A DNA stretch of 64,000 nt from a candidate division FCPU426 bacterium. Its GTDB lineage: Bacteria > Oederibacteriota > Muellerivitia > Muellerivitales > DAHXKG01. Positions 1 through 64,000 of this stretch are shown here, in pieces; positions within the stretch are counted from its first letter, which is position 1, and the number at the start of each line of letters is the position of its first letter. Below the pieces are notes generated by a model. That model ran no database searches. It saw only the letters and a list, made by a program, of their open reading frames with translations, and was not told the origin of the DNA. The position numbers were made by a program, and so were the translations under genes. The stretch is taken from NCBI GenBank assembly GCA_027366525.1, contig DAHXKG010000004.1:1-64000 (forward strand), written 5' to 3'.

Positions 1-1
1 C

Positions 2-472
2 TTGGTTTTTTCGACCCTGCATACCAATGATGCTCCAGGAGCCGTAACGCGCATGACCAACATGGGGGTGGAGCCATTTTTGATTACCTCTACGGTGCAT
101 TGCGTGGTCGCGCAACGCTTGATTCGAAAAATTTGTTCGGAATGTAAAAAGCCGTATGAAGCCTCGCATGAATTAATTCAAGATTTAGGCTTAGCCTCAG
201 GCAGTCAACCCCAAATTTTATACAAAGGCGAGGGATGTTCGAATTGTTCCAGCACCGGGTATCGTGGTCGACTTGCTATTCATGAATTATTGCCTTTAAA
301 TGAGGAATTCAAAAAGGGGGTTATCCAAAAAAAATCTACTGCGGATTTGAAAATGATTGCTCGAAAAGCAGGCATGCAAACCTTGCGTGAATGTGGTATT
401 CAAAAAGTTTTAAAAGGGATGACTACAGTTGAAGAGCTTTTAAGGGTTGCTCATGAAGATGAATCAGAATAA
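2..472 (+). CDS. pilB: PilB/GspE-type assembly ATPase, C-terminal part (5' end outside window)
   Basis: Hexameric secretion-superfamily ATPase that powers pilus extension at the inner membrane. Only the last ~156 residues are present. The reading frame is already open at the window edge, so the TTG at position 2 is not a start. Visible are the His-box stretch [16 protein letters not shown], the MGVEPFLI segment, and the zinc-binding tetracysteine typical of PilB/GspE rather than PilT: a CSEC pair, then a CSNC pair about 40 residues later, followed by [12 protein letters not shown]. It lies 26 bp before pilT in the pilB-pilT-pilC order. The tetracysteine and the neighbours make PilB firm; GspE of a type II secretion system is the only alternative. 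Confidence 0.93.
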
Positions 473-498
473 AAGAAATAGGGGAGAAAAGATATATT

Positions 499-1563
499 AT
501 GGTTAATATTGATACATTATTACGATTAATGTTTGAGAAGGGTGCTTCGGATTTGCATATCACTGCGGGCGCTCCGCCGATGCTTCGAATTGATGGCGTG
601 ATGACGCCGACGGAATATGAAAAATTGCGTCCGGAAACAACACAACAACTTATTTATAGTATTCTTACCGACGAACAAAAAGAAAAATTTGAAAAAGACA
701 ACGAATTGGATATGTCATTTGGCGTAGAAGGTGTTGGTCGAGTTCGAATGAATGTTTTTCAACAACGTGGAGCGGTTGCAGCAGTACTTCGTAACATTCC
801 CGCTTCGATTCGAACGTTTGACGACCTTAAGCTTCCAGCCATTGTTCAAGAAATTGTCAAACTTCCAAAGGGATTGGTATTAGTGACGGGACCGACGGGT
901 TCTGGCAAATCGACGACGTTAGCAGCGATGTTGGATTGGATTAATGCAAACCGGCAGAATCATATTATTACGATTGAGGATCCGATCGAATATGTACATA
1001 CGCATAAGTCTTGTATTGTAAATCAGCGAGAAGTGGGGACCGATACGAAAACATTTGCCGCGGCGTTGAAGTATGCGCTTCGACAAGATCCTGATGTTAT
1101 TCTGATTGGTGAAATGCGTGATTTGGAAACCGTGGGAGCGGCGTTAACCATTGCTGAAACCGGCCACTTGGTTTTTGCAACCTTACACACGGTGGATTCA
1201 ATTCAGACGATCAATCGAATTATTGACGTTTTTCCTGCAAGTCAGCAACAACAAGTGCGAGCTCAAATTTCATTTGTATTACAAGCTGTATTATCGCAAC
1301 AACTTTTGCCCAAAGCGTATGGATCGGGACGTTGTATGGCGATGGAAATTCTAATTCCAACTGCGGCAGTTCGAAATTTGGTTCGCGAAGAAAAAGTGCA
1401 TCAAATTTATTCAGCCATGCAAACGGGTTCTGAGTATGGCATGCAAACCATGAATCAATCCCTGTTTGATCTCTATCAAAAGCAGTTGGTTACCTATAAT
1501 GAAATTTTTTCAAGAACCTTGGATCCCAAGGAATTACAGCGAATGGTCAAAGGCGTGGTATAA
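499..1563 (+). CDS. pilT: Twitching motility retraction ATPase PilT
   Basis: Retraction motor that depolymerises the type IV pilus. The 354-residue length is normal for PilT. It has an N-terminal PAS-like domain (about 1-100), Walker A GPTGSGKST near residue 131, the Asp box around ITIEDPIEY, Walker B ending ILIGEMRDLET, and His box FATLHTVDS. It lacks the tetracysteine seen in the preceding ATPase, which separates PilT from PilB. The ATG at 499 follows a GGGGAGAAAAG ribosome site. A complete PilT predicts retractable pili, so twitching or DNA uptake is possible (inference). It is co-directional with pilB and pilC, with short gaps. Confidence 0.97.
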   Translation: MVNIDTLLRLMFEKGASDLHITAGAPPMLRIDGVMTPTEYEKLRPETTQQLIYSILTDEQKEKFEKDNELDMSFGVEGVGRVRMNVFQQRGAVAAVLRNIPASIRTFDDLKLPAIVQEIVKLPKGLVLVTGPTGSGKSTTLAAMLDWINANRQNHIITIEDPIEYVHTHKSCIVNQREVGTDTKTFAAALKYALRQDPDVILIGEMRDLETVGAALTIAETGHLVFATLHTVDSIQTINRIIDVFPASQQQQVRAQISFVLQAVLSQQLLPKAYGSGRCMAMEILIPTAAVRNLVREEKVHQIYSAMQTGSEYGMQTMNQSLFDLYQKQLVTYNEIFSRTLDPKELQRMVKGVV

Positions 1564-1589
1564 CGCACTTGAAAAGGAGGTAAGGAATT

Positions 1590-2801
1590 ATGGCTTATTT
1601 TACTTATCGAGCAAAAAACAATGCAGGAAAAGTATCATCCGGGAGTGTAGAAGCTGAAAATGTTTCTGCTGCAACGGCGATTCTTCGACAAAAGCGGCTA
1701 GAAGTGATTTCTATCTCAGAATCTCGACTGGCTGGGATTTTAAAGTATTTACCACAAGCGAATCCGGTGACTTTAAAAGATGTAGTCATTTTCAGCCGGC
1801 AATTTTCAACGATGATCAATGCCGGACTTCCCATTATGCAGGGATTATCAATTTTAACGGAACAGGCTCCCAATAAGAGTTTTGGAAAAGTTTTGGGACG
1901 CGTTCGAGATGACCTTTCGAATGGCATGTCGCTTTCCGATGCGATAGCAAAATTCCCAAGAGTTTTTAATAATCTTTATGTCAATATGGTTAAAGCAGGC
2001 GAACAAGGGGGTATCTTAGATGCGGTGTTAGAGCGATTGTCTGAATATATGGAAAAAGCCGAGGCGATTTCGCGAAAAGTTAAATCGGCGCTGATGTATC
2101 CCGTTGTAGTTTCATCCGTAGCGGTAGCAGTCATTTTTTTTCTGATGTGGAAAGTGATCCCTGTTTTTGAAAATGTTTTTACTTCATTTGGAAGCCATCT
2201 TCCCGGTATCACCATGGTGGTGGTGAACATCAGTCATTTCGTTTGCAGCTATCGCTTTATTTATTTAATTATTGGTGCGGTGGTAGTGTTTACAGGCGTT
2301 TCAGCTTATCGCAAAACAAAGCGAGGGGCGTATCAATGGGATAGCATGATGTTAAAAATTCCTGTTTTTGGTGTGTTGCTTCAAAAAGCTGCGGTGGCAA
2401 AATTTGCCAGAACTTTTTCTACATTGATTAAATCCGGTGTTCCTATTGTCGATGCACTGGAGACCGTGGCTAAAACTGCCGGAAATTTAGTGGTGGAAAA
2501 AGCGGTGTTAGGATGTCGGGATTCGATTCGTGAAGGTAAGACGTTGACGGAACCGCTCAAGAAATTTCCTATCTTTCCACCCATGGTTGTTCAGATGATT
2601 AATGTAGGCGAAGAAACTGGCGCGATGGACACGATGTTATCGAAAGTTGCTGATTTTTATGAGGATGAAGTGGATACGGCCGTGGAAGGATTAACCTCAA
2701 TTATTGAACCAATCATGATTGTTTTTTTAGGCTTGGTGGTTGGTTTTATTGTTGTAGCCATGTATATGCCTCTGTTTGATTTGCCGGGAATTATTCATTG
2801 A
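1590..2801 (+). CDS. pilC: Type IV pilus inner-membrane platform protein PilC
   Basis: Polytopic platform protein that couples the motors to the growing pilus. At 403 residues it has the family's usual size and two repeats of the GspF domain. Repeat one, about 68-190, carries FSRQFSTMINAGLPIMQGL; repeat two, about 270-395, carries the parallel FARTFSTLIKSGVPIVDAL. Membrane helices lie near residues 170-190, 220-245 and 375-395. The ATG at 1590 sits nine bases after a perfect AAGGAGG. It is the last gene of the pilBTC group; a hairpin-rich gap and a new promoter follow before the pilin genes. Confidence 0.97.
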   Translation: MAYFTYRAKNNAGKVSSGSVEAENVSAATAILRQKRLEVISISESRLAGILKYLPQANPVTLKDVVIFSRQFSTMINAGLPIMQGLSILTEQAPNKSFGKVLGRVRDDLSNGMSLSDAIAKFPRVFNNLYVNMVKAGEQGGILDAVLERLSEYMEKAEAISRKVKSALMYPVVVSSVAVAVIFFLMWKVIPVFENVFTSFGSHLPGITMVVVNISHFVCSYRFIYLIIGAVVVFTGVSAYRKTKRGAYQWDSMMLKIPVFGVLLQKAAVAKFARTFSTLIKSGVPIVDALETVAKTAGNLVVEKAVLGCRDSIREGKTLTEPLKKFPIFPPMVVQMINVGEETGAMDTMLSKVADFYEDEVDTAVEGLTSIIEPIMIVFLGLVVGFIVVAMYMPLFDLPGIIH

Positions 2802-2882
2802 AACTTGATTTTAGAAATGATTATTTATTTCAATTTTGAAATTTTTCTATAGTCGAGCAATTTTCTGAAATCAGTATTTTGG

Positions 2883-2940
2883 GGGAGTTCACGTGCAAAT
2901 AACTCCCTAATAAATTTTTTAAAGGCAAAAATTTTATTAG
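2883..2940 (+). terminator. Adjacent hairpins downstream of pilC (probable terminator region)
   Basis: Two adjacent inverted repeats lie between pilC and the pilA1 promoter. The first is GGGAGTT (2883-2889) with AACTCCC (2901-2907), perfect over 7 bp with an 11-nt loop containing CACGTG. The second is AT-rich: 14 bases at 2907-2920 pair with 2927-2940 with about one irregularity, around loop AAAGGC. They share base 2907, so the two helices compete at their junction. The T-rich stretch after the first hairpin fits termination of pilBTC transcripts, but it is not a textbook terminator. Nothing else was seen in 2802-2987. Confidence 0.5.
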
Positions 2941-2987
2941 TAGAAACTTATTTTTTACAATGGGACTGAAAACGTTTAAAATTGTTA

Positions 2988-3015
2988 TTGACAGCTTGGT
3001 TTAACGTGATACAAT
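2988..3015 (+). promoter_or_regulatory. Sigma70-type promoter of first pilin gene
   Basis: A perfect -35 TTGACA (2988-2993) is followed after 16 bp by TACAAT (3010-3015), with an upstream TG at 3007-3008 giving an extended -10 TGATACAAT. It lies about 70 bp before the pilin start codon. No sigma54 GG-N10-GC signature was seen, although pilin promoters in Proteobacteria are often sigma54-dependent. Confidence 0.8.
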
Positions 3016-3085
3016 TTAGGGTAAGTAAGGACAAACGTATGGGTGTAAAGTTCGTTACTATATTTGAAGTGTGGGGAGGTAGTTT

Positions 3086-3577
3086 ATGAAGAAATTAAGT
3101 AAAAAGGGTTTTACTTTAATTGAGTTAATGATAGTAGTGGCTATTATTGGAATTTTAGCTGCTATTGCAATCCCTAAGTTTGCGGATCTGATTGAAAAAT
3201 CAAAAGAAGGCGCAACCAAGGGGAATATTGGCTCACTTAAATCTGCCATTTCTATTTATTATGGAAATGAATCAGGAATTTGGCCAGCAGTATTAGCGAA
3301 TAATACATCTGTTACTATCGGGGATGATAGTACCTTAGCATTTAGTAGCTATATGGATCCAATTCCATTTGTTGAAGTAACTGCTAAGTTTGATCCATCG
3401 CCAATAAGTCCGTATGGATCAGATGTCAATCCAGAGGCCGGTGGTGTAGGAGTCCCTCCATCGACCAATGCAACAGGGTGGCTTTATGACTCATCAACAG
3501 GGGATATCTGGGTAGATTCCATCGAATTGGATTCTATGGGAATTCCTTATTCGGATTATGGAGTTGGTGGCAGTTAA
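3086..3577 (+). CDS. Type IV major pilin, copy 1
   Basis: Prepilin of 163 residues. An eight-residue leader ending KKG is followed by [10 protein letters not shown], so PilD should cleave before Phe9; Glu is at mature position 5. The hydrophobic alpha1 helix continues to about residue 30, then the conserved SKEGATKGN and AISIYYGN...GIWP region. There is no C-terminal disulfide pair, unlike Pseudomonas pilins. The C-terminal half carries [20 protein letters not shown], a calcium-binding or strand-loop type end by analogy to GspG (inference). GGGAGG precedes the ATG. It has its own promoter and terminator, so it is monocistronic, as expected for an abundant subunit. Its paralogue follows at 3712. 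Confidence 0.93.
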
Positions 3578-3590
3578 GTCAGTTAGGTAA

Positions 3591-3627
3591 AAAGCGACAT
3601 ACCTTAAAGGTATGTCGCTTTTTTTTT
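3591..3627 (+). terminator. Rho-independent terminator after pilin 1
   Basis: A perfect 14-bp inverted repeat (3591-3604 with 3608-3621, starting AAAGCGACATACCT) closes a 3-nt loop and runs into nine T residues (3619-3627). It stands between the two pilin genes and separates their expression. Confidence 0.95.
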
Positions 3628-3660
3628 ATCATCATCAAAGGAAAACGATTGTTGCGATTG

Positions 3661-3669
3661 TGATATAAT
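3661..3669 (+). promoter_or_regulatory. Extended -10 promoter of second pilin gene
   Basis: TGATATAAT (TG at 3661-3662, TATAAT at 3664-3669) lies 43 bp before the second pilin start codon. No good -35 hexamer is visible at 16-18 bp, so the extended -10 would carry recognition. It matches the -10 of pilin 1 in 8 of 9 bases. Confidence 0.65.
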
Positions 3670-3711
3670 TAATTTGGGTCGATTTTAATTGAAGGTTCAG
3701 GGGAGGTAGTA

Positions 3712-4212
3712 ATGATCTCTTTAAATAAAAAAGGATTCACGCTTATCGAATTGATGATTGTAGTTGCGATTATTGGTATCTTGGCTGCCATTGCAATTCC
3801 AAAATTTGCATCGATTATTGAACGGTCTAAAGAAGGTGCAACCAAGGGGAACATAGCAGCGTTGAAATCAGCCATTTCAATCTATTATGGAAATCAATCG
3901 GGTATATGGCCAACCCAGTTAGCTCTACTCGGGGCATCCGCTAATATTGGCTCAGATGCAATGCTTGGCTTTAGTAGCTATTTAAATCCAATCCCTTTTG
4001 TGGAAGTAACTGCCCAATTTGATGTTGGAGCCGTAGATCCTCGTGGATCAAACGTTGCGATCGATCCAGTATCGGATCAAGCTCCCAATGGCCAATCGAC
4101 GGGGTGGCTTTATGATTCGACAACTGGAAATATTTGGGTTAATTCCATAGCTCATGACGTGGAAGGTATTCCTTACTCCGATTATGGAATGGAAGGCAAT
4201 GGATCGCTTTAA
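3712..4212 (+). CDS. Type IV major pilin, copy 2
   Basis: A 166-residue prepilin paralogous to the gene at 3086. The leader ends KKG, cleavage is before [10 protein letters not shown], and Glu is at mature position 5. The helix and the SKEGATKGN...SAISIYYGN...GIWP region are nearly identical to copy 1. The two diverge mainly in the central loop (about 75-130) and again share a GWLYDSTTGNIWVNSI ending. The ATG follows GGGGAGGTAGTA. A separate promoter and the terminator between the copies suggest independent control. The pair could form mixed or alternative filaments (inference). No terminator was recognised after it. Confidence 0.92.
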   Translation: MISLNKKGFTLIELMIVVAIIGILAAIAIPKFASIIERSKEGATKGNIAALKSAISIYYGNQSGIWPTQLALLGASANIGSDAMLGFSSYLNPIPFVEVTAQFDVGAVDPRGSNVAIDPVSDQAPNGQSTGWLYDSTTGNIWVNSIAHDVEGIPYSDYGMEGNGSL

Positions 4213-4355
4213 GAGTCTTTAATTCTCATTGAAAATGAACTCAAATTATAATATCATGGTTTTGTAATAAAAGTTGATAGGATTAAAATATCAAGTTTTA
4301 CTTTAATAAATTATGACGGTAAAATTAAAACTAAAGCAGTTTTGAGGAGGGTACC

Positions 4356-5123
4356 ATCCAATTTATTTTTTTGATTTTATCGATCATATTCGGGCTTTGT
4401 ATTGGAAGTTTTTTAAATGTATGTGCACTTCGATGGAAATCGAAAGAAAGTCTTTTTTTTCCATCATCACATTGTCCCCAATGTGGTCATTCTTTACAAT
4501 GGTTTGAAAACATACCAGTCTTAAGTTTTATTTTTTTAAAAGGTCAGTGTCGTTTATGTCATAATCACATCTCGTTGCAGTATCCGCTGGTGGAGTTGAT
4601 AACAGGCTTTTTTTTCGGATTAGCAACTTTTTTTTATCCCTTTAAAATGATCACACTGAGTGAAAGCTTTATTTTTAGCGCATTCTTGATTTTATTAACT
4701 GTGACGGATTTAAAATGGAAATTGTTGCCCCATTCATTTACACACCTATTTTTAATGATAGGATTGGTATTATCCTGTATTCCCAAAATACATTTGTTGT
4801 TATCCCCCGCTCAATCACTTTTAGGGATGTTGGTGGGCGGAGGCTTATTGTTAATCATAAGTGAACTCGTTCCCGGTGGTATGGGCGGTGGAGATGTTAA
4901 ATTTGCATCTGGATTAGGAAGCTGGTTGGGACTTTATGGGTTGCTTCGCGTTTTCATCATAGCATTTTTATTAGGTGGATTAACGGCAGGAAGTTTGCTT
5001 TTTTTAAAAAAAGCAAATCGTAAAACTGCAATTGCTCTGGGGCCCTTTCTTTCTGTGGGGGCTCTTCTAGTATGGTTTTTTCCTAACGTTGTTGGATTTT
5101 GGATGAAAGGAATTGCTTTGTGA
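4356..5123 (+). CDS. pilD: Prepilin peptidase / N-methyltransferase PilD
   Basis: Inner-membrane aspartyl protease that cleaves prepilins after the leader Gly and N-methylates the new end. N-terminal GSFLNVCALRW, a CPQC...CRLC zinc tetracysteine in the cytoplasmic loop (about 35-72), and then seven or eight helices carry the two catalytic aspartates, in TDLKWK and GGGDVKFASG. Start choice is unusual. GAGGAGG at 4344-4350 is followed after five bases by ATC at 4356; the first ordinary start in frame is TTG at 4371, 20 bases from the ribosome site. I prefer ATC (about 255 residues); TTG would give 250. The end overlaps pilM by 4 bp. Confidence 0.9.
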   Translation: MQFIFLILSIIFGLCIGSFLNVCALRWKSKESLFFPSSHCPQCGHSLQWFENIPVLSFIFLKGQCRLCHNHISLQYPLVELITGFFFGLATFFYPFKMITLSESFIFSAFLILLTVTDLKWKLLPHSFTHLFLMIGLVLSCIPKIHLLLSPAQSLLGMLVGGGLLLIISELVPGGMGGGDVKFASGLGSWLGLYGLLRVFIIAFLLGGLTAGSLLFLKKANRKTAIALGPFLSVGALLVWFFPNVVGFWMKGIAL

Positions 5124-6217
5124 TTTCAATTTTTTCCAAATCAACGATTGGATTGGACTTGGGTTCTTCGGCCATCAAAATTATTCAATTAGAACAGCTG
5201 AAAGGACGCTTTAAATTAATTGCTTTAGGCATGGCTGATTTTCCCAAAGATATTTTGGAAATCAATCCTGAACTTCGAAAAAGTTTAATTGTGGAGACGA
5301 TCAAAAAAGTTTTAAAAGAATCCGGCATTAAGGCTCAAAATGTCGTAACGTCGCTCTCAGGGGATGCCGTGATCCCAAGGTATATTAAAACACTTTCAAT
5401 CCCCCAGATGGATCTTCGGAGTGCTATTCTAAAAGAAGTGGATCAGCATATTCCTTTGAGCATGGATCAAGTGGTTTTGGATGTTCATCAGTTAAGCGAC
5501 ACCGTGGATGCCGAGAAAAAAATCGATGTGCTTTTAGTTGCAGCCAAAAACGATGCCATTCAACAACGTTTGGAAATTTTAAAACAAGCGGGATTAACCC
5601 CTGTTATTATTGATGTGGATGCGTTTGCATTACAAAATGCATATGAAATCAACCAAGCGACTGGGAATAAAGATGAAACACTGGTTTTGCTGAATATCGG
5701 AGCGGCGCTAACCAATATTAATATCATTGAAGCAGGAACAACTCGCTTTACACGGGATATTACGATTGCCGGCAATGATTTTACTCGAGAGATTGTCAAG
5801 GAGTTCAATTTAAAATTTTCAGAAGCCGAAGAACTGAAAAAAGCGAGCGGATCTATTTTGATGGAAGATGAAGAATTTAGTTTGAGCTCTGTCAAAAATC
5901 AAGATGATCGGGTCTTGCGCATTTCCGATGCGATGATTCCGGTTTTAAATAAATTATTAGCAGAAGTTCGACGTTCATTTGATTATTATGAAACGCAATC
6001 CAGAAAGAAATCCATCGATCGGATTTTTCTTTCAGGCGGAACAGCAAGTTTAAAAAATTTGAGTCGATATCTGGCCAATAAAATAGGGATTCCCGTGGAA
6101 ACTGCGGGCTTGTTTAAAAATATTGAAATTTCTTCTAAAATTGATTCGGAACAATTGGATGGAAAAGAGCTGCAATTAGGGGTCGCTTTGGGATTAGCTT
6201 TAAGGCGTTTGGAATAA
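5120..6217 (+). CDS. pilM: Type IV pilus assembly protein PilM (actin-like ATPase)
   Basis: Cytoplasmic actin-fold protein that binds the PilN tail and links the motor to the alignment complex. IGLDLGSSAIKIIQLE near the N-terminus is the phosphate-1 loop; LVLLNIGAALTNINII forms the second; FLSGGTASLKNL is the adenosine motif. I chose GTG at 5120, which overlaps the pilD stop as GTGA and follows AAAGGA by nine bases, over a TTG at 5099; this gives about 365 residues. It is the first gene of pilMNOPQ, whose members abut or overlap, so coordinated translation is likely. Confidence 0.94.
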   Translation: MISIFSKSTIGLDLGSSAIKIIQLEQLKGRFKLIALGMADFPKDILEINPELRKSLIVETIKKVLKESGIKAQNVVTSLSGDAVIPRYIKTLSIPQMDLRSAILKEVDQHIPLSMDQVVLDVHQLSDTVDAEKKIDVLLVAAKNDAIQQRLEILKQAGLTPVIIDVDAFALQNAYEINQATGNKDETLVLLNIGAALTNINIIEAGTTRFTRDITIAGNDFTREIVKEFNLKFSEAEELKKASGSILMEDEEFSLSSVKNQDDRVLRISDAMIPVLNKLLAEVRRSFDYYETQSRKKSIDRIFLSGGTASLKNLSRYLANKIGIPVETAGLFKNIEISSKIDSEQLDGKELQLGVALGLALRRLE

Positions 6218-6220
6218 ACC

Positions 6221-6808
6221 ATGATTCAAATCAACCTGATACCCCCACTTGAAAAAAAGAAACGCAATCAAACGATAATTTTATTTTATGCAATATTAGC
6301 ATTTAGTTCATTGATCATGATATTGGCGTGGATTTTTGCCAATGCAGTGTCTGCAAACATGAAGATTAAAAAGCAAATTCATCAAGTTGAACAAGAATCC
6401 ATGAAGTATCAAAGTAAAATCAATGAAATTAAACAGCTTCAGGCAGATACTGGACAATTAAAATCCTATTATACGGCCGTTAAACAGATTCGAACGACTC
6501 AAAATAATGTCCTAGAAGCGATCAATGATCTTGCAATCTATATGCCTAAGGATATTTGGCTAACTTCAATTGAGCAAGGAGTTGGCACAGGATCAAATCA
6601 ACTATCCATCCAAGGATATGCATATTCGACATTGAGTGTAAAACGCTATTTTAATCGACTAAGACGTCCAGGTTTGCCTTTGCAAAGTAAAAATTTAAAT
6701 ATTTTACAGGTTGCCATTTCTCCACCGGGTTCCATGGGGACGACGAATAAAGCGTATCAATTTGAGATAAATTTTTCTCTTGGAAATGGGCTAGGAGCCG
6801 CTAAATGA
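6221..6808 (+). CDS. pilN: Type IV pilus assembly protein PilN
   Basis: Bitopic inner-membrane protein of the alignment complex. It begins with the diagnostic cytoplasmic peptide IQINLIPP that inserts into PilM, then one membrane helix (about 20-42), a coiled-coil segment (about 48-90), and a ferredoxin-like periplasmic domain containing MPKDIWLTSIEQG. The length of 195 residues is normal. It starts three bases after the pilM stop and overlaps pilO by four bases. Confidence 0.95.
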   Translation: MIQINLIPPLEKKKRNQTIILFYAILAFSSLIMILAWIFANAVSANMKIKKQIHQVEQESMKYQSKINEIKQLQADTGQLKSYYTAVKQIRTTQNNVLEAINDLAIYMPKDIWLTSIEQGVGTGSNQLSIQGYAYSTLSVKRYFNRLRRPGLPLQSKNLNILQVAISPPGSMGTTNKAYQFEINFSLGNGLGAAK

Positions 6809-7359
6809 AGTTAACTAAATTACAACAGTATATTTTGTTAGCGAGTGGCGGATTGATAGCATTTTTGTTTTGTTATTACCAGTTTTTATGGTCGCCAATG
6901 CATGCCTCCATTCTTCAAAATCAAAAAATTTTAGCTCGGAAACAAGCACAACTGTCTCAAGCTAAACTTTTGATGACTCAGTTTGCAAGTTTTAAAGCTA
7001 AGCAGCGTTTGATTGAGCGAAGGCTGGAATGGTTTAAGCAACATTTACCTACGTCAGTAACCCGGCAACAATTATTTGATACCGTAAATAATTTATGTGG
7101 TCAATCCGGAGTGGTTTTGAACAATTTGAATTTTTCGGTTAATATTCCAGAAATTACTTCACCGTCGTATCAATGGAAATCGGTTCAACTACAATTTAAT
7201 GGTGATTTCAATCAATTGCTTTCTTTCATTTATAGCACTATACGAAGTCAGTTGTTTTTGACGCTGAGTGGTTTACAAATTTCTACGCAAACCGATCCCA
7301 ACAACGCGACGATTACATTAACCGCTCAAATTTATTTGAATGCCGCGGAGTTTAAATAA
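6805..7359 (+). CDS. pilO: Type IV pilus assembly protein PilO
   Basis: Partner of PilN in the periplasmic alignment complex. It is 184 residues long: a short cytoplasmic end, a membrane helix at about 10-28, a coiled coil to about residue 75, then a globular domain of the ferredoxin-like PilO type. Sequence similarity in this family is low, so the call rests on architecture plus position. The ATGA overlap with pilN and the TAATG junction with the next gene support one translation unit. Confidence 0.88.
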   Translation: MKLTKLQQYILLASGGLIAFLFCYYQFLWSPMHASILQNQKILARKQAQLSQAKLLMTQFASFKAKQRLIERRLEWFKQHLPTSVTRQQLFDTVNNLCGQSGVVLNNLNFSVNIPEITSPSYQWKSVQLQFNGDFNQLLSFIYSTIRSQLFLTLSGLQISTQTDPNNATITLTAQIYLNAAEFK

Positions 7360-7778
7360 TGCGACCATCATCCAATTTCTTTAAAAAAATTAAATTCAAA
7401 TTATTGATTTTATTAATCATAACAGCGGAAATCGGGGGCATGGTAGCGATGTCGCAAGCTGGTTCATTGAGCAATCAAGTTCCCTCGCCCTTTGTTCCCA
7501 CATATAATGGTCGAGACCCGTTTAAAGCATTAAGCGTTTTTGATCTTTCATCCGAATTAACGATTTCTGATCTGAATTTTAATGGCATTATTAAAATGGG
7601 GCAACAAACCATTGCGATGTTCTCGTTAAAGAATGATCCTATGGTGCGCTATTTATTGAAGGGGAACAGTTTATATGATGGAAATGATCAAGTAGTACAA
7701 GGAGTGGCAGGCTCTATTTATGCCTCCACAGTTGTATTAACGCAGGGCACTCGAAAAATTTCTTATCCTCGATTTTAA
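7359..7778 (+). CDS. pilP: PilP-like pilus assembly protein
   Basis: A 139-residue protein between pilO and pilQ, the standard place of PilP, which connects PilNO to the secretin. One hydrophobic N-terminal segment (about 13-33) precedes a Pro-rich linker and NGRDPFKAL, the short motif that starts the PilP/GspC homology domain; SDLNFNGIIKMG follows. Unlike Proteobacterial PilP there is no lipobox cysteine, so it is anchored by the helix or released. The small beta domain (about 55-139) matches the HR domain in size. GspC-like is the alternative name; the role would be the same. Confidence 0.8.
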   Translation: MRPSSNFFKKIKFKLLILLIITAEIGGMVAMSQAGSLSNQVPSPFVPTYNGRDPFKALSVFDLSSELTISDLNFNGIIKMGQQTIAMFSLKNDPMVRYLLKGNSLYDGNDQVVQGVAGSIYASTVVLTQGTRKISYPRF

Positions 7779-7795
7779 TTTAAGGAGATTTAAAC

Positions 7796-10162
7796 ATGAA
7801 AACGGATACTTCTTGGAAGATTATCCAACGATTATTGATGACATTAAGTTTGATGAGTGTGATGTATAGTTATGGACTGGCCGCAAATATTCCGATTGAT
7901 CTTGGGGCGTCAACAACTCCAACCAAGGTTCCAACGGTTATTTCCAAAAAAACGATGCCATTAAAAACGACTAATTCCGTCATTCAATATGTTCATGAAA
8001 TGAATCTTTCTAATCAAAAATGGCAGGTTCAGTTGTATGGTCAAAACTTAAAGAAGCCGATGATTTCCATTCTTCCGGATGAACGGTTTTTATTTCGATT
8101 CCCCAATACCACTCTCCAAGTTCCATTTCTTTATAAACCCAATCAACCAACTGGGGTTGTGAAAATTCGAGCCGCGATGCATCCTCCCAAAGTGGCATGG
8201 GTAGTTATCAATGCAAAGGAGGGCACGCGGTTTGTTAATCTTCAACCAGTAGCACGAGGGTTTATTCTTACGCTTGAAAAACGCCAATCAGTGACATCAA
8301 ATAATATGGCTTTGAAAATTTCAAATTTACAAAAGCCCAAATCCGTTGTTGCAATTTCCAAACCGGTAGCACCCGCGAAACCACATACTGTGGTTGAAAA
8401 AATGCTTAGTCATTTGATCAACATTTCAGTCAATAGCACCTCGAAAAGTATGAAGATTGTTCTCACAACCGATTCACCCATCCGATATTTGGTTCGAACC
8501 TTGGTGCAACCGGATCGTTTATTGGTCCATTTTCCTAATACCAGCTTAAAAATAAAAAAACAAGTACGGCACTATGCGAATGGAAGTTCAGAAGTCAAAA
8601 AAGGCGGCTTGCTGGCAATGCAAATTAATCAATTGGGCTCATCTTTATCGCCAATTTCGGAAGTTATTTTAACAATGATTCCTGGAACGATTCATGAGGT
8701 TAATCGAACTTTAAACCAAGTGGTTATTACATTAACCGCGCCGAAACCATTAATAAGCCAAAAGCATGTTTATGGAAATATTGATCAACGAGTTTCGGCC
8801 GACTTAAATGGTGCAGATTTAAGTGCGGTTTTGAAAACATTAGGAACTGAAGCGGGATTTAATGTGAATATTTTTCCAGGCGTATCGGGAACAGTTAATG
8901 AAAGTTTTAAAAATATTCCTCTGAAAACGGCACTGGGCATTCTTTTATCACCTAATAATGATGGGTATGAAATACAAGGGAATGTATTAGAAATCGGCCC
9001 AATTGCAACTTTAAAAGCTGATAAAGCGGCACTACCACACATCACTCGAGTCATTAATCCCGGCAATATGACTGCCACTTATTTAGAAGGACTAATTGCT
9101 GCAGTACTCCCGCCGACGAACCAAGTTACGACTGTTGCCGATACGCAGCGAAATCTTTTAATTGTAAGTGGTACGCCATCGGATGTTTACCAATATGAAC
9201 GTATTATGCAAAGCTTGAATTTAGGTGCAGGAAAAACCAATGATCTCATAACGCGTGTCGTGCGATTGAACTATGCCGATCCCGTCAGTATGGCCACTCT
9301 TCTCACGCCGTACCTAACACCGGAGGGCAAAGTTCAAGCGGATGAGCAAAACGAGAGTATTATTATTTATGATACGGCCAGCAATATTCCAACTCTTTTG
9401 GATTTAGTTAAAGAACTAGATGTTCAACTCCCACAGGTTTTAATCGAAGCCAATATTGTTGAAGTCTCAAATCAAAATAACCTTTATACCGGGGTTAATT
9501 GGAATATGGCGGGATCCATTTCGAATAGTTCTGCGGTAACGGGTATTTTAGATCAACCGGTTGCCACTTCGGAAATCCAGAATCCCGGCTCTATTGCTTT
9601 TGGAACTTTAAAAAGCGGATTTAATGTTTCGGCAGAAATTCAGGAACTAGAGCAACACCAAAATGGAAAAATCATTTCGCAGCCTCGGGTTGCAACAGTT
9701 AGTGGAACACCCGCGATGATTCAGGAAATTGATAATGTTTTGTATGTGGAGCAAAATACGACCGTAGGATTAGGGGGTGCAACGACTTCATCCTATACGG
9801 TGGTAACGTTACCTTTGCCAATTCAACTTAATGTCACTCCTCGTATTACCACGAATGGTTTGATTACGACGGCCATGGCGGTTAGTATCACAACGGTTTC
9901 TGGACAGCCACCTCAAGTTCCAGGAGCTACGGCACCTCCTCCGACCACAGTTCAAACAGCCACAACGACGTTAACAGTCAAAAACGGGGAAACCATTGTT
10001 ATTGGTGGATTAGTGAGAGATACTTTAACCAAAACAGTTAATAAAATTCCGCTACTGGGTGATTTACCGATTATTGGCGCTCTATTTCAGAATGAAGACT
10101 ATCAAAAAGAACGCGAAGAACTCATCATCTTTGTTACGCCAACCTTGATCACGGATAATTAG
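7796..10162 (+). CDS. pilQ: Type IV pilus secretin PilQ
   Basis: Outer-membrane channel through which the pilus exits. At 788 residues it has a signal peptide (about 1-30), two AMIN-type peptidoglycan-binding domains (about 65-165 and 205-315), an STN/N0 domain beginning near VSADLNGADLSAVLKTL, N1-type secretin domains containing TVADTQRNLLIVSG, and the secretin core from about 555 with VLIEANIVEVS and the C-terminal TVKNGETIVIGGLV. The core ends KEREELIIFVTPTLI, the usual secretin end. AAGGAGA precedes the ATG. It is the last gene of pilMNOPQ; aroC follows after 55 bp. Confidence 0.97.
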   Translation: MKTDTSWKIIQRLLMTLSLMSVMYSYGLAANIPIDLGASTTPTKVPTVISKKTMPLKTTNSVIQYVHEMNLSNQKWQVQLYGQNLKKPMISILPDERFLFRFPNTTLQVPFLYKPNQPTGVVKIRAAMHPPKVAWVVINAKEGTRFVNLQPVARGFILTLEKRQSVTSNNMALKISNLQKPKSVVAISKPVAPAKPHTVVEKMLSHLINISVNSTSKSMKIVLTTDSPIRYLVRTLVQPDRLLVHFPNTSLKIKKQVRHYANGSSEVKKGGLLAMQINQLGSSLSPISEVILTMIPGTIHEVNRTLNQVVITLTAPKPLISQKHVYGNIDQRVSADLNGADLSAVLKTLGTEAGFNVNIFPGVSGTVNESFKNIPLKTALGILLSPNNDGYEIQGNVLEIGPIATLKADKAALPHITRVINPGNMTATYLEGLIAAVLPPTNQVTTVADTQRNLLIVSGTPSDVYQYERIMQSLNLGAGKTNDLITRVVRLNYADPVSMATLLTPYLTPEGKVQADEQNESIIIYDTASNIPTLLDLVKELDVQLPQVLIEANIVEVSNQNNLYTGVNWNMAGSISNSSAVTGILDQPVATSEIQNPGSIAFGTLKSGFNVSAEIQELEQHQNGKIISQPRVATVSGTPAMIQEIDNVLYVEQNTTVGLGGATTSSYTVVTLPLPIQLNVTPRITTNGLITTAMAVSITTVSGQPPQVPGATAPPPTTVQTATTTLTVKNGETIVIGGLVRDTLTKTVNKIPLLGDLPIIGALFQNEDYQKEREELIIFVTPTLITDN

Positions 10163-10217
10163 AGGGGAAGCCGTTTTTTTAAAATCCCAATTTTATTAGA
10201 AGCCTTTAGGAGGGTTT

Positions 10218-11381
10218 GTGTCCATCCGTTTTTTAACTGCCGGGGAATCGCATGGAAAAGGCTTAGTTGTTATTGTTGAAGGCTTTCCCGCACAATTAAC
10301 CATTTCGGAAGACGAAGTTAACCAAGAGTTGTATCGACGCCAGCAGGGTTATGGACGTGGTGGCCGCATGCTGATTGAGAAGGATAGGGCTGAATTTATA
10401 TCTGGCCTTCGACATGGCAAAACTCTTGGCTCTCCCATTGCTGTTTTAGTTCATAATCAGGATTATAAAAATTGGGAAAAGGTGATGAATCCGTTCCCGG
10501 TTGAAACCTTCAAAGGAAATCCACTTTTACGGCCACGACCTGGTCATGCTGATTTAGCAGGAGGGATCAAATACAATCATCGGGATTTACGAAATGTTTT
10601 GGAACGTGCTAGTGCACGGGAAACTACGATGCGAGTAGTGGCTGGCGCGTTAGCCAAAATTTTTCTTAAAGAGTTTAACGTTGCTATTCAAAGTCATGTG
10701 GTTCAATTGGGGAAAGCGCTTTCGAAAATCAATAGTTTGAAGTTGGACCAGATTAATGCCAAAGCAGATCGATCTCCGGTGCGTATGTTGGATTCAAGCG
10801 CCGAAAAAAAAGCCATTCAATTGATTGATCAAGCTAAAAAAAAAGGCGATACATTAGGTGGAATTTTTGAGGTCATAATTTCGGGTGTCCCAATGGGTTT
10901 GGGGAGTTATGTTCAATGGGACCGTAAATTGGATGGTCGGTTGGCCCAAGCCTTTTTAAGCATGCAAGCGGTAAAGGGTGTGGAATTTGGCAATGCTTTT
11001 GAAAATGCAACTCAATGGGGTTCAAAAGTTCATGATGAAATTGGTTATATGAAAAACAAGGGTTTTTTTCACTATTCGAATCATGCGGGTGGCATTGAAG
11101 GCGGGATGAGCAATGGGGAGAAAATATGGATTCGCGTAGCCAAAAAGCCGATTTCAACGCTTCGAACCCCGCTCAAGTCGATTGATATTGCAACGAAAAG
11201 AGAACTCAAGGCCGCTTATGAACGATCCGATGTATGTGCATTGCCAGCGGCTTCCGTTATTGGTGAAGCCATTAGTGCTTGGGTCATGATGGATTTTTTT
11301 GTCGAGAAATTTTCGGGTGATTTTCTTGATGAAATCAAAAAACGGTATCAGTTGTATTTAAAACATCTTCAAACTTATTGA
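10218..11381 (+). CDS. aroC: Chorismate synthase
   Basis: Converts EPSP to chorismate with reduced FMN, the last shikimate step. It has 387 residues. Signatures are GESHGKGL at the start, RQQGYGRGGRM, SGLRHGKTLGSPI, RPRPGHADLAGG, and RASARETTMRV. The GTG at 10218 follows TAGGAGGG. It is 9 bp from aroK, so aroCK form a unit; linkage of aroK to pilQ is also common in Proteobacteria (known there, conserved here). Confidence 0.97.
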   Translation: MSIRFLTAGESHGKGLVVIVEGFPAQLTISEDEVNQELYRRQQGYGRGGRMLIEKDRAEFISGLRHGKTLGSPIAVLVHNQDYKNWEKVMNPFPVETFKGNPLLRPRPGHADLAGGIKYNHRDLRNVLERASARETTMRVVAGALAKIFLKEFNVAIQSHVVQLGKALSKINSLKLDQINAKADRSPVRMLDSSAEKKAIQLIDQAKKKGDTLGGIFEVIISGVPMGLGSYVQWDRKLDGRLAQAFLSMQAVKGVEFGNAFENATQWGSKVHDEIGYMKNKGFFHYSNHAGGIEGGMSNGEKIWIRVAKKPISTLRTPLKSIDIATKRELKAAYERSDVCALPAASVIGEAISAWVMMDFFVEKFSGDFLDEIKKRYQLYLKHLQTY

Positions 11382-11390
11382 TCAAAAACT

Positions 11391-11930
11391 GTGGACATCT
11401 ATCAGCCTAATCTTATTTTAGTTGGATTAATGGGATCTGGGAAAACAGCTACAGGTCGCGAGTTGGCCAATTTAATTCATTTTAATTTCTTGGATATGGA
11501 TTATGAAATTGAACAAACCATGGGTAAGAAAATTCATGAAATTTTTGAACTCCATGGTGAAGATTTTTTCCGGGAGCAAGAGCATCTTTTTTTATCGACC
11601 GTGGTATTTCAGCAGCGCATGGTGTTATCTTGTGGTGGAGGATGCTGGGTAAACGATATATCAAGGAAAATGTTGCTAAAATCGGGTTGGTGTGTATGGC
11701 TTCAGGTCTCAGCAGAAGAAGCTTTTTATAGAATTTCTCGACATTTAGTCCAGCGCCCGCTCTTATCTAAAACCGAAAATCCACTTGAAACATTACAAAA
11801 ACTTAAAACTATTCGGGATCCACTGTATGAGCTTGCACATGCTTCGGTTGATACGGATGGATATTCACCTAAACAAGTTGCACAAGAAATTTATGAAATG
11901 ATTTTAAAGAAAAAACCATTTGAATTATAA
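11391..11930 (+). CDS. aroK: Shikimate kinase
   Basis: Phosphorylates shikimate at the 3-hydroxyl using ATP. It is 179 residues long, with Walker A GLMGSGKT, the DMDYEIEQ substrate Asp motif, FREQEHLFL (the conserved Arg of the FRxxE motif), SCGGGCWVN in place of the usual GGG loop, and the LID Arg in RPLL. The start is GTG at 11391 with only a weak ribosome site, 9 bp after aroC, suggesting translational coupling. aroB is not next to it here. Confidence 0.95.
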   Translation: MDIYQPNLILVGLMGSGKTATGRELANLIHFNFLDMDYEIEQTMGKKIHEIFELHGEDFFREQEHLFLSTVVFQQRMVLSCGGGCWVNDISRKMLLKSGWCVWLQVSAEEAFYRISRHLVQRPLLSKTENPLETLQKLKTIRDPLYELAHASVDTDGYSPKQVAQEIYEMILKKKPFEL

Positions 11931-12106
11931 ACAAAACTTTCAAAATTTCAAAATCAAGTAGAACCATAAATTAAAATGGAAAATCAAGCTTTTAACATGG
12001 ATTAAGTTTGACAAAATTTGTATACTAATTTTCCTACGGATAGAACGAAATGCATAACTGGGTACAACTAAAAACGATAAAATAATTTTTTAATTTTGAG
12101 AGGCCT

Positions 12107-13423
12107 ATTACGTCTGAGATTGAAGAATTAGAAAAAAAACTTAAAGAAAATCCGGATTCCCTAGTATTTGCTCGTCTGGCGGACGCCTACCGAAAAGAAA
12201 ACAAGCTTGAAGAGGCTTTCCGGGTTTGTAAAGACGGCCTTGAAAAGCGCCCCAATAATACGACGGCTCGTGTTATCTTAGGGAAAATTTATAAGGATCA
12301 GGGAAAAAGCACGGAAGCCATTGCTGAGTTCAAAAAGGCAATTGAACAAGATCCCGAGAACCTGATGGCTCATTCCTTTTTAGGCGAACTTTATGTGATG
12401 GGAAAAAATTTTACTTTAGCGATTGAGGCCTATCAAAAGGTGTTAGCCCTTAATCCGGACGACGAGATCGCTCAAACACGCTTGAAGCAAACGATTGAAA
12501 AAGTGACCGAAGTTTCCCCCAAAGAAGCGCAAAAGAAAGCTAACGCGGAAGTGAAAAAAGATGAAAAAAAGGCCGCGGCCAAAATTTCCACTGCGACAGT
12601 GACCATTGCGGAACTCTACATGCAACAAGGCCATTTTGAAAAGGCGGTTGAAGTCTTTCAAGAGCTGCTTGCAGAAGATCCTCAAAATTTATTATTGCGT
12701 CAAAAACTTTCTGAAGCCATGGAAACACATCAAAAACAGCGTTCCTTAGAAAACAGTGTCGTGGATAAATTGAAAAAAGATGAGTTTGTTCGACCGCCAG
12801 ACCTCAAGGAAGATAAAATCGAAGAAATTCTAGGTGTATCCAATGAGTCTAGTATCAAAGCCACTGCGCTGGATGACTCGAAATTTACAAGTGAAGACAT
12901 TCTTCAAGTCATGCAATTTAGCCAGTCCGAAGTCCCGCTGGAAGAAGAAACCAAAACCGAGCCTGCCGAAATAAAAAAACAATTAGTTGAAAAAAAGCAT
13001 TTAGAACCACTCACAAATGTGGTACAACAAGTAGGAAGCTCCGGAATTACGTTGGCAGCCGAGCCCGATTCCAAGAAACAAAGAAGTATGCAGGAATCAC
13101 TTGCAAAACTTCAGTCCGTGGAAGGTATTGTGAGTTGTGTTTTTTTTAATCCGAATGGAGATTTTTTAATGACAACCGGAATGACTATCGAACGAAATTT
13201 TTTCCAGAGTATTTTTCATATTTTAACAAATTCACAGCATGCAGAAGAGCAGCTTAATCATGGTTTGATTCGTCAAGTTATTCTTAAATCGGAGCAGGGG
13301 CAAATTTTTTTAATGAAAGTTGCTCAATATAATTTGATGGTTTTAGCCAATGAAAAAATTAATATCGGGCGACTCCGAGTCGTTTTAGAAACGACATTAA
13401 ACCGCTTGGCCTCAGCGGAGTAA
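12107..13423 (+). CDS. TPR protein with C-terminal roadblock/LC7-like domain
   Basis: A cytoplasmic protein of about 438 residues with no signal peptide. The N-terminal 110 residues form three TPR repeats (LVFARLADAYRKENKLEEAF, then VILGKIYKDQGKSTEA, then SFLGELYVMGKNFTLA). A fourth lies near residue 165 (AELYMQQGHFEKAVEVF). A charged linker follows, and from about 325 an LC7-like domain (LQSVEGIVSCVFFNPNGDFL). The first in-frame ATG, at 12365, would delete two and a half TPRs, and no ATG, GTG or TTG lies upstream in frame. GAGG at 12100-12103 is followed by ATT (12107) and ACG (12110), so a near-cognate start is likely. The adjacent gene encodes a free roadblock protein; they may dimerise (inference). 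Confidence 0.78.
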   Translation: MTSEIEELEKKLKENPDSLVFARLADAYRKENKLEEAFRVCKDGLEKRPNNTTARVILGKIYKDQGKSTEAIAEFKKAIEQDPENLMAHSFLGELYVMGKNFTLAIEAYQKVLALNPDDEIAQTRLKQTIEKVTEVSPKEAQKKANAEVKKDEKKAAAKISTATVTIAELYMQQGHFEKAVEVFQELLAEDPQNLLLRQKLSEAMETHQKQRSLENSVVDKLKKDEFVRPPDLKEDKIEEILGVSNESSIKATALDDSKFTSEDILQVMQFSQSEVPLEEETKTEPAEIKKQLVEKKHLEPLTNVVQQVGSSGITLAAEPDSKKQRSMQESLAKLQSVEGIVSCVFFNPNGDFLMTTGMTIERNFFQSIFHILTNSQHAEEQLNHGLIRQVILKSEQGQIFLMKVAQYNLMVLANEKINIGRLRVVLETTLNRLASAE

Positions 13424-13435
13424 TGTGAGCGAAAT

Positions 13436-13795
13436 ATGGATTTTAAAAAAATACTTCATGAGATTTTAGAACCGTTAGACGGCGCCTTGGGCGCTGGATT
13501 AATTGGCATGGATGGCATTGTGATTGATCAAATTTCAAATCAAGCTTCGCTGGATATGAATGTAGTTGGAGCGGAGTATTCAAGCATTATTAAAAATGCT
13601 CAGAAGGCTTCATCAGATTTTGGATTAGGAATGACGTCTGAGATTTTGATTGCCACCGATAAAACGGTTATTATCATGATGTTGGTCGCCAAAAACTATT
13701 TTGTAACCCTAGCGTTGCAAAATGAAAGTAATTTAGGGCGAGGCCGGTTGGAATTAAAAAGAGCTATTCCAAAATTTGAAAAGGACTTGTCCTAG
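13436..13795 (+). CDS. Roadblock/LC7 domain protein (MglB-like)
   Basis: A 119-residue single-domain protein. The pattern ILEPLDGALGAGLIGMDGIVIDQ, then a helix (YSSIIKNAQKASSDFG) and strands ILIATDKTVIIMMLV is that of the roadblock/LC7 superfamily. MglB, a member, is the activating protein and nucleotide-exchange partner of the small GTPase MglA, which controls polarity of type IV pili in Myxococcus (known there). No GTPase gene is present in this window. It lies 12 bp after the TPR-roadblock gene, so the two are co-expressed. Function here is inferred only from family and neighbours. Confidence 0.75.
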   Translation: MDFKKILHEILEPLDGALGAGLIGMDGIVIDQISNQASLDMNVVGAEYSSIIKNAQKASSDFGLGMTSEILIATDKTVIIMMLVAKNYFVTLALQNESNLGRGRLELKRAIPKFEKDLS

Positions 13796-13800
13796 CGGCA

Positions 13801-14631
13801 GTGAATCAGAATGATCAATTGGTGAATGCATCTTCTCCCCCCAAGACCTATTTGGGCATACGAGCGATTTTTCAGTCGTGGTTTTGGCGCTATTATGATT
13901 TTTTATGGACAATTATGTTCATTAATTTGGTATGGATCGCCAGTATAGTTGGTCTGGGTTTCTGGGGCTGGAAAGTAATGGAGCGGTTCTCGTTAGAGTA
14001 TCAAAAATTTATAATTGTTGGTATTGATTTAACGGTCATGGGTTGGCTCAGTCTAATATGCGCATACAGTGTTTTTAAGATTGTTATTGAGCGCACATTT
14101 GATATTCAAGACATTTGGCGCAACATGCGAAAATTTTGGATGAAAGGGCTAATCCTGTTTTTTTTATGGATCGGCATGATAGGGCTAACGATATTCAATA
14201 TATATTTTTATTTTCATTGGGCCCATGTTTCTAAATTCGTTGGGGATGCCTTGGCGGTGCTGGTGGGATGGATTTTTCTTGTAGGACTAGGGACAATCAC
14301 ATACCAATGGCCGCTTCTTTTTTTCCAGAATTTATCGATTGGAAAAATATGGTATCGATCGTTTTTGCTGTTTTTGGAGAATAATATCCTGATTATGGTA
14401 GTGCTAATCAGCGAAGTGGTTTTAAGTTTGATTTTTTCGATAGCCCTTCCAATATGGTTAATTGCGGGTTTGGCATTTTTCTTTTCATTTCACTGCGTGC
14501 TACTTGAAAAACATTTGTTAAAGCATAAAATAACGTATAACGATCAGGAACTCGCAGAGGTTCTTCAAATATTGGAGATTGAAAAAAAAAGAACTTTTCG
14601 GGATATTTTGAAGCCATGGGAAAGCAAATGA
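13801..14631 (+). CDS. Polytopic membrane protein of unknown function
   Basis: A 276-residue protein with about six predicted membrane helices (near 37-62, 77-100, 115-142, 152-172, 195-230) and a short C-terminal cytoplasmic tail rich in Lys and Glu. I do not recognise the family. The start is GTG at 13801, with no strong ribosome site, five bases after the roadblock gene. The end overlaps the FtsB-like gene by four bases (ATGA). Its location between a roadblock protein and a divisome protein suggests an envelope or polarity role, which is guilt by association only. Confidence 0.6.
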   Translation: MNQNDQLVNASSPPKTYLGIRAIFQSWFWRYYDFLWTIMFINLVWIASIVGLGFWGWKVMERFSLEYQKFIIVGIDLTVMGWLSLICAYSVFKIVIERTFDIQDIWRNMRKFWMKGLILFFLWIGMIGLTIFNIYFYFHWAHVSKFVGDALAVLVGWIFLVGLGTITYQWPLLFFQNLSIGKIWYRSFLLFLENNILIMVVLISEVVLSLIFSIALPIWLIAGLAFFFSFHCVLLEKHLLKHKITYNDQELAEVLQILEIEKKRTFRDILKPWESK

Positions 14632-14915
14632 AAAAAAAATACCATTGGGAAGTTTTAGCCGCCATTATTTTGATGGCGTATTTAATTATTAGTGGGAATC
14701 AGGGACTTTGGGAATTATATCATCTCCATCAGCAAAAAAATTATCTTCAAATTCAAAATGTTAAACTCAAGCAAGATATTCATCGCGATCAGGAGGAGTA
14801 CAAGCATGGTGAAGATTTATTCATGATCGAAAAACAAGCACGAGAAGAATTAGACTTAGCTAAACCGGGTGAAATTATTTATCGGTTTATTCCCTCATCC
14901 AAAAATAACGAATAA
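14628..14915 (+). CDS. FtsB/DivIC-like septum formation protein
   Basis: A small bitopic protein of about 95 residues: short basic cytoplasmic end, one membrane helix (about 6-25), a coiled coil beginning near LHQQKNYLQIQNVKLKQD, and the family end EKQAREELDLAKPGEIIYRF. FtsB/DivIC joins FtsL and FtsQ/DivIB to activate septal wall synthesis. The ATG at 14628 forms an ATGA overlap with the previous gene; an ATG at 14616 is also possible. The match to the COG2919 pattern (REELGLxKPGE) is good for so short a protein. Confidence 0.85.
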   Translation: MKKKYHWEVLAAIILMAYLIISGNQGLWELYHLHQQKNYLQIQNVKLKQDIHRDQEEYKHGEDLFMIEKQAREELDLAKPGEIIYRFIPSSKNNE

Positions 14916-14981
14916 ATGATTTGAAAATTTTAAATGCTTAAGAAGAGGAACGCTTGCTCTTCCATGAATGATGCTTATAGT

Positions 14982-15009
14982 TGACATCTTTTATAAGAGC
15001 AGGTATTCT
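14982..15009 (+). promoter_or_regulatory. Promoter of the tRNA-Leu/tRNA-fMet pair
   Basis: TTGACA (14982-14987), 16 bp, then TATTCT (15004-15009), placing a start site near 15016, about 28 bases before the tRNA-Leu. No separate promoter is visible in the 46 bp between the two tRNAs. Confidence 0.65.
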
Positions 15010-15043
15010 AGCACCTCATGATACATGTAGGTGAGTCATGTTT

Positions 15044-15131
15044 GCCGAGATGGCGGAACTGGCAGACGCAAGGGACTTAAAATCCCTCGGGCCTAAAGCC
15101 CGTCCCGGTTCGATTCCGGGTCTCGGCACCA
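15044..15131 (+). tRNA. tRNA-Leu (anticodon UAA)
   Basis: An 88-nt class II tRNA with encoded CCA. Acceptor GCCGAGA pairs with TCTCGGC; discriminator A and CCA at 15128-15131. The anticodon stem-loop is AGGGACTTAAAATCCCT, giving TAA. A long variable arm (CGGGCCTAAAGCCCG) and the TTCGATTC T-loop are all present. Confidence 0.97.
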
Positions 15132-15177
15132 TTAGGCATGAGTTGGATTAAACGTCTGAACTTACAATAATATTCAT

Positions 15178-15254
<77 letters not shown>

Positions 15255-15333
15255 AATTTCATTTCATATCCGAATTTCCATTTGAATAATACGGATATAC
15301 GTTTGATTGAACCGATAAAACTGAGAGAATGGA

Positions 15334-15567
15334 ATGGCAGAAACGATTCATGTTTTTCTTGAAACCAAAGGTCGATGTGGGAAAATAGTTACTATCGTGA
15401 AGGGTTTTACACGCTCAAAAGATTTTTTGGAGACGCTGGCAAGCGCTTTAAAAAAAAGTTGTGGAGTTGGGGGCACCTTAAAAGGATCAACGATTGAACT
15501 TCAAGGTGATGTTCGCCAACTGAGCAAGAGCATATTAGAAAAACAAGGATTTTTAGTTAAACTTTAG
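15334..15567 (+). CDS. SUI1/eIF1-like translation factor (YciH family)
   Basis: A 77-residue protein matching the SUI1 core: KGRCGKIVTIVKGF, the helix LETLASALKKSCGVGGT, then STIELQGDVR and a C-terminal QGFLVKL strand. Eukaryotic eIF1 enforces start-codon selection; bacterial YciH is reported to bind the 30S subunit and affect initiation complexes. Here it sits directly after the initiator tRNA gene, a suggestive arrangement. Length is short for YciH (about 108 in E. coli) because the N-terminal tail is missing; the core is complete. Confidence 0.9.
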   Translation: MAETIHVFLETKGRCGKIVTIVKGFTRSKDFLETLASALKKSCGVGGTLKGSTIELQGDVRQLSKSILEKQGFLVKL

Positions 15568-15597
15568 TTTTATTTTCGTGGTCGTATTTGTTTATTT

Positions 15598-16392
15598 ATG
15601 AAAAAAATTCAACAAACACCTTCTGCAATTGCTTCATGGCTTCCTGTTTTCCATGAGTTCCTGCCTAAATTAGTTTTACTCGGCGGAAAAACAATTGGAT
15701 TATATCCCCGCGCGCTGATGGAAAAACCGACACAGGATTTTTTTCTTAGTGAGACCATCTGGGGTATTCCCCATCCGGATACAACGGCGCATTTATTAGA
15801 ATCGCACTTAATTCGTTCAGGATTTCAAAAACGAAAATTACAATCCAGAGGCTTCTTCCCCTTTGAAATCGCATCAGGCTATTTTAGAGAAGATCTGGGC
15901 GAAGTTGGATTTTTAGTTCCGATTTCCACGCCCCAAAGTCGCTTTGCTCCATTAAAAGCCGTGAAAAGTAAACGGTATGAATTTTTATGGAAAGAAACTA
16001 ACTGTGTGGATGTGTCATATTTAAATCAAAATTATGAGGTCAATATTCCGGTAGTAGGACGACTTGTTTTGGCTTTAGGGCTGCAAATGCAAACGGGGAG
16101 AACCCTGCGATTTAAAATCGATAATGCCTCAGAGGCGATTTTTTTGACGCTGTGTTTGTTAATTCATCATGATGAATTATTAGAAGAGGCACTAATCGAT
16201 TTATCGGAAATTCGTCCACTAAGCTTATTGCGGGAACTAAAAATGACATGGAAACAGCATGCGCCCGGAGACATTGCTTGGACTTTGGCGCTTAAAAAAT
16301 ATTTATCAATTTTTAAAGAAATTAAACCCGTGGAAATTCATACATGGTACTGGAAATTTTTATCTCAGTTGAATCGAAATTTAGTAGAGTAA
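15598..16392 (+). CDS. Hypothetical cytoplasmic protein (possible degenerate nucleotidyltransferase fold)
   Basis: A 264-residue protein with no signal peptide or membrane helix. I do not recognise the family with confidence. The order of an N-terminal LVLLGGKTIGLYP strand-turn, KPTQDFF where nucleotidyltransferases have TxDxD, an IRSGFQKRKLQSRG segment, an FLVP strand, and a helical C-terminal half resembles AbiEii-type nucleotidyltransferases. The second catalytic acidic residue appears to be absent, and this is a pattern guess. The ATG at 15598 lacks an obvious ribosome site. It ends 4 bp before the FolM-like gene, so the two are probably co-transcribed. Confidence 0.5.
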   Translation: MKKIQQTPSAIASWLPVFHEFLPKLVLLGGKTIGLYPRALMEKPTQDFFLSETIWGIPHPDTTAHLLESHLIRSGFQKRKLQSRGFFPFEIASGYFREDLGEVGFLVPISTPQSRFAPLKAVKSKRYEFLWKETNCVDVSYLNQNYEVNIPVVGRLVLALGLQMQTGRTLRFKIDNASEAIFLTLCLLIHHDELLEEALIDLSEIRPLSLLRELKMTWKQHAPGDIAWTLALKKYLSIFKEIKPVEIHTWYWKFLSQLNRNLVE

Positions 16393-16396
16393 GAGT

Positions 16397-17137
16397 ATGA
16401 CCACTAAATTGCCATCGAATCGCAGGGTCGCGCTCATTACCGGTGCGGGAAGCTTAATTGGAACCGCCATTAGTGAAAAATTAGCGAGTGAAGGTTATCA
16501 TCTGATATTGCATTATCAACACGCAAAAGCAAACGTTAGCCATTTAGCGAAACGATTGCGCTCGCAGGGAATTTCAACGGCAGTATTTCACGCCGATTTC
16601 CAGTCAGTTCCATTTGATTGTACTTCACTCATTCAGATTCTAAAACAATGGGGTCAATTAAATGTATTGATTAACAACGCATCAGTATTTTTAAAGACAC
16701 CATGTTCCTCATTTGAGGCACAAACTTGGGAAACTATTTTTAAAATAAACGTTTGGGCTCCTTATTTTTTAATTCATAAGACATTAAAATTTTTGAAGCG
16801 GGGTTCAGGATGTATTATTAACCTGACCGATATCTATGCAGACCATCCTTTGTTGAAGGATCATGTGGCGTATTGTGCATCAAAGGCCGCTTTGAAAAAT
16901 ATCACACAATCGCTGGCGGTGACGTTAGGCCCTCACATTCGGGTTAATGCAGTTGCCCCTGGAGGGATTTCATTTCCATCCACATATACGAAAACCCAGA
17001 AAAAAGCACTGATGGAGAAATCTGCTTTGAAACGAGCAGGTACGGCCAATGAAATCGCACAGGCCGTTTTTTCATTACTCTCCAATTCATTTATTACAGG
17101 CCAAACACTTCGGGTGGATGGGGGAAGATTGATTTAA
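16397..17137 (+). CDS. Short-chain dehydrogenase, FolM/pteridine reductase-like
   Basis: 246-residue classical SDR. Rossmann motif TGAGSLIGTAI, NNAS at about residue 93, catalytic Ser replaced by Thr or Asp in the NLTDIYADHP stretch, then YCASK (Tyr and Lys of the active site) and RVNAVAPG. The TDIYADHPL segment before the YxxxK resembles FolM and PTR1, which reduce dihydromonapterin or pterins, more than FabG, which has a Ser there. It overlaps the convergent folB-folK gene by four bases at the 3' end, which supports a folate or pterin role. FabG-like reductase is the alternative. Confidence 0.72.
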   Translation: MTTKLPSNRRVALITGAGSLIGTAISEKLASEGYHLILHYQHAKANVSHLAKRLRSQGISTAVFHADFQSVPFDCTSLIQILKQWGQLNVLINNASVFLKTPCSSFEAQTWETIFKINVWAPYFLIHKTLKFLKRGSGCIINLTDIYADHPLLKDHVAYCASKAALKNITQSLAVTLGPHIRVNAVAPGGISFPSTYTKTQKKALMEKSALKRAGTANEIAQAVFSLLSNSFITGQTLRVDGGRLI

Positions 17138-18012
17138 TCAGCCGTGGGAATAAAAGGATCCATCGTTGAGGAGGGTAATCTTCGAATGGATTGATGTGGT
17201 TGGTGGAATTGGCTGGCAAGCTCAATTAATGTTTTTTGCTCCGAGGCGTGAAAAAAATTAGGGGAAATTTCTAGCAAGGGAAAAAAAACAAAGGCTTTAC
17301 TTAAAATATCCGGATGAGGGTCGAGGGGGTATTCAAGTGAAGAACTCGCAAGTATATCAATATCGAGGGTTCGAGGAGCATTTTTATTGACATGACGAAC
17401 GCGTCCGGCTTTTTTTTCAATTTGAGCAATCCATCGTTGAATTTTGAACCGTGGAAAAACGAATCCGGTTTCAACGACTAAGTTCCAAAAATATGGTTGG
17501 GAACGGAATCCCACTGGGGAAGTTTCATAAACATGAGAAATTTTTTTTAAAAAAAATATTTTATGAAGTTGTTGGAGAGCTCTATGTAAATGAAATTGCG
17601 GTTGAAGATTGGAACCGATGCCGAGATAAAGGCTGCTGGATTTGTTTTTTTGGGTAATTTCGATGCCCACGTCTTGAGATCCTCGGATGGCTTGGAGCTT
17701 GGAAATTCGTAGGGTGAGTTGGGGAAGATGAAAGTTTATGAGCAGATGCTGGGCAAGCGATTCCGCTAGTGTTTCAACCAAGTAGTAGCGGCTTTTAGAA
17801 ACAAAAGCAAGAATGGATTTGGCTATTTTTTTATAATTTAAAGCATATTGAATTTCATCATGAGAAGCGGCGAGATGAATATTCCAAGGAATTTTCAGAT
17901 CGATAGCAACCGTTTGTTTTTGAGTTCTCTCCCACTTAAAAATTCCAATGATACACTGAACCCGTAGTTGCTTAAGAAAAATATATTCAGAGGATGAGTC
18001 GACTTGAATCAT
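17134..18012 (-). CDS. folBK: Bifunctional FolB-FolK (dihydroneopterin aldolase / HPPK)
   Basis: A 292-residue fusion for two successive folate steps. The FolB part (about 1-120) has LRVQCIIGIFKWER, ALNYKKIAK, and YLVETLAESLA carrying the aldolase Glu. HPPK (about 127-270) has LYLGIGSN, SPVGFRSQPYFWNLV, and the ATP-binding GRVRHVNKNAPRTLDIDIL. It is the only intact gene on the minus strand in this window. It diverges from the YfhO-like gene across 98 bp and converges on the FolM-like gene. FolB and FolK fusions occur elsewhere (for example with FolP in eukaryotes). The trailing 20 residues are poorly conserved. Confidence 0.93.
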   Translation of the reverse strand: MIQVDSSSEYIFLKQLRVQCIIGIFKWERTQKQTVAIDLKIPWNIHLAASHDEIQYALNYKKIAKSILAFVSKSRYYLVETLAESLAQHLLINFHLPQLTLRISKLQAIRGSQDVGIEITQKNKSSSLYLGIGSNLQPQFHLHRALQQLHKIFFLKKISHVYETSPVGFRSQPYFWNLVVETGFVFPRFKIQRWIAQIEKKAGRVRHVNKNAPRTLDIDILASSSLEYPLDPHPDILSKAFVFFPLLEISPNFFHASEQKTLIELASQFHQPHQSIRRLPSSTMDPFIPTAD

Positions 18013-18110
18013 AAGTGCAGTTTGAGTTTAGTGAAAGAGGAAAGGATTTTCAAGAGATATTCATTGAATCTTCTTGGAGCTCCGAGTAGAGTAACTCTGC
18101 TAATTTCATC

Positions 18111-20417
18111 ATGAAAAAATTTACTATTGCGTTTACCATTCAATCGATTTTACTTTTAGCTTGTATTCTTGGGATATTTCATGCTGTTTTTTTCCCATTT
18201 TCAACACGCCTTGTTCTTTCTCGAGGGTTAGATCTACGAAGCCAGTTTATTCCATGGCGACAGTATGGTTTTAATCAGCTGAAACAGGGGCGCTTGGTGC
18301 TTTGGAACCCTTATGTGTTTTTGGGCACTCCATTTTTAGGATTAATTCAAACTGCACTCCTATATCCTTTGAATTGGATATATATGGTATTGCCTTTGGC
18401 ACAAGCAACCAACTTGGGAATTCTTTTGAATTTGTGGATTAGTGGTTTAGGAATGATAGCATGGATGCATTCCAAGCATCTTCATCCTAGTGCACAATTT
18501 TTGAGTGCTCTCATTTACGTGTTTGGGGGTGCTCAATTCATGCATCTGTATCCAGGCCACTTAAGTGTTCTCTGTACGGTCGCATGGATTCCCTTCGTGT
18601 TTTTGTTTGTTGAAAAATGGATGGAAACGTTAAAAATTCGATGGATGCTGTTGGGGACTGTTATTCTTGCGTTGCAAATTTTAGCGGGTCAGATTCAATA
18701 TGCCTATTATACGGGAATCATGGTTTTCATTTATATTGCGATGAATGTGAAGTTTAGCGAAGATGGAATTAAGAAAATTGGCGGTATTCTGATAGCCTAT
18801 TTAGGGGCGGTGGCTTTAACGGCCATTCAGTTTTTAACCAGTTGGGTCACTGCCTTAGAGTGCTGGAGAAATCATGGACTGCCATTAAAAGTTGCAGGAA
18901 GTTTTTCATTCCCTCCGGAAAATATGCTGACTTTAATTTTTCCTGATTTTTTTGGGAACTTAAGGCAAGTTCCATATTGGGGAAGATGGTATCTTTGGGA
19001 AACCTCCATTTTTATTGGCATTACAGCGAGTTTGCTTGCTCTTTATGGAACCCGATATGGGAGCGTTCAACAGAAAAAGCACGCAGGATGGTTGGCAGGA
19101 ATATCCTTTTTCCTTTCGTTAGGACTTTATTCGCCGGCTTTCCCATTATGGTGCCGATGGATTCCGTATTTTAATCACTTCCGTGGAGATGCTAAATTCA
19201 ATATTTTTGTTTGTCTTTTTTTGGCAGTTTTAGCCGGTATTGGATTAGATCAGTTGATGACTCAAGAAATACATTTTTCAATCGGATATATCGCATTTAT
19301 TATTGGAATGTTTTGTGGTGTTGTGGATTTTTGGGGATATTGGGAATTTAAAAAAAACAGTAACCTGCTCTGGTATTCCATGCTTAAAGCAATTCCTTGG
19401 TTTGAATATAAGTTTGGAAAAGTTGCTCATTTTCTTCATTCATCAGTGTGGAATCAAGTGCAAATGCTTCAAATCAAGGATCTTGGCATGTGCTCATTGG
19501 TTTGTTTTTTATTTTTCCTAATTCTATATTTTTCAAAATCCAAACCCTTTTTTCGATATGGATTAGTTATTTTGGCAGGGTTCGAATTGTTGGGGTTTGC
19601 AAAAAATTATTGTCCCACATTTTCTTTGAGCCATTTAAAAAATATGGATCAAAAAATTGAAGCATTTTTAAAACAGCATCCAACATCCGACCGAACATTT
19701 GGACTCAATAATCAAGCAATCTTGATTCATGCGTTTGACATTGCAGGATATGATTCATTGATTTTGAGTCATTATGTCCAATTAATGCTTCAAACTCAGA
19801 AACATTTAACTTCGGATGTTTTTGGAAGTTCAGAACTTAAACATTTTTCGCGTTGGTTTCGTTTTTTGAGACTCAAGTATTTTTTTGAATTGAACTATCA
19901 CACGGGTGAGGTGAGAGTTTTAAAAGCGCCTTGGAAACCCTTGCCCGAGTTTTTGATACTGCATCATTGGCAAGTCATCCATCATCGAAAAAAGCTGATT
20001 GATCAGTTGCTCAATCCGGCCTTTCATCCGCGTCAAATGGTTTATCTCAATCATCCGCCGGATCCATTACCCAATGCAGATGCAACTGAAAAAAAATTTC
20101 GTGTCGTGAACTTGAATCCAGATCGGCTGGACATTAGCGTATATTTGTCCCATGCGGCTCTGTTACTCATGACCAATGCCTATGATCCTGGATGGCGAGC
20201 GGTTGCTTTACCCAACAGCGTTCAGTCCAAGTATGATGTCTTACAGGCAGATGACTTGTTTCAAGTAATTCCTTTGAAATCAGGATGGAATCACTTTAAA
20301 ATGATTTATAGACCGTGGGCTTATGTATGGGGCAAGTGGATTTCCATCATAACATTGGGATTACTAGGACTAAGTACATTGGTCGGTTGGTGGATGATTA
20401 AGAAGCGAGAAGGGTGA
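18111..20417 (+). CDS. YfhO-like polytopic membrane protein
   Basis: A 768-residue protein with about a dozen membrane helices over the first 510 residues and a soluble C-terminal domain, then one last helix before a basic end. SRGLDLRSQFIPWRQYG near the start and PPENMLTLIFPDFFG are hallmarks of the YfhO family, a GT-C-like group linked in Firmicutes to lipoteichoic acid glycosylation. The substrate here is unknown. Cytosolic gene neighbours are not informative. The ATG at 18111 lacks a strong ribosome site. It ends 10 bp before metF. Confidence 0.8.
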   Translation: MKKFTIAFTIQSILLLACILGIFHAVFFPFSTRLVLSRGLDLRSQFIPWRQYGFNQLKQGRLVLWNPYVFLGTPFLGLIQTALLYPLNWIYMVLPLAQATNLGILLNLWISGLGMIAWMHSKHLHPSAQFLSALIYVFGGAQFMHLYPGHLSVLCTVAWIPFVFLFVEKWMETLKIRWMLLGTVILALQILAGQIQYAYYTGIMVFIYIAMNVKFSEDGIKKIGGILIAYLGAVALTAIQFLTSWVTALECWRNHGLPLKVAGSFSFPPENMLTLIFPDFFGNLRQVPYWGRWYLWETSIFIGITASLLALYGTRYGSVQQKKHAGWLAGISFFLSLGLYSPAFPLWCRWIPYFNHFRGDAKFNIFVCLFLAVLAGIGLDQLMTQEIHFSIGYIAFIIGMFCGVVDFWGYWEFKKNSNLLWYSMLKAIPWFEYKFGKVAHFLHSSVWNQVQMLQIKDLGMCSLVCFLFFLILYFSKSKPFFRYGLVILAGFELLGFAKNYCPTFSLSHLKNMDQKIEAFLKQHPTSDRTFGLNNQAILIHAFDIAGYDSLILSHYVQLMLQTQKHLTSDVFGSSELKHFSRWFRFLRLKYFFELNYHTGEVRVLKAPWKPLPEFLILHHWQVIHHRKKLIDQLLNPAFHPRQMVYLNHPPDPLPNADATEKKFRVVNLNPDRLDISVYLSHAALLLMTNAYDPGWRAVALPNSVQSKYDVLQADDLFQVIPLKSGWNHFKMIYRPWAYVWGKWISIITLGLLGLSTLVGWWMIKKREG

Positions 20418-20427
20418 GGGCCCAAGG

Positions 20428-21303
20428 ATGAAAATTGATAAAATTTTTAGTAGTAAAAAACCAGTGATTTCATTTGAGTTTTTTCCGCCGAAACGCGATG
20501 GGAATTTGGAAAAATTATTTGAAGCCATTGAGGACATTCAATCGATTCATCCGGATTTTGTTTCGATTACCTATGGTGCTGGAGGCGGGACTCGAGAAAT
20601 GACATTTGAAATAGCAATTCGCATGAAACGCATAGGCGTATGTCCGTTGGTTCATCTGACTTGTATCGGACACACCCGTGAAGAAATTCGAATTTTATTG
20701 AAACAACTACAGCAAGAAGGCATCGAAAATATTTTGGCGTTGAGAGGCGATCCTCCTAAATCCTTATCCGGTTCAATGCCTCCGTCCCAAGAAATAAAGT
20801 ACGCGAGCGAATTAGTTCATTTGATTCGACAAGAAAATTTTCCATTTTCTGTTGGAGTCGCGGCCTATCCCGAAGGACATCCAGAAGCTCGGGATCGTCA
20901 GACGGATTTTGGGTATTTGAAATCGAAAATCAATCAAGGAGCCCATTTCGCGATTACGCAGCTTTTTTTTGATAATCAAGACTATTTTCAATTAGTCCAA
21001 TGGCTTCAACAGCAGGCAATATCGATTCCGATTCAACCGGGTATTTGGATTTTGACGGATTATCAACAAATTCAAAAAATTGTTTCCTTGTCGCATTCCA
21101 AATTTCCAGAAGTGCTGAATGAAAAAATCAAAAGAGTTCAGGAGGATTCGGTAGCCGTAACCGAAGCTGGGATTGAATACGCGACCCGTCAGTGTCAGGA
21201 ATTGCTTCAGTTGGGAGCTCCAGGCATTCATTTTTATACAATGAATAAGAGTTATGCCGCCTTGCGGGTCTATCGGAACCTGAAACAGGCCGGATGTATC
21301 TAA
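20428..21303 (+). CDS. metF: 5,10-methylenetetrahydrofolate reductase
   Basis: FAD enzyme that makes 5-methyl-THF for methionine synthesis. It is 291 residues long, with SFEFFPPKRDGN at the N-terminus (catalytic Glu in FEFFPP), SITYGAGGGTRE, HLTCIGHTREEI, LALRGDPP, VGVAAYPEGHPEA, and TQLFFDNQDYF, all family signatures. Its substrate depends on the folate genes elsewhere in the window. 218 bp with tandem promoters separates it from the next operon. Confidence 0.97.
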   Translation: MKIDKIFSSKKPVISFEFFPPKRDGNLEKLFEAIEDIQSIHPDFVSITYGAGGGTREMTFEIAIRMKRIGVCPLVHLTCIGHTREEIRILLKQLQQEGIENILALRGDPPKSLSGSMPPSQEIKYASELVHLIRQENFPFSVGVAAYPEGHPEARDRQTDFGYLKSKINQGAHFAITQLFFDNQDYFQLVQWLQQQAISIPIQPGIWILTDYQQIQKIVSLSHSKFPEVLNEKIKRVQEDSVAVTEAGIEYATRQCQELLQLGAPGIHFYTMNKSYAALRVYRNLKQAGCI

Positions 21304-21361
21304 TTTACAGAGAATTTAAAAGAATTACCTAAAAATTAATGGTTTTCGAAACGTTAAACTT

Positions 21362-21402
21362 TGTTATACTCTCTTTGATATTATTATGAAAAATGTTATA
21401 AT
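21362..21402 (+). promoter_or_regulatory. Tandem extended -10 promoters of the minor-pilin operon
   Basis: TGTTATACT (21362-21370) and TGTTATAAT (21394-21402) lie 32 bp apart. The second has TTGATA at 21375-21380, 16 bp upstream, as a -35. Both point to the PilX-like gene at 21522. The leader would be about 115 nt; a GAGGAG ribosome site precedes the ATG. Confidence 0.7.
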
Positions 21403-21521
21403 ACATTCAAATAGAATTTATGTAGTTCCCTTCAAACTGCAGGTGCCCTTGCAGCCATATCAAAGTATCTCAGTGATTTAGAAATATGATTCATCCAAGT
21501 CCAAGGTATTGAGGAGATCGC

Positions 21522-22838
21522 ATGGGGCCATCTGATATTTATCAGGATAAAAAAACAACGCGACGGCAATGTCGACATTCACAAGCAGGATCGGCCTTAA
21601 TCGTTTCGATTATGATGGTGATGGTGGCCTTTATGCTTTCTTATGTAGGGCTTCAATTGATTACGAATTCCAATCAAGCGAGTACCCAACAGGAGCTTTA
21701 TACGGCGGAGGCGCAAAATGTGGCTCGATCGGGTATCCGCGATGCACTGCAGTGGTTTCAAGCCAAAAATGTAGTTGCAGAAGGGGATGCGACTCCCGCT
21801 GTTGCCTATCCAGATGGTGCTTTTGAACCTCAAAGCAGTACGAATCCCGCTTACTCGGATACGATGGATGCGACGATTGGGATGGTTCAAGAATATCCCA
21901 TTGCGCCCAATGGAGTTCTTTGGGGACGATATGAAGTTCCGCGGCAGGGACCTTCCCCAACTCCTTATGTGTCACTCGCGGCTCATGATATTTCTGCTCA
22001 AATGATTCCGGGAGACACAGATGGTCAGGGCAATGTTTGGTCAGTGTCAAGCATTGGATATGTTTTTGCAAATCGGAATCCTTCAATACCATTTGATCAA
22101 TATCCGAATAAAGTTTTAGCCAAAACGGAGGTCACCACACATTTTTATAAACTTAGTTTAGTTTTACCAGCCGATGGTCCTGCTTTTTCAAGTAATGGCG
22201 CTTCCGTTTCACTGAACTATAATGGAGAGGCAGAAGAGGGAAGTACGGGGACATGCTCGATTGGGGTTACGGAAAATGTATCCAATATTTATGTTGCAAG
22301 TGGCGGGGTAACACAAGGGCCAGCGACTTTAATTCCAGCTGCTTCGTTAGCTGTGAGCGAAGTATTTCCAGGGATGAGTTTGAATCAATTAGCAGGAATA
22401 GCAGATAATTATACACCGACCTCACTGGTTCCAACCGATATGGGAAAAAATTTATATACACTGCCCAGCGGAGCGCTGATTTTTATCAATGCCAATTCTG
22501 GTTCGGGAACGGTCACATTTAATGCGACCTATACTTTCAATGCAACGAATTCGGTGTTGATTGTCGATGGCAATTTGGATGTTGAACCGTATGCGGATGC
22601 CTACTTTAGTGGATTTATTTATGTGACAGGAACGGCCATAATTAAAGAACCGGCAAATATTACTGGAGCAATTATTGCGGTAAATGGGCTTGAATTAAGT
22701 GAACCATCCGCGGGAGATATTGCACAGATTATTTATAGTACCAGTGAAATTCAAGCGGCGGAACAAGTATTGGAAACGTATCGAAAAAACAGTGCGGAGA
22801 CCTTGCAAGAGACAGGGCTTCCACCTCCAGGGTATTAG
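21522..22838 (+). CDS. PilX-like minor pilus protein
   Basis: 438 residues. A 27-residue basic N-terminal segment leads to GSALIVSIMMVMVAFMLSYV and then YTAEAQNVARSGIRDAL, the PilX N-terminal pattern. Glu5 of classical pilins is absent, as in other PilX-type proteins, so PilD processing is uncertain. A Ser/Thr/Asn-rich middle follows. Residues 310-400 form regular short strands (GNLDVEPYADAYFSGFIYV and similar) like a beta-solenoid or polymer-forming domain. GAGGAG precedes the ATG. It is the first of three genes whose products probably form a pilus tip or priming complex (inference). No PilY1 adhesin gene is visible in this operon. Confidence 0.8.
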   Translation: MGPSDIYQDKKTTRRQCRHSQAGSALIVSIMMVMVAFMLSYVGLQLITNSNQASTQQELYTAEAQNVARSGIRDALQWFQAKNVVAEGDATPAVAYPDGAFEPQSSTNPAYSDTMDATIGMVQEYPIAPNGVLWGRYEVPRQGPSPTPYVSLAAHDISAQMIPGDTDGQGNVWSVSSIGYVFANRNPSIPFDQYPNKVLAKTEVTTHFYKLSLVLPADGPAFSSNGASVSLNYNGEAEEGSTGTCSIGVTENVSNIYVASGGVTQGPATLIPAASLAVSEVFPGMSLNQLAGIADNYTPTSLVPTDMGKNLYTLPSGALIFINANSGSGTVTFNATYTFNATNSVLIVDGNLDVEPYADAYFSGFIYVTGTAIIKEPANITGAIIAVNGLELSEPSAGDIAQIIYSTSEIQAAEQVLETYRKNSAETLQETGLPPPGY

Positions 22839-22852
22839 AAAGGGAGGGTTAA

Positions 22853-25800
22853 ATGAAAAAGTTTAATCAACAAGGACTGACCATTGTTGAAGTCTTGATT
22901 TCGGTTGTAATTCTAGGAATTGCCGCGGCATCCTTGGTTGCCATCCAGACATTTATGAGTAATCAGACACAAGCGATTCGAGACAAAACGTTTGCTTCTC
23001 AAAAGGCGATGCAGATGATGGAGGAATTACGAGCCTATGCTTCTGCACAAGGCGTTAGTGTTTTGGATCAATTTAGTGATCCAGTCAGCACCTATCCAAC
23101 GATTTTAACCACCGATGCCAATGTTACAGTTCCAGGGAACCCGTTGAGTGGTAATATTCAGGAACCGTATGGATGGCGATATCTTCGACATATTTTGATT
23201 GCTCCGGTTATTCATAATATTTTTGAACGGCAATGCACGGTGGATGTTTATTTAGCATCTCCAACCGATCCAACGCAACCTTCGCAAACATTAGCACAAG
23301 TGTCGGCCATTTTGTCGACCACTGGGACCTCATTTTATCCCACCCAAGTTATGGATATGTATGTCTTAGGGATTCCGAATGTTCCAGGATGGTGGGTTTT
23401 ACAATCCGAACTTCCTCCAACATTAGATGCGATGGTCAATCAAATTGAAGCCAATAATCCAGGTCTCCAAATAAGAGTGCATTGGATTCATCGACTGTCT
23501 TATGGTCGAGATCAATTGTATCGTCCCTATATTAATTCGAGTTATACCACCAGCAGTGCTCCGATGTCCTATGCTTATTTTTATCCAGGGGCGGTAACTA
23601 CCGATAGTGGAGCCACCGTTGATTTTTATCAACCGGATCAATTGGATGGTCAGGATTGGTCGGATCAATATGGCGGAGTTTTAAATGAAGATGGGACCAT
23701 TACGTCTAATGCTTTGGAATTGGAAAATAACCACGCTTATGCATTTGCGGATATGTTTAATAATGCTGATCGGTATCCGGAAGAAGTCAAGCGATATGAT
23801 GAAGCTGTTTCGAATGCCAAAGCCGCAGGACAACCCACACCCGATATTTCTTTACAAATGCTGTTAGAAGAAATGCAGGAAACACCCGTTGCCGGACAGC
23901 CCTCTTCCTTTGCAAATGCGATGCTTCTTAATATGCATGGAGAATTGTTGGCGTATCCTCCGCTTCGAGATTATTCCGATGCAGCCAAGGATCCTTGGGA
24001 ATTTCCAGATGAACGGGTGGTGACTCAACCCGATGATTTGGAATTTGCGAGTGGATCAACGATTACGTTGCGAACCTATGCCTATGAGTATCCCGATGAT
24101 TACGGAACCACGGCTGCGGTTTCGATGACCTCTATTTTTTTCCCAAACTTGACGATTAATTCAGGCGATATTGCGGTTAGTGCGATCGTGGGCAATGCTT
24201 CAGTCACTTATGTAATGCAGACAGCAGTGCCCTATCCAGGCTCAGGTCCGGTATCCTTCCCAGAATATTCAATTTCCATGGGTACGAATGCTAGTGGAGA
24301 AACCGGAACATTGATCACGCTCTATGATACGCCCTTATCATGTCCGAGTGGACCCGGCGATGGGGGATTACCTCAAGCATGGATTTTAGATGGAATGGAA
24401 TACATTCCCTGTCAAGTGGAACCTCCCAACGATGGTGTTTCCTATAATTTGACCAATACCAGTGTTGGTCCTAAAAATACCGCACGGTGGTTTATTACCA
24501 TTTTACCAGGTGCTTTTAGCACGATGAGCAATGGAAGTCCGGCGACGCAGATTACAGTCGATACGCGTATGGGTGTAACAACGACGCTGTCCGATGGAGC
24601 CATAACAACGGATTTAAATACGGGTGAGTATGATGATCCTGATGCTAATCCAGTTGTGAATTTGCCAGATTTATCAAGAACTTATTTTTGGGTTGGAGTT
24701 GCTCCTCCCGTGGTCGAACAATATCAAATGATGGGTGATCCCCGGGATTGCCCCTATCGTGATGTTGAACAATCAGGCCGCTACAATCCTTATTTTACAG
24801 CGGTTCCTGCTCAATATACGGAATTTCCAATGGCAACCAATGGGTGGGCGGGTAATACATGGAAAGGTATAACCGGTAATGACATTGATATTCCTCGAGT
24901 TTTAGAAATGTATCGCAATGCGTTGTTAACGAGTCAAGGGATTTGGAGCAATATTAGTGGATGGAGTGATTATTATGCTTCATGTGGGGGAGATTTTGGA
25001 AGCGATCAGTCTCCTTTCACCAATAGTTTGGATTTTTTTAACGGTATGCCCTGGGAGGATAATGCAAGTCATGTTGCTGTTGACACGATTATGAATGGAA
25101 ATCTTTCTCCAATTATGCAGAATAAAATTGTCGCCTCGTCGAATAATCAATGGTGCTCTGTTCCATGGGATGGCGAACTTTATCCAGACTATGACTATAG
25201 CGAGTGGGTTTCTGAAGGAAATTTACCAACGATTCAAGCTGGGCAATCGGCAGGAATGACGACCTTTTATTTGGCAGATTATAGCAACCAAACCCTTCAA
25301 GCGACATCGGGTGTGACGTTTTTTGTCAACGCAAGTAACGGGATGGAGAATCGTAGTGTTTGTTCTGCATTAGGGGAAACGGCCTGTACTTCATTTTTTG
25401 AGGGAGGACCGTTCGGTATTCAGGCTATTTCCTCTGGATCGACGAATATGAGTAATGCAACAACTTTGGCACTACAGACGGGGACCTTATTTAATGTGAA
25501 TATTACCAATCCCTTAAATGCCACGCGTCCGTTTAGCTATGATAATACCTTGGGTAATGGAAATCCTCCTGAATGGTCACAAACAACAGTTTATCCACAC
25601 ACTACGGTGACGATTCCATCCCCACCTGCATCACTCGGTCCACGTATTTTTTATCCGAGTGAGAATATGAATGGGCAAACTGCTTATGGGAGCGGGGTAT
25701 TGGAAATGCAGTATGTTCCCACGACGGCGTCCACTCCTGAAACTCAAACCGCTTATGTGGTTGATAATGGTATTAATTTTGCCGCATCCAGTGGATCGGA

Positions 25801-26293
25801 ACCGATTGTTGAATTTGCACTCATCGGGACATTAAGAACCTTTTTAGATGGCGGACTTTATTCGGGTGCTTCGCATATTGTTCAGGTTCCTTTGGTTAGT
25901 ATTTTAACTCCAGAACCCTCTTCTGAATATGGATCATCGACTCCCATTGTTCCTATTACATGGAGTGCAGTTTACAATGGATGGATTTCGGGAACCATGT
26001 ATACACCAGAATATCCTAATCCGTATACAGCAGATAATGGCGTTTCTTTGGTATATGATGTCACGTATTCGCCAGATGAAAGCCATTGGTATTATTGCCA
26101 AGATGGATCACCAGTAACTCAAGAAGGTGATTATAAAACAACACCGGCATCGGAACTTTTATCGACGTCATCCTATAATTGGAATGTTACAGGATTGCCG
26201 ACAGGGGTTTATGATCTTCGGGTTGATTGCTATCGAGAGGACTATTATTTAGATTATGCCTATGATACGATCCAAATTTATATCAGCCAGTAA
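22853..26293 (+). CDS. Giant minor pseudopilin (PilV-like N-terminus, 1146 residues)
   Basis: The N-terminus is a full class III prepilin signal: KKFNQQG, cleavage, LTIVEVLISVVILGI, with Glu at mature position 5, then the usual helix with FASQKAMQMMEELRAYA. Typical PilV proteins have 150-250 residues; this one continues for about 1000 residues of Tyr, Pro, Asn, Thr and Ser-rich extracellular sequence with scattered Cys. The last 130 residues resemble an Ig/FN3 fold (VPITWSAVYNGWISG, then SYNWNVTGLPTGVYDLRVDC). GGAGGG precedes the ATG. I infer a tip-located adhesin that replaces PilY1. The next ORF starts inside its final 38 bases. Confidence 0.85.
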   Translation: MKKFNQQGLTIVEVLISVVILGIAAASLVAIQTFMSNQTQAIRDKTFASQKAMQMMEELRAYASAQGVSVLDQFSDPVSTYPTILTTDANVTVPGNPLSGNIQEPYGWRYLRHILIAPVIHNIFERQCTVDVYLASPTDPTQPSQTLAQVSAILSTTGTSFYPTQVMDMYVLGIPNVPGWWVLQSELPPTLDAMVNQIEANNPGLQIRVHWIHRLSYGRDQLYRPYINSSYTTSSAPMSYAYFYPGAVTTDSGATVDFYQPDQLDGQDWSDQYGGVLNEDGTITSNALELENNHAYAFADMFNNADRYPEEVKRYDEAVSNAKAAGQPTPDISLQMLLEEMQETPVAGQPSSFANAMLLNMHGELLAYPPLRDYSDAAKDPWEFPDERVVTQPDDLEFASGSTITLRTYAYEYPDDYGTTAAVSMTSIFFPNLTINSGDIAVSAIVGNASVTYVMQTAVPYPGSGPVSFPEYSISMGTNASGETGTLITLYDTPLSCPSGPGDGGLPQAWILDGMEYIPCQVEPPNDGVSYNLTNTSVGPKNTARWFITILPGAFSTMSNGSPATQITVDTRMGVTTTLSDGAITTDLNTGEYDDPDANPVVNLPDLSRTYFWVGVAPPVVEQYQMMGDPRDCPYRDVEQSGRYNPYFTAVPAQYTEFPMATNGWAGNTWKGITGNDIDIPRVLEMYRNALLTSQGIWSNISGWSDYYASCGGDFGSDQSPFTNSLDFFNGMPWEDNASHVAVDTIMNGNLSPIMQNKIVASSNNQWCSVPWDGELYPDYDYSEWVSEGNLPTIQAGQSAGMTTFYLADYSNQTLQATSGVTFFVNASNGMENRSVCSALGETACTSFFEGGPFGIQAISSGSTNMSNATTLALQTGTLFNVNITNPLNATRPFSYDNTLGNGNPPEWSQTTVYPHTTVTIPSPPASLGPRIFYPSENMNGQTAYGSGVLEMQYVPTTASTPETQTAYVVDNGINFAASSGSEPIVEFALIGTLRTFLDGGLYSGASHIVQVPLVSILTPEPSSEYGSSTPIVPITWSAVYNGWISGTMYTPEYPNPYTADNGVSLVYDVTYSPDESHWYYCQDGSPVTQEGDYKTTPASELLSTSSYNWNVTGLPTGVYDLRVDCYREDYYLDYAYDTIQIYISQ

Positions 26294-27308
26294 TAATGGC
26301 GGCATGACGCTCATGGAGTTGATGATTGCGTTAGCCGTGTTTGCTTTAATTGTTCCTGTAATGGTGGTGTTTTTGTCTAAAAGTCGAGAGCTGATGGCCA
26401 GTGATGAGGCTTTAAATCAATTGAAAACCAATGCTCAAACCACCTTGACCGATATTCATAATGCGATTGAAGGCAATGTGCGTATTATTGATGCAACGCA
26501 AACGTCATTTTTTTCAAATTTAAATTTATCAGGTGCTCCAGTATCCATGACGGGAACAACGTTGCCGACGATTGATGCTGCCGTGACTGCATTTTCGCCT
26601 ACCGATCCTGATGCGGTATCTGCCGATTGGGGAAATAGTTTAATGTTTTTAACGAACACCTCAACGGACACCTTTCAAGTGGTTAGCTCTTCAGGCGTGA
26701 CGGATAATGTGGCTTTTAATGTAGATCAAATTAATTATTATTATTTAACACCCAATACGACCAATAGTTTATCAGCCGCGCCAAGTTATAAACTGATTTA
26801 TTGGACCAGCGTTCCGATGGTAGATTACGGAGAATTATCGTCTTCTTTTGTTCAAAATGATCCAGCTATTGAGCACCAAGCGGTTTCCATTCTTTATAAC
26901 GTATATGGAGTGACGCATTCTTTGGATTTTTCCAATGGTAATTATTATGCATTAACGAGTTCGGAAGAAGTCACCAATGATCCTCATACCATTAAACCCA
27001 ATACCGCTCAACCGATTACCCTAACCACCATTACCAACGGTATTTTAAGTGGAGGTTTCGAGTATGGAATTGCTTGTAATAGTAATCAGTATAATGCAGG
27101 TTGGAGTTCTCCAGTGCCGGTCCCGGAATATGCGACGGTTACAGGTAACTTTCCGGGAGGGTTTGAGGTCGGTATTTTTGGTAATCCAGATGCGCGAGAA
27201 GTTTTTATTCGCATTGCGTTAGTTGCTCAAGGAGCTTTCCCAGGTTTAGTTTACAACGATTTATCGAGTCTCAGCACGGTTTGGGATGCTTGGTCTAGTT
27301 CTCCATAA
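26256..27308 (+). CDS. PilW-like minor pseudopilin
   Basis: 350 residues. The leader is about 16 residues and ends NNGG; cleavage would give MTLMELMIALAVFALIVPV, with Glu at mature position 5. The helix region continues ASDEALNQLKTNAQTTLTDI, a PilW/ComGF-type segment. The rest is a beta-rich Asn/Thr/Ser-rich domain of unknown fold. It overlaps the giant pseudopilin by 38 bases, so it is translationally coupled; ATG at 26262 is an alternative start. Its presence completes a PilX-PilV-PilW-type set. Confidence 0.82.
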   Translation: MPMIRSKFISASNNGGMTLMELMIALAVFALIVPVMVVFLSKSRELMASDEALNQLKTNAQTTLTDIHNAIEGNVRIIDATQTSFFSNLNLSGAPVSMTGTTLPTIDAAVTAFSPTDPDAVSADWGNSLMFLTNTSTDTFQVVSSSGVTDNVAFNVDQINYYYLTPNTTNSLSAAPSYKLIYWTSVPMVDYGELSSSFVQNDPAIEHQAVSILYNVYGVTHSLDFSNGNYYALTSSEEVTNDPHTIKPNTAQPITLTTITNGILSGGFEYGIACNSNQYNAGWSSPVPVPEYATVTGNFPGGFEVGIFGNPDAREVFIRIALVAQGAFPGLVYNDLSSLSTVWDAWSSSP

Positions 27309-27374
27309 AAATAAAAATGTGGTAACATTATAATGTTTAGAGCGATTAGGGTGAAATAAATCGAAGGAGGGGCT

Positions 27375-27806
27375 ATGGTCGAAACGAACTCTGTCTTTAC
27401 CCAACTACGATCCGTGCTTCAGGAAGCATATTTTTTACAGTTTTTAAAAATGAGCGAATTAGATGAACTCATTGCGCATCTTCGAATGATTCGAGTCCAA
27501 AAGGGATATGAAATTATTTGTCAAGGCAATCCTGGGGATGCCTTTTATTTAATTGCTTCCGGTCGAGTTTCAGTTTGGACAAGAGAGGGAGGCAAACAAA
27601 AAAAAATAGCCGAACTTCAGACCAATGATTTTTTTGGAGAAATGGCTTTAATGAGTAACGAGCCGAGAAATGCAACAGTGATTGCCGAGATGGTAACCGA
27701 ACTGTTTGTTTTGCAAAAAAATGATTTTGATAAAATACTGCTAAAAAATCCTAACATTGCGTTGGAGCTGAAGCGAGTTTTTCAGGAAAGAACCCAATCC
27801 CGGTAA
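27375..27806 (+). CDS. Cyclic nucleotide-binding domain protein
   Basis: A 143-residue protein consisting of essentially one cNMP-binding (Crp-type) beta-roll. IICQGNPGDAFYLIASGRVSV, then FGEMALMSNEPRNATVIA is the phosphate-binding cassette (GEMAL...RNAT, with Arg for the phosphate). No helix-turn-helix or kinase domain follows, so it is a stand-alone sensor module. GAAGGAGGGG precedes the ATG. No partner is obvious; the preceding minor-pilin operon ends 67 bp upstream. Confidence 0.88.
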   Translation: MVETNSVFTQLRSVLQEAYFLQFLKMSELDELIAHLRMIRVQKGYEIICQGNPGDAFYLIASGRVSVWTREGGKQKKIAELQTNDFFGEMALMSNEPRNATVIAEMVTELFVLQKNDFDKILLKNPNIALELKRVFQERTQSR

Positions 27807-27827
27807 GTATCGCTCGTTTAAAATTTA

Positions 27828-27856
27828 TTGACAACTGAAAGAAAGCTTGGCATAGT
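27828..27856 (+). promoter_or_regulatory. Promoter of tRNA-Met
   Basis: TTGACA (27828-27833) and CATAGT (27851-27856) are 17 bp apart, with TG at 27848-27849 giving an extended -10. It lies 57 bp before the tRNA gene. Confidence 0.6.
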
Positions 27857-27912
27857 TTGAGCCTTATCGCTTGTTCCCGTAAGGTTATGAGACGAGTGAA
27901 GGGAATTCAAAC

Positions 27913-27989
27913 GGCGGGGTAGCTCAGTTGGTTAGAGCATTCGGCTCATACCCGAAGTGTCGGCGGTTCGAGTCCGCCCCCCGCTACCA
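27913..27989 (+). tRNA. Elongator tRNA-Met (CAU)
   Basis: 77 nt with encoded CCA. Acceptor GGCGGGG against CCCCGCT (first pair G-U), D-arm AGCTCAGTTGGTTAGAGC, anticodon loop CTCATAC, T-loop TTCGAGT. No C1-A72 mismatch, so it is not the initiator. A CAU anticodon can also be tRNA-Ile2 modified by TilS; the GGCGGxG...CCGCT ends and C38 match Bacillus elongator Met better. The tilS gene begins 25 bp downstream. Confidence 0.88.
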
Positions 27990-28014
27990 AAAATCAATTG
28001 AGCATTTCAAATTC

Positions 28015-29037
28015 ATGAAGCCTGAGAAAAACCAAATTCAATTACCATCACTGTCGTTTTTGCGGGGAAAAAAACTTGTGGTTGCAGTTTCCGGAGGGAT
28101 GGATTCGATGGCATTGCTGGTGCTTCTGGTCAATCAAATGCCACAGGCCCAGCGTCGGTTAATGGTGGGCCATGTGAATTACGGATTGCGGGGGAAAGCT
28201 TCGGATCAAGACGAACAATTCGTGCGAACCTATTGCCGCACTTACAAAATTCAATTTCGAACGTTGCGATTAAAGCAAAAAAAGGAAGCGATCGAAAAAA
28301 AATCATTTCAAGATTGGGCAAGGCAGTATCGGTATCAGTGGTTCCAAAAAATAGTCCAGCAAGAACAAGCGTGGGGGGTTGCCGTAGCGCATCATCAAAA
28401 TGATCAAATCGAAACTATTTTGGATCATTTGTTGCGGGGGGCGGGGCCCAAAGGATTGTCGGGGATTCGAAACGTACTGACGTTACGATTAAAGCAAAAC
28501 GGAGCTCGATTGAAAATTTGGAGACCGTTACTTCAAATTAAGAAAAAAGAGCTTGAACATTTTTTGCAGAACTGCGGGATTTTATGGAGAGAAGATCATA
28601 GCAATGCAACCAATGTATATCGGCGCAATCGGATTCGCAATCAACTTCTTCCGTTTTTAAAAAAATGGAATCCCAATATTGAAACGGTTTTGCTTCGAAT
28701 GGCAGATGTGGTGTCAGTTGAAGATGAGTGGATGACCCAACAAACCGAGCAATGTTCCAAAAATTTGAAAGGCCACTGGACTTCTCATGCATATCAGTGT
28801 TTAGCACCTAACTGGTTAGGTATGCACCGGGCACTTCAGCGGCGATGGATACGACGGGTGATTGAGCGATTAACACAGCAGCCCTGTGGACTTTCGCTGG
28901 ATCGAATTGATGAAGCGTGTCAAGTTTGGAATGGGCAATTGAATGGACCGCGCGATCTCGGGCATCAATTAACCGTGGCACGACACGTTAATAAATGTAT
29001 CCTGACCTGGAATGAAAATTATAAAAAGAATTGTTAA
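28015..29037 (+). CDS. tilS: tRNA(Ile)-lysidine synthetase
   Basis: Converts C34 of the CAU-anticodon tRNA-Ile2 to lysidine so that it reads AUA. It is about 340 residues from the ATG at 28015. The PP-loop VAVSGGMDSMALL starts at about residue 22; HVNYGLRG, VAVAHHQNDQIETILDHLLRGAG, and the REDHSN segment are TilS motifs. A C-terminal anticodon-binding region follows, and it is shorter than the E. coli enzyme. The reading frame is open further upstream through the tRNA gene, so that extension is not coding. It heads a tilS-ftsH-folE-folP-cdaA-cdaR-pdxJ run; tilS-ftsH-fol order is known from Firmicutes. Confidence 0.94.
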   Translation: MKPEKNQIQLPSLSFLRGKKLVVAVSGGMDSMALLVLLVNQMPQAQRRLMVGHVNYGLRGKASDQDEQFVRTYCRTYKIQFRTLRLKQKKEAIEKKSFQDWARQYRYQWFQKIVQQEQAWGVAVAHHQNDQIETILDHLLRGAGPKGLSGIRNVLTLRLKQNGARLKIWRPLLQIKKKELEHFLQNCGILWREDHSNATNVYRRNRIRNQLLPFLKKWNPNIETVLLRMADVVSVEDEWMTQQTEQCSKNLKGHWTSHAYQCLAPNWLGMHRALQRRWIRRVIERLTQQPCGLSLDRIDEACQVWNGQLNGPRDLGHQLTVARHVNKCILTWNENYKKNC

Positions 29038-29201
29038 TTTAAATGAAGCGGCTCTTGAAAAAGGAGAGGGCAATCGCTTATGATAAGAGAAGCGATAGTT
29101 TAAAAGTATTGAGGGTTTGACTACTATTTGTGTAAGGATCTTTCTGAACCAGCCACAGCCTACAGCAGGCATGACGATGATGGACCCTAGAGGAGAATAC
29201 G

Positions 29202-31157
29202 TTGAATCAAACATTTAAATTTTTGGCGGGGTGGTTGTTGTTCTTTGTAGTTTTGATGTTTATTTTGCAGCAGGTTGAAAAACCACATAAACATGCGATT
29301 ACATGGAATTATTCTCAATTTATTCAATCCGTAAAGTCGGACGGGGTCAAAGAAGTTCATATTCAACCAGAAGAACGTTCGGTAACTGGAATGACTGCGG
29401 CGGGCAAACATTTTAAAGTAACCATTCCCAATGATCCCAACTTGACGGCACTACTTTTAAAAAAGAAAGTACAAATTACGGCAGAGCCTCCTCAATCGGA
29501 TGGATTTTGGCAGTTGCTATTAAATTTTGGTCCGATCTTACTTTTGCTGCTGTGGTTTTTCTTGATGATGCGTCAAAACCAAAGTGGGGCAGGCGGGGCT
29601 TTGTCCTTTGGTCGCAGTCGAGCCAAATTAATTACTGGGGGTCAACAAAAAGTTACGTTTAAGGATGTGGCGGGTGTTGAAGAAGCCAAATTAGAATTAA
29701 TGGAAGTCGTGGATTTTTTAAAAGATCCTAAAAAATACCAAGCCTTGGGTGGGAAAATTCCAAAGGGTGTCATTTTGATTGGTCCACCAGGTACGGGTAA
29801 AACCCTATTGGCGAAATCAGTGGCAGGTGAAGCAGGTGTTCCATTTTTTGCGATTTCAGGTTCGGATTTTGTGGAAATGTTTGTCGGAGTCGGTGCCGCT
29901 CGCGTTCGAGATTTATTCAATCAGGGAAAAAGTCATGCGCCGTGTATTATTTTTATTGATGAAATTGATGCGGTCGGACGTCACCGCGGAGCAGGTCTGG
30001 GTGGCGGTCATGATGAACGCGAACAAACCCTCAATGCATTACTTGTTGAAATGGATGGATTTAACACAAATTCAGGAGTGATTTTAATTGCGGCAACGAA
30101 TCGCATGGATGTACTGGATCCAGCCTTACTAAGGCCTGGTCGATTTGATCGACAGGTGGTAGTGGATCGACCGGACCTAGGAGGCAGAGAAGCCATATTA
30201 AAAGTTCACTCAAAAGATGTTAAACTTTCTCCTCAAGTGGATTTGAATACAATTGCCAAACGAACCCCTGGATTTTCAGGAGCGGATCTAGCCAATTTAA
30301 TTAACGAGGCGGCGTTAATTGCTGCACGACGAAACAAAAAAGTAGTAGAGATGCCGGAATTGGAAGAAGCCATTGATCGAGTAATGGCAGGTCCAGAACG
30401 AAGAACCCGAGTGATTTCAGACAAAGAAAAGCGAATCGTGGCATTCCATGAATCAGGACACACGATTGTTGCCAAGAAAACCGATGGATCTAACCCAGTG
30501 CATAAAGTTTCAATTATTCCTCGCGGTCATGCTGCATTAGGGTATACGCTCCAATTACCGGTGGAAGATCGATTTATGGCCTCAAAGTCAGAATTATTGA
30601 GTCAAATTACGACGTTATTAGGAGGTCGCTCGGCGGAAGAACTGATTTTTGGCGATATTACGACAGGCGCGGGCAATGATTTAGAGCGTGCAACGGCCAT
30701 GGCTCGGGCAATGGTTTGTGAATACGGAATGAGTGAGAAATTAGGCACGCTTACCCTTGGCGGGCGAAAAGATGAATTGGTATTTATTGGTCGTGATTTT
30801 ATGAAAGAAAAGAATTATTCAGAACGGACGGCTCAAGCAGTGGATGAGGAAGTCAAACGAATTATTGAAACCTGCCATCAACGTGCGTTGAGTATACTCA
30901 AGAAAAATCAAAAATATTTAAAAATTATGGCGGAGGCACTCCTAGAACGAGAAATTTTAGATGGACCGGAAGTTGAATTGATTCTTTCAGGCAAAGAAAT
31001 TCCACCCGTGAGTAAACCCCCCGAGTTGAATCCACCTTCGCCTCCTGAAGCGCAAACGCCAGAACCACCGCCATCACCGGTAGTGTTAAAGCCACAACCA
31101 GCGACATTTCAACCAAATGAAATGGAATCACCTCATGATGGAGGTAAGGTTGGATAA
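29202..31157 (+). CDS. ftsH: ATP-dependent zinc metalloprotease FtsH
   Basis: Membrane-anchored AAA+ protease for quality control and regulated proteolysis. It has 651 residues. Two N-terminal membrane helices (about 5-22 and 104-123) flank a small periplasmic domain. Walker A GPPGTGKT lies near residue 197, then [15 protein letters not shown], the [16 protein letters not shown] and LRPGRFDR segments, zinc motif FHESGHT, and [10 protein letters not shown]. The C-terminal 40 residues are Pro-rich and unusual in length. Start TTG at 29202 follows AGAGGAG. It overlaps folE by 8 bases. Between tilS and ftsH is a 164-bp gap with a 7-bp hairpin (29073-29096). Confidence 0.97.
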
Positions 31158-31707
31158 AGAACGCATTGAGAGAGCCATTCGTGATATCCTAATTGCGGTG
31201 GGCGAAAATCCCGATCGTGAAGGGCTCAAGGAAACTCCACGGCGTGTTGCAAAATTATATGAAGAAATTTTTTCAGGGTTGCAAATGGATTTGAATTCCA
31301 TCATGACCGTTTTTGAAACGGAAAATCATGATGAAATGGTTATTTTAAAGGATATTTCTTTTTATTCTTTATGTGAGCATCATTTGCTTCCGTTTTTTGG
31401 AAAAGTTCATATTGCGTATCTTCCAAACAAAAATTGTTTAGCTGGACTTTCTAAATTAGCTCGCGTGGTTGATGTGATGGTGAGACGTCCACAACTGCAA
31501 GAACGAATTACAACGCAAATTGCAGACAAACTGATGGAAATGCTCAATCCTTTGGGTGTTTTAGTGATGATCGAAGCAGAACATTTGTGCATGACGATGC
31601 GTGGAATTAAAAAACCAGGATCTCAGATGATGACTTCTGCTGTTCGTGGTATTTTTTTAACCTCAATTGCTACTCGAATGGAAGCGCTGCATCTCATCGG
31701 AAAGTGA
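31150..31707 (+). CDS. folE: GTP cyclohydrolase I
   Basis: First step of folate synthesis, converting GTP to dihydroneopterin triphosphate. About 185 residues. Family markers are [20 protein letters not shown], zinc ligands in [16 protein letters not shown] and HLCMTMRG, and [13 protein letters not shown] at 31150 gives the conventional (M)[13 protein letters not shown] start and sits five bases after GGAGG, so I prefer it over the ATG at 31117, which lies deep within ftsH. It overlaps the ftsH end by eight bases and precedes folP. Confidence 0.95.
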
Positions 31708-31714
31708 GTATTCA

Positions 31715-32896
31715 GTGGGGCGAGTTCCTCAATTCAGAATTACTAATTCTTTCCCAGCCAATACACAATCGGTGTTTTCTTGGTATCAATTTTCCATTGA
31801 TGGATGGGATCCATTATCAGCCAAACGATTTGAAAAAGCGCTTCAAAACATTCCTGAAAAAATTGGGGTGCGGGTTATTCAAAAAAAAAGGATCTATTCC
31901 GTAGTATGGACTTTGGAAAAAAACACTTTTCCCAAGATGATAAGTCATCTTAGAAAAAATGTGAGGATCGATTCACACCTTATTGGGGAAATGCAAAATG
32001 GATTTCAGTGTTACCAACGTTCCATCACCAACAAAAAAAGATCCACCCATCCCATAGTTTCATTGTTTCAACATCGAACTTGTGTGATGGGGATTTTGAA
32101 TGTGACGACGGACTCGTTTTCCGATGGAGGACTTTATCGCGATAAAGCGAAGGCATTAGAGCATGCGCTTCAAATGCAATGCGAGGGTGCCCATATTATT
32201 GATGTGGGAGCAGAATCCAGTCGACCGGGAGCGCGTCCCATTTCTGCCGATGAAGAAAAGAAGAGGCTTTTTCCGATAATCCGAATTTTGGTTCGAAAAT
32301 TGCGCATCCCTGTTTCCATTGATACATATAAGGCTTCGGTGGCTGAAGCCATGATTCAGGAAGGGGCCAGCATGATTAATGATATTAGTGCATTTGGCTT
32401 AGATCCCGCTATGCCATTAGTTTTGGCCAGGCTAAAAACTCCAGTATTATTGATGCATATGAAGGGGAATCCACGAACAATGCAGCAAAAGCCTCGATAT
32501 GAAAATTTAATTGCAGAAATCACTCGTTTTTTTAAAATGAGAATTCAAAAGGCGAAAGAAGCTGGAATTTCAGAAGATAAAATTTTTTTAGATCCAGGGT
32601 TTGGATTTGGAAAGACGCATGTGCATAATATTCAAATAATACAACGACTTCAAGAATTGAGCATCTTCGGGCGACCCATTATTTTAGGTCCATCCCGCAA
32701 ATCAACCTTGGGTGCGATTCTCGGCGGCGCCCCTGTTTCAGAACGACAAGAAGCGACCTTAGCGGCAATTGTTGCCGCCGTTTTGTCGGGGGCGCATGGT
32801 GTAAGAGTACATGATGTTCGCAGTGCGGTTCGAGCCGTGAAAATGGCTGATGCCATTCGATACACACGCTTTGCAAAGGAACTTGCGCATGATTGA
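31715..32896 (+). CDS. folP: Dihydropteroate synthase (with N-terminal extension)
   Basis: Joins p-aminobenzoate to the pterin to form dihydropteroate. The TIM-barrel core, about residues 125-390, has MGILNVTTDSFSDGG, IIDVGAESSRPGA, INDISAFG, LLMHMKGNPRTMQ, DPGFGFGKT, LGPSRKST, and RVHDV, all folate or pterin-binding motifs. About 110 residues precede the core and have no clear match, so the protein (about 393 residues) is longer than the usual 270-290. GTG at 31715 is my choice; TTG at 31667 would overlap folE. Its end overlaps cdaA by eight bases. Confidence 0.93.
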   Translation: MGRVPQFRITNSFPANTQSVFSWYQFSIDGWDPLSAKRFEKALQNIPEKIGVRVIQKKRIYSVVWTLEKNTFPKMISHLRKNVRIDSHLIGEMQNGFQCYQRSITNKKRSTHPIVSLFQHRTCVMGILNVTTDSFSDGGLYRDKAKALEHALQMQCEGAHIIDVGAESSRPGARPISADEEKKRLFPIIRILVRKLRIPVSIDTYKASVAEAMIQEGASMINDISAFGLDPAMPLVLARLKTPVLLMHMKGNPRTMQQKPRYENLIAEITRFFKMRIQKAKEAGISEDKIFLDPGFGFGKTHVHNIQIIQRLQELSIFGRPIILGPSRKSTLGAILGGAPVSERQEATLAAIVAAVLSGAHGVRVHDVRSAVRAVKMADAIRYTRFAKELAHD

Positions 32897-33656
32897 GGAT
32901 TTTTTATATTTATTCAAAGATTTTCGAGTTTCCGATGCCATAGATATTTTAGTGGTGGCCTTTATTTTTTATCATACGATGAAATTCATTCGTGAAGCGC
33001 ATGCCACACGTATTGTCTTGGGGTTTGTTGGACTGTTTTTGGCGGGGGCTCTAGCGGGTCAATTCCATTTAATCACGTTTCATTGGCTATTAAGTAATTT
33101 GTGGCCGATTTTGATTTTGAGCTTTGTGGTCATTTTTCAACCCGATTTGCGACGTGTTTTAAATCGCATTACATTTGGGAATTTTTTAAGAAATGTTTTT
33201 GATGGGGACGCGGTTTTAATTAAGGAAATTAGTCAAGCAGCCAAGGACTTAGCTAAAAATCGGTTAGGGGCATTGATTGTGATTGAACGGAGTGATTCAT
33301 TACAAATGGTAATTGAAACGGGCACAAAAATTGATTCAGAAGTTTCCAGTGAAATGCTGGTAACGCTTTTTTTACATCACGCACCGATGCATGATGGCGC
33401 TGCAATTATTCGTAATGGACGTATTACGGCTGCGGGATGTATTTTACCATTGAGTCAAAATCCTAATCTTGAGAAAAAATATGGAACCCGCCATCGAGCG
33501 GCCATTGGAATAACGGAAGATACGGATGCATTAGCCATTGTGGTTTCGGAAGAATCTCGAACGATTTCATTTTCCATGTCTGGAAAAATTACTCAGCATA
33601 TTAATGCCGATGTATTAGAAGAAATGTTAACCTTGTATGGAACTCGTGTAGGATAA
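32889..33656 (+). CDS. cdaA: Diadenylate cyclase CdaA
   Basis: Makes cyclic di-AMP from two ATP. About 255 residues from the ATG at 32889: three N-terminal membrane helices (about 13-95), then the DAC domain with LGALIVIERSD, the catalytic MHDGAAIIRNG (DGA motif) and GTRHRAAIGITE (RHR motif). ATG 32889 follows AAAGGA by nine bases and overlaps the folP stop; the open frame upstream is not needed. The next gene encodes a YbbR/CdaR-type protein, its usual partner. Confidence 0.96.
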   Translation: MIEDFLYLFKDFRVSDAIDILVVAFIFYHTMKFIREAHATRIVLGFVGLFLAGALAGQFHLITFHWLLSNLWPILILSFVVIFQPDLRRVLNRITFGNFLRNVFDGDAVLIKEISQAAKDLAKNRLGALIVIERSDSLQMVIETGTKIDSEVSSEMLVTLFLHHAPMHDGAAIIRNGRITAAGCILPLSQNPNLEKKYGTRHRAAIGITEDTDALAIVVSEESRTISFSMSGKITQHINADVLEEMLTLYGTRVG

Positions 33657-33672
33657 TCAAGGACGGTTTATT

Positions 33673-34077
33673 ATGAAACGTTGGTTTGAAAATTGGGAGT
33701 TAAAATTAATGGCCTTGGTTTTGGCTTTTATCCTATGGGGCTATGTTGGATCCAAGCAAGTGCTTCAACAGCGTATGAATATAAAAATCGAATTGAGAAA
33801 TATTCCAGCAGGCTTTATGGTCGATCCTCACTTGCAGTCAAGAATTCCAGTGATTTTTAGTGGCCGAAAACGCGATATTTTAAAATTGAATCCATCCCAG
33901 TTGAATGCGGTGATTGATCTTAGTCGTATGTCTCGCACGCGACAATCGATGAAAATCATTCCTAAAATTTTGCAAATGCCCCAAGGTATTTCAGCCGAAA
34001 TTCCAGATATTGATATCCATCTTTTGCTCATGCCAACCCCGACCACTAGTGCGACTATTGCAAGGAAGATGAAATGA
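33673..34077 (+). CDS. YbbR-domain protein (CdaR-like)
   Basis: A 134-residue protein with an N-terminal membrane helix (about 10-25, LMALVLAFILWGYVG) and one extracytoplasmic YbbR domain. In Bacillus, CdaR with several YbbR domains regulates CdaA; here there is only one, a reduced version. The location directly after cdaA supports the regulatory pairing. It overlaps pdxJ by four bases. Confidence 0.85.
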   Translation: MKRWFENWELKLMALVLAFILWGYVGSKQVLQQRMNIKIELRNIPAGFMVDPHLQSRIPVIFSGRKRDILKLNPSQLNAVIDLSRMSRTRQSMKIIPKILQMPQGISAEIPDIDIHLLLMPTPTTSATIARKMK

Positions 34078-34802
34078 ATCTTGGGGTTAATATTGATCAT
34101 GTGGCAACACTACGGGAAGCACGTAAAGAGCAGGTTCCTAATATTCTCCAGGCAGCAGATTTAGCCTATGCTGGCGGTGCAACGAGTATCACGGTTCATC
34201 TGCGGGAAGATCGCCGACACATTCAGGATGAAGATGTGATTCAACTGCGAAAATCTAAAAAATTTAAATTAAATTTAGAAATGGCCGCCACAGCATTCAT
34301 GATTAAGTTTGCAACTCGGATTGGTCCGGATCAAGTGACACTAGTTCCTGAAAAAAGGCAGGAACTGACTACGGAAGGTGGATTGCATTTACGTAAACTG
34401 TGGAAACGACTTCGTCAATCGGTTCAAACGCTTCACCGTGCTAAATTAAAAGTATCCCTTTTTATTAACCCGGAATTGGAAATTCTTCCAATTGCAAAAC
34501 AGATACAAGCCGATGCAGTAGAACTGCATACGGGTCTTTATAGTCTTTCATTCAAACAAGAGCATAAGCAGGGATCAACTCCCCATGCATTAAACCAAAT
34601 TAAAATTTGTGCGTTGCTGGCGTATCAAATGGGATTTCAGGTTAATGCAGGTCATGGATTAACGTATCAAAATGTTGGGCAAGTTGCCCGAATTGCTGAA
34701 ATTCAAGAATTAAATATTGGACATGATATTGTTGCTCGGGCTGTATTGGTGGGAATGAAACAAGCAGTTCATGAAATGGTTCAGGAAATTCGAAGGAAAT
34801 AA
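34074..34802 (+). CDS. pdxJ: Pyridoxine 5'-phosphate synthase PdxJ
   Basis: Condenses 1-deoxyxylulose 5-phosphate with the 3-amino-2-oxopropyl phosphate made by PdxA. 242 residues, TIM barrel. GVNIDHVATLREAR, GGATSITVHLREDRRHI, LNLEMA, ITVHLRE, QVTLVPEKR, and QVNAGHGL are its marks. ATGA overlap with the YbbR gene. pdxA is present at 55002, so this organism uses the DXP-dependent PLP route. Confidence 0.97.
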   Translation: MNLGVNIDHVATLREARKEQVPNILQAADLAYAGGATSITVHLREDRRHIQDEDVIQLRKSKKFKLNLEMAATAFMIKFATRIGPDQVTLVPEKRQELTTEGGLHLRKLWKRLRQSVQTLHRAKLKVSLFINPELEILPIAKQIQADAVELHTGLYSLSFKQEHKQGSTPHALNQIKICALLAYQMGFQVNAGHGLTYQNVGQVARIAEIQELNIGHDIVARAVLVGMKQAVHEMVQEIRRK

Positions 34803-34815
34803 TCTAGGAGGCACG

Positions 34816-35130
34816 ATGATAAAAATTTTATTTATTCTTATACTGGCTGTTGTTGCTTATTGGGGGTATCACTTTTTTAAAAAATATTCAACTGAAAGTC
34901 AAAAGACCATTTTAAATTATGCTGGAGCTCTTAAACAAGCGGAGACCAAAGCCAAATCAGTCGCCCGCGCGATTGATTTAAAGTCGGTGCAACGTGCCAT
35001 TCAACAATTTTATGTGAATTATAATAAAAACCCGATGGATCTTAAAGAATTAGTGTCTAAGGGATATCTCCCCTATGTGCCGGGAAATATTTCGTATAAT
35101 CCCAATACGGGAAAAGCCCAACAACAATAA
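34816..35130 (+). CDS. Pilin-fold-like protein without prepilin signal
   Basis: A 104-residue protein with an N-terminal helix (about 2-18) and a helix-plus-loop end QRAIQQFYVNYNKNPMDLKELVSKGYLP, then YNPNTGK. That ending is the pattern seen in the globular part of GspG-type pseudopilins (FY..n...P..L.eLv.kGYLP). The G/FTLIE leader is missing, so it would be membrane-anchored rather than polymerised. ATG at 34816 follows AGGAGG; an upstream ATG at 34771 lies in pdxJ. It may have arisen from a pilin gene by loss of the signal (inference). Confidence 0.6.
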   Translation: MIKILFILILAVVAYWGYHFFKKYSTESQKTILNYAGALKQAETKAKSVARAIDLKSVQRAIQQFYVNYNKNPMDLKELVSKGYLPYVPGNISYNPNTGKAQQQ

Positions 35131-35154
35131 ATTTTCTTACAATGGTTGTTGTTC

Positions 35155-35226
35155 GCGCAAGATGAGTCAATCTTTTGCAATCCCGTCAAGAATGGATAGC
35201 GGTAAGTACCATTCTTTTATGACGGG
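35155..35226. other. Hairpin pair, possible structured RNA
   Basis: A 14-bp helix interrupted by a 4-nt bulge: CCCGTCA (35182-35188) pairs with TGACGGG (35220-35226) and AGAATGG (35189-35195) with CCATTCT (35209-35215), loop 13 nt. Just upstream, GCAAGAT and ATCTTTTGC (35156-35178) form a second imperfect hairpin. No T-run follows. The next 310 bases (35231-35540) have more short hairpins, for example ATCGGAT with ATCCGAT near 35406-35424 and GCTGT with ACAGC near 35459-35472. I recognise no known RNA family and no gene in 35131-35540. Confidence 0.4.
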
Positions 35227-35230
35227 TGTT

Positions 35231-35239
35231 TGATAAAAT
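35231..35239 (+). promoter_or_regulatory. Possible extended -10 promoter
   Basis: TGATAAAAT follows the hairpins at 35182-35226 and fits the TGnTATAAT form found before the pilin genes. There is no convincing -35. It would drive a transcript into 35250-35540 with no ORF. Confidence 0.35.
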
Positions 35240-35625
35240 ACGATACGGAGCTTGACGATCTTTAGGCTGTTATTTTTCAATAACCGCTAGGAGGACAACA
35301 AGTAAGCAGTTTTTCCATTTTTATGGTTGGTTTAACTTCACAAGATCGATTTATTTTTAGGCATGGATCCACCCCCGTTTCTTGAGTTGATGACAAAATT
35401 AAAAATCGGATACATGATCCGATGAGCATAGCAGGTAATGCGGAATCCTGTATTTCAGGCTGTTAAAACAGCAACCAGCTCAACGAAATTTACGGGTGCG
35501 ATACTAATAGCATACGAATATATACTTGTTTGGTGGTACCCATGACCTACGCAGGTTATCTTGAAATCTTTGCATTCCTACATGAAACGTATTTATCATC
35601 GTCTTTTTTCCAAGAACTGAATGGA

Positions 35626-36393
35626 CTAGGAATGGTTCGAGTAAAGCTGGCAGAGATAAAAAGATCGGGTGGGATAGTGTCGAATTATTTTCTGATCCAG
35701 TTTTCGTCCTCCGTCTAATACCAACACGACTGAACGATGGAAATGGGTTCCGTTTCGGATCGAGTAGAGATCGGCCAGTGGGTTGGACCCCAAACGAAAA
35801 CAATGGCGTATGAGAGTTGATGGATCCTTTGAAAGAATTGGATGTTTTTTTGAACCAAAGCTTGAACGTGCAAGGTTTCTTTCAAAAACCATCCTAAGTT
35901 GAAACAAAGAACGAAAGCCAGTATCCAAGGTGTCCATCGTTTCCACTGGAGTAGTTGCTTGCAGCTGGAATTAGAAGCAAACCAAAGAATTCATACAGAT
36001 ACCGTGGATCATATTGAAGTGTTCCGGAACCCGGGAAGAAAAAATAGCCTACCAAAAGAATCAAGGCTGGAGCAGTGAACAGCCAGGTTTTTTGAGTGAA
36101 CGAGTGTGAACGGGGCTTGGAAAGCAAAGCGAGGAGTACCCCAAGAGGAATTCCACCCGTCCACTCCATCCAGAGAAGACTGCGCTGAAGAATATTTTGT
36201 TTGAATTGGTTCCAGAAGGACACCCAGGGATGAATGAGGAACCTAAACCAATTGTGCGGATCATAAACTCGAAAAACACGGGAATCAAAATGGAAAGTTT
36301 GAGAGGTGAAGCTGTCATCCAGGGGCCAAAGTTCCTTTCAAGCGAGTGTAGCGAGCCTTTGAACGAGTTGGAAAAGTATGAAACACTCAAATA
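35626..36393 (-). pseudogene. Decayed membrane glycosyltransferase remnant (C-terminal part)
   Basis: Minus-strand sequence reads as pieces of one membrane protein across three frames. Piece one begins near 36393, is broken by TGA at 36338-36340, then continues WPLDD...DPHNWFRF...RSLLWMEWTGGIPLGVLLALL...YDPRYLYEFFGLLLIPAASN to about 35955. A frameshift leads to WTPWILAFVLCFNLGWFL and YAIVFVWGP. A second shift near 35790 leads to VVLVLDGGRKLDQKIIRHYPTRSFYLC, ending at 35626. The order (PRYLYE, then a helix, then an RD-like VLVLDxG...YPxR) is like dolichyl-phosphate-mannose-type GT-C transferases. The N-terminal two thirds is gone. Confidence 0.65.
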
Positions 36394-36452
36394 TTTTTAA
36401 TAAAAACTCATATTTGTAAATGTCCACAGAGTACTATTCTTTTAAAAAAAAA

Positions 36453-36480
36453 TTGACAAAATAATCTAATGAATTATAAT
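36453..36480 (+). promoter_or_regulatory. Promoter of the secreted-protein operon
   Basis: Perfect TTGACA (36453-36458), 16 bp, perfect TATAAT (36475-36480). This is one of the strongest promoters in the window. It is 65 bp before the lipoprotein start. Confidence 0.85.
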
Positions 36481-36544
36481 TTTTATATATAATGTTATTA
36501 GCAAATATTCTTTAAAGATAGATCCTTGAGGTCATAATGAAAAA

Positions 36545-37261
36545 ATGATGAGAATGATTGTTAGTATTTATGGAATACTTGTTGCGGCGGTGATGGCTTT
36601 TTTGGGAACGCTGATTCTGAGCAGTTGTTCCAAAAAAAATTCACTTCTGGCACCCAATTCTTCCATGGTAATCAAGGGTGCAGGGATTGCTGCCATTACG
36701 GCAACACCCACAACAACTCCTGCCAAAACACCTACGGTTATTCCAACTTTAGTAAATAATTGTTTAGCTAGTGGAGATGCAACCGACAATTCTGGAGCTG
36801 TAATAGTTACGTCATGGGTGGGTTGTCCTCTTTCAGCAATGCCAAATTTACAAAATTTATCATGTGGATCATGGGTTTCTGCTACTTCATATGCAATGCT
36901 AAGCGATGTGCCGGTGCCACTACCAGTGAATTGGGTAGGAACTATGCCTCCACAAATACTCAAATATACGAGGTATTTTCAAATTCTAACACCGACTGCT
37001 TTAAAAGATGGTGTTTTTAGATTAAGTGTCGACTCTGCAACTGGCTATTCAACTGTTTGGATCAATGGTCAAGAATTTTCGTCAAGTATGATTGGATGTA
37101 CTTCAACTCAAATACCAAATAGTTTTTTTCAATTAGGACTAAATGATTTTACAATTGAATCACAAAATCTCAATAGTTATCCATATGTAGATGTATCATC
37201 TGGATGTGGAGGATTTCCGGCTAATGAATATCCTATAGTTGCACAGGAATACGAATTTTGA
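36545..37261 (+). CDS. Predicted lipoprotein, unknown function
   Basis: 238 residues. The signal peptide ends in LSSC, a lipobox, so it is probably lipidated at Cys28. After that come a Thr/Pro-rich linker (TPTTTPAKTPTVIPT), then a beta-rich domain with six Cys and TGYSTVWINGQEF, similar in layout to carbohydrate-binding jelly-roll modules (inference). ATG at 36545; a four-codon-like ATG at 36538 is out of use. The stop at 37259-37261 is a TGA in the same frame as the next ORF, with only two codons between them, so the two may once have been one protein. Confidence 0.7.
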   Translation: MMRMIVSIYGILVAAVMAFLGTLILSSCSKKNSLLAPNSSMVIKGAGIAAITATPTTTPAKTPTVIPTLVNNCLASGDATDNSGAVIVTSWVGCPLSAMPNLQNLSCGSWVSATSYAMLSDVPVPLPVNWVGTMPPQILKYTRYFQILTPTALKDGVFRLSVDSATGYSTVWINGQEFSSSMIGCTSTQIPNSFFQLGLNDFTIESQNLNSYPYVDVSSGCGGFPANEYPIVAQEYEF

Positions 37262-37267
37262 GGACCT

Positions 37268-38002
37268 ATGACTCCTATCCTGAATCCAAATGGAGTACCC
37301 ACTCCGACCGCTACGGTGACTCCTGCAGGAATGCAATTCACGGCTACGCCGACAACCACTCCAACAACTACTCCAACAACTACTCCAACCCCTACCCCCA
37401 CGGCTTGTTCTGCTTATGCGATTCAACCACCAATTACGCCCTATAGCCAATGTGACCCCCAGTGGGCTTCCTGGCCCTATGATGATCATCCGGGGACCGA
37501 TATTTGTTTAAATGGATGTTTGGAAACATGTATAGCCATGCTATCTTCCGATAGTACGTTTGGAGCCATCGCGGGAGGATCTCAAAATCCGGAGGAGATG
37601 AACAACTTTTTTGTGAAAAATTCTGATTTCACTCCGGCTACGATAATTAATGGTCAGACAAAAGGTTATAATTTAAAAACGCCTTTGGCCTGTCAACAAT
37701 TAGGTTGGGAATTTGATTGGCAATTATATAGCAGTGGAACGTTGCAGAAAGATTTATCAAATCCCAGGGCAGTCGTGATTGCAGAAGTAAAATATTATAA
37801 TGGTACTATGCTTCATCATCATTTTGTAGTAGTGACCGGGGAGGCGTGGAATCCTTATACCCATCAATGTGAATTTACCATTGTCGATCCGGCTTATTCC
37901 AGTTCGGTTTCCTTTTTGAATCAATATGCGAATGCGGTGACGCTCAATCCCAATACGGATGCGGCAGCTATCTTGAGTTTAAGGGAGATTGTTCGACCAT
38001 GA
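37268..38002 (+). CDS. C39-like cysteine peptidase domain protein
   Basis: 244 residues. A Thr/Pro-rich linker (about 11-45) precedes a Peptidase_C39_2-like domain: PYSQCDPQWA, NGCLETCIAML with the likely catalytic Cys84, HHHFVVVTGE for the His, and TIVDPAYSS for the Asp. There is no signal peptide of its own, which is odd for a linker-plus-C39 protein. It is in the same frame as the lipoprotein, separated by TGA-GGA-CCT. GAGG lies 4 bases before the ATG, so independent initiation is possible. It overlaps the next gene by 4 bases. Confidence 0.7.
   Translation: MTPILNPNGVPTPTATVTPAGMQFTATPTTTPTTTPTTTPTPTPTACSAYAIQPPITPYSQCDPQWASWPYDDHPGTDICLNGCLETCIAMLSSDSTFGAIAGGSQNPEEMNNFFVKNSDFTPATIINGQTKGYNLKTPLACQQLGWEFDWQLYSSGTLQKDLSNPRAVVIAEVKYYNGTMLHHHFVVVTGEAWNPYTHQCEFTIVDPAYSSSVSFLNQYANAVTLNPNTDAAAILSLREIVRP
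37352..37387 (+). repeat. 12-bp tandem repeat encoding Thr-Thr-Thr-Pro units
   Basis: Three copies of ACAACYACTCCA in a row in frame inside the C39-like gene; a diverged fourth unit (37388-37399) follows. Multiples of 12 keep the frame, so slippage would only change linker length. Confidence 0.8.
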
Positions 38003-38880
38003 AAAAATATATCAAATTAATCCCAATGGTTTTGATCGCTGGAGGATGGATTCTCGCACATTATGGGCTGGCTTGGGGGAATCCATTTGGATGGACTTAT
38101 GAATTAAGACTCGATACATTTACTCCTTCAGCCTTGATGTATGTGGAGGACCCGGAAGGAAGAAAGGCGGGTGCCGATTTTTCAAAACCTGTTAATTCAG
38201 CAGGGGAACCCACTAAATTAGGTATTCAATGGCTGCAGGAAATTCCACATTCGTTTGCAGAACCTGATAATTTTTCAGGCACGCCTCCGACGGACTGGAT
38301 TATTAATCTCTATGATGCCTCCCCGGCAACTTATACCGTTTATTTGAAAGGTCTTCAATATGGAACGGATGATTTGCAAGTCCTGTTGTACTATTCAAAT
38401 TCCGCTTCTAACGCATTTTCAACACAAGTTCCATATTTAACGGCACCCAATGTTATTCGTAAGATACTGCTGGATTTTAAGCCTTCTATTGATCAAATTA
38501 ATATTACTCGGGTCGTTTCGTCGAGTGACTTGCTGAATGATGTCCAAGCTGCTTGTGCACAAAGTTTTTTTGTCCGTTCAGATCGAGCCTGCCGCCATTT
38601 GAAACTGGAAGCTAAGCTCATTGAGATAGCCTTGAATCACCATCGGGAAGAAGAAGCAGAACACTTGGTGAGGAACTTCTTGTGGAGCTTGGGAATTCGG
38701 AAAGAAAGTCATTTTTTTGATATCGACCGTGATCACGAGGAGAGGGATTATACCTCTATCAAACAACCAGTCTTAAGTGTCCTGCAACAAGATGCACAAG
38801 CACTTTTGGCCCAGATTGAACAAGGAGAAACCTCTGAATCGAAACACAATCATTCACAGGGTGATAACGGTAATCATTGA
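37999..38880 (+). CDS. Secreted protein of unknown function
   Basis: 293 residues. The signal peptide is about 1-26 (KLIPMVLIAGGWILAHYGLAWG). The first 150 residues are beta-rich (WTYELRLDTFTPSALMYVEDPEG). From about 175 there are helices with a short Cys pair (AACAQSFFVRSDRAC) and an acidic and His-rich tail ending HNHSQGDNGNH, a possible metal-binding end. I do not recognise the family. ATGA overlap with the C39-like gene shows co-translation; the three genes form one operon from the promoter at 36453. Confidence 0.65.
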   Translation: MKKYIKLIPMVLIAGGWILAHYGLAWGNPFGWTYELRLDTFTPSALMYVEDPEGRKAGADFSKPVNSAGEPTKLGIQWLQEIPHSFAEPDNFSGTPPTDWIINLYDASPATYTVYLKGLQYGTDDLQVLLYYSNSASNAFSTQVPYLTAPNVIRKILLDFKPSIDQINITRVVSSSDLLNDVQAACAQSFFVRSDRACRHLKLEAKLIEIALNHHREEEAEHLVRNFLWSLGIRKESHFFDIDRDHEERDYTSIKQPVLSVLQQDAQALLAQIEQGETSESKHNHSQGDNGNH

Positions 38881-39556
38881 AGAACTGCGATGAGGCTATG
38901 CGTTAAGCCAATATTTTGTTTTAACATCCAATACCAACCCGCCCTTTACAAAAACTTTTACCATTGCGTAGAAATTATTGAGAAACTACGATGAAAATAT
39001 GTATCAAGATTGATTTTTAACGCGCTATCGTTTTTGCACATCTTGCGGTGATTGATACGCTAGATGCAAGATGAAATCGGAAAACATGTAAGTGTAAAGT
39101 TCAACTAAATGCGCTTCATAGGATCAATTTTTTCTGTAATGATCTTCTCAGACTCAAATTTCAATGAGGGTGAAACGAGGGACATTGAAAGTAAAAAATG
39201 TTGGGAAACGTATTTATCTGATTTTAAAAGGCAATATGATCGAGGAACGATTAATGCATTTTTTAAGAGAATGAAATTCAAAAAGCGTGAGAGGATTAGC
39301 TTAATGCCGAGGTAGGGGTTGTTTTAGGCTCTCTTGATGTAAATAAATACTTGAATTGAATATTTCACCATTCCATTTGAAGTCTGAGTTGTCAATGAAG
39401 CGTGTTCCATAGCTAACGACAAGAGATCAGTGCTTATAATCATGATGAAAAAGGTAACAATTCAAGAAAATCTTTTAGAAGTAATCTTGGAGAATTCGAA
39501 CGGTTTTGATTATAATCTAGGTTTAACGTAAATATGAATAGAGGTTATTCAATAAT
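38881..39556. other. Gap without recognised gene; alaS promoter at its end
   Basis: 676 bp. A hairpin is visible near 39044-39073 (CATCTTGC with GCAAGATG, 20-nt loop). A 68-codon ORF at 39109-39315 has no ribosome site and no recognisable domain, so I do not call it. The alaS promoter is probably TTGGAG (39487-39492), 18 bp, TATAAT (39511-39516). Composition is more AT-rich and less structured than the flanks, like eroded sequence. Confidence 0.5.
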
Positions 39557-42256
39557 ATGGTTCCTATTTTAGGAAAAGATATTCGTGAAGCATATTTGGA
39601 CTTTTTTAGATCTAAGAATCATAAAATTATTCCATCGTCTTCATTAATTCCGGAAGCGGATCCCACGTTATTATTAACCAATGCAGGAATGAATCAATTC
39701 AAACCTTATTTTTTGGGCACCATTCCCTTTCCTAATGAAGTGCCTTATGCGGTATCTTGTCAAAAATGCTTTCGAACCGGAGATTTAGAAAAAGTTGGGT
39801 TTACCGCTCGTCATCACACTTTTTTTGAGATGCTAGGAAATTTTTCGTTTGGGGGATATTTTAAGCGGGAAGCCATTCAGTGGGCTTGGGAGTTTGTGAC
39901 ACAAATTCTTCAATTGGATCAAAGCCGAATTTGGGTGAGTGTTTTTCAAACGGATGAAGAATCCATTCAATTATGGAAGCAAATTAGCGGTTTATCCGAA
40001 AATAAAATAAAACGGTTAGGGGCCGAGTCGAATTTTTGGACCATGGGAACAACTGGACCGTGTGGGCCTTGCTCGGAAATTTATGTGGATTTAGGGAATA
40101 AAGTCGGATGCCAAAAACCAACATGTGATATTAATTGTGATTGTGGCCGTTTTTTGGAAATTTGGAATTTAGTGTTTACGCAATATGATCGACAGCCCGA
40201 TGGAAACCTTCAGCCCCTTCCCAAGCCTAATATTGATACTGGTATGGGTTTGGAAAGAGTTGCCAGTGTTATGCAAAAAGTCGAATCTAATTTCGAAACC
40301 GATTTGATACTGCCGCTTAAAAAATCAGTACATAATCTGTTGGTGAATGGATCCAGGGAAAAGAAAAATACGCATGCACAATCGATGGATCCTGGAAACA
40401 ATGTCGATACAGCAACCACGATTTCGTTAAATGTGATCAGCGATCATTTGAGAGCGATGACCTTTTTGATTGCCGATGGAGTACTTCCCTCCAATGAAGG
40501 GCGTGGTTATGTGCTTCGAAGGGTTTTGCGCCGAGCAGTTCGACATGGGAAACGTCTGGGATTTCAAAAGCCATTTTTGAATCAACTGGTGCCTGAGGTG
40601 AGCCAGCTACTCGGATCGATTTATCCTGAAATTTTGCAGCGTCAGTCACATATTGTTCATGTTGTTTTATCAGAGGAAGATCGGTTTTTGCAAACCTTAG
40701 ATTCGGGCATGGATCGATTAACTCAAAAAATCCAAGAATTGCATGGCTCCGCGAATAAAATTTTTCCTGGAGAATATGCCTTTATGCTCTATGACACCTA
40801 TGGGTTTCCGTTAGAGCTTACACGAGAAGTTTTGAAAGAAGAAGGCGTGACTTTGGAAGAATCTGGGTTTCAACAAGCAATGGAATTGCAACGAGAAAAA
40901 GCTAGATCCGCTTGGAGAGGCAGTGGTGATTTTTCATTGCCGTTACTTTATCAAGAATTGGCCGTTCAACATGGCGCGAGTCGATTTGTTGGCTATGAGA
41001 AAACGAGTGAGGAGGCTAAGGTAATCGGCTTGATTCGTGTTAACAATCATCACCATGAGAGCGTGGATCAGTTAATCGAAGGCGAGTATGGATTTATTTT
41101 AATGGATCAAACTCCTTTTTATGCTGAAAAAGGTGGACAGATTGGTGATCGCGGTTCTTTACAATCTTCAAATGGATTAGCAATGGTTTTAGATACACAG
41201 ATGGTCACGGAAAGTTTGATTGGCCATTGGTGTCAAATTCAACAAGGACAAATCATCAAGGGACAGTTTGTTCGCGCGATGGTACACGAAAGCGATCGCC
41301 GCGCAACGATGCGAAACCATACGGCGACTCATTTACTGCATGCTGCTTTGCGCCAAATTCTTGGAGTGCATGTTGAACAAGCTGGAAGTTATGTTGGACC
41401 CGATCGACTTCGATTTGATTTTACTCATTTCAAATCGCTGGAACCCGATGAAATTAAAAAAATTGAACAAGTGGTTAATGAAAAAATCATTGATAATTTA
41501 GAGGTTTCTAAAGAAGAAATGTCGTTGGAACAAGCCAAGAAAAAAGGCGCGTTGGCATTTTTTAGTGAGAAATATGGAACTCGAGTGCGCGTGATTCAAG
41601 TTTCGGAATTTTCGATGGAACTTTGCGGGGGGACTCATGTTCAGCGAACGGGCGACATTGGTGTATTTAAAATTTTAAGCGAGAGTTCAGTGGCGGCAGG
41701 AGTTAGGCGCGTTGAAGCCATCACGGGTCCATGGGCTATTGAAAAAATTTATCAAATCGAGCATACCTTAAAAGAAATTTACAAATTATTAAAAACCTCG
41801 GAAGAGGAGGTGATGCCTAAACTAGAGACTACGTTAAACCAAATGAAAGCTCACGAACGTGAAATCCAATCGCTTAAGTCTAAACTGGCATTGAGTGCCT
41901 CCGATACATTTTTAAATCGTGCAAAAACCATCCAAAAAATTCCATTGATTGTCGAGCGATTGGAGGGGTGGGATATCGAAGGAATGCGACAATTGATCGA
42001 TGTTTTGAAAAGCAAATTGAAAACGGGTGTCATTGTTTTGGGAATGCCACAACACGAGGCGGCATTATTTATGGTGGGTGTTACTTCGGATTTGACATCG
42101 CGGATTAAAGCCGGTTTTTTGGTTCAAGAGGTGGTTAAAATTACAGGGGGCAAAGGTGGAGGACGGCCAGATTGGGCTCAAGCCGGTGGGAAGGATGGAT
42201 CCAAGCTGTCAGAAGCATTGCAACAAGTTCCCCGAATTTTAGAAAAATTTTTATGA
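39557..42256 (+). CDS. alaS: Alanyl-tRNA synthetase
   Basis: Charges tRNA-Ala and edits mischarged Ser and Gly. Full length at 899 residues. The aminoacylation domain has HHTFFEMLGNFSFGGYFK (motif 2 region) and NIDTGMGLERV (motif 3). The editing domain has HTATHLLHAALR and CGGTHV zinc ligands. The C-Ala domain ends GGKGGGRPDWAQAGGKD. The start at 39557 follows AGAGGTT. It overlaps ruvX by four bases (ATGA). Confidence 0.98.
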   Translation: MVPILGKDIREAYLDFFRSKNHKIIPSSSLIPEADPTLLLTNAGMNQFKPYFLGTIPFPNEVPYAVSCQKCFRTGDLEKVGFTARHHTFFEMLGNFSFGGYFKREAIQWAWEFVTQILQLDQSRIWVSVFQTDEESIQLWKQISGLSENKIKRLGAESNFWTMGTTGPCGPCSEIYVDLGNKVGCQKPTCDINCDCGRFLEIWNLVFTQYDRQPDGNLQPLPKPNIDTGMGLERVASVMQKVESNFETDLILPLKKSVHNLLVNGSREKKNTHAQSMDPGNNVDTATTISLNVISDHLRAMTFLIADGVLPSNEGRGYVLRRVLRRAVRHGKRLGFQKPFLNQLVPEVSQLLGSIYPEILQRQSHIVHVVLSEEDRFLQTLDSGMDRLTQKIQELHGSANKIFPGEYAFMLYDTYGFPLELTREVLKEEGVTLEESGFQQAMELQREKARSAWRGSGDFSLPLLYQELAVQHGASRFVGYEKTSEEAKVIGLIRVNNHHHESVDQLIEGEYGFILMDQTPFYAEKGGQIGDRGSLQSSNGLAMVLDTQMVTESLIGHWCQIQQGQIIKGQFVRAMVHESDRRATMRNHTATHLLHAALRQILGVHVEQAGSYVGPDRLRFDFTHFKSLEPDEIKKIEQVVNEKIIDNLEVSKEEMSLEQAKKKGALAFFSEKYGTRVRVIQVSEFSMELCGGTHVQRTGDIGVFKILSESSVAAGVRRVEAITGPWAIEKIYQIEHTLKEIYKLLKTSEEEVMPKLETTLNQMKAHEREIQSLKSKLALSASDTFLNRAKTIQKIPLIVERLEGWDIEGMRQLIDVLKSKLKTGVIVLGMPQHEAALFMVGVTSDLTSRIKAGFLVQEVVKITGGKGGGRPDWAQAGGKDGSKLSEALQQVPRILEKFL

Positions 42257-42696
42257 TGAAACGCTGGATGGGCATCGATTTGGGGCGAGCAAGAATTGGT
42301 TTAGCCATTTCAGATCCTTTGCGGTTAATTGCTCAAGGTGTTGAAACCCTTCCATCCTTGGGGTTTCAAAGCGACATTGTTCAAATCGGTCAACGCATTA
42401 ATCACTATCACGTGGAACGTGTAATTATCGGGTGGCCGATCCATTTGAACGGAGCGCCAACGCAACAATCGCAGTATGCCGAGAAATTTGCTGAAAAATT
42501 GGGCTTGCATATAACCATCCCTGTTTTTTTAGTGGATGAACGGTTGACCAGTATGCAAGCAGAACAAATTTTACGCGAGGGTAATTTTTCTCGATCTAGC
42601 CGTCAAAAAAAAATCGATCAAGTTGCAGCGGCACTTATTTTGGAATCGGCGTTGAAAGGCTCGCCGTTGATTTCAGTTCCTCATGCGGACCACTAA
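42253..42696 (+). CDS. ruvX: YqgF/RuvX-family putative pre-16S rRNA nuclease
   Basis: About 147 residues from ATG 42253, which overlaps the alaS stop as ATGATG. RNase H-like fold: MGIDLGRARIGLAISDP at the N-terminus carries the first catalytic Asp, VIIGWPIHLNG follows, and VDERLTSMQAE gives the Glu. The family removes 5' leader of 16S rRNA in E. coli and is also called a Holliday junction resolvase homologue. alaS-yqgF adjacency is common in many bacteria. mltG follows immediately, another common order. Confidence 0.94.
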   Translation: MMKRWMGIDLGRARIGLAISDPLRLIAQGVETLPSLGFQSDIVQIGQRINHYHVERVIIGWPIHLNGAPTQQSQYAEKFAEKLGLHITIPVFLVDERLTSMQAEQILREGNFSRSSRQKKIDQVAAALILESALKGSPLISVPHADH

Positions 42697-42697
42697 T

Positions 42698-43792
42698 ATG
42701 ATGAAAATCGTTTTAGATTTTTTGAAAATAAACTTTAAAAAACTAAGGTACAAGTTGGATCAATGGAAAGCATGGTTGCAGCAATGGGCCCATTCGCTTC
42801 CTCGACGAATGAAAATTTTCATGATTGGATTTGGGCTGTTGACCTTGATGAGTTTTATGCCTCCATTTTTTTGGATGGGGACCACACAAGAAATATCCAT
42901 TTATTCCAATACAACTGCGCGTGAAATCGCCAAACGCTTACAAAAACATGGGGTGATTGATTTTCAAGATTTGTTTCTCGGCTTGCTCAAACTGACACAC
43001 TTTGGTCGGAAATTAAGATCAGGTTTATATCATCTTTCGCCCCGAATGAGCTTGTGGAGAATTTTGGATATTTTAGTGGATGGCCGAAGTCAATTATTAA
43101 GTTTAAAAATTCCGGAAGGGTATGATGCGCATCAGATTGCTCAAGAACTACAACAGTTAAAAATTATGCCCGCTAAAAAATTTTTAAAAGTCGTCCATGA
43201 TTCAAAATTTATTCACCAATTAGGTATTCACGGGCCGAGTTTAGAAGGCTTTCTTTTTCCACAAACGTATCGCGTTTCATTGACCGCGACCGCGCCTGAG
43301 ATTGCTCGGTTATTGGTGCATGAATTTTTTAGACAAGTTGGACCACGATTTAAACTAGAATGTCACCAACAAGGATTGTCGACTTATCAAGGTGTGATTT
43401 TAGCATCCATTGTTGAGAAAGAAACCCGATTGACCATTGATAAACCCATCATTGCAGGAATTTTATATAATCGGTTGCATCGCCATATGCCGCTGCAAGT
43501 GAATAGCACTTTAAACTATGCGTTGAGAATTAAAGGTGTGTGGCTTACGGATCAACAATTGAAGATACCGTCGCCGTATAACACATATTTACATTATGGG
43601 TTGCCGCCCACTCCCATCTGCAATCCAGGGATTCATTCTCTTCGGGCTGTTTTGCATCCAGCGCACACGTCGTATCTGTACTATGTTTCAGGAGGTCCTC
43701 ATGACGATGAAAATTTATTTGCGACAACGTTCAAGCAACACGAGGAAAATATTTTCAAGCTTCGGGAGAGTATGAGGCGGAAAGGGAATTAA
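42698..43792 (+). CDS. mltG: Endolytic murein transglycosylase MltG
   Basis: About 364 residues. The N-terminal cytoplasmic basic stretch (about 1-40) is longer than usual, then one membrane helix (about 42-65). The LysM-like subdomain (YSNTTAREIAKRLQKHGVI) is followed by the YceG catalytic domain, with SLEGFLFPQTYR, ILASIVEKETRL (catalytic Glu) and SPYNTYLHYGLPPTPICNPG. It cuts nascent glycan strands and ends their growth. ATG 42698 is one base after the ruvX stop; 42683 is inside ruvX and less likely. Confidence 0.93.
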   Translation: MMKIVLDFLKINFKKLRYKLDQWKAWLQQWAHSLPRRMKIFMIGFGLLTLMSFMPPFFWMGTTQEISIYSNTTAREIAKRLQKHGVIDFQDLFLGLLKLTHFGRKLRSGLYHLSPRMSLWRILDILVDGRSQLLSLKIPEGYDAHQIAQELQQLKIMPAKKFLKVVHDSKFIHQLGIHGPSLEGFLFPQTYRVSLTATAPEIARLLVHEFFRQVGPRFKLECHQQGLSTYQGVILASIVEKETRLTIDKPIIAGILYNRLHRHMPLQVNSTLNYALRIKGVWLTDQQLKIPSPYNTYLHYGLPPTPICNPGIHSLRAVLHPAHTSYLYYVSGGPHDDENLFATTFKQHEENIFKLRESMRRKGN

Positions 43793-43843
43793 GGTGATCG
43801 TGGCAAGGCAGATAACCAATGAAAAACAATGGGAGAGGCAAGT

Positions 43844-44533
43844 ATGACGATTCAATTTTTCCATGTTAGTCGGCAGGCTTCCAATGGAGTGAAAATTTTA
43901 GATAATATCTGTCTATCCATTAAAACCGGTAGTTGGATTGAAATCAAAGGCGTCAATCAAGTTGGCAAGACCAGTTTGCTTAAAATGATTGCGTGCGAGG
44001 ATACCGCAGATTCAGGAACGCTGAAAATGGACCAACAACTTTTTGAAAATATGGATCGAAAGCAACTTCGAATTTGGAAATCCCAAATTGGTTTGGTTTT
44101 CCAAGATATTGGTTTTTTCCCGGATAAAAGTGTGCTGGATAATTTAATGACGCCCTTTCTTATTCAAAAGAATGGGGGAGGAATTTTCCGAGAACAGTTG
44201 AATCGTGCTTTGGAACGGGTGCATCTTCGAGAAAAAATGTATATGCCCATGAGGGACTTGTCATTTAGCGAGCAACGCTTGGTGGTTTTTTTGAGAGCGC
44301 TGTTTCCCAAACGTCAAATTTTATTGCTGGATGATCCTTTTCAAGGGATCGAAATGCATACCATTGAAGTACTTCAAAGTATTTTGGCTGAACAGCATCA
44401 CCAGGGGGTCACCATTGTGGGAACGGTACTCGATGATACGGTTTTTCAAAATCCTCACGTAACTTCTGAAACAATCGAATGGTTTGAATTAACATCGTCC
44501 CAAATCCAAATGATTGGAGGTAACCCAACATGA
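43844..44533 (+). CDS. ftsE: FtsE-like ABC ATPase with degenerate catalytic motifs
   Basis: About 229 residues, placed before ftsX and an envC-like gene. In E. coli, FtsEX relays ATP hydrolysis to cell-wall amidase activators. Walker A GVNQVGKTS and the Q-loop VFQD are present. But the signature LSGGEQQR reads LSFSEQRLV, Walker B LLADEP reads LLLDDP (catalytic Glu to Asp), the D-loop is QGIE, and the H-loop His (ATHD) is Leu in GTVLDD. Four hydrolysis motifs are altered together, so the protein may bind but not turn over ATP. ATG 43844 follows GGGAGAGG. It overlaps ftsX by four bases. Confidence 0.85.
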   Translation: MTIQFFHVSRQASNGVKILDNICLSIKTGSWIEIKGVNQVGKTSLLKMIACEDTADSGTLKMDQQLFENMDRKQLRIWKSQIGLVFQDIGFFPDKSVLDNLMTPFLIQKNGGGIFREQLNRALERVHLREKMYMPMRDLSFSEQRLVVFLRALFPKRQILLLDDPFQGIEMHTIEVLQSILAEQHHQGVTIVGTVLDDTVFQNPHVTSETIEWFELTSSQIQMIGGNPT

Positions 44534-45432
44534 GTATATTGGGTTCGGTTCAATTTATTTTTAAAGAAGGATTTTATCGATTCCGACATTCTCGAGGATT
44601 ATCGTGGGCCGTGATTGGGATCATTACGGCATCCTTGATCCAGATGGCCATTGTTTTGGGATTAATGCTTTTTTTAAATCAAGTCATTCAATCGGCACAA
44701 GCTAAATTCAACTGGACGATTTTTTTGAAGCCGCATACCACGACGCAGGACATGACCCAGTTAAAAAAAATTTTGGAATACTATCCGTTTATTGCTCGTG
44801 TCAAGTTGTTAACGAAACAACAGGCTTTAAAAGATATGGAACGCGATCAGGCAATTCAACAAATGGTTCAAGCCCTGGGACAGAATCCATTATTGAATTC
44901 TTTTAGTGTTCTTTTTACCCCTGCAGCGACTTCACAAAACTTAAAGCATTTATCCGGCCAACTTCAGACTATCGCCTGTATTTCAACAATTAATTATGGC
45001 CCCAAGCAATTCAATCTTTTTTCAAAAATCATTCGATGGGTTTATGGAATTGGGATTGTTTTAGAAATCATTGTTTTTTTTGCCGCTTTAACCGTGATGT
45101 CCAATGCATTTAATTTAGTCTTACAGGTCCGCAAACCGGAGCTTCAACTTTTACACCGATTGGGTGCTCCGGCTTGGATGAAATGGGGGCCTTATTTTTG
45201 GGAAGGCATCATTCAAGGTATTCTCGGATCTGCGTTGGTCTTAATTTTGCTCAATTTGATTCAAAATGGAGTTTTTTGGTTTTCCTCTTCTGTGATTTTC
45301 CCGACGAATTTCGATATTCCAACATTTCCTTGGCGACTTTTAGATATGATGATTGTGGGTATTGGATGTCTTTTGGGCGTTTTGGGAATTGTTTTGGCTC
45401 TGCGGCAAAAATGGATTAAGGAATTTTTGTGA
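44530..45432 (+). CDS. ftsX: FtsX-like cell division permease protein
   Basis: 300 residues with the FtsX topology: an N-terminal membrane helix (about 28-52), a periplasmic domain (about 55-175) with NWTIFLKPHTTTQDMTQL and LTKQQALKDM, and three C-terminal helices (about 180-205, 232-255, 275-295) with the LRLGAPxWM-like LLHRLGAPAWMKWGPYFWEG. The periplasmic domain would hold EnvC. ATGA overlap with ftsE and GTGA overlap with the next gene link all three. Confidence 0.92.
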   Translation: MSILGSVQFIFKEGFYRFRHSRGLSWAVIGIITASLIQMAIVLGLMLFLNQVIQSAQAKFNWTIFLKPHTTTQDMTQLKKILEYYPFIARVKLLTKQQALKDMERDQAIQQMVQALGQNPLLNSFSVLFTPAATSQNLKHLSGQLQTIACISTINYGPKQFNLFSKIIRWVYGIGIVLEIIVFFAALTVMSNAFNLVLQVRKPELQLLHRLGAPAWMKWGPYFWEGIIQGILGSALVLILLNLIQNGVFWFSSSVIFPTNFDIPTFPWRLLDMMIVGIGCLLGVLGIVLALRQKWIKEFL

Positions 45433-46628
45433 TCATTCGTCTTTGCATTATTTTCCAAATTTTAGGAATGCTGTATTTGAAAAATTCAAATGCAGGTGGG
45501 ATCTCGACACCGCCTAACCATCAAATCATTGTTCAAAATCAACAGGGGCTTAAACAAATTGAGAATCGGTTAATACGAGAGCGGCGTATTCAAAAACAAT
45601 CTAAAATTGTTGAGCAAAATGTTTTATACCGCCTAAGAATGATGGATCATCGAATGGTTCAAACCTTTAGGGACGAGCAGCAAAATCAAAGCAAGCTTTA
45701 TTGGCTTCGGATGAATGAAAAAAAATTAGAACATCAAGTTCAACAATGTCAGACAAAACTGGAACAGGATCGGCGGATTCTCAAGGATCGCATTCGTGGA
45801 CTTCAGAAACTCTCAGATGATAATAACCTGATTGTCGCTTTATTAAGTGCTAAAAATTTTAGTGATTTAGCGCGAACCTTTAAATTTAACATGCTTTTAG
45901 CTCAAAGTGATGCCAAAGTGATTCGGCAAACCTTAACGCAACGCACGCGTCTTCAGGAATCATTAGCCGATTTAACAAGTGAAAAATCTCAGGAAATTCA
46001 GGTCGTTCAAGCACTTTCATGGCAAAAAAAACAGTTTGAGGATCAACGAAATCAAAAGATAAGTTTATTGGAAGAAATTCGACGTCGACAGGATATCCGA
46101 CGACAACTGATAGTGGATTTAAGCAAAGATGCTGAAAATTTAAAGAAAAAAATCGATTATTTTTTAAATCAATCACCCCGAAACGTGCCCTGGCTGAATC
46201 AATCGCTTAAAAAACAGTTTCAGGCTGGACTTCTGGGTCAAAAAGGTCGGCTGCCTTGGCCCACCATTGGAAAAATAATTTCTCCATTTGGGATCTATGA
46301 AAATCATGAATTTAATGCTATTGTGAAAAATGATGGTATTCAAATTGCAGCGCCGTGGGGAACTCCTTTTCGTGCTATTGCGGCCGGGAAAGTACTGTAT
46401 GCCAATTGGTTCAAAGGATATGGTGAGTTAGTCATTATCGACCATGGCCAAGGTTACTATTCGATTTATGGTCAAGCCGCAGGCTTGTCAGTTTCTAAAG
46501 GAATGTGGGTTCAACAAGGGCAGGTTTTGGGTGTCGTAGGAAATTCCGGATCCTTGGTAGGCAATAGCCTTTATTTTGAAATTAGAAAAGATGGTATACC
46601 ATTGGATCCCCTTCATTGGTTGAAGTGA
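45429..46628 (+). CDS. EnvC-like LytM-domain activator (catalytic residues absent)
   Basis: 399 residues. A signal-like start (about 1-22) is followed by a long coiled coil (about 35-270). The C-terminal LytM domain (about 290-398) has NDGIQIAAPWGTPFRAIA, YGELVIIDHGQGYYSIYG, and GNSLYFEIRKDG. Zinc-binding His residues of active M23 peptidases are missing (LYFEIR in place of HLHFEIR, and ND where HxGxD should be). That is the EnvC state, which activates amidases rather than cleaving. GTG 45429 overlaps ftsX. Amidase genes (AmiA/B) are not visible here. Confidence 0.88.
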   Translation: MIIRLCIIFQILGMLYLKNSNAGGISTPPNHQIIVQNQQGLKQIENRLIRERRIQKQSKIVEQNVLYRLRMMDHRMVQTFRDEQQNQSKLYWLRMNEKKLEHQVQQCQTKLEQDRRILKDRIRGLQKLSDDNNLIVALLSAKNFSDLARTFKFNMLLAQSDAKVIRQTLTQRTRLQESLADLTSEKSQEIQVVQALSWQKKQFEDQRNQKISLLEEIRRRQDIRRQLIVDLSKDAENLKKKIDYFLNQSPRNVPWLNQSLKKQFQAGLLGQKGRLPWPTIGKIISPFGIYENHEFNAIVKNDGIQIAAPWGTPFRAIAAGKVLYANWFKGYGELVIIDHGQGYYSIYGQAAGLSVSKGMWVQQGQVLGVVGNSGSLVGNSLYFEIRKDGIPLDPLHWLK

Positions 46629-46666
46629 TGTTGTGAAATTTGATTTACATTTTTAAAGGAGCAAAT

Positions 46667-48166
46667 ATGGATCGTCGTCCTTCGTATTTATTTATGGCGG
46701 TATTGTTGATTGCTTTATCATTACTAAGTTTTACAGCGGGGGCTGCTGTTCAGGCTTCAAGTCATTTTGAATCCAATGAAAAAGTCTACCAATATTTAAG
46801 GCCTTTTATTGAAGCCTTGACTATCATCAAACAAAATTATGTGAATGTAAAGAAAACCAAAACCCGGCGCTTAATTTATGGAGCCATCGCCGGCATGGTT
46901 TCGACCCTCGATCGATTTAGCCAGTTTATGACGCCGCAGGAATATCAAGCCATGCAAACAGAGACCTCGGGAAAATTTGGGGGATTGGGAATTGAAATTT
47001 CATTAAAAAACAATCGATTGACTGTGATTGCACCGATTTCGGGAACTCCTGCAGCTAAGGCGGGCATTCAAGCCGGGGATGTTATTGCTAAAATTGGAAA
47101 TCAATTTACCGATCACATGAGTATTGATCAGGCAGTTAAACTTTTAAGAGGCAAAGTGGGAACTAAAATTACAATTGAAGTTGAACGGCATGGAATTCAT
47201 CATTTGATTCCTTTTACCATCACCCGTGCGTATATTAAAATTCAAAGCGTTAAAGCCTATTTACTCCCACATGATATTGGGTATGTCCACATATCGGAAT
47301 TCATTGCACGAACCACACATGATTTTAAGCAGGCATTAAAAAAACTAGAAAAAGGAAGAAAATTAAAGGGATTAATTTTAGATCTCCGAAATGATCCCGG
47401 AGGGCTTTTAACCGAAGCCGTCGGTGTGGGGAATGTGTTTGTGCCGGCAGGCAAAATGATTGTTTCAACACGTGGACGATCCCAAGAGGATGATGAACAG
47501 TTTAAAGCGATTCAAGGATTCAAGTTTGCGGGAGCTCCGGTTGTTTGTTTGGTCAATGGGGGGAGTGCCTCAGGCGCTGAAATTGTTTCAGGCGCACTTA
47601 AAGATTGGAAGTTGGCGACACTGCTGGGAGAAAGAACGTTTGGGAAAGGAACTGTTCAAACCATTCTTCCATTGGATAGCAGCGGGGGAGCCGCTTTACG
47701 ATTGACGATGGCTAAATATTACACCCCATCGGGTGTATGTATTAATCGAATTGGGATTGAACCCAATGTTCCGTTAAAAGAGCCAGATTTGACTGATTCC
47801 ACCATGACGGCATTTCAAAACAATGATGTTGAAAAATTTGCAAGAATGCTGGAAAAAGAAAAACTTCCAGTAACCTTGTCGATGAAAATTTCAAATCGAT
47901 TATTGCAACAACTTTATACATTCTGCATGAAACATGGGAAGGATATGCATCGATCGGATCTTGAAAAAAATTCTGAGTATTTTAAAGAATCCTTATTTTT
48001 GGATCTAGTGGAAAATAAAATGGGTGAAAAAGTTGCGGCTCGAGAAACCGTTTTAATTGATCCTCAAGTCAAGGATGCAGAAAAAATTATTTTGAACCAT
48101 GGCAAAGTTCCAAAATCCATTGTGGCTTTGGAAGTGCGTTCAACGCCATCCCCAGTAACGCCATAG
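46667..48166 (+). CDS. Carboxy-terminal processing protease (S41, CtpA/Prc family)
   Basis: About 499 residues from ATG 46667 (after AAAGGAG). Signal/anchor helix about 8-28, S41 N-terminal domain (DRFSQFMTPQEYQAM), PDZ (about 100-180), and catalytic GGSASGAEIVSGAL (Ser) with GERTFGKGTVQT (Lys). It cleaves periplasmic proteins from their C-termini; in other bacteria this includes murein hydrolases or pilus/adhesin components. It is placed between envC and yibQ-like, as in the E. coli envC-yibQ region with extra insertion. Confidence 0.93.
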   Translation: MDRRPSYLFMAVLLIALSLLSFTAGAAVQASSHFESNEKVYQYLRPFIEALTIIKQNYVNVKKTKTRRLIYGAIAGMVSTLDRFSQFMTPQEYQAMQTETSGKFGGLGIEISLKNNRLTVIAPISGTPAAKAGIQAGDVIAKIGNQFTDHMSIDQAVKLLRGKVGTKITIEVERHGIHHLIPFTITRAYIKIQSVKAYLLPHDIGYVHISEFIARTTHDFKQALKKLEKGRKLKGLILDLRNDPGGLLTEAVGVGNVFVPAGKMIVSTRGRSQEDDEQFKAIQGFKFAGAPVVCLVNGGSASGAEIVSGALKDWKLATLLGERTFGKGTVQTILPLDSSGGAALRLTMAKYYTPSGVCINRIGIEPNVPLKEPDLTDSTMTAFQNNDVEKFARMLEKEKLPVTLSMKISNRLLQQLYTFCMKHGKDMHRSDLEKNSEYFKESLFLDLVENKMGEKVAARETVLIDPQVKDAEKIILNHGKVPKSIVALEVRSTPSPVTP

Positions 48167-48177
48167 GATATGAATTT

Positions 48178-49332
48178 TTGGGTTTGAAAATCCGGTTGTT
48201 GAAGGAACAGGTTTCTTGGAAGTGGTGGATGATTTTGCTTATGGGAATCATCGGTGGAGTCGGGATCTACGCATTACTATTTCCGAAACTTGTTCCTCGA
48301 GTTGTTCCACAACCCTATTTTGCAATTCATCCCACACGCGCATCGATTCAACTATTGAATCGCTTGAATCAGAGGTTGGCCAAAATTCAAATGCTGGATT
48401 TGTTGGTGCGTTCAGTCAAGATTCAAACGCGCAAGTTCCATGAAAAATCTTTTCCACATTATCAGGAAGAATTTCGATTGCCGCGTTCGTGGACAGTAGT
48501 TCGCTTGGTACGTCAATTAAATCAAGTCGCACAGGCCTTGGGGGCACATGCCTCTTCCATTCGCCGGGAAGTTATTTCTGCTCGACGGACGACCCGGTAT
48601 TGGGTATCCTTTGAATATGCGTCGAATATGATTCCCATTCAATTGATTTTTAGAAAAAATCATCAACCCGAGATTTGCTTGATCATTGATGATGCGGGTT
48701 ATCAAGCCGGATCGAACCTAGCCATGATTGAACGGTTTCATGTGCCGGTTACGGTGGCGATTATTCCTGGGACACCGTTTTCAACCTATCTGGCTCAAGT
48801 ATTGCCGTTGCAGGGTATTCAAGTCATTTGTCATATGCCGATGCAGGGTATTGATCCAGTCCCGACTGGGGCCTATGCGTACTATATTCATCGTGGAATG
48901 ACGGCGCACCAAATTCGGTATGAATTGATTCAGGGGATTCAGGCCGTCCCAAACTGTGTCGGCCTTAATAATCATATGGGCAGTGTCATTACTTCCGATG
49001 CCAACGCTATGAGGATCATTTGTCAGGTATTAAAATCACGGCATCTTTTTTATATTGATTCGTTGACTTCGCCTAATTCGGTTGGTAAAAAAATAGCACG
49101 CCAGATGCACGTACTGTGTGCTCGACGCGATGTTTTTTTGGACGATGTTCGAAAACCCGCGTATATTCAACATCAATTTCAATTACTAGTTCAGGAATCC
49201 GAGAGTCAAGGTCGAGCGGTGGGTATTGCTCATTTTCATTGGATCGTATTAAATGAACTTCGGAAGCTCATTCATCAAACAGTAAGAAAATCGAATATTC
49301 AGTTTGTTTATGCATCAGAAATAGTAAAATAA
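48178..49332 (+). CDS. Divergent polysaccharide deacetylase (YibQ-like)
   Basis: 384 residues. An N-terminal membrane helix (about 18-38) anchors it. The C-terminal half has the divergent polysaccharide deacetylase core ICLIIDDAGYQAGSN, VTVAIIPGTPFSTYL, CHMPMQG, GLNNHMGSVITSD, and HFHW. The IDDAG and HMGS motifs replace the metal site of standard NodB enzymes. E. coli yibQ is directly after envC, the same neighbourhood as here. The enzymatic role is unproven. Start TTG at 48178 is chosen by its AGGA; other TTG codons follow within 20 bases. Confidence 0.85.
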   Translation: MGLKIRLLKEQVSWKWWMILLMGIIGGVGIYALLFPKLVPRVVPQPYFAIHPTRASIQLLNRLNQRLAKIQMLDLLVRSVKIQTRKFHEKSFPHYQEEFRLPRSWTVVRLVRQLNQVAQALGAHASSIRREVISARRTTRYWVSFEYASNMIPIQLIFRKNHQPEICLIIDDAGYQAGSNLAMIERFHVPVTVAIIPGTPFSTYLAQVLPLQGIQVICHMPMQGIDPVPTGAYAYYIHRGMTAHQIRYELIQGIQAVPNCVGLNNHMGSVITSDANAMRIICQVLKSRHLFYIDSLTSPNSVGKKIARQMHVLCARRDVFLDDVRKPAYIQHQFQLLVQESESQGRAVGIAHFHWIVLNELRKLIHQTVRKSNIQFVYASEIVK

Positions 49333-49363
49333 ATTTGAGGATCATTAATTGGGAAGGGAAAGC

Positions 49364-50395
49364 ATGGAGCGAAGATTGATCTTGGGCGTTGAATCTTCAT
49401 GTGATGAAACCGCGCTAGCTATAGTGGACCAGGGACGATATGTTTTATCCAATTGTGTTGCCTCCCAGGCTCACTTGCACCGAAAATATGGAGGGGTGGT
49501 TCCAGAAGTTGCTGCCAGAAATCATTTGCAATGGTTTCCGATTCTTTTAAAAGAGACTTTGGCAAAGGCTCAGGTAGGGTTTGAAGATCTCGCCGGTATT
49601 GCGGTGACTTCGGAACCAGGATTAATTGGGGCCTTGTTGATTGGACTTTCTCTGGCGAAAGGATTAGCTTTTAGATTGCAGATCCCATTTTTGACGGTTA
49701 ATCACTTGGAAGCCCATTTATATGCAGCGGAATTAAATGAAGCACCGATTGAATTTCCAGCACTAGGTATGGTGATCTCAGGCGGGCATACGGAGGTGTA
49801 TTGGATTGAACATTGGGGTAAATGCCAACTTCTAATTGAAACGCGCGATGATGCAGCGGGAGAAGCCTTTGATAAAGTTGCTAAATTATTAGGGCTTCCT
49901 TATCCAGGAGGGCCTGAAATTGATCGTCTTGCTTTACAGGCAGAACCGCGGCAAGACTTGTTTCCAGTGTCCAAAATGAAGGATGGCAGTTTGGATTTCT
50001 CCTTTAGCGGACTCAAAACGGCCGCTTTGCTAGAAATACAGAAATATCAACCCTTATTAGAAACCCACAAACATCGCATTGCCTTGAAATTTCAATTGAC
50101 CGTGATTGAACAAATCAAGCACCGTCTTTTAGAAATGATGCGGACATATCATCCCACGACAGTAATTGTCGGTGGCGGTGTTGCTGGAAATTTGGCGCTT
50201 CGGTCGATGTTACAGATGGAAGTCGAACAAAAAATGAATATTCGATTGAGAATTCCCGTGCGTGAATATTGTTCAGATAATGCCGCGATGATTGCAGGTT
50301 TAGGAACGTATTATTTTACCCGCGGAAAACATTCTTCTTGGAACGCATCAGCGTTCCCAGTTGATCGAATTAGACGCGAAGTTATTAAGAAATAA
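49364..50395 (+). CDS. tsaD: tRNA N6-threonylcarbamoyladenosine synthase subunit TsaD
   Basis: About 343 residues. Transfers threonylcarbamoyl to A37 of ANN-decoding tRNAs with TsaB and TsaE. ILGVESSCDETALAIV, GGVVPEVAARNHL, VTSEPGLIGALLIG, VNHLEAHLYA (metal-binding HxxxH), SGGHTEVYWI, DDAAGEAFDKVAKLLGLPYPGGP, and YCSDNAAMIAGLG are diagnostic. Start ATG 49364 after AAGGGAAAG. TsaB/TsaE are elsewhere. Confidence 0.98.
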   Translation: MERRLILGVESSCDETALAIVDQGRYVLSNCVASQAHLHRKYGGVVPEVAARNHLQWFPILLKETLAKAQVGFEDLAGIAVTSEPGLIGALLIGLSLAKGLAFRLQIPFLTVNHLEAHLYAAELNEAPIEFPALGMVISGGHTEVYWIEHWGKCQLLIETRDDAAGEAFDKVAKLLGLPYPGGPEIDRLALQAEPRQDLFPVSKMKDGSLDFSFSGLKTAALLEIQKYQPLLETHKHRIALKFQLTVIEQIKHRLLEMMRTYHPTTVIVGGGVAGNLALRSMLQMEVEQKMNIRLRIPVREYCSDNAAMIAGLGTYYFTRGKHSSWNASAFPVDRIRREVIKK

Positions 50396-50411
50396 TTTGG
50401 GGAGTTTGGGT

Positions 50412-51497
50412 ATGGACGAAGCAGTAGACGAGAGTAGGGCGAATGCGTGTCAAAGTACTATAAGCGTCTCAAACGTTCCTCATTTTGAGGCTCCTTTGGA
50501 AATTGGAAACCTTAAACTATCCGGGCGGTTACTTTTAGCGCCCATGGCAGGGTATACCGACACTGCCTTTAGACAGATTGCTAAACAGTTTGGCGCCGCT
50601 ATGGTTGTAACGGAAATGGTTAGTGCTCGAGCCCTTTTGGAAGCCAACCCTAAAACCTATCAACTCCTATCATTTACTGAGCTTGAACGTCCCATCGGGG
50701 TTCAGCTTTTTGGAGGCGATCCGGAAGTTATGGGCGAGGCTTCTAAAAAAGTGATGGATCAGATTCATCCCGATGTGCTGGATGTTAATTTTGGATGTCC
50801 TGTGGGTAAGATTTTAAAATGTGATGCCGGAGCTTCAGTTTTAAAAGAACCTCAACGTGCAGGGAAAATTGTTAAAGCAATGATTCAGGCCACTCAAAAT
50901 CAAGTTCCGGTGACCGTTAAAACCCGCGCTGGATTTGATAAGTTTGATAATGCGGTTTTTGAAGTCTTGCAGTCGGTTCAAGAAGCTGGCGCTTCAGCGC
51001 TAACCATCCATGCGCGAACCCGCAATCAGATGTTTGAGGGACAAGCCAATTGGGACATCATTGCCAAGCTAAAGCAACAATCCCGGATTCCTATTATTGG
51101 TAATGGGGATGTTCAATCAGCTCAAAATGCCTATCGATTGTTTCAGGAAACTCATTGTGATGGAATTATGATCGGACGCGGCAGTATGGGGAATCCATGG
51201 ATTTTTAAAGAAATCAACGAATATTTAGAAAAGGGAGTTTGTCAATTTGAAATTTCAAAGAAGTTTCAATTGAACGTGGCACTGTCACATTTGAAAAGTG
51301 CCGTTCAAATCAAAGGCATGCCGATGGGATTAATGGAAATGCGCAAGCATTTGACTCATTATTTGCGTGGATTTCAAGGAGCTCGAGAATTGCGTCAGTC
51401 AATTTTGACCTCCATGGATTTACACTGGATTATTCAAACATTAGAGCAGTTTATTGAAAAAATGCCGGATCATCAATTTGAGGAGACATTATGTTAA
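50412..51497 (+). CDS. dus: tRNA-dihydrouridine synthase (DusB-like)
   Basis: About 361 residues. An FMN enzyme reducing uridine in tRNA D-arms. LLAPMAGYTDTAFR, MVSARALL, VNFGCPVGKILKCDAGA (catalytic Cys), VTVKTRAGF, LTIHARTRNQMFEGQANW, and IGRGSMGNPWIF are present. The N-terminus has about 30 extra residues before the barrel. ATG 50412 follows GGGGAG. It overlaps the PAP2 gene by 7 bases. Confidence 0.94.
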   Translation: MDEAVDESRANACQSTISVSNVPHFEAPLEIGNLKLSGRLLLAPMAGYTDTAFRQIAKQFGAAMVVTEMVSARALLEANPKTYQLLSFTELERPIGVQLFGGDPEVMGEASKKVMDQIHPDVLDVNFGCPVGKILKCDAGASVLKEPQRAGKIVKAMIQATQNQVPVTVKTRAGFDKFDNAVFEVLQSVQEAGASALTIHARTRNQMFEGQANWDIIAKLKQQSRIPIIGNGDVQSAQNAYRLFQETHCDGIMIGRGSMGNPWIFKEINEYLEKGVCQFEISKKFQLNVALSHLKSAVQIKGMPMGLMEMRKHLTHYLRGFQGARELRQSILTSMDLHWIIQTLEQFIEKMPDHQFEETLC

Positions 51498-52063
51498 AAT
51501 GGATTGAACTTTTTCAGCATTGGGATATTACCGTTTTTTTCTGGATTAATCATGGGTGGTCCCATCCGTGGTTAAATCCCTTTTTTAATTTTTTATCAGA
51601 TTTAAAAGATTGGTATATTCCAATAGCGGCAACTATAATTTTACTTTTATGGAAAGGGGGACCTCGAGGCCGTTTTTTGGTTTTAGCCTTGATTTTAGCG
51701 GTGACTTTGGCAGACCAATCGGAAAATCATATTAAACATTGGGTTAATCGGAAGCGGCCATGTGTGGCACTTGCACAAGTCAATACGCCGGAAGGAGTGG
51801 ATACTTCTCCATCATTCCCTTCCGGACATGCGTCCAATATTTCAGCGGTCATGCTTGTATTAGGGTTGACGGATCGGAAACGCTGGTGGGTTTACTCTAT
51901 TTGGGCATTAGCGGTGGGTGCATCTAGAATTTATTTGGGAGTGCATTATCCCTCAGATGTTTTAGCCGGATATTGTTTGGGCTTATTCATGGGGTGGTGG
52001 GCTTGGCTGATTGCTGAAAATTTGAAAAAACGTTGGCTGCAACATCATCTTCAAAAAAATTGA
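51491..52063 (+). CDS. PAP2-family membrane phosphatase
   Basis: 190 residues, five or six membrane helices. The three acid phosphatase motifs are visible: KHWVNRKRP (KX6RP), PSGH, and SRIYLGVHYPSDVLAG (SRX5HX3D). The family dephosphorylates lipid pyrophosphates such as undecaprenyl pyrophosphate or phosphatidylglycerol phosphate; the substrate is not decided by sequence. It overlaps dus and is followed by rsmI 8 bp later. Confidence 0.92.
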   Translation: MLKWIELFQHWDITVFFWINHGWSHPWLNPFFNFLSDLKDWYIPIAATIILLLWKGGPRGRFLVLALILAVTLADQSENHIKHWVNRKRPCVALAQVNTPEGVDTSPSFPSGHASNISAVMLVLGLTDRKRWWVYSIWALAVGASRIYLGVHYPSDVLAGYCLGLFMGWWAWLIAENLKKRWLQHHLQKN

Positions 52064-52071
52064 AGGACGCT

Positions 52072-52986
52072 ATGGATCCATCACTAAAACCACCCTCGTT
52101 GATTGCACCCGGCCTCTATCTTATAGGAACCCCCATTGGAAATTTGGAGGATATATCATTTCGGGCAATTCGGATTTTAAAGGGGATGGATCTTATTGCT
52201 GCGGAGGATACACGCCAAACATTAAAGCTACTTCGCCATTTTAATATTGAGCCTCCATCCCTCATTTCTTGTTTTAAACATAATGAACTTCAAAAAATTT
52301 CCAGTATTCATACGATCCTTCGTCAAGGCGGGCGCGTGGCCGTAGTAACAGATGCAGGCATGCCAACGATTTCTGACCCTGGATTGCATATCGTTCAGTG
52401 GGCAATCGAAAATCATATTCCAATTATTCCAATTCCGGGACCTTCGGCCGTTTTAACCGCCCTGGCGGTTTCGGGATTTCCAACGCAACCGTTTGCTTTT
52501 TTTGGATTTTTACCTACAAAATCGCCGGAGCGAGTTCGTGAATTGTCCAAAATCAAGTTGGATGAAAAAACGTTGGTTTTTTTTGAAGCCCCACATCGTA
52601 TCAAGAATTGTTTAAAAGATATGCTGAATGTTTTTGGAAATCGGCTGGCGGTAGTCGCGCGCGAGCTGACGAAAATCCATGAAGAATGGATTCGAAATCG
52701 ACTGGAACAAATTTGGAATCATTTCAAGGAAAATGAACCCCGAGGCGAGTTTACCATTGTTGTTCAAGGGGCTGAAATTGTTTCCAGAGCCATCTATGAA
52801 AAATGGGCTGGGGTGTCCATTGAAGATCAATTAAAATATTTAATCTATACGCAAGGTGTATCTAAAACAGAAGCGGTAAAGGAAGTTTGTAAGCTCAGAG
52901 ATTTACCCCGTGATGTAGTTTACCGGATTGCCGCTGAAATGAAATGGAAGAAGGACGAAACCCAGCCGGGAGTTGAAAATATATGA
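52072..52986 (+). CDS. rsmI: 16S rRNA (cytidine1402-2'-O)-methyltransferase RsmI
   Basis: About 304 residues. SAM-dependent tetrapyrrole methyltransferase fold. YLIGTPIGNLEDISFRAI, AAEDTRQTLKLLRHF, VTDAGMPTISDPG, PIPGPSAVLTAL, FFEAPHRI, and VVARELTKIHEEW are family signatures. ATG 52072 follows GAAGGA. It overlaps the next gene by four bases. Confidence 0.97.
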   Translation: MDPSLKPPSLIAPGLYLIGTPIGNLEDISFRAIRILKGMDLIAAEDTRQTLKLLRHFNIEPPSLISCFKHNELQKISSIHTILRQGGRVAVVTDAGMPTISDPGLHIVQWAIENHIPIIPIPGPSAVLTALAVSGFPTQPFAFFGFLPTKSPERVRELSKIKLDEKTLVFFEAPHRIKNCLKDMLNVFGNRLAVVARELTKIHEEWIRNRLEQIWNHFKENEPRGEFTIVVQGAEIVSRAIYEKWAGVSIEDQLKYLIYTQGVSKTEAVKEVCKLRDLPRDVVYRIAAEMKWKKDETQPGVENI

Positions 52987-53675
52987 AATTCAAATTATGG
53001 CATAACCTATTTGAACTCGTGTTTATTTGGATGATTGCAGTCTTGATTGCAGTTTTAATCCATGCTTTTTCTGCCATCGCGATTTTGCAGCCGATGCCCC
53101 TCGCATTTTTGACAGGCTTTTTAGCGTATCTGATTATTCATTTGATTTTTTTTCGTCCGATTTTAAGTCATGTGATGGCTCATGAAATGACACATGCTTT
53201 GGCCGCCTTTCTGTTGGGGGGGAAAGTAACGGCAATTCATGCGACGGCTTCAGGTGGATCGACCATTGTGAATAAATCGAATTGGTTGATTAGTTTAGCG
53301 CCTTATGTTTTTCCTTTGTACAGTGCAGCTGCTCTGGGACTGTATTGGATTGCAGCTTCGCGTTTTAAAATTTATTTGACAGGATTGATAGGATTTACGT
53401 ATGCATTTCATTTGACGCTGACGATTTATTCTTTGTTACATGATCAACCTGATTTGAAAGAGGCGGGTTGGTTTTTTTCGTGTATTTTTATTTTGGCGGG
53501 CAATTTGATAGTGTTGACTTTTTGGGTTGCCTTTTTGTGGCCACAGGTATTAACGTTCAAGAATTGCATTCACGAAATGTTTATGTATTCGGAGCAAGGT
53601 ATTCAGTGGATTAATCATCAGATACATCCATCCGCACGATCTCAGGCCGTTTTATCGAAAGGAAAGCAATCATGA
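52983..53675 (+). CDS. Membrane metalloprotease-like protein with HExxH (M50-type)
   Basis: 230 residues with about five membrane helices. VMAHEMTHALAAFLLGG has the HExxH zinc motif placed within a membrane stretch, as in M50 peptidases. A later GxxxNLI segment (LAGNLIVL) may supply the third ligand region, where M50 has NxxPxxxLDG; that motif is not clear here. The role is unassigned. It shares four-base overlaps with rsmI and phoH. Confidence 0.7.
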   Translation: MKFKLWHNLFELVFIWMIAVLIAVLIHAFSAIAILQPMPLAFLTGFLAYLIIHLIFFRPILSHVMAHEMTHALAAFLLGGKVTAIHATASGGSTIVNKSNWLISLAPYVFPLYSAAALGLYWIAASRFKIYLTGLIGFTYAFHLTLTIYSLLHDQPDLKEAGWFFSCIFILAGNLIVLTFWVAFLWPQVLTFKNCIHEMFMYSEQGIQWINHQIHPSARSQAVLSKGKQS

Positions 53676-54994
53676 AAAAAACTTTTGTATTGGATACGAA
53701 TGTTTTAATTCACAATCCAAGAGCCTTGGAATCTTTTGAAAAAAATCAGGTAGTGATTCCTATAGGGGTTATTGAAGAGCTGGATACGTTCAAACGGTAT
53801 CATGACGAGCGTGGACGAAATGCGCGGGAAGTTGCGAGAACTTTGGATCAGCTTCGAAAAAACGGAAAACTTCAGGAAGGCGTGCCCTTGCCCAATGGAG
53901 GCATTCTAAAAGTGGAAATTAAAGGCATCAATGGCAATCTTCCTGCCTCGTTTTCACATTTAAAAATTGATAACACGATTTTAGGGGTTGCGCTCAGTCT
54001 TAAAGCGCAAGGGGAAGATGTTCGATTTGTCACCAAGGACATTAATGTTCGTATTAAGGCTGATGCCCTTGGATTGATTGCGGAAGATTATGAAACCAAT
54101 AAGGTAAAAATTGATGAGTTTTATTCGGGATGGACAACATTGACGCTTCCAGATGCGGCGATTGATGAATTTTATAAAAGTGGTAAATTGAATTGGAATG
54201 CACCAGACTCTTTGTATGACAATGAATTTTTACTTTTAAAAAGCGAAATTCATGAAGCAAAAACCGCGTTGGGTGTTTATCAAGCTTCTTTGCGGCAGAT
54301 TCAAGCCCTATGGTTTCGAGAACCCGAAGCCTGGGGCATTAAACCCATGAACCGGGAGCAGGTGTTTGCGTTGAATTTATTGCTGAATGACCGGATTTCA
54401 CTGGTGACGTTAGTGGGCACTGCGGGAACGGGGAAAACTCTTTTAGCGATCGCCTGTGGGTTAATGAAAACATTGGATGAAAAAAAATATCGTCGCGTTC
54501 TGGTGTCGCGGCCCATTGTACCCTTGGGGAATGATATTGGTTTTTTGCCGGGCACCAAAGACGAGAAATTAATGAACTGGATGCAGCCTATTTTTGATAA
54601 CCTTGAATTTATTATGGATCGAAACCAAGCATTTCAAAATGAAGCCGATGATGTTGATGGCAAGATCCAATATTTAATGGATACCCATCGACTTGAATTG
54701 GAAGCGATTACTTATATTCGTGGACGATCAATTCCCAAACAGTTTTTGATTGTGGATGAAGCCCAAAATTTAACGCCGCATGAAGTTAAAACCATTGTTT
54801 CTCGGGCAGGCGTAGGCACTAAAATTATTTTGACGGGCGATCCCTATCAGATTGATAATCCGTATTTGGATGCATCGTCCAATGGGATGGTTTATTTGGT
54901 CGAGCGTTTCAAGGGTGCTGAATTATTTGGGCACATTACACTCACCAAAAGTGAACGATCGTCGCTTTCTGCTTTGGCGGTGAAGATTCTTTAG
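53672..54994 (+). CDS. PIN domain-PhoH ATPase (YlaK-like)
   Basis: 440 residues. The PIN domain (about 1-145) has FVLDTNVLIHNPRALE and acidic residues consistent with RNase activity. PhoH (about 215-440) has [28 protein letters not shown], and FLIVDEAQNLTPHE. PhoH2/PIN-PhoH proteins are reported as RNA-unwinding and degrading machines with toxin-like ancestry. No antitoxin is seen next to it. ATGA overlap with the preceding gene. Confidence 0.93.
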   Translation: MKKTFVLDTNVLIHNPRALESFEKNQVVIPIGVIEELDTFKRYHDERGRNAREVARTLDQLRKNGKLQEGVPLPNGGILKVEIKGINGNLPASFSHLKIDNTILGVALSLKAQGEDVRFVTKDINVRIKADALGLIAEDYETNKVKIDEFYSGWTTLTLPDAAIDEFYKSGKLNWNAPDSLYDNEFLLLKSEIHEAKTALGVYQASLRQIQALWFREPEAWGIKPMNREQVFALNLLLNDRISLVTLVGTAGTGKTLLAIACGLMKTLDEKKYRRVLVSRPIVPLGNDIGFLPGTKDEKLMNWMQPIFDNLEFIMDRNQAFQNEADDVDGKIQYLMDTHRLELEAITYIRGRSIPKQFLIVDEAQNLTPHEVKTIVSRAGVGTKIILTGDPYQIDNPYLDASSNGMVYLVERFKGAELFGHITLTKSERSSLSALAVKIL

Positions 54995-55001
54995 AGGACT
55001 T

Positions 55002-56030
55002 ATGAAAAAAAAACAACGGACATCGAAATTGCGGCTGGCCATTTCCATGGGTGACCCGGCCGGAATCGGTGGAGAAGTCATTTTAAAAGCACTCCACCGA
55101 TTAGATAAAAAATCGGAATCAGTTGCCTATATTGTTGTTGGAAGCTTTGAATACCTTCGGGCACTAGCGCAACGATGGGCCATTCCTTTCTGCTACCATC
55201 GCATTTCATCAGTGCCGGAAGCTCAAACCTGGACGGGCAGCAAGGGGATCTTGGACTTGGGCGATTATGCGCGGGTGCCATTTGGAAAAATTTCGGCAAC
55301 GTGTGGTGCTTTAGCGGTTCAAGCAATCCAAACTTCTGTCGATTTAATTCGAAATCAGTGGGCGGATGCTCTTGTGACGGCTCCAATTAATAAGGAAGCG
55401 ATCCACCGATCCGGTTGCCATTTTCCTGGGCATACTGAATTATTGGCTTCCTATACGCATTCCAAATCCTTTGCGATGATGATGGTCGGAGGACCGTTTA
55501 GGATTGTTTTGCAATCTATCCATCTTTCTTTAACGGAAGCCATTCAAAATGTTCGGCCTCAGTTAATAATTGAAAAATTAGAGTTAACTCGAGTATTTTT
55601 GAAAAAATACTTTGCCATTCATCGTCCTAAAATTGCGGTTGCCGGCTTAAATCCCCATGCATCCGAAAATGGAGCTTTTGGCAGCGAAGAAAATAAAATT
55701 CTTAAACCGGTCATTCAGCGACTTCAAAAGAAAGGATGGAACATTTCTGGGCCGCATCCATCCGATACCCTGTATTATTGGGCATCCAAAGGGCATTATG
55801 ACGCAATTTTGGCGATGTACCATGATCAGGGTCTTATCCCATTAAAGTTATTGGCATTTGATACAGGCGTTAATTTAACTTTGGGACTTCCCTTTGTTCG
55901 AACGTCACCGGATCATGGCACGGCTTTTGATATTGCGGGCCAAGGGAAGGCGGATGCTCAAAGCATGATCTCAGCGATTCAATTAGCTCAATTTCTTGCG
56001 GGAAATCAGAAACGTGCCGTCCCTTTTTGA
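55002..56030 (+). CDS. pdxA: 4-hydroxythreonine-4-phosphate dehydrogenase PdxA
   Basis: 342 residues. Oxidises 4-phosphohydroxythreonine to feed PdxJ (34074). AISMGDPAGIGGEV, TAPINKEAI, FPGHTELLA, GLNPHASENG, GPHPSDTLYY, AMYHDQGLIPLK, and RTSPDHGTAFDIAGQG are all family motifs including the metal-binding His residues. The start follows AGAGG. It overlaps rsmA by 17 bases. Confidence 0.97.
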   Translation: MKKKQRTSKLRLAISMGDPAGIGGEVILKALHRLDKKSESVAYIVVGSFEYLRALAQRWAIPFCYHRISSVPEAQTWTGSKGILDLGDYARVPFGKISATCGALAVQAIQTSVDLIRNQWADALVTAPINKEAIHRSGCHFPGHTELLASYTHSKSFAMMMVGGPFRIVLQSIHLSLTEAIQNVRPQLIIEKLELTRVFLKKYFAIHRPKIAVAGLNPHASENGAFGSEENKILKPVIQRLQKKGWNISGPHPSDTLYYWASKGHYDAILAMYHDQGLIPLKLLAFDTGVNLTLGLPFVRTSPDHGTAFDIAGQGKADAQSMISAIQLAQFLAGNQKRAVPF

Positions 56031-56853
56031 AACGTTAAAAAATTGGAACCATCATCCCCGTAAGCGTATCGGGCAACATTTTTTAGTCAATACCTCGATT
56101 TTATCGCGCATTGAATCCTCCATTCCCTGGACGGAAGTTACGGGTATGGTGGAAGTCGGGGGTGGAACGGGCATATTGAGTGAACGGTTAGCTGCTCGAC
56201 ACCTCCCGCTTTGGATTATTGAAATGGATGATCACCTATTTGGAGCCCTGAAAGGCCAATTCGGCAACCAAGCGCATGTCCACTTGATTCATCAAGATGT
56301 TTTGAAAGCAAATCTGCATGATTTAAAACCGCCATCGATTGATCAATGGACGATCATTGGAAATATTCCTTATTATTTGACGACGCCATTAATTTTTAGA
56401 ATATTGACTCTTTTTTTTAAGGATTGTAACAATATATTTTTTATGGTCCAAAAAGAAGTTGCCGATCGCATGATGGCCAAGGTGGGAACCAAAGCCTATG
56501 GCGCATTAACTTTAGGGGTGCAGTATTTTTCAGTACCTAAAATTTTATTTTCAGTTCCTGCCTCATGTTTTTTTCCACCCCCTAAAGTGGAATCGGCTTT
56601 TGTTCAATTGAAATTAAAATCAGATCTTCCGTTAACGTCTCGTCAGGAAAAAATATTTTTTTCAATTATTCGAGCGATTTTTCAAAGTCGAAGAAAGATT
56701 ATTACCAATTCATTAAAAAAAATTTCCAGTTCTTCCGAGAACATAAAAAAAGCCCTTGATCAAATGGACATCCATTTTACAAGCCGAGGTGAACAACTTT
56801 CACTGGAGCAACTCATTCGTTTGTCTGTGATTTTTGATCAGAAAAACTTTTGA
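56014..56853 (+). CDS. rsmA: 16S rRNA dimethyladenosine transferase RsmA/KsgA
   Basis: About 279 residues. Dimethylates two adenines at the 3' end of 16S rRNA. RIGQHFLVNTSILSRI, VEVGGGTGILSERLA (SAM motif), IIEMDD, IGNIPYYLTTPLIF (catalytic NIPY), and FFPPPKVESAFVQL are present. I prefer GTG 56014, nine bases after GGGAAA, over TTG 55996. The pdxA-rsmA order is classical (E. coli pdxA-ksgA). Confidence 0.95.
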   Translation: MPSLFETLKNWNHHPRKRIGQHFLVNTSILSRIESSIPWTEVTGMVEVGGGTGILSERLAARHLPLWIIEMDDHLFGALKGQFGNQAHVHLIHQDVLKANLHDLKPPSIDQWTIIGNIPYYLTTPLIFRILTLFFKDCNNIFFMVQKEVADRMMAKVGTKAYGALTLGVQYFSVPKILFSVPASCFFPPPKVESAFVQLKLKSDLPLTSRQEKIFFSIIRAIFQSRRKIITNSLKKISSSSENIKKALDQMDIHFTSRGEQLSLEQLIRLSVIFDQKNF

Positions 56854-57271
56854 TTTTAACACGGACATAGTGTTGTCGATCGTCAAAAAAATTCAAACCG
56901 ATGAAGGCTTGGTTTGTTTGAGGGATTTCCTCGATGTTGAAAATTTTAAAAATAACTCATCCACATGTTTTAGCGGCTGTTTGCATCGTATAAAAAATGA
57001 ATGTTTGCAGTGTACTTTGCAAGGCGAAAAGTTGAATCAACAGAAAATCTTTTTATCGAGATAAGACCTCGTTAGATAATCAACAGACTAGGCTTAACCA
57101 TGCCAACGAAGGGTCATAATTTCTTTTATAAAGAATCTATTAAAAATATTTTTTTTAAAGTAAAATGCATCAAAATTTAGGTAACGCGCTTGAATTGAGA
57201 TCCATGAAATCCCATGATGAGTGCCATCATGGATGGGAAAATTAACTTAAATTAAAATTAAGGTGCGATGT
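56854..57271. other. Gap before glmS with one hairpin
   Basis: 418 bp. A 64- to 76-codon ORF that begins at or inside the rsmA end (to 57064) contains CFSGCLHRIKNECLQC but has no ribosome site and I cannot assign it. CCATGATG (57212-57219) and CATCATGG (57225-57232) make a perfect 8-bp hairpin, 5-nt loop, 39 bp before glmS; it may be a leader element. It lacks the conserved glmS ribozyme core. No clear promoter. Confidence 0.4.
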
Positions 57272-59125
57272 ATGTGTGGAATTGTCGGATATATTGGAGA
57301 AAAACCAGCCACGGCTGTTTTGTTAGATGGGTTGCAAAAACTGGAATATCGTGGCTACGATTCTTCGGGGATTGCCGTTTTGGACCATTCCCATCATCTG
57401 CATATTTCTAAACGATCAGGGAAAATACAGAATTTAGTCAAATCCATTCATCAATTTCATTGGCCACAATCCTGCTACATTGGAATTGGGCATACCCGAT
57501 GGGCAACACATGGACAACCCACTGATGAAAATGCGCATCCACATTTAGACTGTTCGGGAACGATAGCTGTTGTCCATAATGGCATTATTGAAAACTATCA
57601 CGAATTAAAACAACATCTGCAAAAACAGGGACATATTTTTAAATCACAAACGGATACCGAAGTTTTGGTTCACTTGCTTGAAGCGGAAGCGCGGCATAAT
57701 GCTTGGCCCCAGGCCGTGGGTGAAGCTTTGAAAAAAGTTAGGGGAACGTATTCCTTGGTCATTTTAAATCAAAAGGACCCACATCATTTAATTGGGGTAA
57801 GAAAAGGCGGGGGCGGTCTGGTCATTGGGATGGGCAAGCAAGCCATGTTTATTGCATCCGATGTTTCAGCACTTTTGGGGCATACCCATCAAGTTTTTTA
57901 TTTAGATGATGGTGAAATGATCATTCTTGAAAAACAGGCCTATCAGGTCATGGATTGGGAAACTCAAAAGTTACGATTGAAACAGTTACTAACTATTGAA
58001 TGGACGCCTCAACAAGCGGAAAAAGGCGGTTATGCTCATTTTATGCTTAAGGAAATTATGGAACAATCCAAAGCAATGGAGGATACACTTCGAGGAAGAA
58101 TTGATGCCGCGGGGAATACGCAACTGGTGGAGTTATCCAAAATCAATTTAAAATTTTTAAAAACATTTCATCGCATTGTTATTTTAGCTTGTGGAACTTC
58201 ATATTATGCAGGATTGGTGGGGAAATTTATTTTTGAAGATATTTTAAAGATTCCCGTGGAGATCGATTATGCATCTGAATTTCGGTATCGAGATCCCGTT
58301 GTAGATGCGCACGATTTGGTGCTTGCCATTTCGCAAAGTGGGGAAACGGTGGATACACTGGTGGCTATCCGGGAAGCTAAATCTAAAAAATCAAAAACGA
58401 TGGCGATCTGTAATGTTTTAGGAAGTTCAATTACACGTGAGGCCGATGCAGTACTATTAACTCGAGCAGGTCCCGAGATTGGTGTAGCGTCAACAAAAGC
58501 TTTTACAACCCAAGTCGCCGCGATCTGGTTATTAGCATTGGAACTGGCGCGCCTTCGAAGAACCCCGACAGTAAGTAGACGTTTACAAATGGGGCGCCAT
58601 CTTTTGAAAATGCCAATTTATATTGAGCAAACACTTCAAGCATTGAGAAAAACGATCAAGCCACTTGCACAACGCTTTTCGCGGTATGATCATTTTCTTT
58701 ATTTAGGGCGTGGCATTAACTATCCCATTGCCTTGGAAGGCGCTTTAAAGCTTAAAGAAATTTCGTATATTCATGCCGAAGGGTATCCGGCTGGTGAAAT
58801 GAAACATGGTCCCATTGCGTTAATTGATTCTCAATTTCCAGTTGTCGTGCTAGCTCTAAAGTCGTCTAGATATTATGAGAAAATCATCAGTAACATTGAG
58901 CAGGTTCGAGCCCGCTCCGGGCCGGTCATTGGCATTCTTGAAAAAAATGATTCGCTAGGACAACAAAAAGTCAATTTCTTTATTGAAATTCCAACCATTG
59001 AAGAATCATTTTCACCCATGATTTCAATTTTGCCGCTTCAATTATTGGCCTATGAAATTGCAGTCATTTTGGGCCGAGAAATTGATCAACCGCGTAATTT
59101 AGCCAAAAGTGTTACCGTAGAATAA
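57272..59125 (+). CDS. glmS: Glucosamine-6-phosphate synthase GlmS
   Basis: 617 residues. Makes GlcN-6-P from Fru-6-P and glutamine for the wall and LPS. ATG 57272 makes Cys the residue exposed after Met removal, needed as the glutaminase nucleophile; the GTG at 57263 would not. CGIVGYIG, GHTRWATHGQPTDENAHPH, VHNGIIENY; then two SIS domains with ACGTSYYAG, SQSGETVDTL, STKAFTTQ, GRGINYPIALEGALKLKEI and the end PRNLAKSVTVE. Complete. Confidence 0.97.
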   Translation: MCGIVGYIGEKPATAVLLDGLQKLEYRGYDSSGIAVLDHSHHLHISKRSGKIQNLVKSIHQFHWPQSCYIGIGHTRWATHGQPTDENAHPHLDCSGTIAVVHNGIIENYHELKQHLQKQGHIFKSQTDTEVLVHLLEAEARHNAWPQAVGEALKKVRGTYSLVILNQKDPHHLIGVRKGGGGLVIGMGKQAMFIASDVSALLGHTHQVFYLDDGEMIILEKQAYQVMDWETQKLRLKQLLTIEWTPQQAEKGGYAHFMLKEIMEQSKAMEDTLRGRIDAAGNTQLVELSKINLKFLKTFHRIVILACGTSYYAGLVGKFIFEDILKIPVEIDYASEFRYRDPVVDAHDLVLAISQSGETVDTLVAIREAKSKKSKTMAICNVLGSSITREADAVLLTRAGPEIGVASTKAFTTQVAAIWLLALELARLRRTPTVSRRLQMGRHLLKMPIYIEQTLQALRKTIKPLAQRFSRYDHFLYLGRGINYPIALEGALKLKEISYIHAEGYPAGEMKHGPIALIDSQFPVVVLALKSSRYYEKIISNIEQVRARSGPVIGILEKNDSLGQQKVNFFIEIPTIEESFSPMISILPLQLLAYEIAVILGREIDQPRNLAKSVTVE

Positions 59126-59197
59126 GGCATTTTTTTTGAATTTTCACGTTGGATTTATTGAATAAATCTAATATTTTTCAATTTGGAGTAATTTTTC

Positions 59198-59226
59198 TTG
59201 ACAGTTTTGATATCAATTCGTATATT
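59198..59226 (+). promoter_or_regulatory. Strong promoter of the outer-membrane protein gene
   Basis: Perfect TTGACA (59198-59203), 17 bp, TATATT (59221-59226). The predicted start near 59233 leaves a leader of about 215 nt before the ATG at 59451. Confidence 0.8.
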
Positions 59227-59232
59227 TGCAAG

Positions 59233-59450
59233 AAAATAGTTCAAGTAAGTTATCGTTTTTTCTTTACTGGGTCAGCAGCGTTTTTAAGTTGGAGATAGTT
59301 TAGGGTATCCATGTTTTAAAAAAGCTGATGTAGGTTGTTGTAGAAAAAACGTTAGGTCCCAAGAAAAACTTGGGAGTGGTTTGAATTTAAATCAAGATTT
59401 GGCTCTTTTCCCTTGGAAGAGTTAAATCAAAAATTTTTAGGGAGGAATTG
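59233..59450 (+). promoter_or_regulatory. Long 5' leader of the beta-barrel gene with hairpins
   Basis: About 218 nt between promoter and start codon with no ORF. CCCAAG and CTTGGG near 59358-59374 make a perfect 6-bp stem around AAAAA. CTCTT and AAGAG near 59403-59421 form a second. GGGAGGA is the ribosome site at the end. It does not match a riboswitch I know. Outer-membrane protein leaders are often sRNA targets or stability elements; either is inference. Confidence 0.5.
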
Positions 59451-60863
59451 ATGAAGAAAGTACTGATGCTGTTAGTAGCTGGAGTGGTTGCATTCACTTT
59501 TTCGCTTGCTTCTGCTAATACGATTGCGACCAATATCCCAACAGATGTGCGTATTGAGAGCTTAAGCTCAAACGTACAAATGGTGGAAGATTATAATTTA
59601 ATTTGGTTATATCCCAATAAAGTAGTGGAATATACCAATACCGTCGATTTTGAGCTTCCCAACTTAGCGGATGCCAATCCCACGAATACAAATGGTGTTA
59701 GTGGTCAGGAATGGGGTGGTGTGTTAGATGGGCAAATTCCAAATTTAGGAACTGTGGGTCTTTATATACGCAGACCATTTACCACGCTAACGACGAACAA
59801 TAATGGTTTTATTAATCCCGGTGGAGGAAGTGCAGCATTTGGATTTACTGCGGATAGTCCATGGGAAGATATCGAATTGGCCAATGTTAAAAGTGGAAAT
59901 ACTTTAACAAATGGTGGACTTGATACAGCTATTGAAGATTCTCAAATTATTACTCCGGAAAATAAATTTGATTTATTCTGGGGCAAAGATTTTTCAGGCA
60001 CTGAATTTGGTGTGATGGTCAATTATGCTGGCAACCAGAATGATCAAAATGCGATAGGGGCGCCTGGAAGGAATGAATCTCAGGTTATTGGAATTAATGT
60101 TGGATTAGGTCAAAAGAATATGGGATTTTTTAACCAAGCTAACTACCATATTAATTTCAGTTCTGCAAGCTTTGATGCTGTTAGTCCAACTGTGAGCAAT
60201 AAGTCGGACAATTGCTGGACGGGTGGTGTCGGTGTGTTGTTTCAACATGATATGACCAAGACCACGGATATGCGACTTTTTGCAGATGCGGCCGACAATA
60301 ACTTCGGTGGAATTATATCAGATAATACTGGAGACCGATTAACGACAGGTTATTTGAGTGATGGAATTGATGCTGGAATTGGTTTTAATCACAACGTTGA
60401 CAGTGGATTAGCCATTGTTTCATGTGGTTTAATGGCCAATTATGGATATACTCAAACGCTGGCTCAAGAAATTGCGGGAGGAGCAATCGTCACAGATACC
60501 TATTTGGCAAATGAGTTAGACAGCACCGTATTTGATGTTCCATTTTTTGTCAGTGTGGAATCGCGAGTATCAAGCTGGCTTACACTTCGTGCCGGTGCCA
60601 ATGCGCCAGTATTTCAACGAACTTATTCAAAACTAATTCAAAACCATGTTGTTGAACAAACGCAAAATTTTGATAATGCTTCTTTGATCAACTATTCAAC
60701 TGGGTTTGGAATCAATTGGAAAAACTGGTCTCTTGATGGGGCAATCAATGTAGGGTCCTTAGAGAGCACGTTGAATTTTGTTCAACCCGGCAATGGTATT
60801 TTCTTCAGCAATAGTACTGCCATTGTAACGGTTACGGATGCTGATTTAAGGTATATGTTCTAA
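59451..60863 (+). CDS. Predicted outer-membrane beta-barrel protein
   Basis: 470 residues. Signal peptide about 1-23 (KKVLMLLVAGVVAFTFSLASA). An Asn/Thr/Gly-rich N-terminal region (about 24-170) precedes alternating polar/hydrophobic strands such as FGVMVNYAGNQNDQN, VIGINVGLGQKNMGFF, and SWLTLRAGANAPVF. The C-terminus ends DADLRYMF; the terminal Phe is the usual BAM recognition residue. No known porin family is obvious. A strong promoter, long leader and perfect terminator suggest an abundant monocistronic product. Confidence 0.75.
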   Translation: MKKVLMLLVAGVVAFTFSLASANTIATNIPTDVRIESLSSNVQMVEDYNLIWLYPNKVVEYTNTVDFELPNLADANPTNTNGVSGQEWGGVLDGQIPNLGTVGLYIRRPFTTLTTNNNGFINPGGGSAAFGFTADSPWEDIELANVKSGNTLTNGGLDTAIEDSQIITPENKFDLFWGKDFSGTEFGVMVNYAGNQNDQNAIGAPGRNESQVIGINVGLGQKNMGFFNQANYHINFSSASFDAVSPTVSNKSDNCWTGGVGVLFQHDMTKTTDMRLFADAADNNFGGIISDNTGDRLTTGYLSDGIDAGIGFNHNVDSGLAIVSCGLMANYGYTQTLAQEIAGGAIVTDTYLANELDSTVFDVPFFVSVESRVSSWLTLRAGANAPVFQRTYSKLIQNHVVEQTQNFDNASLINYSTGFGINWKNWSLDGAINVGSLESTLNFVQPGNGIFFSNSTAIVTVTDADLRYMF

Positions 60864-60879
60864 GAATTATTAAGTTTTT

Positions 60880-60913
60880 AAAGCCTCGCTATTCAACTAG
60901 CGAGGCTTTTTTT
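60880..60913 (+). terminator. Rho-independent terminator after the beta-barrel gene
   Basis: A perfect 12-bp stem (60880-60891 with 60898-60909), loop TTCAAC, T-run to 60913. It starts 16 bp after the stop codon. Confidence 0.95.
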
Positions 60914-60941
60914 ATTTTTATGATATAAAATAAGGCTAAGC

Positions 60942-61721
60942 ATGAAAAAAATATTTAGTTTAGGATTCATTTTAACTCTATGGGCTGTCAGTGGTCTTCA
61001 AGCACAGAGTCTTCCACATCCTACTTCAACGTCAACAGTGACCCAGTTATTGGAAAAAATTCAAGTATTAAAACTTGAAAATGAAAATTTAAAATTAAAA
61101 CTTAAGATGGCTCAATGGAAATTATCACAAAGATCTTCGAATCTCAAAAATTCAATTCAAACAAAACCATCGTTAAGAAAATCCCACCAATTTCAAGCTC
61201 GCTTTTCAGATCAAACAGCACGATTGGCTCAAAAAGATGAACATCAACGACATACCTTGGTGATCGATTTCGTGAATGGAGAAATGTGGTATGGGGGGGT
61301 CCGATATGGGATTAATGAACTGACTTGGTTAGCTAAAAATCAGAAATGGTCCATTACGAAGCAATTAATTCGGAGAAATCCTTGGGGGATTGGCAAATAT
61401 TTATATCAAATGAAAAATGTGCGATTAATAAAATATTCGGATGAAAAGCAAGGTGTTTTTAAAATCCAGGCACCCCAAAGGCCAGGTGATTTTAAATTTA
61501 TCACAATTGGACATCTCTCATTTGCTTCAACGATGGATGAAGTTCGAACCCGAATGGAAAGCCCATATTTTGTTTATGATCGTGAATTTCAAAATGGCCA
61601 GCGAGTTGTTTTGAAGTATAAACATGCGCTTTTTTGGAAATTTTCACAGCAGCTGGAATTTGTTTTTAACCGTCGTGGAAGATTAGTCGAAGTTCAATAT
61701 GGTCGTTTAGGCCAACATTAA
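60942..61721 (+). CDS. Secreted protein of unknown function with coiled coil
   Basis: 259 residues. Signal peptide about 1-22 (cleaved after LQAQ or LQA). Residues 35-60 form a coiled coil (LLEKIQVLKLENENLKLKLK), then a basic region, and a mixed alpha/beta C-terminal half with MWYGGVRYGINELTWLA and a SmpA-like FASTMDEVRTRMESPYF stretch ending LEFVFNRRGRLVEVQYG; that part resembles outer-membrane lipoprotein assembly folds of the BamE type (inference). TGATATAAA at 60921-60929 may be its own -10, with a leader of only a few bases. Confidence 0.55.
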   Translation: MKKIFSLGFILTLWAVSGLQAQSLPHPTSTSTVTQLLEKIQVLKLENENLKLKLKMAQWKLSQRSSNLKNSIQTKPSLRKSHQFQARFSDQTARLAQKDEHQRHTLVIDFVNGEMWYGGVRYGINELTWLAKNQKWSITKQLIRRNPWGIGKYLYQMKNVRLIKYSDEKQGVFKIQAPQRPGDFKFITIGHLSFASTMDEVRTRMESPYFVYDREFQNGQRVVLKYKHALFWKFSQQLEFVFNRRGRLVEVQYGRLGQH

Positions 61722-61739
61722 AAATTCAAGGAGACGAGA

Positions 61740-62072
61740 ATGAGTATGACAACTTCGGGGACTGCAGCTGCGGCTGGAGCAGGAGGTTCTCCATCTACAC
61801 TGTCAACGCTGATGCAATTTTTACCCTTTGTTCTAATTTTAGTGGTTTTTTACTTTTTGATGATTGTACCTCAAAACAAGGAGCGCAAGCGTCGCGAGGA
61901 AATGTTAAAGGCCATTCAGCCCGGTGATAAGGTTTTAACACGGGGTGGAGTATATGGAATTGTCACAGAGCTTAAAGATCATCAAATAACGATTAAAATT
62001 GCTGAAAATGTAAAGGTGGAGATTGAGCGGGCATTTATTGAGATGGTTGAAAAGCCTAAAATAACTTCCTAG
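61740..62072 (+). CDS. yajC: Preprotein translocase subunit YajC
   Basis: 110 residues. A Ser/Thr/Ala/Gly-rich N-terminal tail, one membrane helix (about 27-46), then MIVPQNKERKRREEMLKAIQ and GDKVLTRGGVYGIV, the YajC core. It associates with SecDF at the inner membrane; secDF is not in the next genes seen. AAGGAGACGAGA precedes the ATG. Confidence 0.96.
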   Translation: MSMTTSGTAAAAGAGGSPSTLSTLMQFLPFVLILVVFYFLMIVPQNKERKRREEMLKAIQPGDKVLTRGGVYGIVTELKDHQITIKIAENVKVEIERAFIEMVEKPKITS

Positions 62073-62192
62073 GATGAGCCAAACCCATTTAAAATAGCGT
62101 ATGTAGATTTTAGATGACAAGGGTGTTGGATTTAAAAACCTAGACATGACGATGGACGTCTAGACGACTCCGTTCAGGATAATACGATTAAA

Positions 62193-62804
62193 ATGGTTTT
62201 TAAAATTGGTCTGACAGGGGGCATGGGCGCTGGGAAGAGCGTAGTAATTGATTATTTGAAATCAAAGCATATGCCTGTTTTAAAACTGGATGAAATGGCC
62301 CATGAACTGCTTGTGGAACCATCCATCCAGAAGCGCTTGATTAAAGCATTTGGTCAGTCGATTTTAGATACCACGACGATGCAAGTGGATCGCAAACAGC
62401 TGGCCCAATGTGCGTTGCAGTCTCTGCAAACACAAGCCCGACTTCATCAAATTTTACATCCACCCATTTGGGCAAAGACGCGACAATGGTTTAACGAGCT
62501 TGAATGTCGAAACGATTTGCCCGTGGCGGGTATTGTGGAAATTCCTTTGTTATTTGAAACCCAATTAGAGCATCAATTTGATTTTACGGTTTGCGTGGTT
62601 GCGCCTCAGGCCGTGCGTTATAAACGATTAAAGAATCGAGGATGGGTTTATCACGAAATTGTTCGACGGGAAAAATTGCAGTGGCTTCAATCGGAAAAAG
62701 CCCAACGCTCAGATTGGGTTATTTCAAATCCGGAAAGCAAGAAGAAATTACTTTTAAAAGTCGATCAATGGCTCAAGGAATTAAAAAAGGTCGTTTCAAA
62801 ATGA
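62193..62804 (+). CDS. coaE: Dephospho-CoA kinase
   Basis: 203 residues. Final step of coenzyme A synthesis. IGLTGGMGAGKSVVI is the P-loop, then LKLDEMAHELL with the substrate-binding Asp, HQILHPPIW, VAGIVEIPLLFET, and R-rich LID. Its stop overlaps the next gene's ATG (ATGA, 62801-62804). 120 bp separates it from yajC. Confidence 0.96.
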   Translation: MVFKIGLTGGMGAGKSVVIDYLKSKHMPVLKLDEMAHELLVEPSIQKRLIKAFGQSILDTTTMQVDRKQLAQCALQSLQTQARLHQILHPPIWAKTRQWFNELECRNDLPVAGIVEIPLLFETQLEHQFDFTVCVVAPQAVRYKRLKNRGWVYHEIVRREKLQWLQSEKAQRSDWVISNPESKKKLLLKVDQWLKELKKVVSK

Positions 62805-64000
62805 AGTTATCAAATCCATTTTTGAAAATTCAAAAGTTGAATTTTGAACAACGGTGGGTTCTTTATGGAATCTTAGTGTTAATTGCGATTGCCTTTTTTT
62901 ATTTCTCAATTATTCAGCGCAGTTCCATTCTGGGAGCTTTTTTACTCATTTATATGATTGCGGCCATTGCTATCCCGCTCGTGGGAGGTGGTACAGCCAT
63001 CGTTACGGGGACAGTCGGGATCGCCGTTGGATTGATTTTTTTCAATGTCTTTGATGTTCAACAAAGTATTTTTTCGTGGATTTTAGTTATCGGATTGCTG
63101 CTCAATATCCTATTTTGGAATTATCTTCGACAAAACGCAGAAATTGAGAATTTTAATTATCAAAAAATATTTGAAGAATTAGAAGTCAAAATCAATTCGA
63201 TGCACGCAGAACTGGAAAAAAATCAACAAGCTTTTCAGAGCAATCAAATCAAAATTCATCGATATCGGGCATTAAATGAATTAGCCCGTAATCTGGCCAT
63301 GACGTCACGAACTACCGATGTGATCAATCTACTGATTGAAACCGTGGCCAAAACGTTTATGGTTCCCGGGGGGGTTTATGCCTTGATTTTGTTTGATAGT
63401 AGTTTAGGCAAAAGCTTACATTCAATTCGTTATGGGGTGGATACGGATCTTGAAATTCGCTTGAATCGGGATCGAATTGATCCAGATGAAGTTTTTAATC
63501 GATGGATTTTAAACCAATCTAAACCCCTGTTTGTGAGTGATCTTTCGAATGATTTCCGGTTTCAGGCCGCTGTCGGAGAAAAAAAGTTTATTGGCAGTTT
63601 AATTTCAGTCCCATTTTTAGCCGGTAATGAGATTTTGGGATTGCTTCGGATTGAAAGTTCTTCTCCGAAGGTCTTTCGGCAAGATGATGCGCGATTATTA
63701 TCGAATTTTGCGGATTTGGGAACCGTGACTTTGGAATATGCCGCTTTATATCGTCAGACGATTGATTTGGCGATAACCGATGGATTGACCGGACTGTTTG
63801 TTCAAAGGTATTACAAGGAACGAATTCGGGATGAAGTACTAAGAACAATCGAACGAAAGTATCCGGTGTCCTTAATGATGATTGATGTCGATAATTTTAA
63901 AAATTATAACGATCAATATGGGCATTTGATTGGTGACCGAGTTTTAAAAGCCATTGCTGACGTTTTAAAGAAAGCGGTTCGAACGGTTGATGTTGTTGCG
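62801..64000 (+). CDS. GAF-GGDEF diguanylate cyclase-like protein (3' end outside window)
   Basis: The frame is open from the ATG at 62801 to the window edge, 400 codons. N-terminal membrane helices (about 18-40, 45-72, 85-102), a coiled coil (about 112-150), a GAF domain (about 155-320; SLISVPFLAGNEILGLLRIE), and the start of a GGDEF domain (ITDGLTGLFVQRYYKERI, then LMMIDVDNFKNYNDQYGHLIGDRVLK). The catalytic GG(D/E)EF lies beyond the edge, so activity cannot be judged. ATGA overlap with coaE. Type IV pili are frequently under c-di-GMP control (known elsewhere). Confidence 0.9.
   Translation, partial: MKLSNPFLKIQKLNFEQRWVLYGILVLIAIAFFYFSIIQRSSILGAFLLIYMIAAIAIPLVGGGTAIVTGTVGIAVGLIFFNVFDVQQSIFSWILVIGLLLNILFWNYLRQNAEIENFNYQKIFEELEVKINSMHAELEKNQQAFQSNQIKIHRYRALNELARNLAMTSRTTDVINLLIETVAKTFMVPGGVYALILFDSSLGKSLHSIRYGVDTDLEIRLNRDRIDPDEVFNRWILNQSKPLFVSDLSNDFRFQAAVGEKKFIGSLISVPFLAGNEILGLLRIESSSPKVFRQDDARLLSNFADLGTVTLEYAALYRQTIDLAITDGLTGLFVQRYYKERIRDEVLRTIERKYPVSLMMIDVDNFKNYNDQYGHLIGDRVLKAIADVLKKAVRTVDVVA

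Follow-up and report, generated by a model that had tools for sequence, protein, structure and literature searches.

A bacterial order with an eroded FtsE ATPase site beside intact ftsX and envC-like genes

An FtsE whose signature, catalytic glutamate, D-loop and H-loop are all altered lies directly before open ftsX and envC-like genes in a candidate division FCPU426 bacterium, and related losses recur in all nine genomes sampled from its order. We put the probability at about one half that this is a lineage-wide FtsE without normal ATP turnover, kept as a structural partner of FtsX and EnvC. FtsE normally spends ATP on activating the enzymes with which dividing cells separate, and the purpose of its ATP hydrolysis is still debated. 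In E. coli, hydrolysis-defective FtsEX blocks septal wall synthesis and rescues cell separation in some conditions. Here FtsE is still maintained by selection and its partner genes are intact, which suggests a switch that runs without the usual motor in this lineage.

The window is the whole stretch of DNA analysed, 64,000 nucleotides on a contig of 233,616 bases (C28) in an assembly of 2.02 Mb that is 97.5% complete. The ftsE, ftsX and envC-like reading frames are all open and point in the same direction. They overlap at ATGA and GTGA, in keeping with the earlier note's description of an intact ftsE frame with overlapping FtsX and EnvC-like genes. The features of the locus are as follows.

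43844..44533, + strand: ftsE, 229 aa, eroded ATPase, preceding ftsX; ATG start 3' of gggagaggc
43949..43975, + strand: Walker A, GVNQVGKTS; Lys and Thr/Ser kept, Gly38 changed to Gln and Ala39 to Val
44102..44104, + strand: Q-loop Gln (Q86), kept in the window FtsE; Pro or Ser in family f2
44258..44275, + strand: signature LSFSEQ (for LSGGEQ); second Gly also lost
44330..44353, + strand: Walker B Asp, catalytic E163 changed to Asp, D-loop PFQGIE; DDPFQGIE against DEPTGNLD
44429..44431, + strand: H-loop position, Leu (CTC) for His (H195), by alignment to E. coli FtsE
44530..45432, + strand: ftsX, 300 aa; ATGA overlap with ftsE (4 bases)
45429..46628, + strand: envC-like amidase activator, coiled coil and LytM domain; GTGA overlap with ftsX (4 bases)

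Motifs were read from an alignment with E. coli FtsE, supplemented by FtsE sequences of the phylum. The four changes first noticed in this gene are all seen against E. coli FtsE: signature LSFSE, Walker B Glu to Asp, a QGIE D-loop and Leu at the H-loop. No histidine lies near the H-loop position in either possible register. The Q-loop had been called intact, and Q86 is indeed retained. Walker A, called intact as well, keeps its lysine but fits only the minimal pattern G-x4-GK[TS], given the changes at Gly38 and Ala39. The damage is also wider than four motifs, since the A-loop Tyr is absent too. A conservation test used 43 near-invariant positions, defined on canonical FtsE from E. coli and 23 sequences of the phylum. 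The window FtsE changes 12 of the 20 that fall in motifs and 12 of the 23 elsewhere. Erosion in this genome is therefore not confined to the ATP site.

The protein fails the canonical ABC ATPase motif test at the signature, catalytic Glu, D-loop and H-loop, with Walker A present in minimal form only. The best match of the reading frame among 157 NCBIfam families is TIGR02673 (FtsE), at 114.3 bits, under the curated cut-off of 264.85. The gene immediately precedes a true ftsX (PF18075 positive) in the same orientation, an arrangement found in 9/9 genomes of the taxonomic order. An AF2 model (pLDDT 81.4) has the nucleotide-binding domain (NBD) fold, and its best PDB matches are the FtsE structures 8ymc and 8hd0 (TM 0.81-0.85). 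By position, fold and neighbours the gene is a true FtsE, orthologous to the ftsX-adjacent copies across the order. Position and fold make the protein an FtsE, and descent most likely does too, although it lacks FtsE's defining catalytic features. That an unrelated ABC ATPase has taken the place of ftsE is disfavoured by the TIGR02673 and structural matches, and by an FtsE tree in which the copies of the order group with the f7 copy (0.993). The deep branches of that tree are long and poorly supported and the f5 copies are split, so the tree alone is insufficient against replacement. A second canonical ftsE elsewhere in the genome, which the earlier note had named as a way its reading could fail, was sought with genome-wide profile searches and is absent, which rules out a hidden copy. 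The closest other ABC proteins are a LolD, encoded between a LolC-like permease and a McsA-like gene, and a MacB/LolD-type protein.

The order was sampled by nine genomes in two families, f1 being this genome alone (G000) and f2 the other eight. Relatives with canonical motifs, another possible objection to the earlier note, were not found: the H-loop His is absent and the D-loop reads PFQ in all nine. The four changes are nevertheless shared unequally. Besides the His loss and PFQ, Asp replaces the catalytic Glu in seven of nine members (6/8 of f2; G002 and G008 keep Glu), whereas LSFSE is private to the window genome. Walker B Asp is kept in 9/9 and Walker A Lys in 8/9. Within f2, Walker A is GESRTGKST or a close variant in 7/8 and lost in G001; the Q-loop position is Pro in six and Ser in two; the signature is LSSGE in 7/8 and LTDGE in G001; and the H-loop position is Gln in 7/8, with Arg in G001. 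None of the nine ftsE copies has a stop or frameshift. Sequencing or assembly error, or chance, is ruled out by recurrence of the pattern in eight other assemblies, and recent decay in a single genome by its order-wide spread.

The FtsE of G001 (L060:6001-6681 / L165) has lost Walker A altogether, including the Lys (SENVLAATA), and is still a full-length reading frame. Its AF2 model has the NBD fold (pLDDT 80.5), and its best PDB match is an FtsE, 6z4w. Of the near-invariant positions it changes 14 of the 20 in motifs but just 6 of the 23 outside them, a sign that in G001 the ATP site has been lost preferentially.

The FtsE adjoining FtsX is canonical in ten further families of the phylum. Erosion is seen in f7 (signature LARGE, H-loop His to Lys, Glu kept) and in f5 (no Glu, His or Gln; in G017 no Walker A Lys either). 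A concatenated ribosomal-operon protein tree (2,998 columns, FastTree) groups f1+f2 with f5+f7 (0.988), and f5 alone or f7 alone still joins f1+f2 when the other is removed (0.947 and 0.987). Because of this grouping, a single origin of erosion in the four families is the simplest reading, with the reservations that f5 and f7 sit on long branches and that the FtsE tree leaves f5 scattered. At two f5 loci (L173, L174) an ABC-like gene with almost all ATP motifs erased precedes an FtsX-like gene, and there is no EnvC match near either.

A second, well-supported clade, f4+f12, is separate from the eroded one. In its loci (L175-L181), uvrA and usually a Crp/Fnr-type regulator stand before ftsX in ftsE's place (G021 is without the regulator). 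FtsX is kept, as is EnvC where the contig reaches far enough. Relocation of ftsE is ruled against by a search of five genomes with a phylum FtsE profile, which found nothing above the level of LolD/MacB: the best ABC proteins are of that type and score at most 208 bits, whereas full-length canonical FtsE proteins from the phylum reach 279-398.

We next consider selection. Values of dN/dS were estimated by the Nei-Gojobori method and are rough, three of the four f2 pairs having dS > 1. They are 0.096-0.123 for the eroded f2 FtsE and similar, 0.10-0.17, for FtsX. Altered f2 positions show synonymous codons (Gln195, CAA/CAG; Ser140, TCA/TCC/TCG/TCT). At dN/dS of 0.10-0.12, the altered f2 FtsE is therefore under purifying selection. 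This provides the selection check proposed in the earlier note for the sister family, but not for the branch of the window genome itself, which has a single member. An f5 pair gives dN/dS 0.91 at dS 0.92. The FtsE/FtsX distance ratio has a median of 0.68 between canonical families, FtsE being the slower. Where FtsE is eroded it is 0.89 (f2), 1.18 (window genome against f2), 1.39 (G001) and 2.04 (f5 pair). From these raised ratios it follows that the altered FtsE is still selected but under less constraint, most clearly in the window genome, G001 and f5.

The window FtsX has an extracellular domain above cut-off (PF18075, 41.4 bits; cut-off 23.5) followed by a C-terminal FtsX permease domain (PF02687, 23.4 bits; cut-off 25.5). 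TIGR00439 matches residues 11-293 of 300 (126 bits, 1.5e-36), under its cut-off of 255. It is the sole FtsX_ECD protein above cut-off in the genome, and 44 of 45 phylum genomes carry the domain in one copy each. The window EnvC matches NF008644 at 97.6 bits (7e-28; below the 270 cut-off) and PF01551 at 9e-28, with the PF24568 coiled coil just under cut-off. Alongside this coiled coil, its LytM domain lacks the zinc-binding catalytic residues: it reads SLYFEIR for HxH and has no His/Asp pair, so that the M23 catalytic residues are absent, as in E. coli EnvC. The protein aligns with E. coli EnvC (4bh5/8c0j), and the inactive-site pattern is found across the phylum. The genome also encodes an Amidase_3 protein and ftsA.

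FtsE is a homodimer, as established for solved FtsEX. The defects would therefore be present in both composite sites, leaving neither intact. Since each site would be without Glu, His and the full signature, normal turnover is unlikely in this lineage. Instead, FtsE would serve as a structural cytoplasmic partner of FtsX, keeping FtsX and EnvC assembled and in place at the divisome, with no need of repeated ATP hydrolysis for holding or releasing EnvC. Members with GK[ST] may go on binding nucleotide, which might act as a structural cofactor or gate the complex slowly; the G001 protein very probably binds none. Loss of hydrolysis, a scaffold role and recruitment to the divisome are what we infer from several observations. 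The losses are order-wide (His in 9/9, E-to-D in 7/9, Pro/Ser at the f2 Q-loop), and G001 has dropped Walker A while its predicted NBD fold persists. The f2 copies evolve at dN/dS 0.10-0.12 beside conserved FtsX and EnvC neighbours, and the window genome has just one FtsX and lacks a canonical FtsE. Finally, ftsA and an Amidase_3 protein are present, and f4+f12 keep FtsX/EnvC without a recognisable FtsE. The nucleotide-gated scaffold suggested in the earlier note is thus plausible for most members, but it is not the rule of the lineage, given G001 without Walker A, f5 with nearly all motifs lost, and f4+f12 without FtsE. The trend across the lineage is of ATP becoming dispensable rather than of a new ATP gate. 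A broader proposal, which we hold tentatively and as less than even, is that in f1, f2, f5 and f7 the FtsEX-EnvC relay stopped being an ATP-driven switch and became a complex independent of ATP, in which FtsE is a pseudo-ATPase scaffold, and that f4 and f12 dropped FtsE with FtsX and EnvC still working.

A purely structural FtsE has points against it: Glu persists in G002 and G008, seven members have LSSGE, and E-to-D sites of other ABC proteins hydrolyse slowly but are active (PMC7756269). Together with a Walker A Lys in eight of nine members, a Walker B Asp in all and strongly purifying selection in f2, these would suit a slow, altered ATPase, in which Asp and Gln or other substitutes sustain a turnover that is low but suffices for a division signal given a single time per cell cycle. 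We consider that unlikely. The H-loop His is gone from all nine members, the Q-loop Gln from all f2, Walker A from G001 and the second signature Gly from the window protein; several of these losses fall in the same site of a homodimer; and the neighbouring f5 family and the absence of FtsE from f4+f12 point to dispensability.

Another reading is that FtsE is on its way out. Here the ATP cycle would have become unneeded in an ancestor, constraint would have fallen, and the window and G001 copies would be decaying slowly towards loss of the f4/f12 kind. Relaxed constraint relative to FtsX fits decay too: FtsE outpaces FtsX only where it is eroded (1.18 in G000, 1.39 in G001 and 2.04 in f5, against 0.68 for canonical families), the f5 pair has a dN/dS of 0.91 (dS 0.92), and FtsE is absent from f4 and f12. 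Nine copies free of stops and frameshifts, the low f2 dN/dS, and a PFQ D-loop that is invariant in both families of the order, like many fold positions, make this account unlikely too, slightly more so than slow turnover. It is highly improbable that another canonical ATPase, LolD- or MacB-like, drives FtsX, with the local FtsE reduced to an inactive leftover or a regulator. FtsX does belong to type VII, as LolCDE/MacB do, and the window genome has canonical LolD/MacB-type ATPases (L033, L034), but these adjoin their own permeases and fall short of true FtsE scores, and in 9/9 genomes ftsE is still part of the ftsX operon.

Evidence from E. coli on the need for ATP use by FtsE cuts both ways. 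The substitutions K41A and E163Q, which block nucleotide binding or hydrolysis, both abolish amidase activation (PMC12505981), so loss of ATP use should be costly unless FtsX or EnvC compensate; we identified no compensating change. Conversely, hydrolysis-defective D162N FtsEX still suppresses chaining when it is unable to block division (PMC7343993), and overproduced FtsE promotes septal PG synthesis independently of its ATPase (PMC10269673). For P. aeruginosa FtsEX, ATP binding alone is cited as sufficient to activate EnvC/AmiB (as cited in PMC10694151).

The window system shares with the FtsEX-EnvC systems of E. coli, P. aeruginosa and V. cholerae (type VII ABC) the ftsE-ftsX order with an EnvC-type partner, FtsX_ECD, a degenerate LytM domain, the NBD fold, and ftsA and Amidase_3 in the genome. 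It differs in an FtsE without the catalytic Glu (Asp instead), H-loop His, canonical signature and D-loop. The degenerate sites of the ABC exporters TAP, the ABCC family and TM287/288 likewise combine Walker B E-to-D with H-loop and signature changes. Those proteins, however, are heterodimers or have two unlike halves, and in heterodimeric exporters a degenerate site is paired with a canonical one (PMC7756269), whereas an FtsE homodimer keeps none; they are also exporters, whereas the window gene encodes a division signalling NBD. M. tuberculosis FtsEX-RipC departs from the E. coli scheme of ATP use as well, but with a high basal ATPase (PMC10694151), so that the change in the window lineage runs the opposite way. 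The earlier note knew of no described FtsE lineage with such losses, and we found none in the open-access literature. The lineage amounts to a natural mutant series, with stepwise erosion of FtsE (H-loop and Glu, then Walker A in one member) and, in a clade apart, full loss. Such a series reveals what the relay can give up jointly, and its proteins are at hand for asking whether a motor, a nucleotide switch or an anchor alone is what FtsEX requires.

The surroundings of the operon add minor observations. The genes 5' of ftsE read as alaS, yqgF and mltG. On the 3' side of envC, window 46640-49332 encodes a CtpB-like S41 protease and a YibQ-like divergent polysaccharide deacetylase, an arrangement that we take to recall the envC-yibQ neighbourhood of E. 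coli. Farther away, window 5147-6097 gives a weak FtsA-family match (57.8 bits) and may encode another actin-fold protein of the PilM or MreB type.
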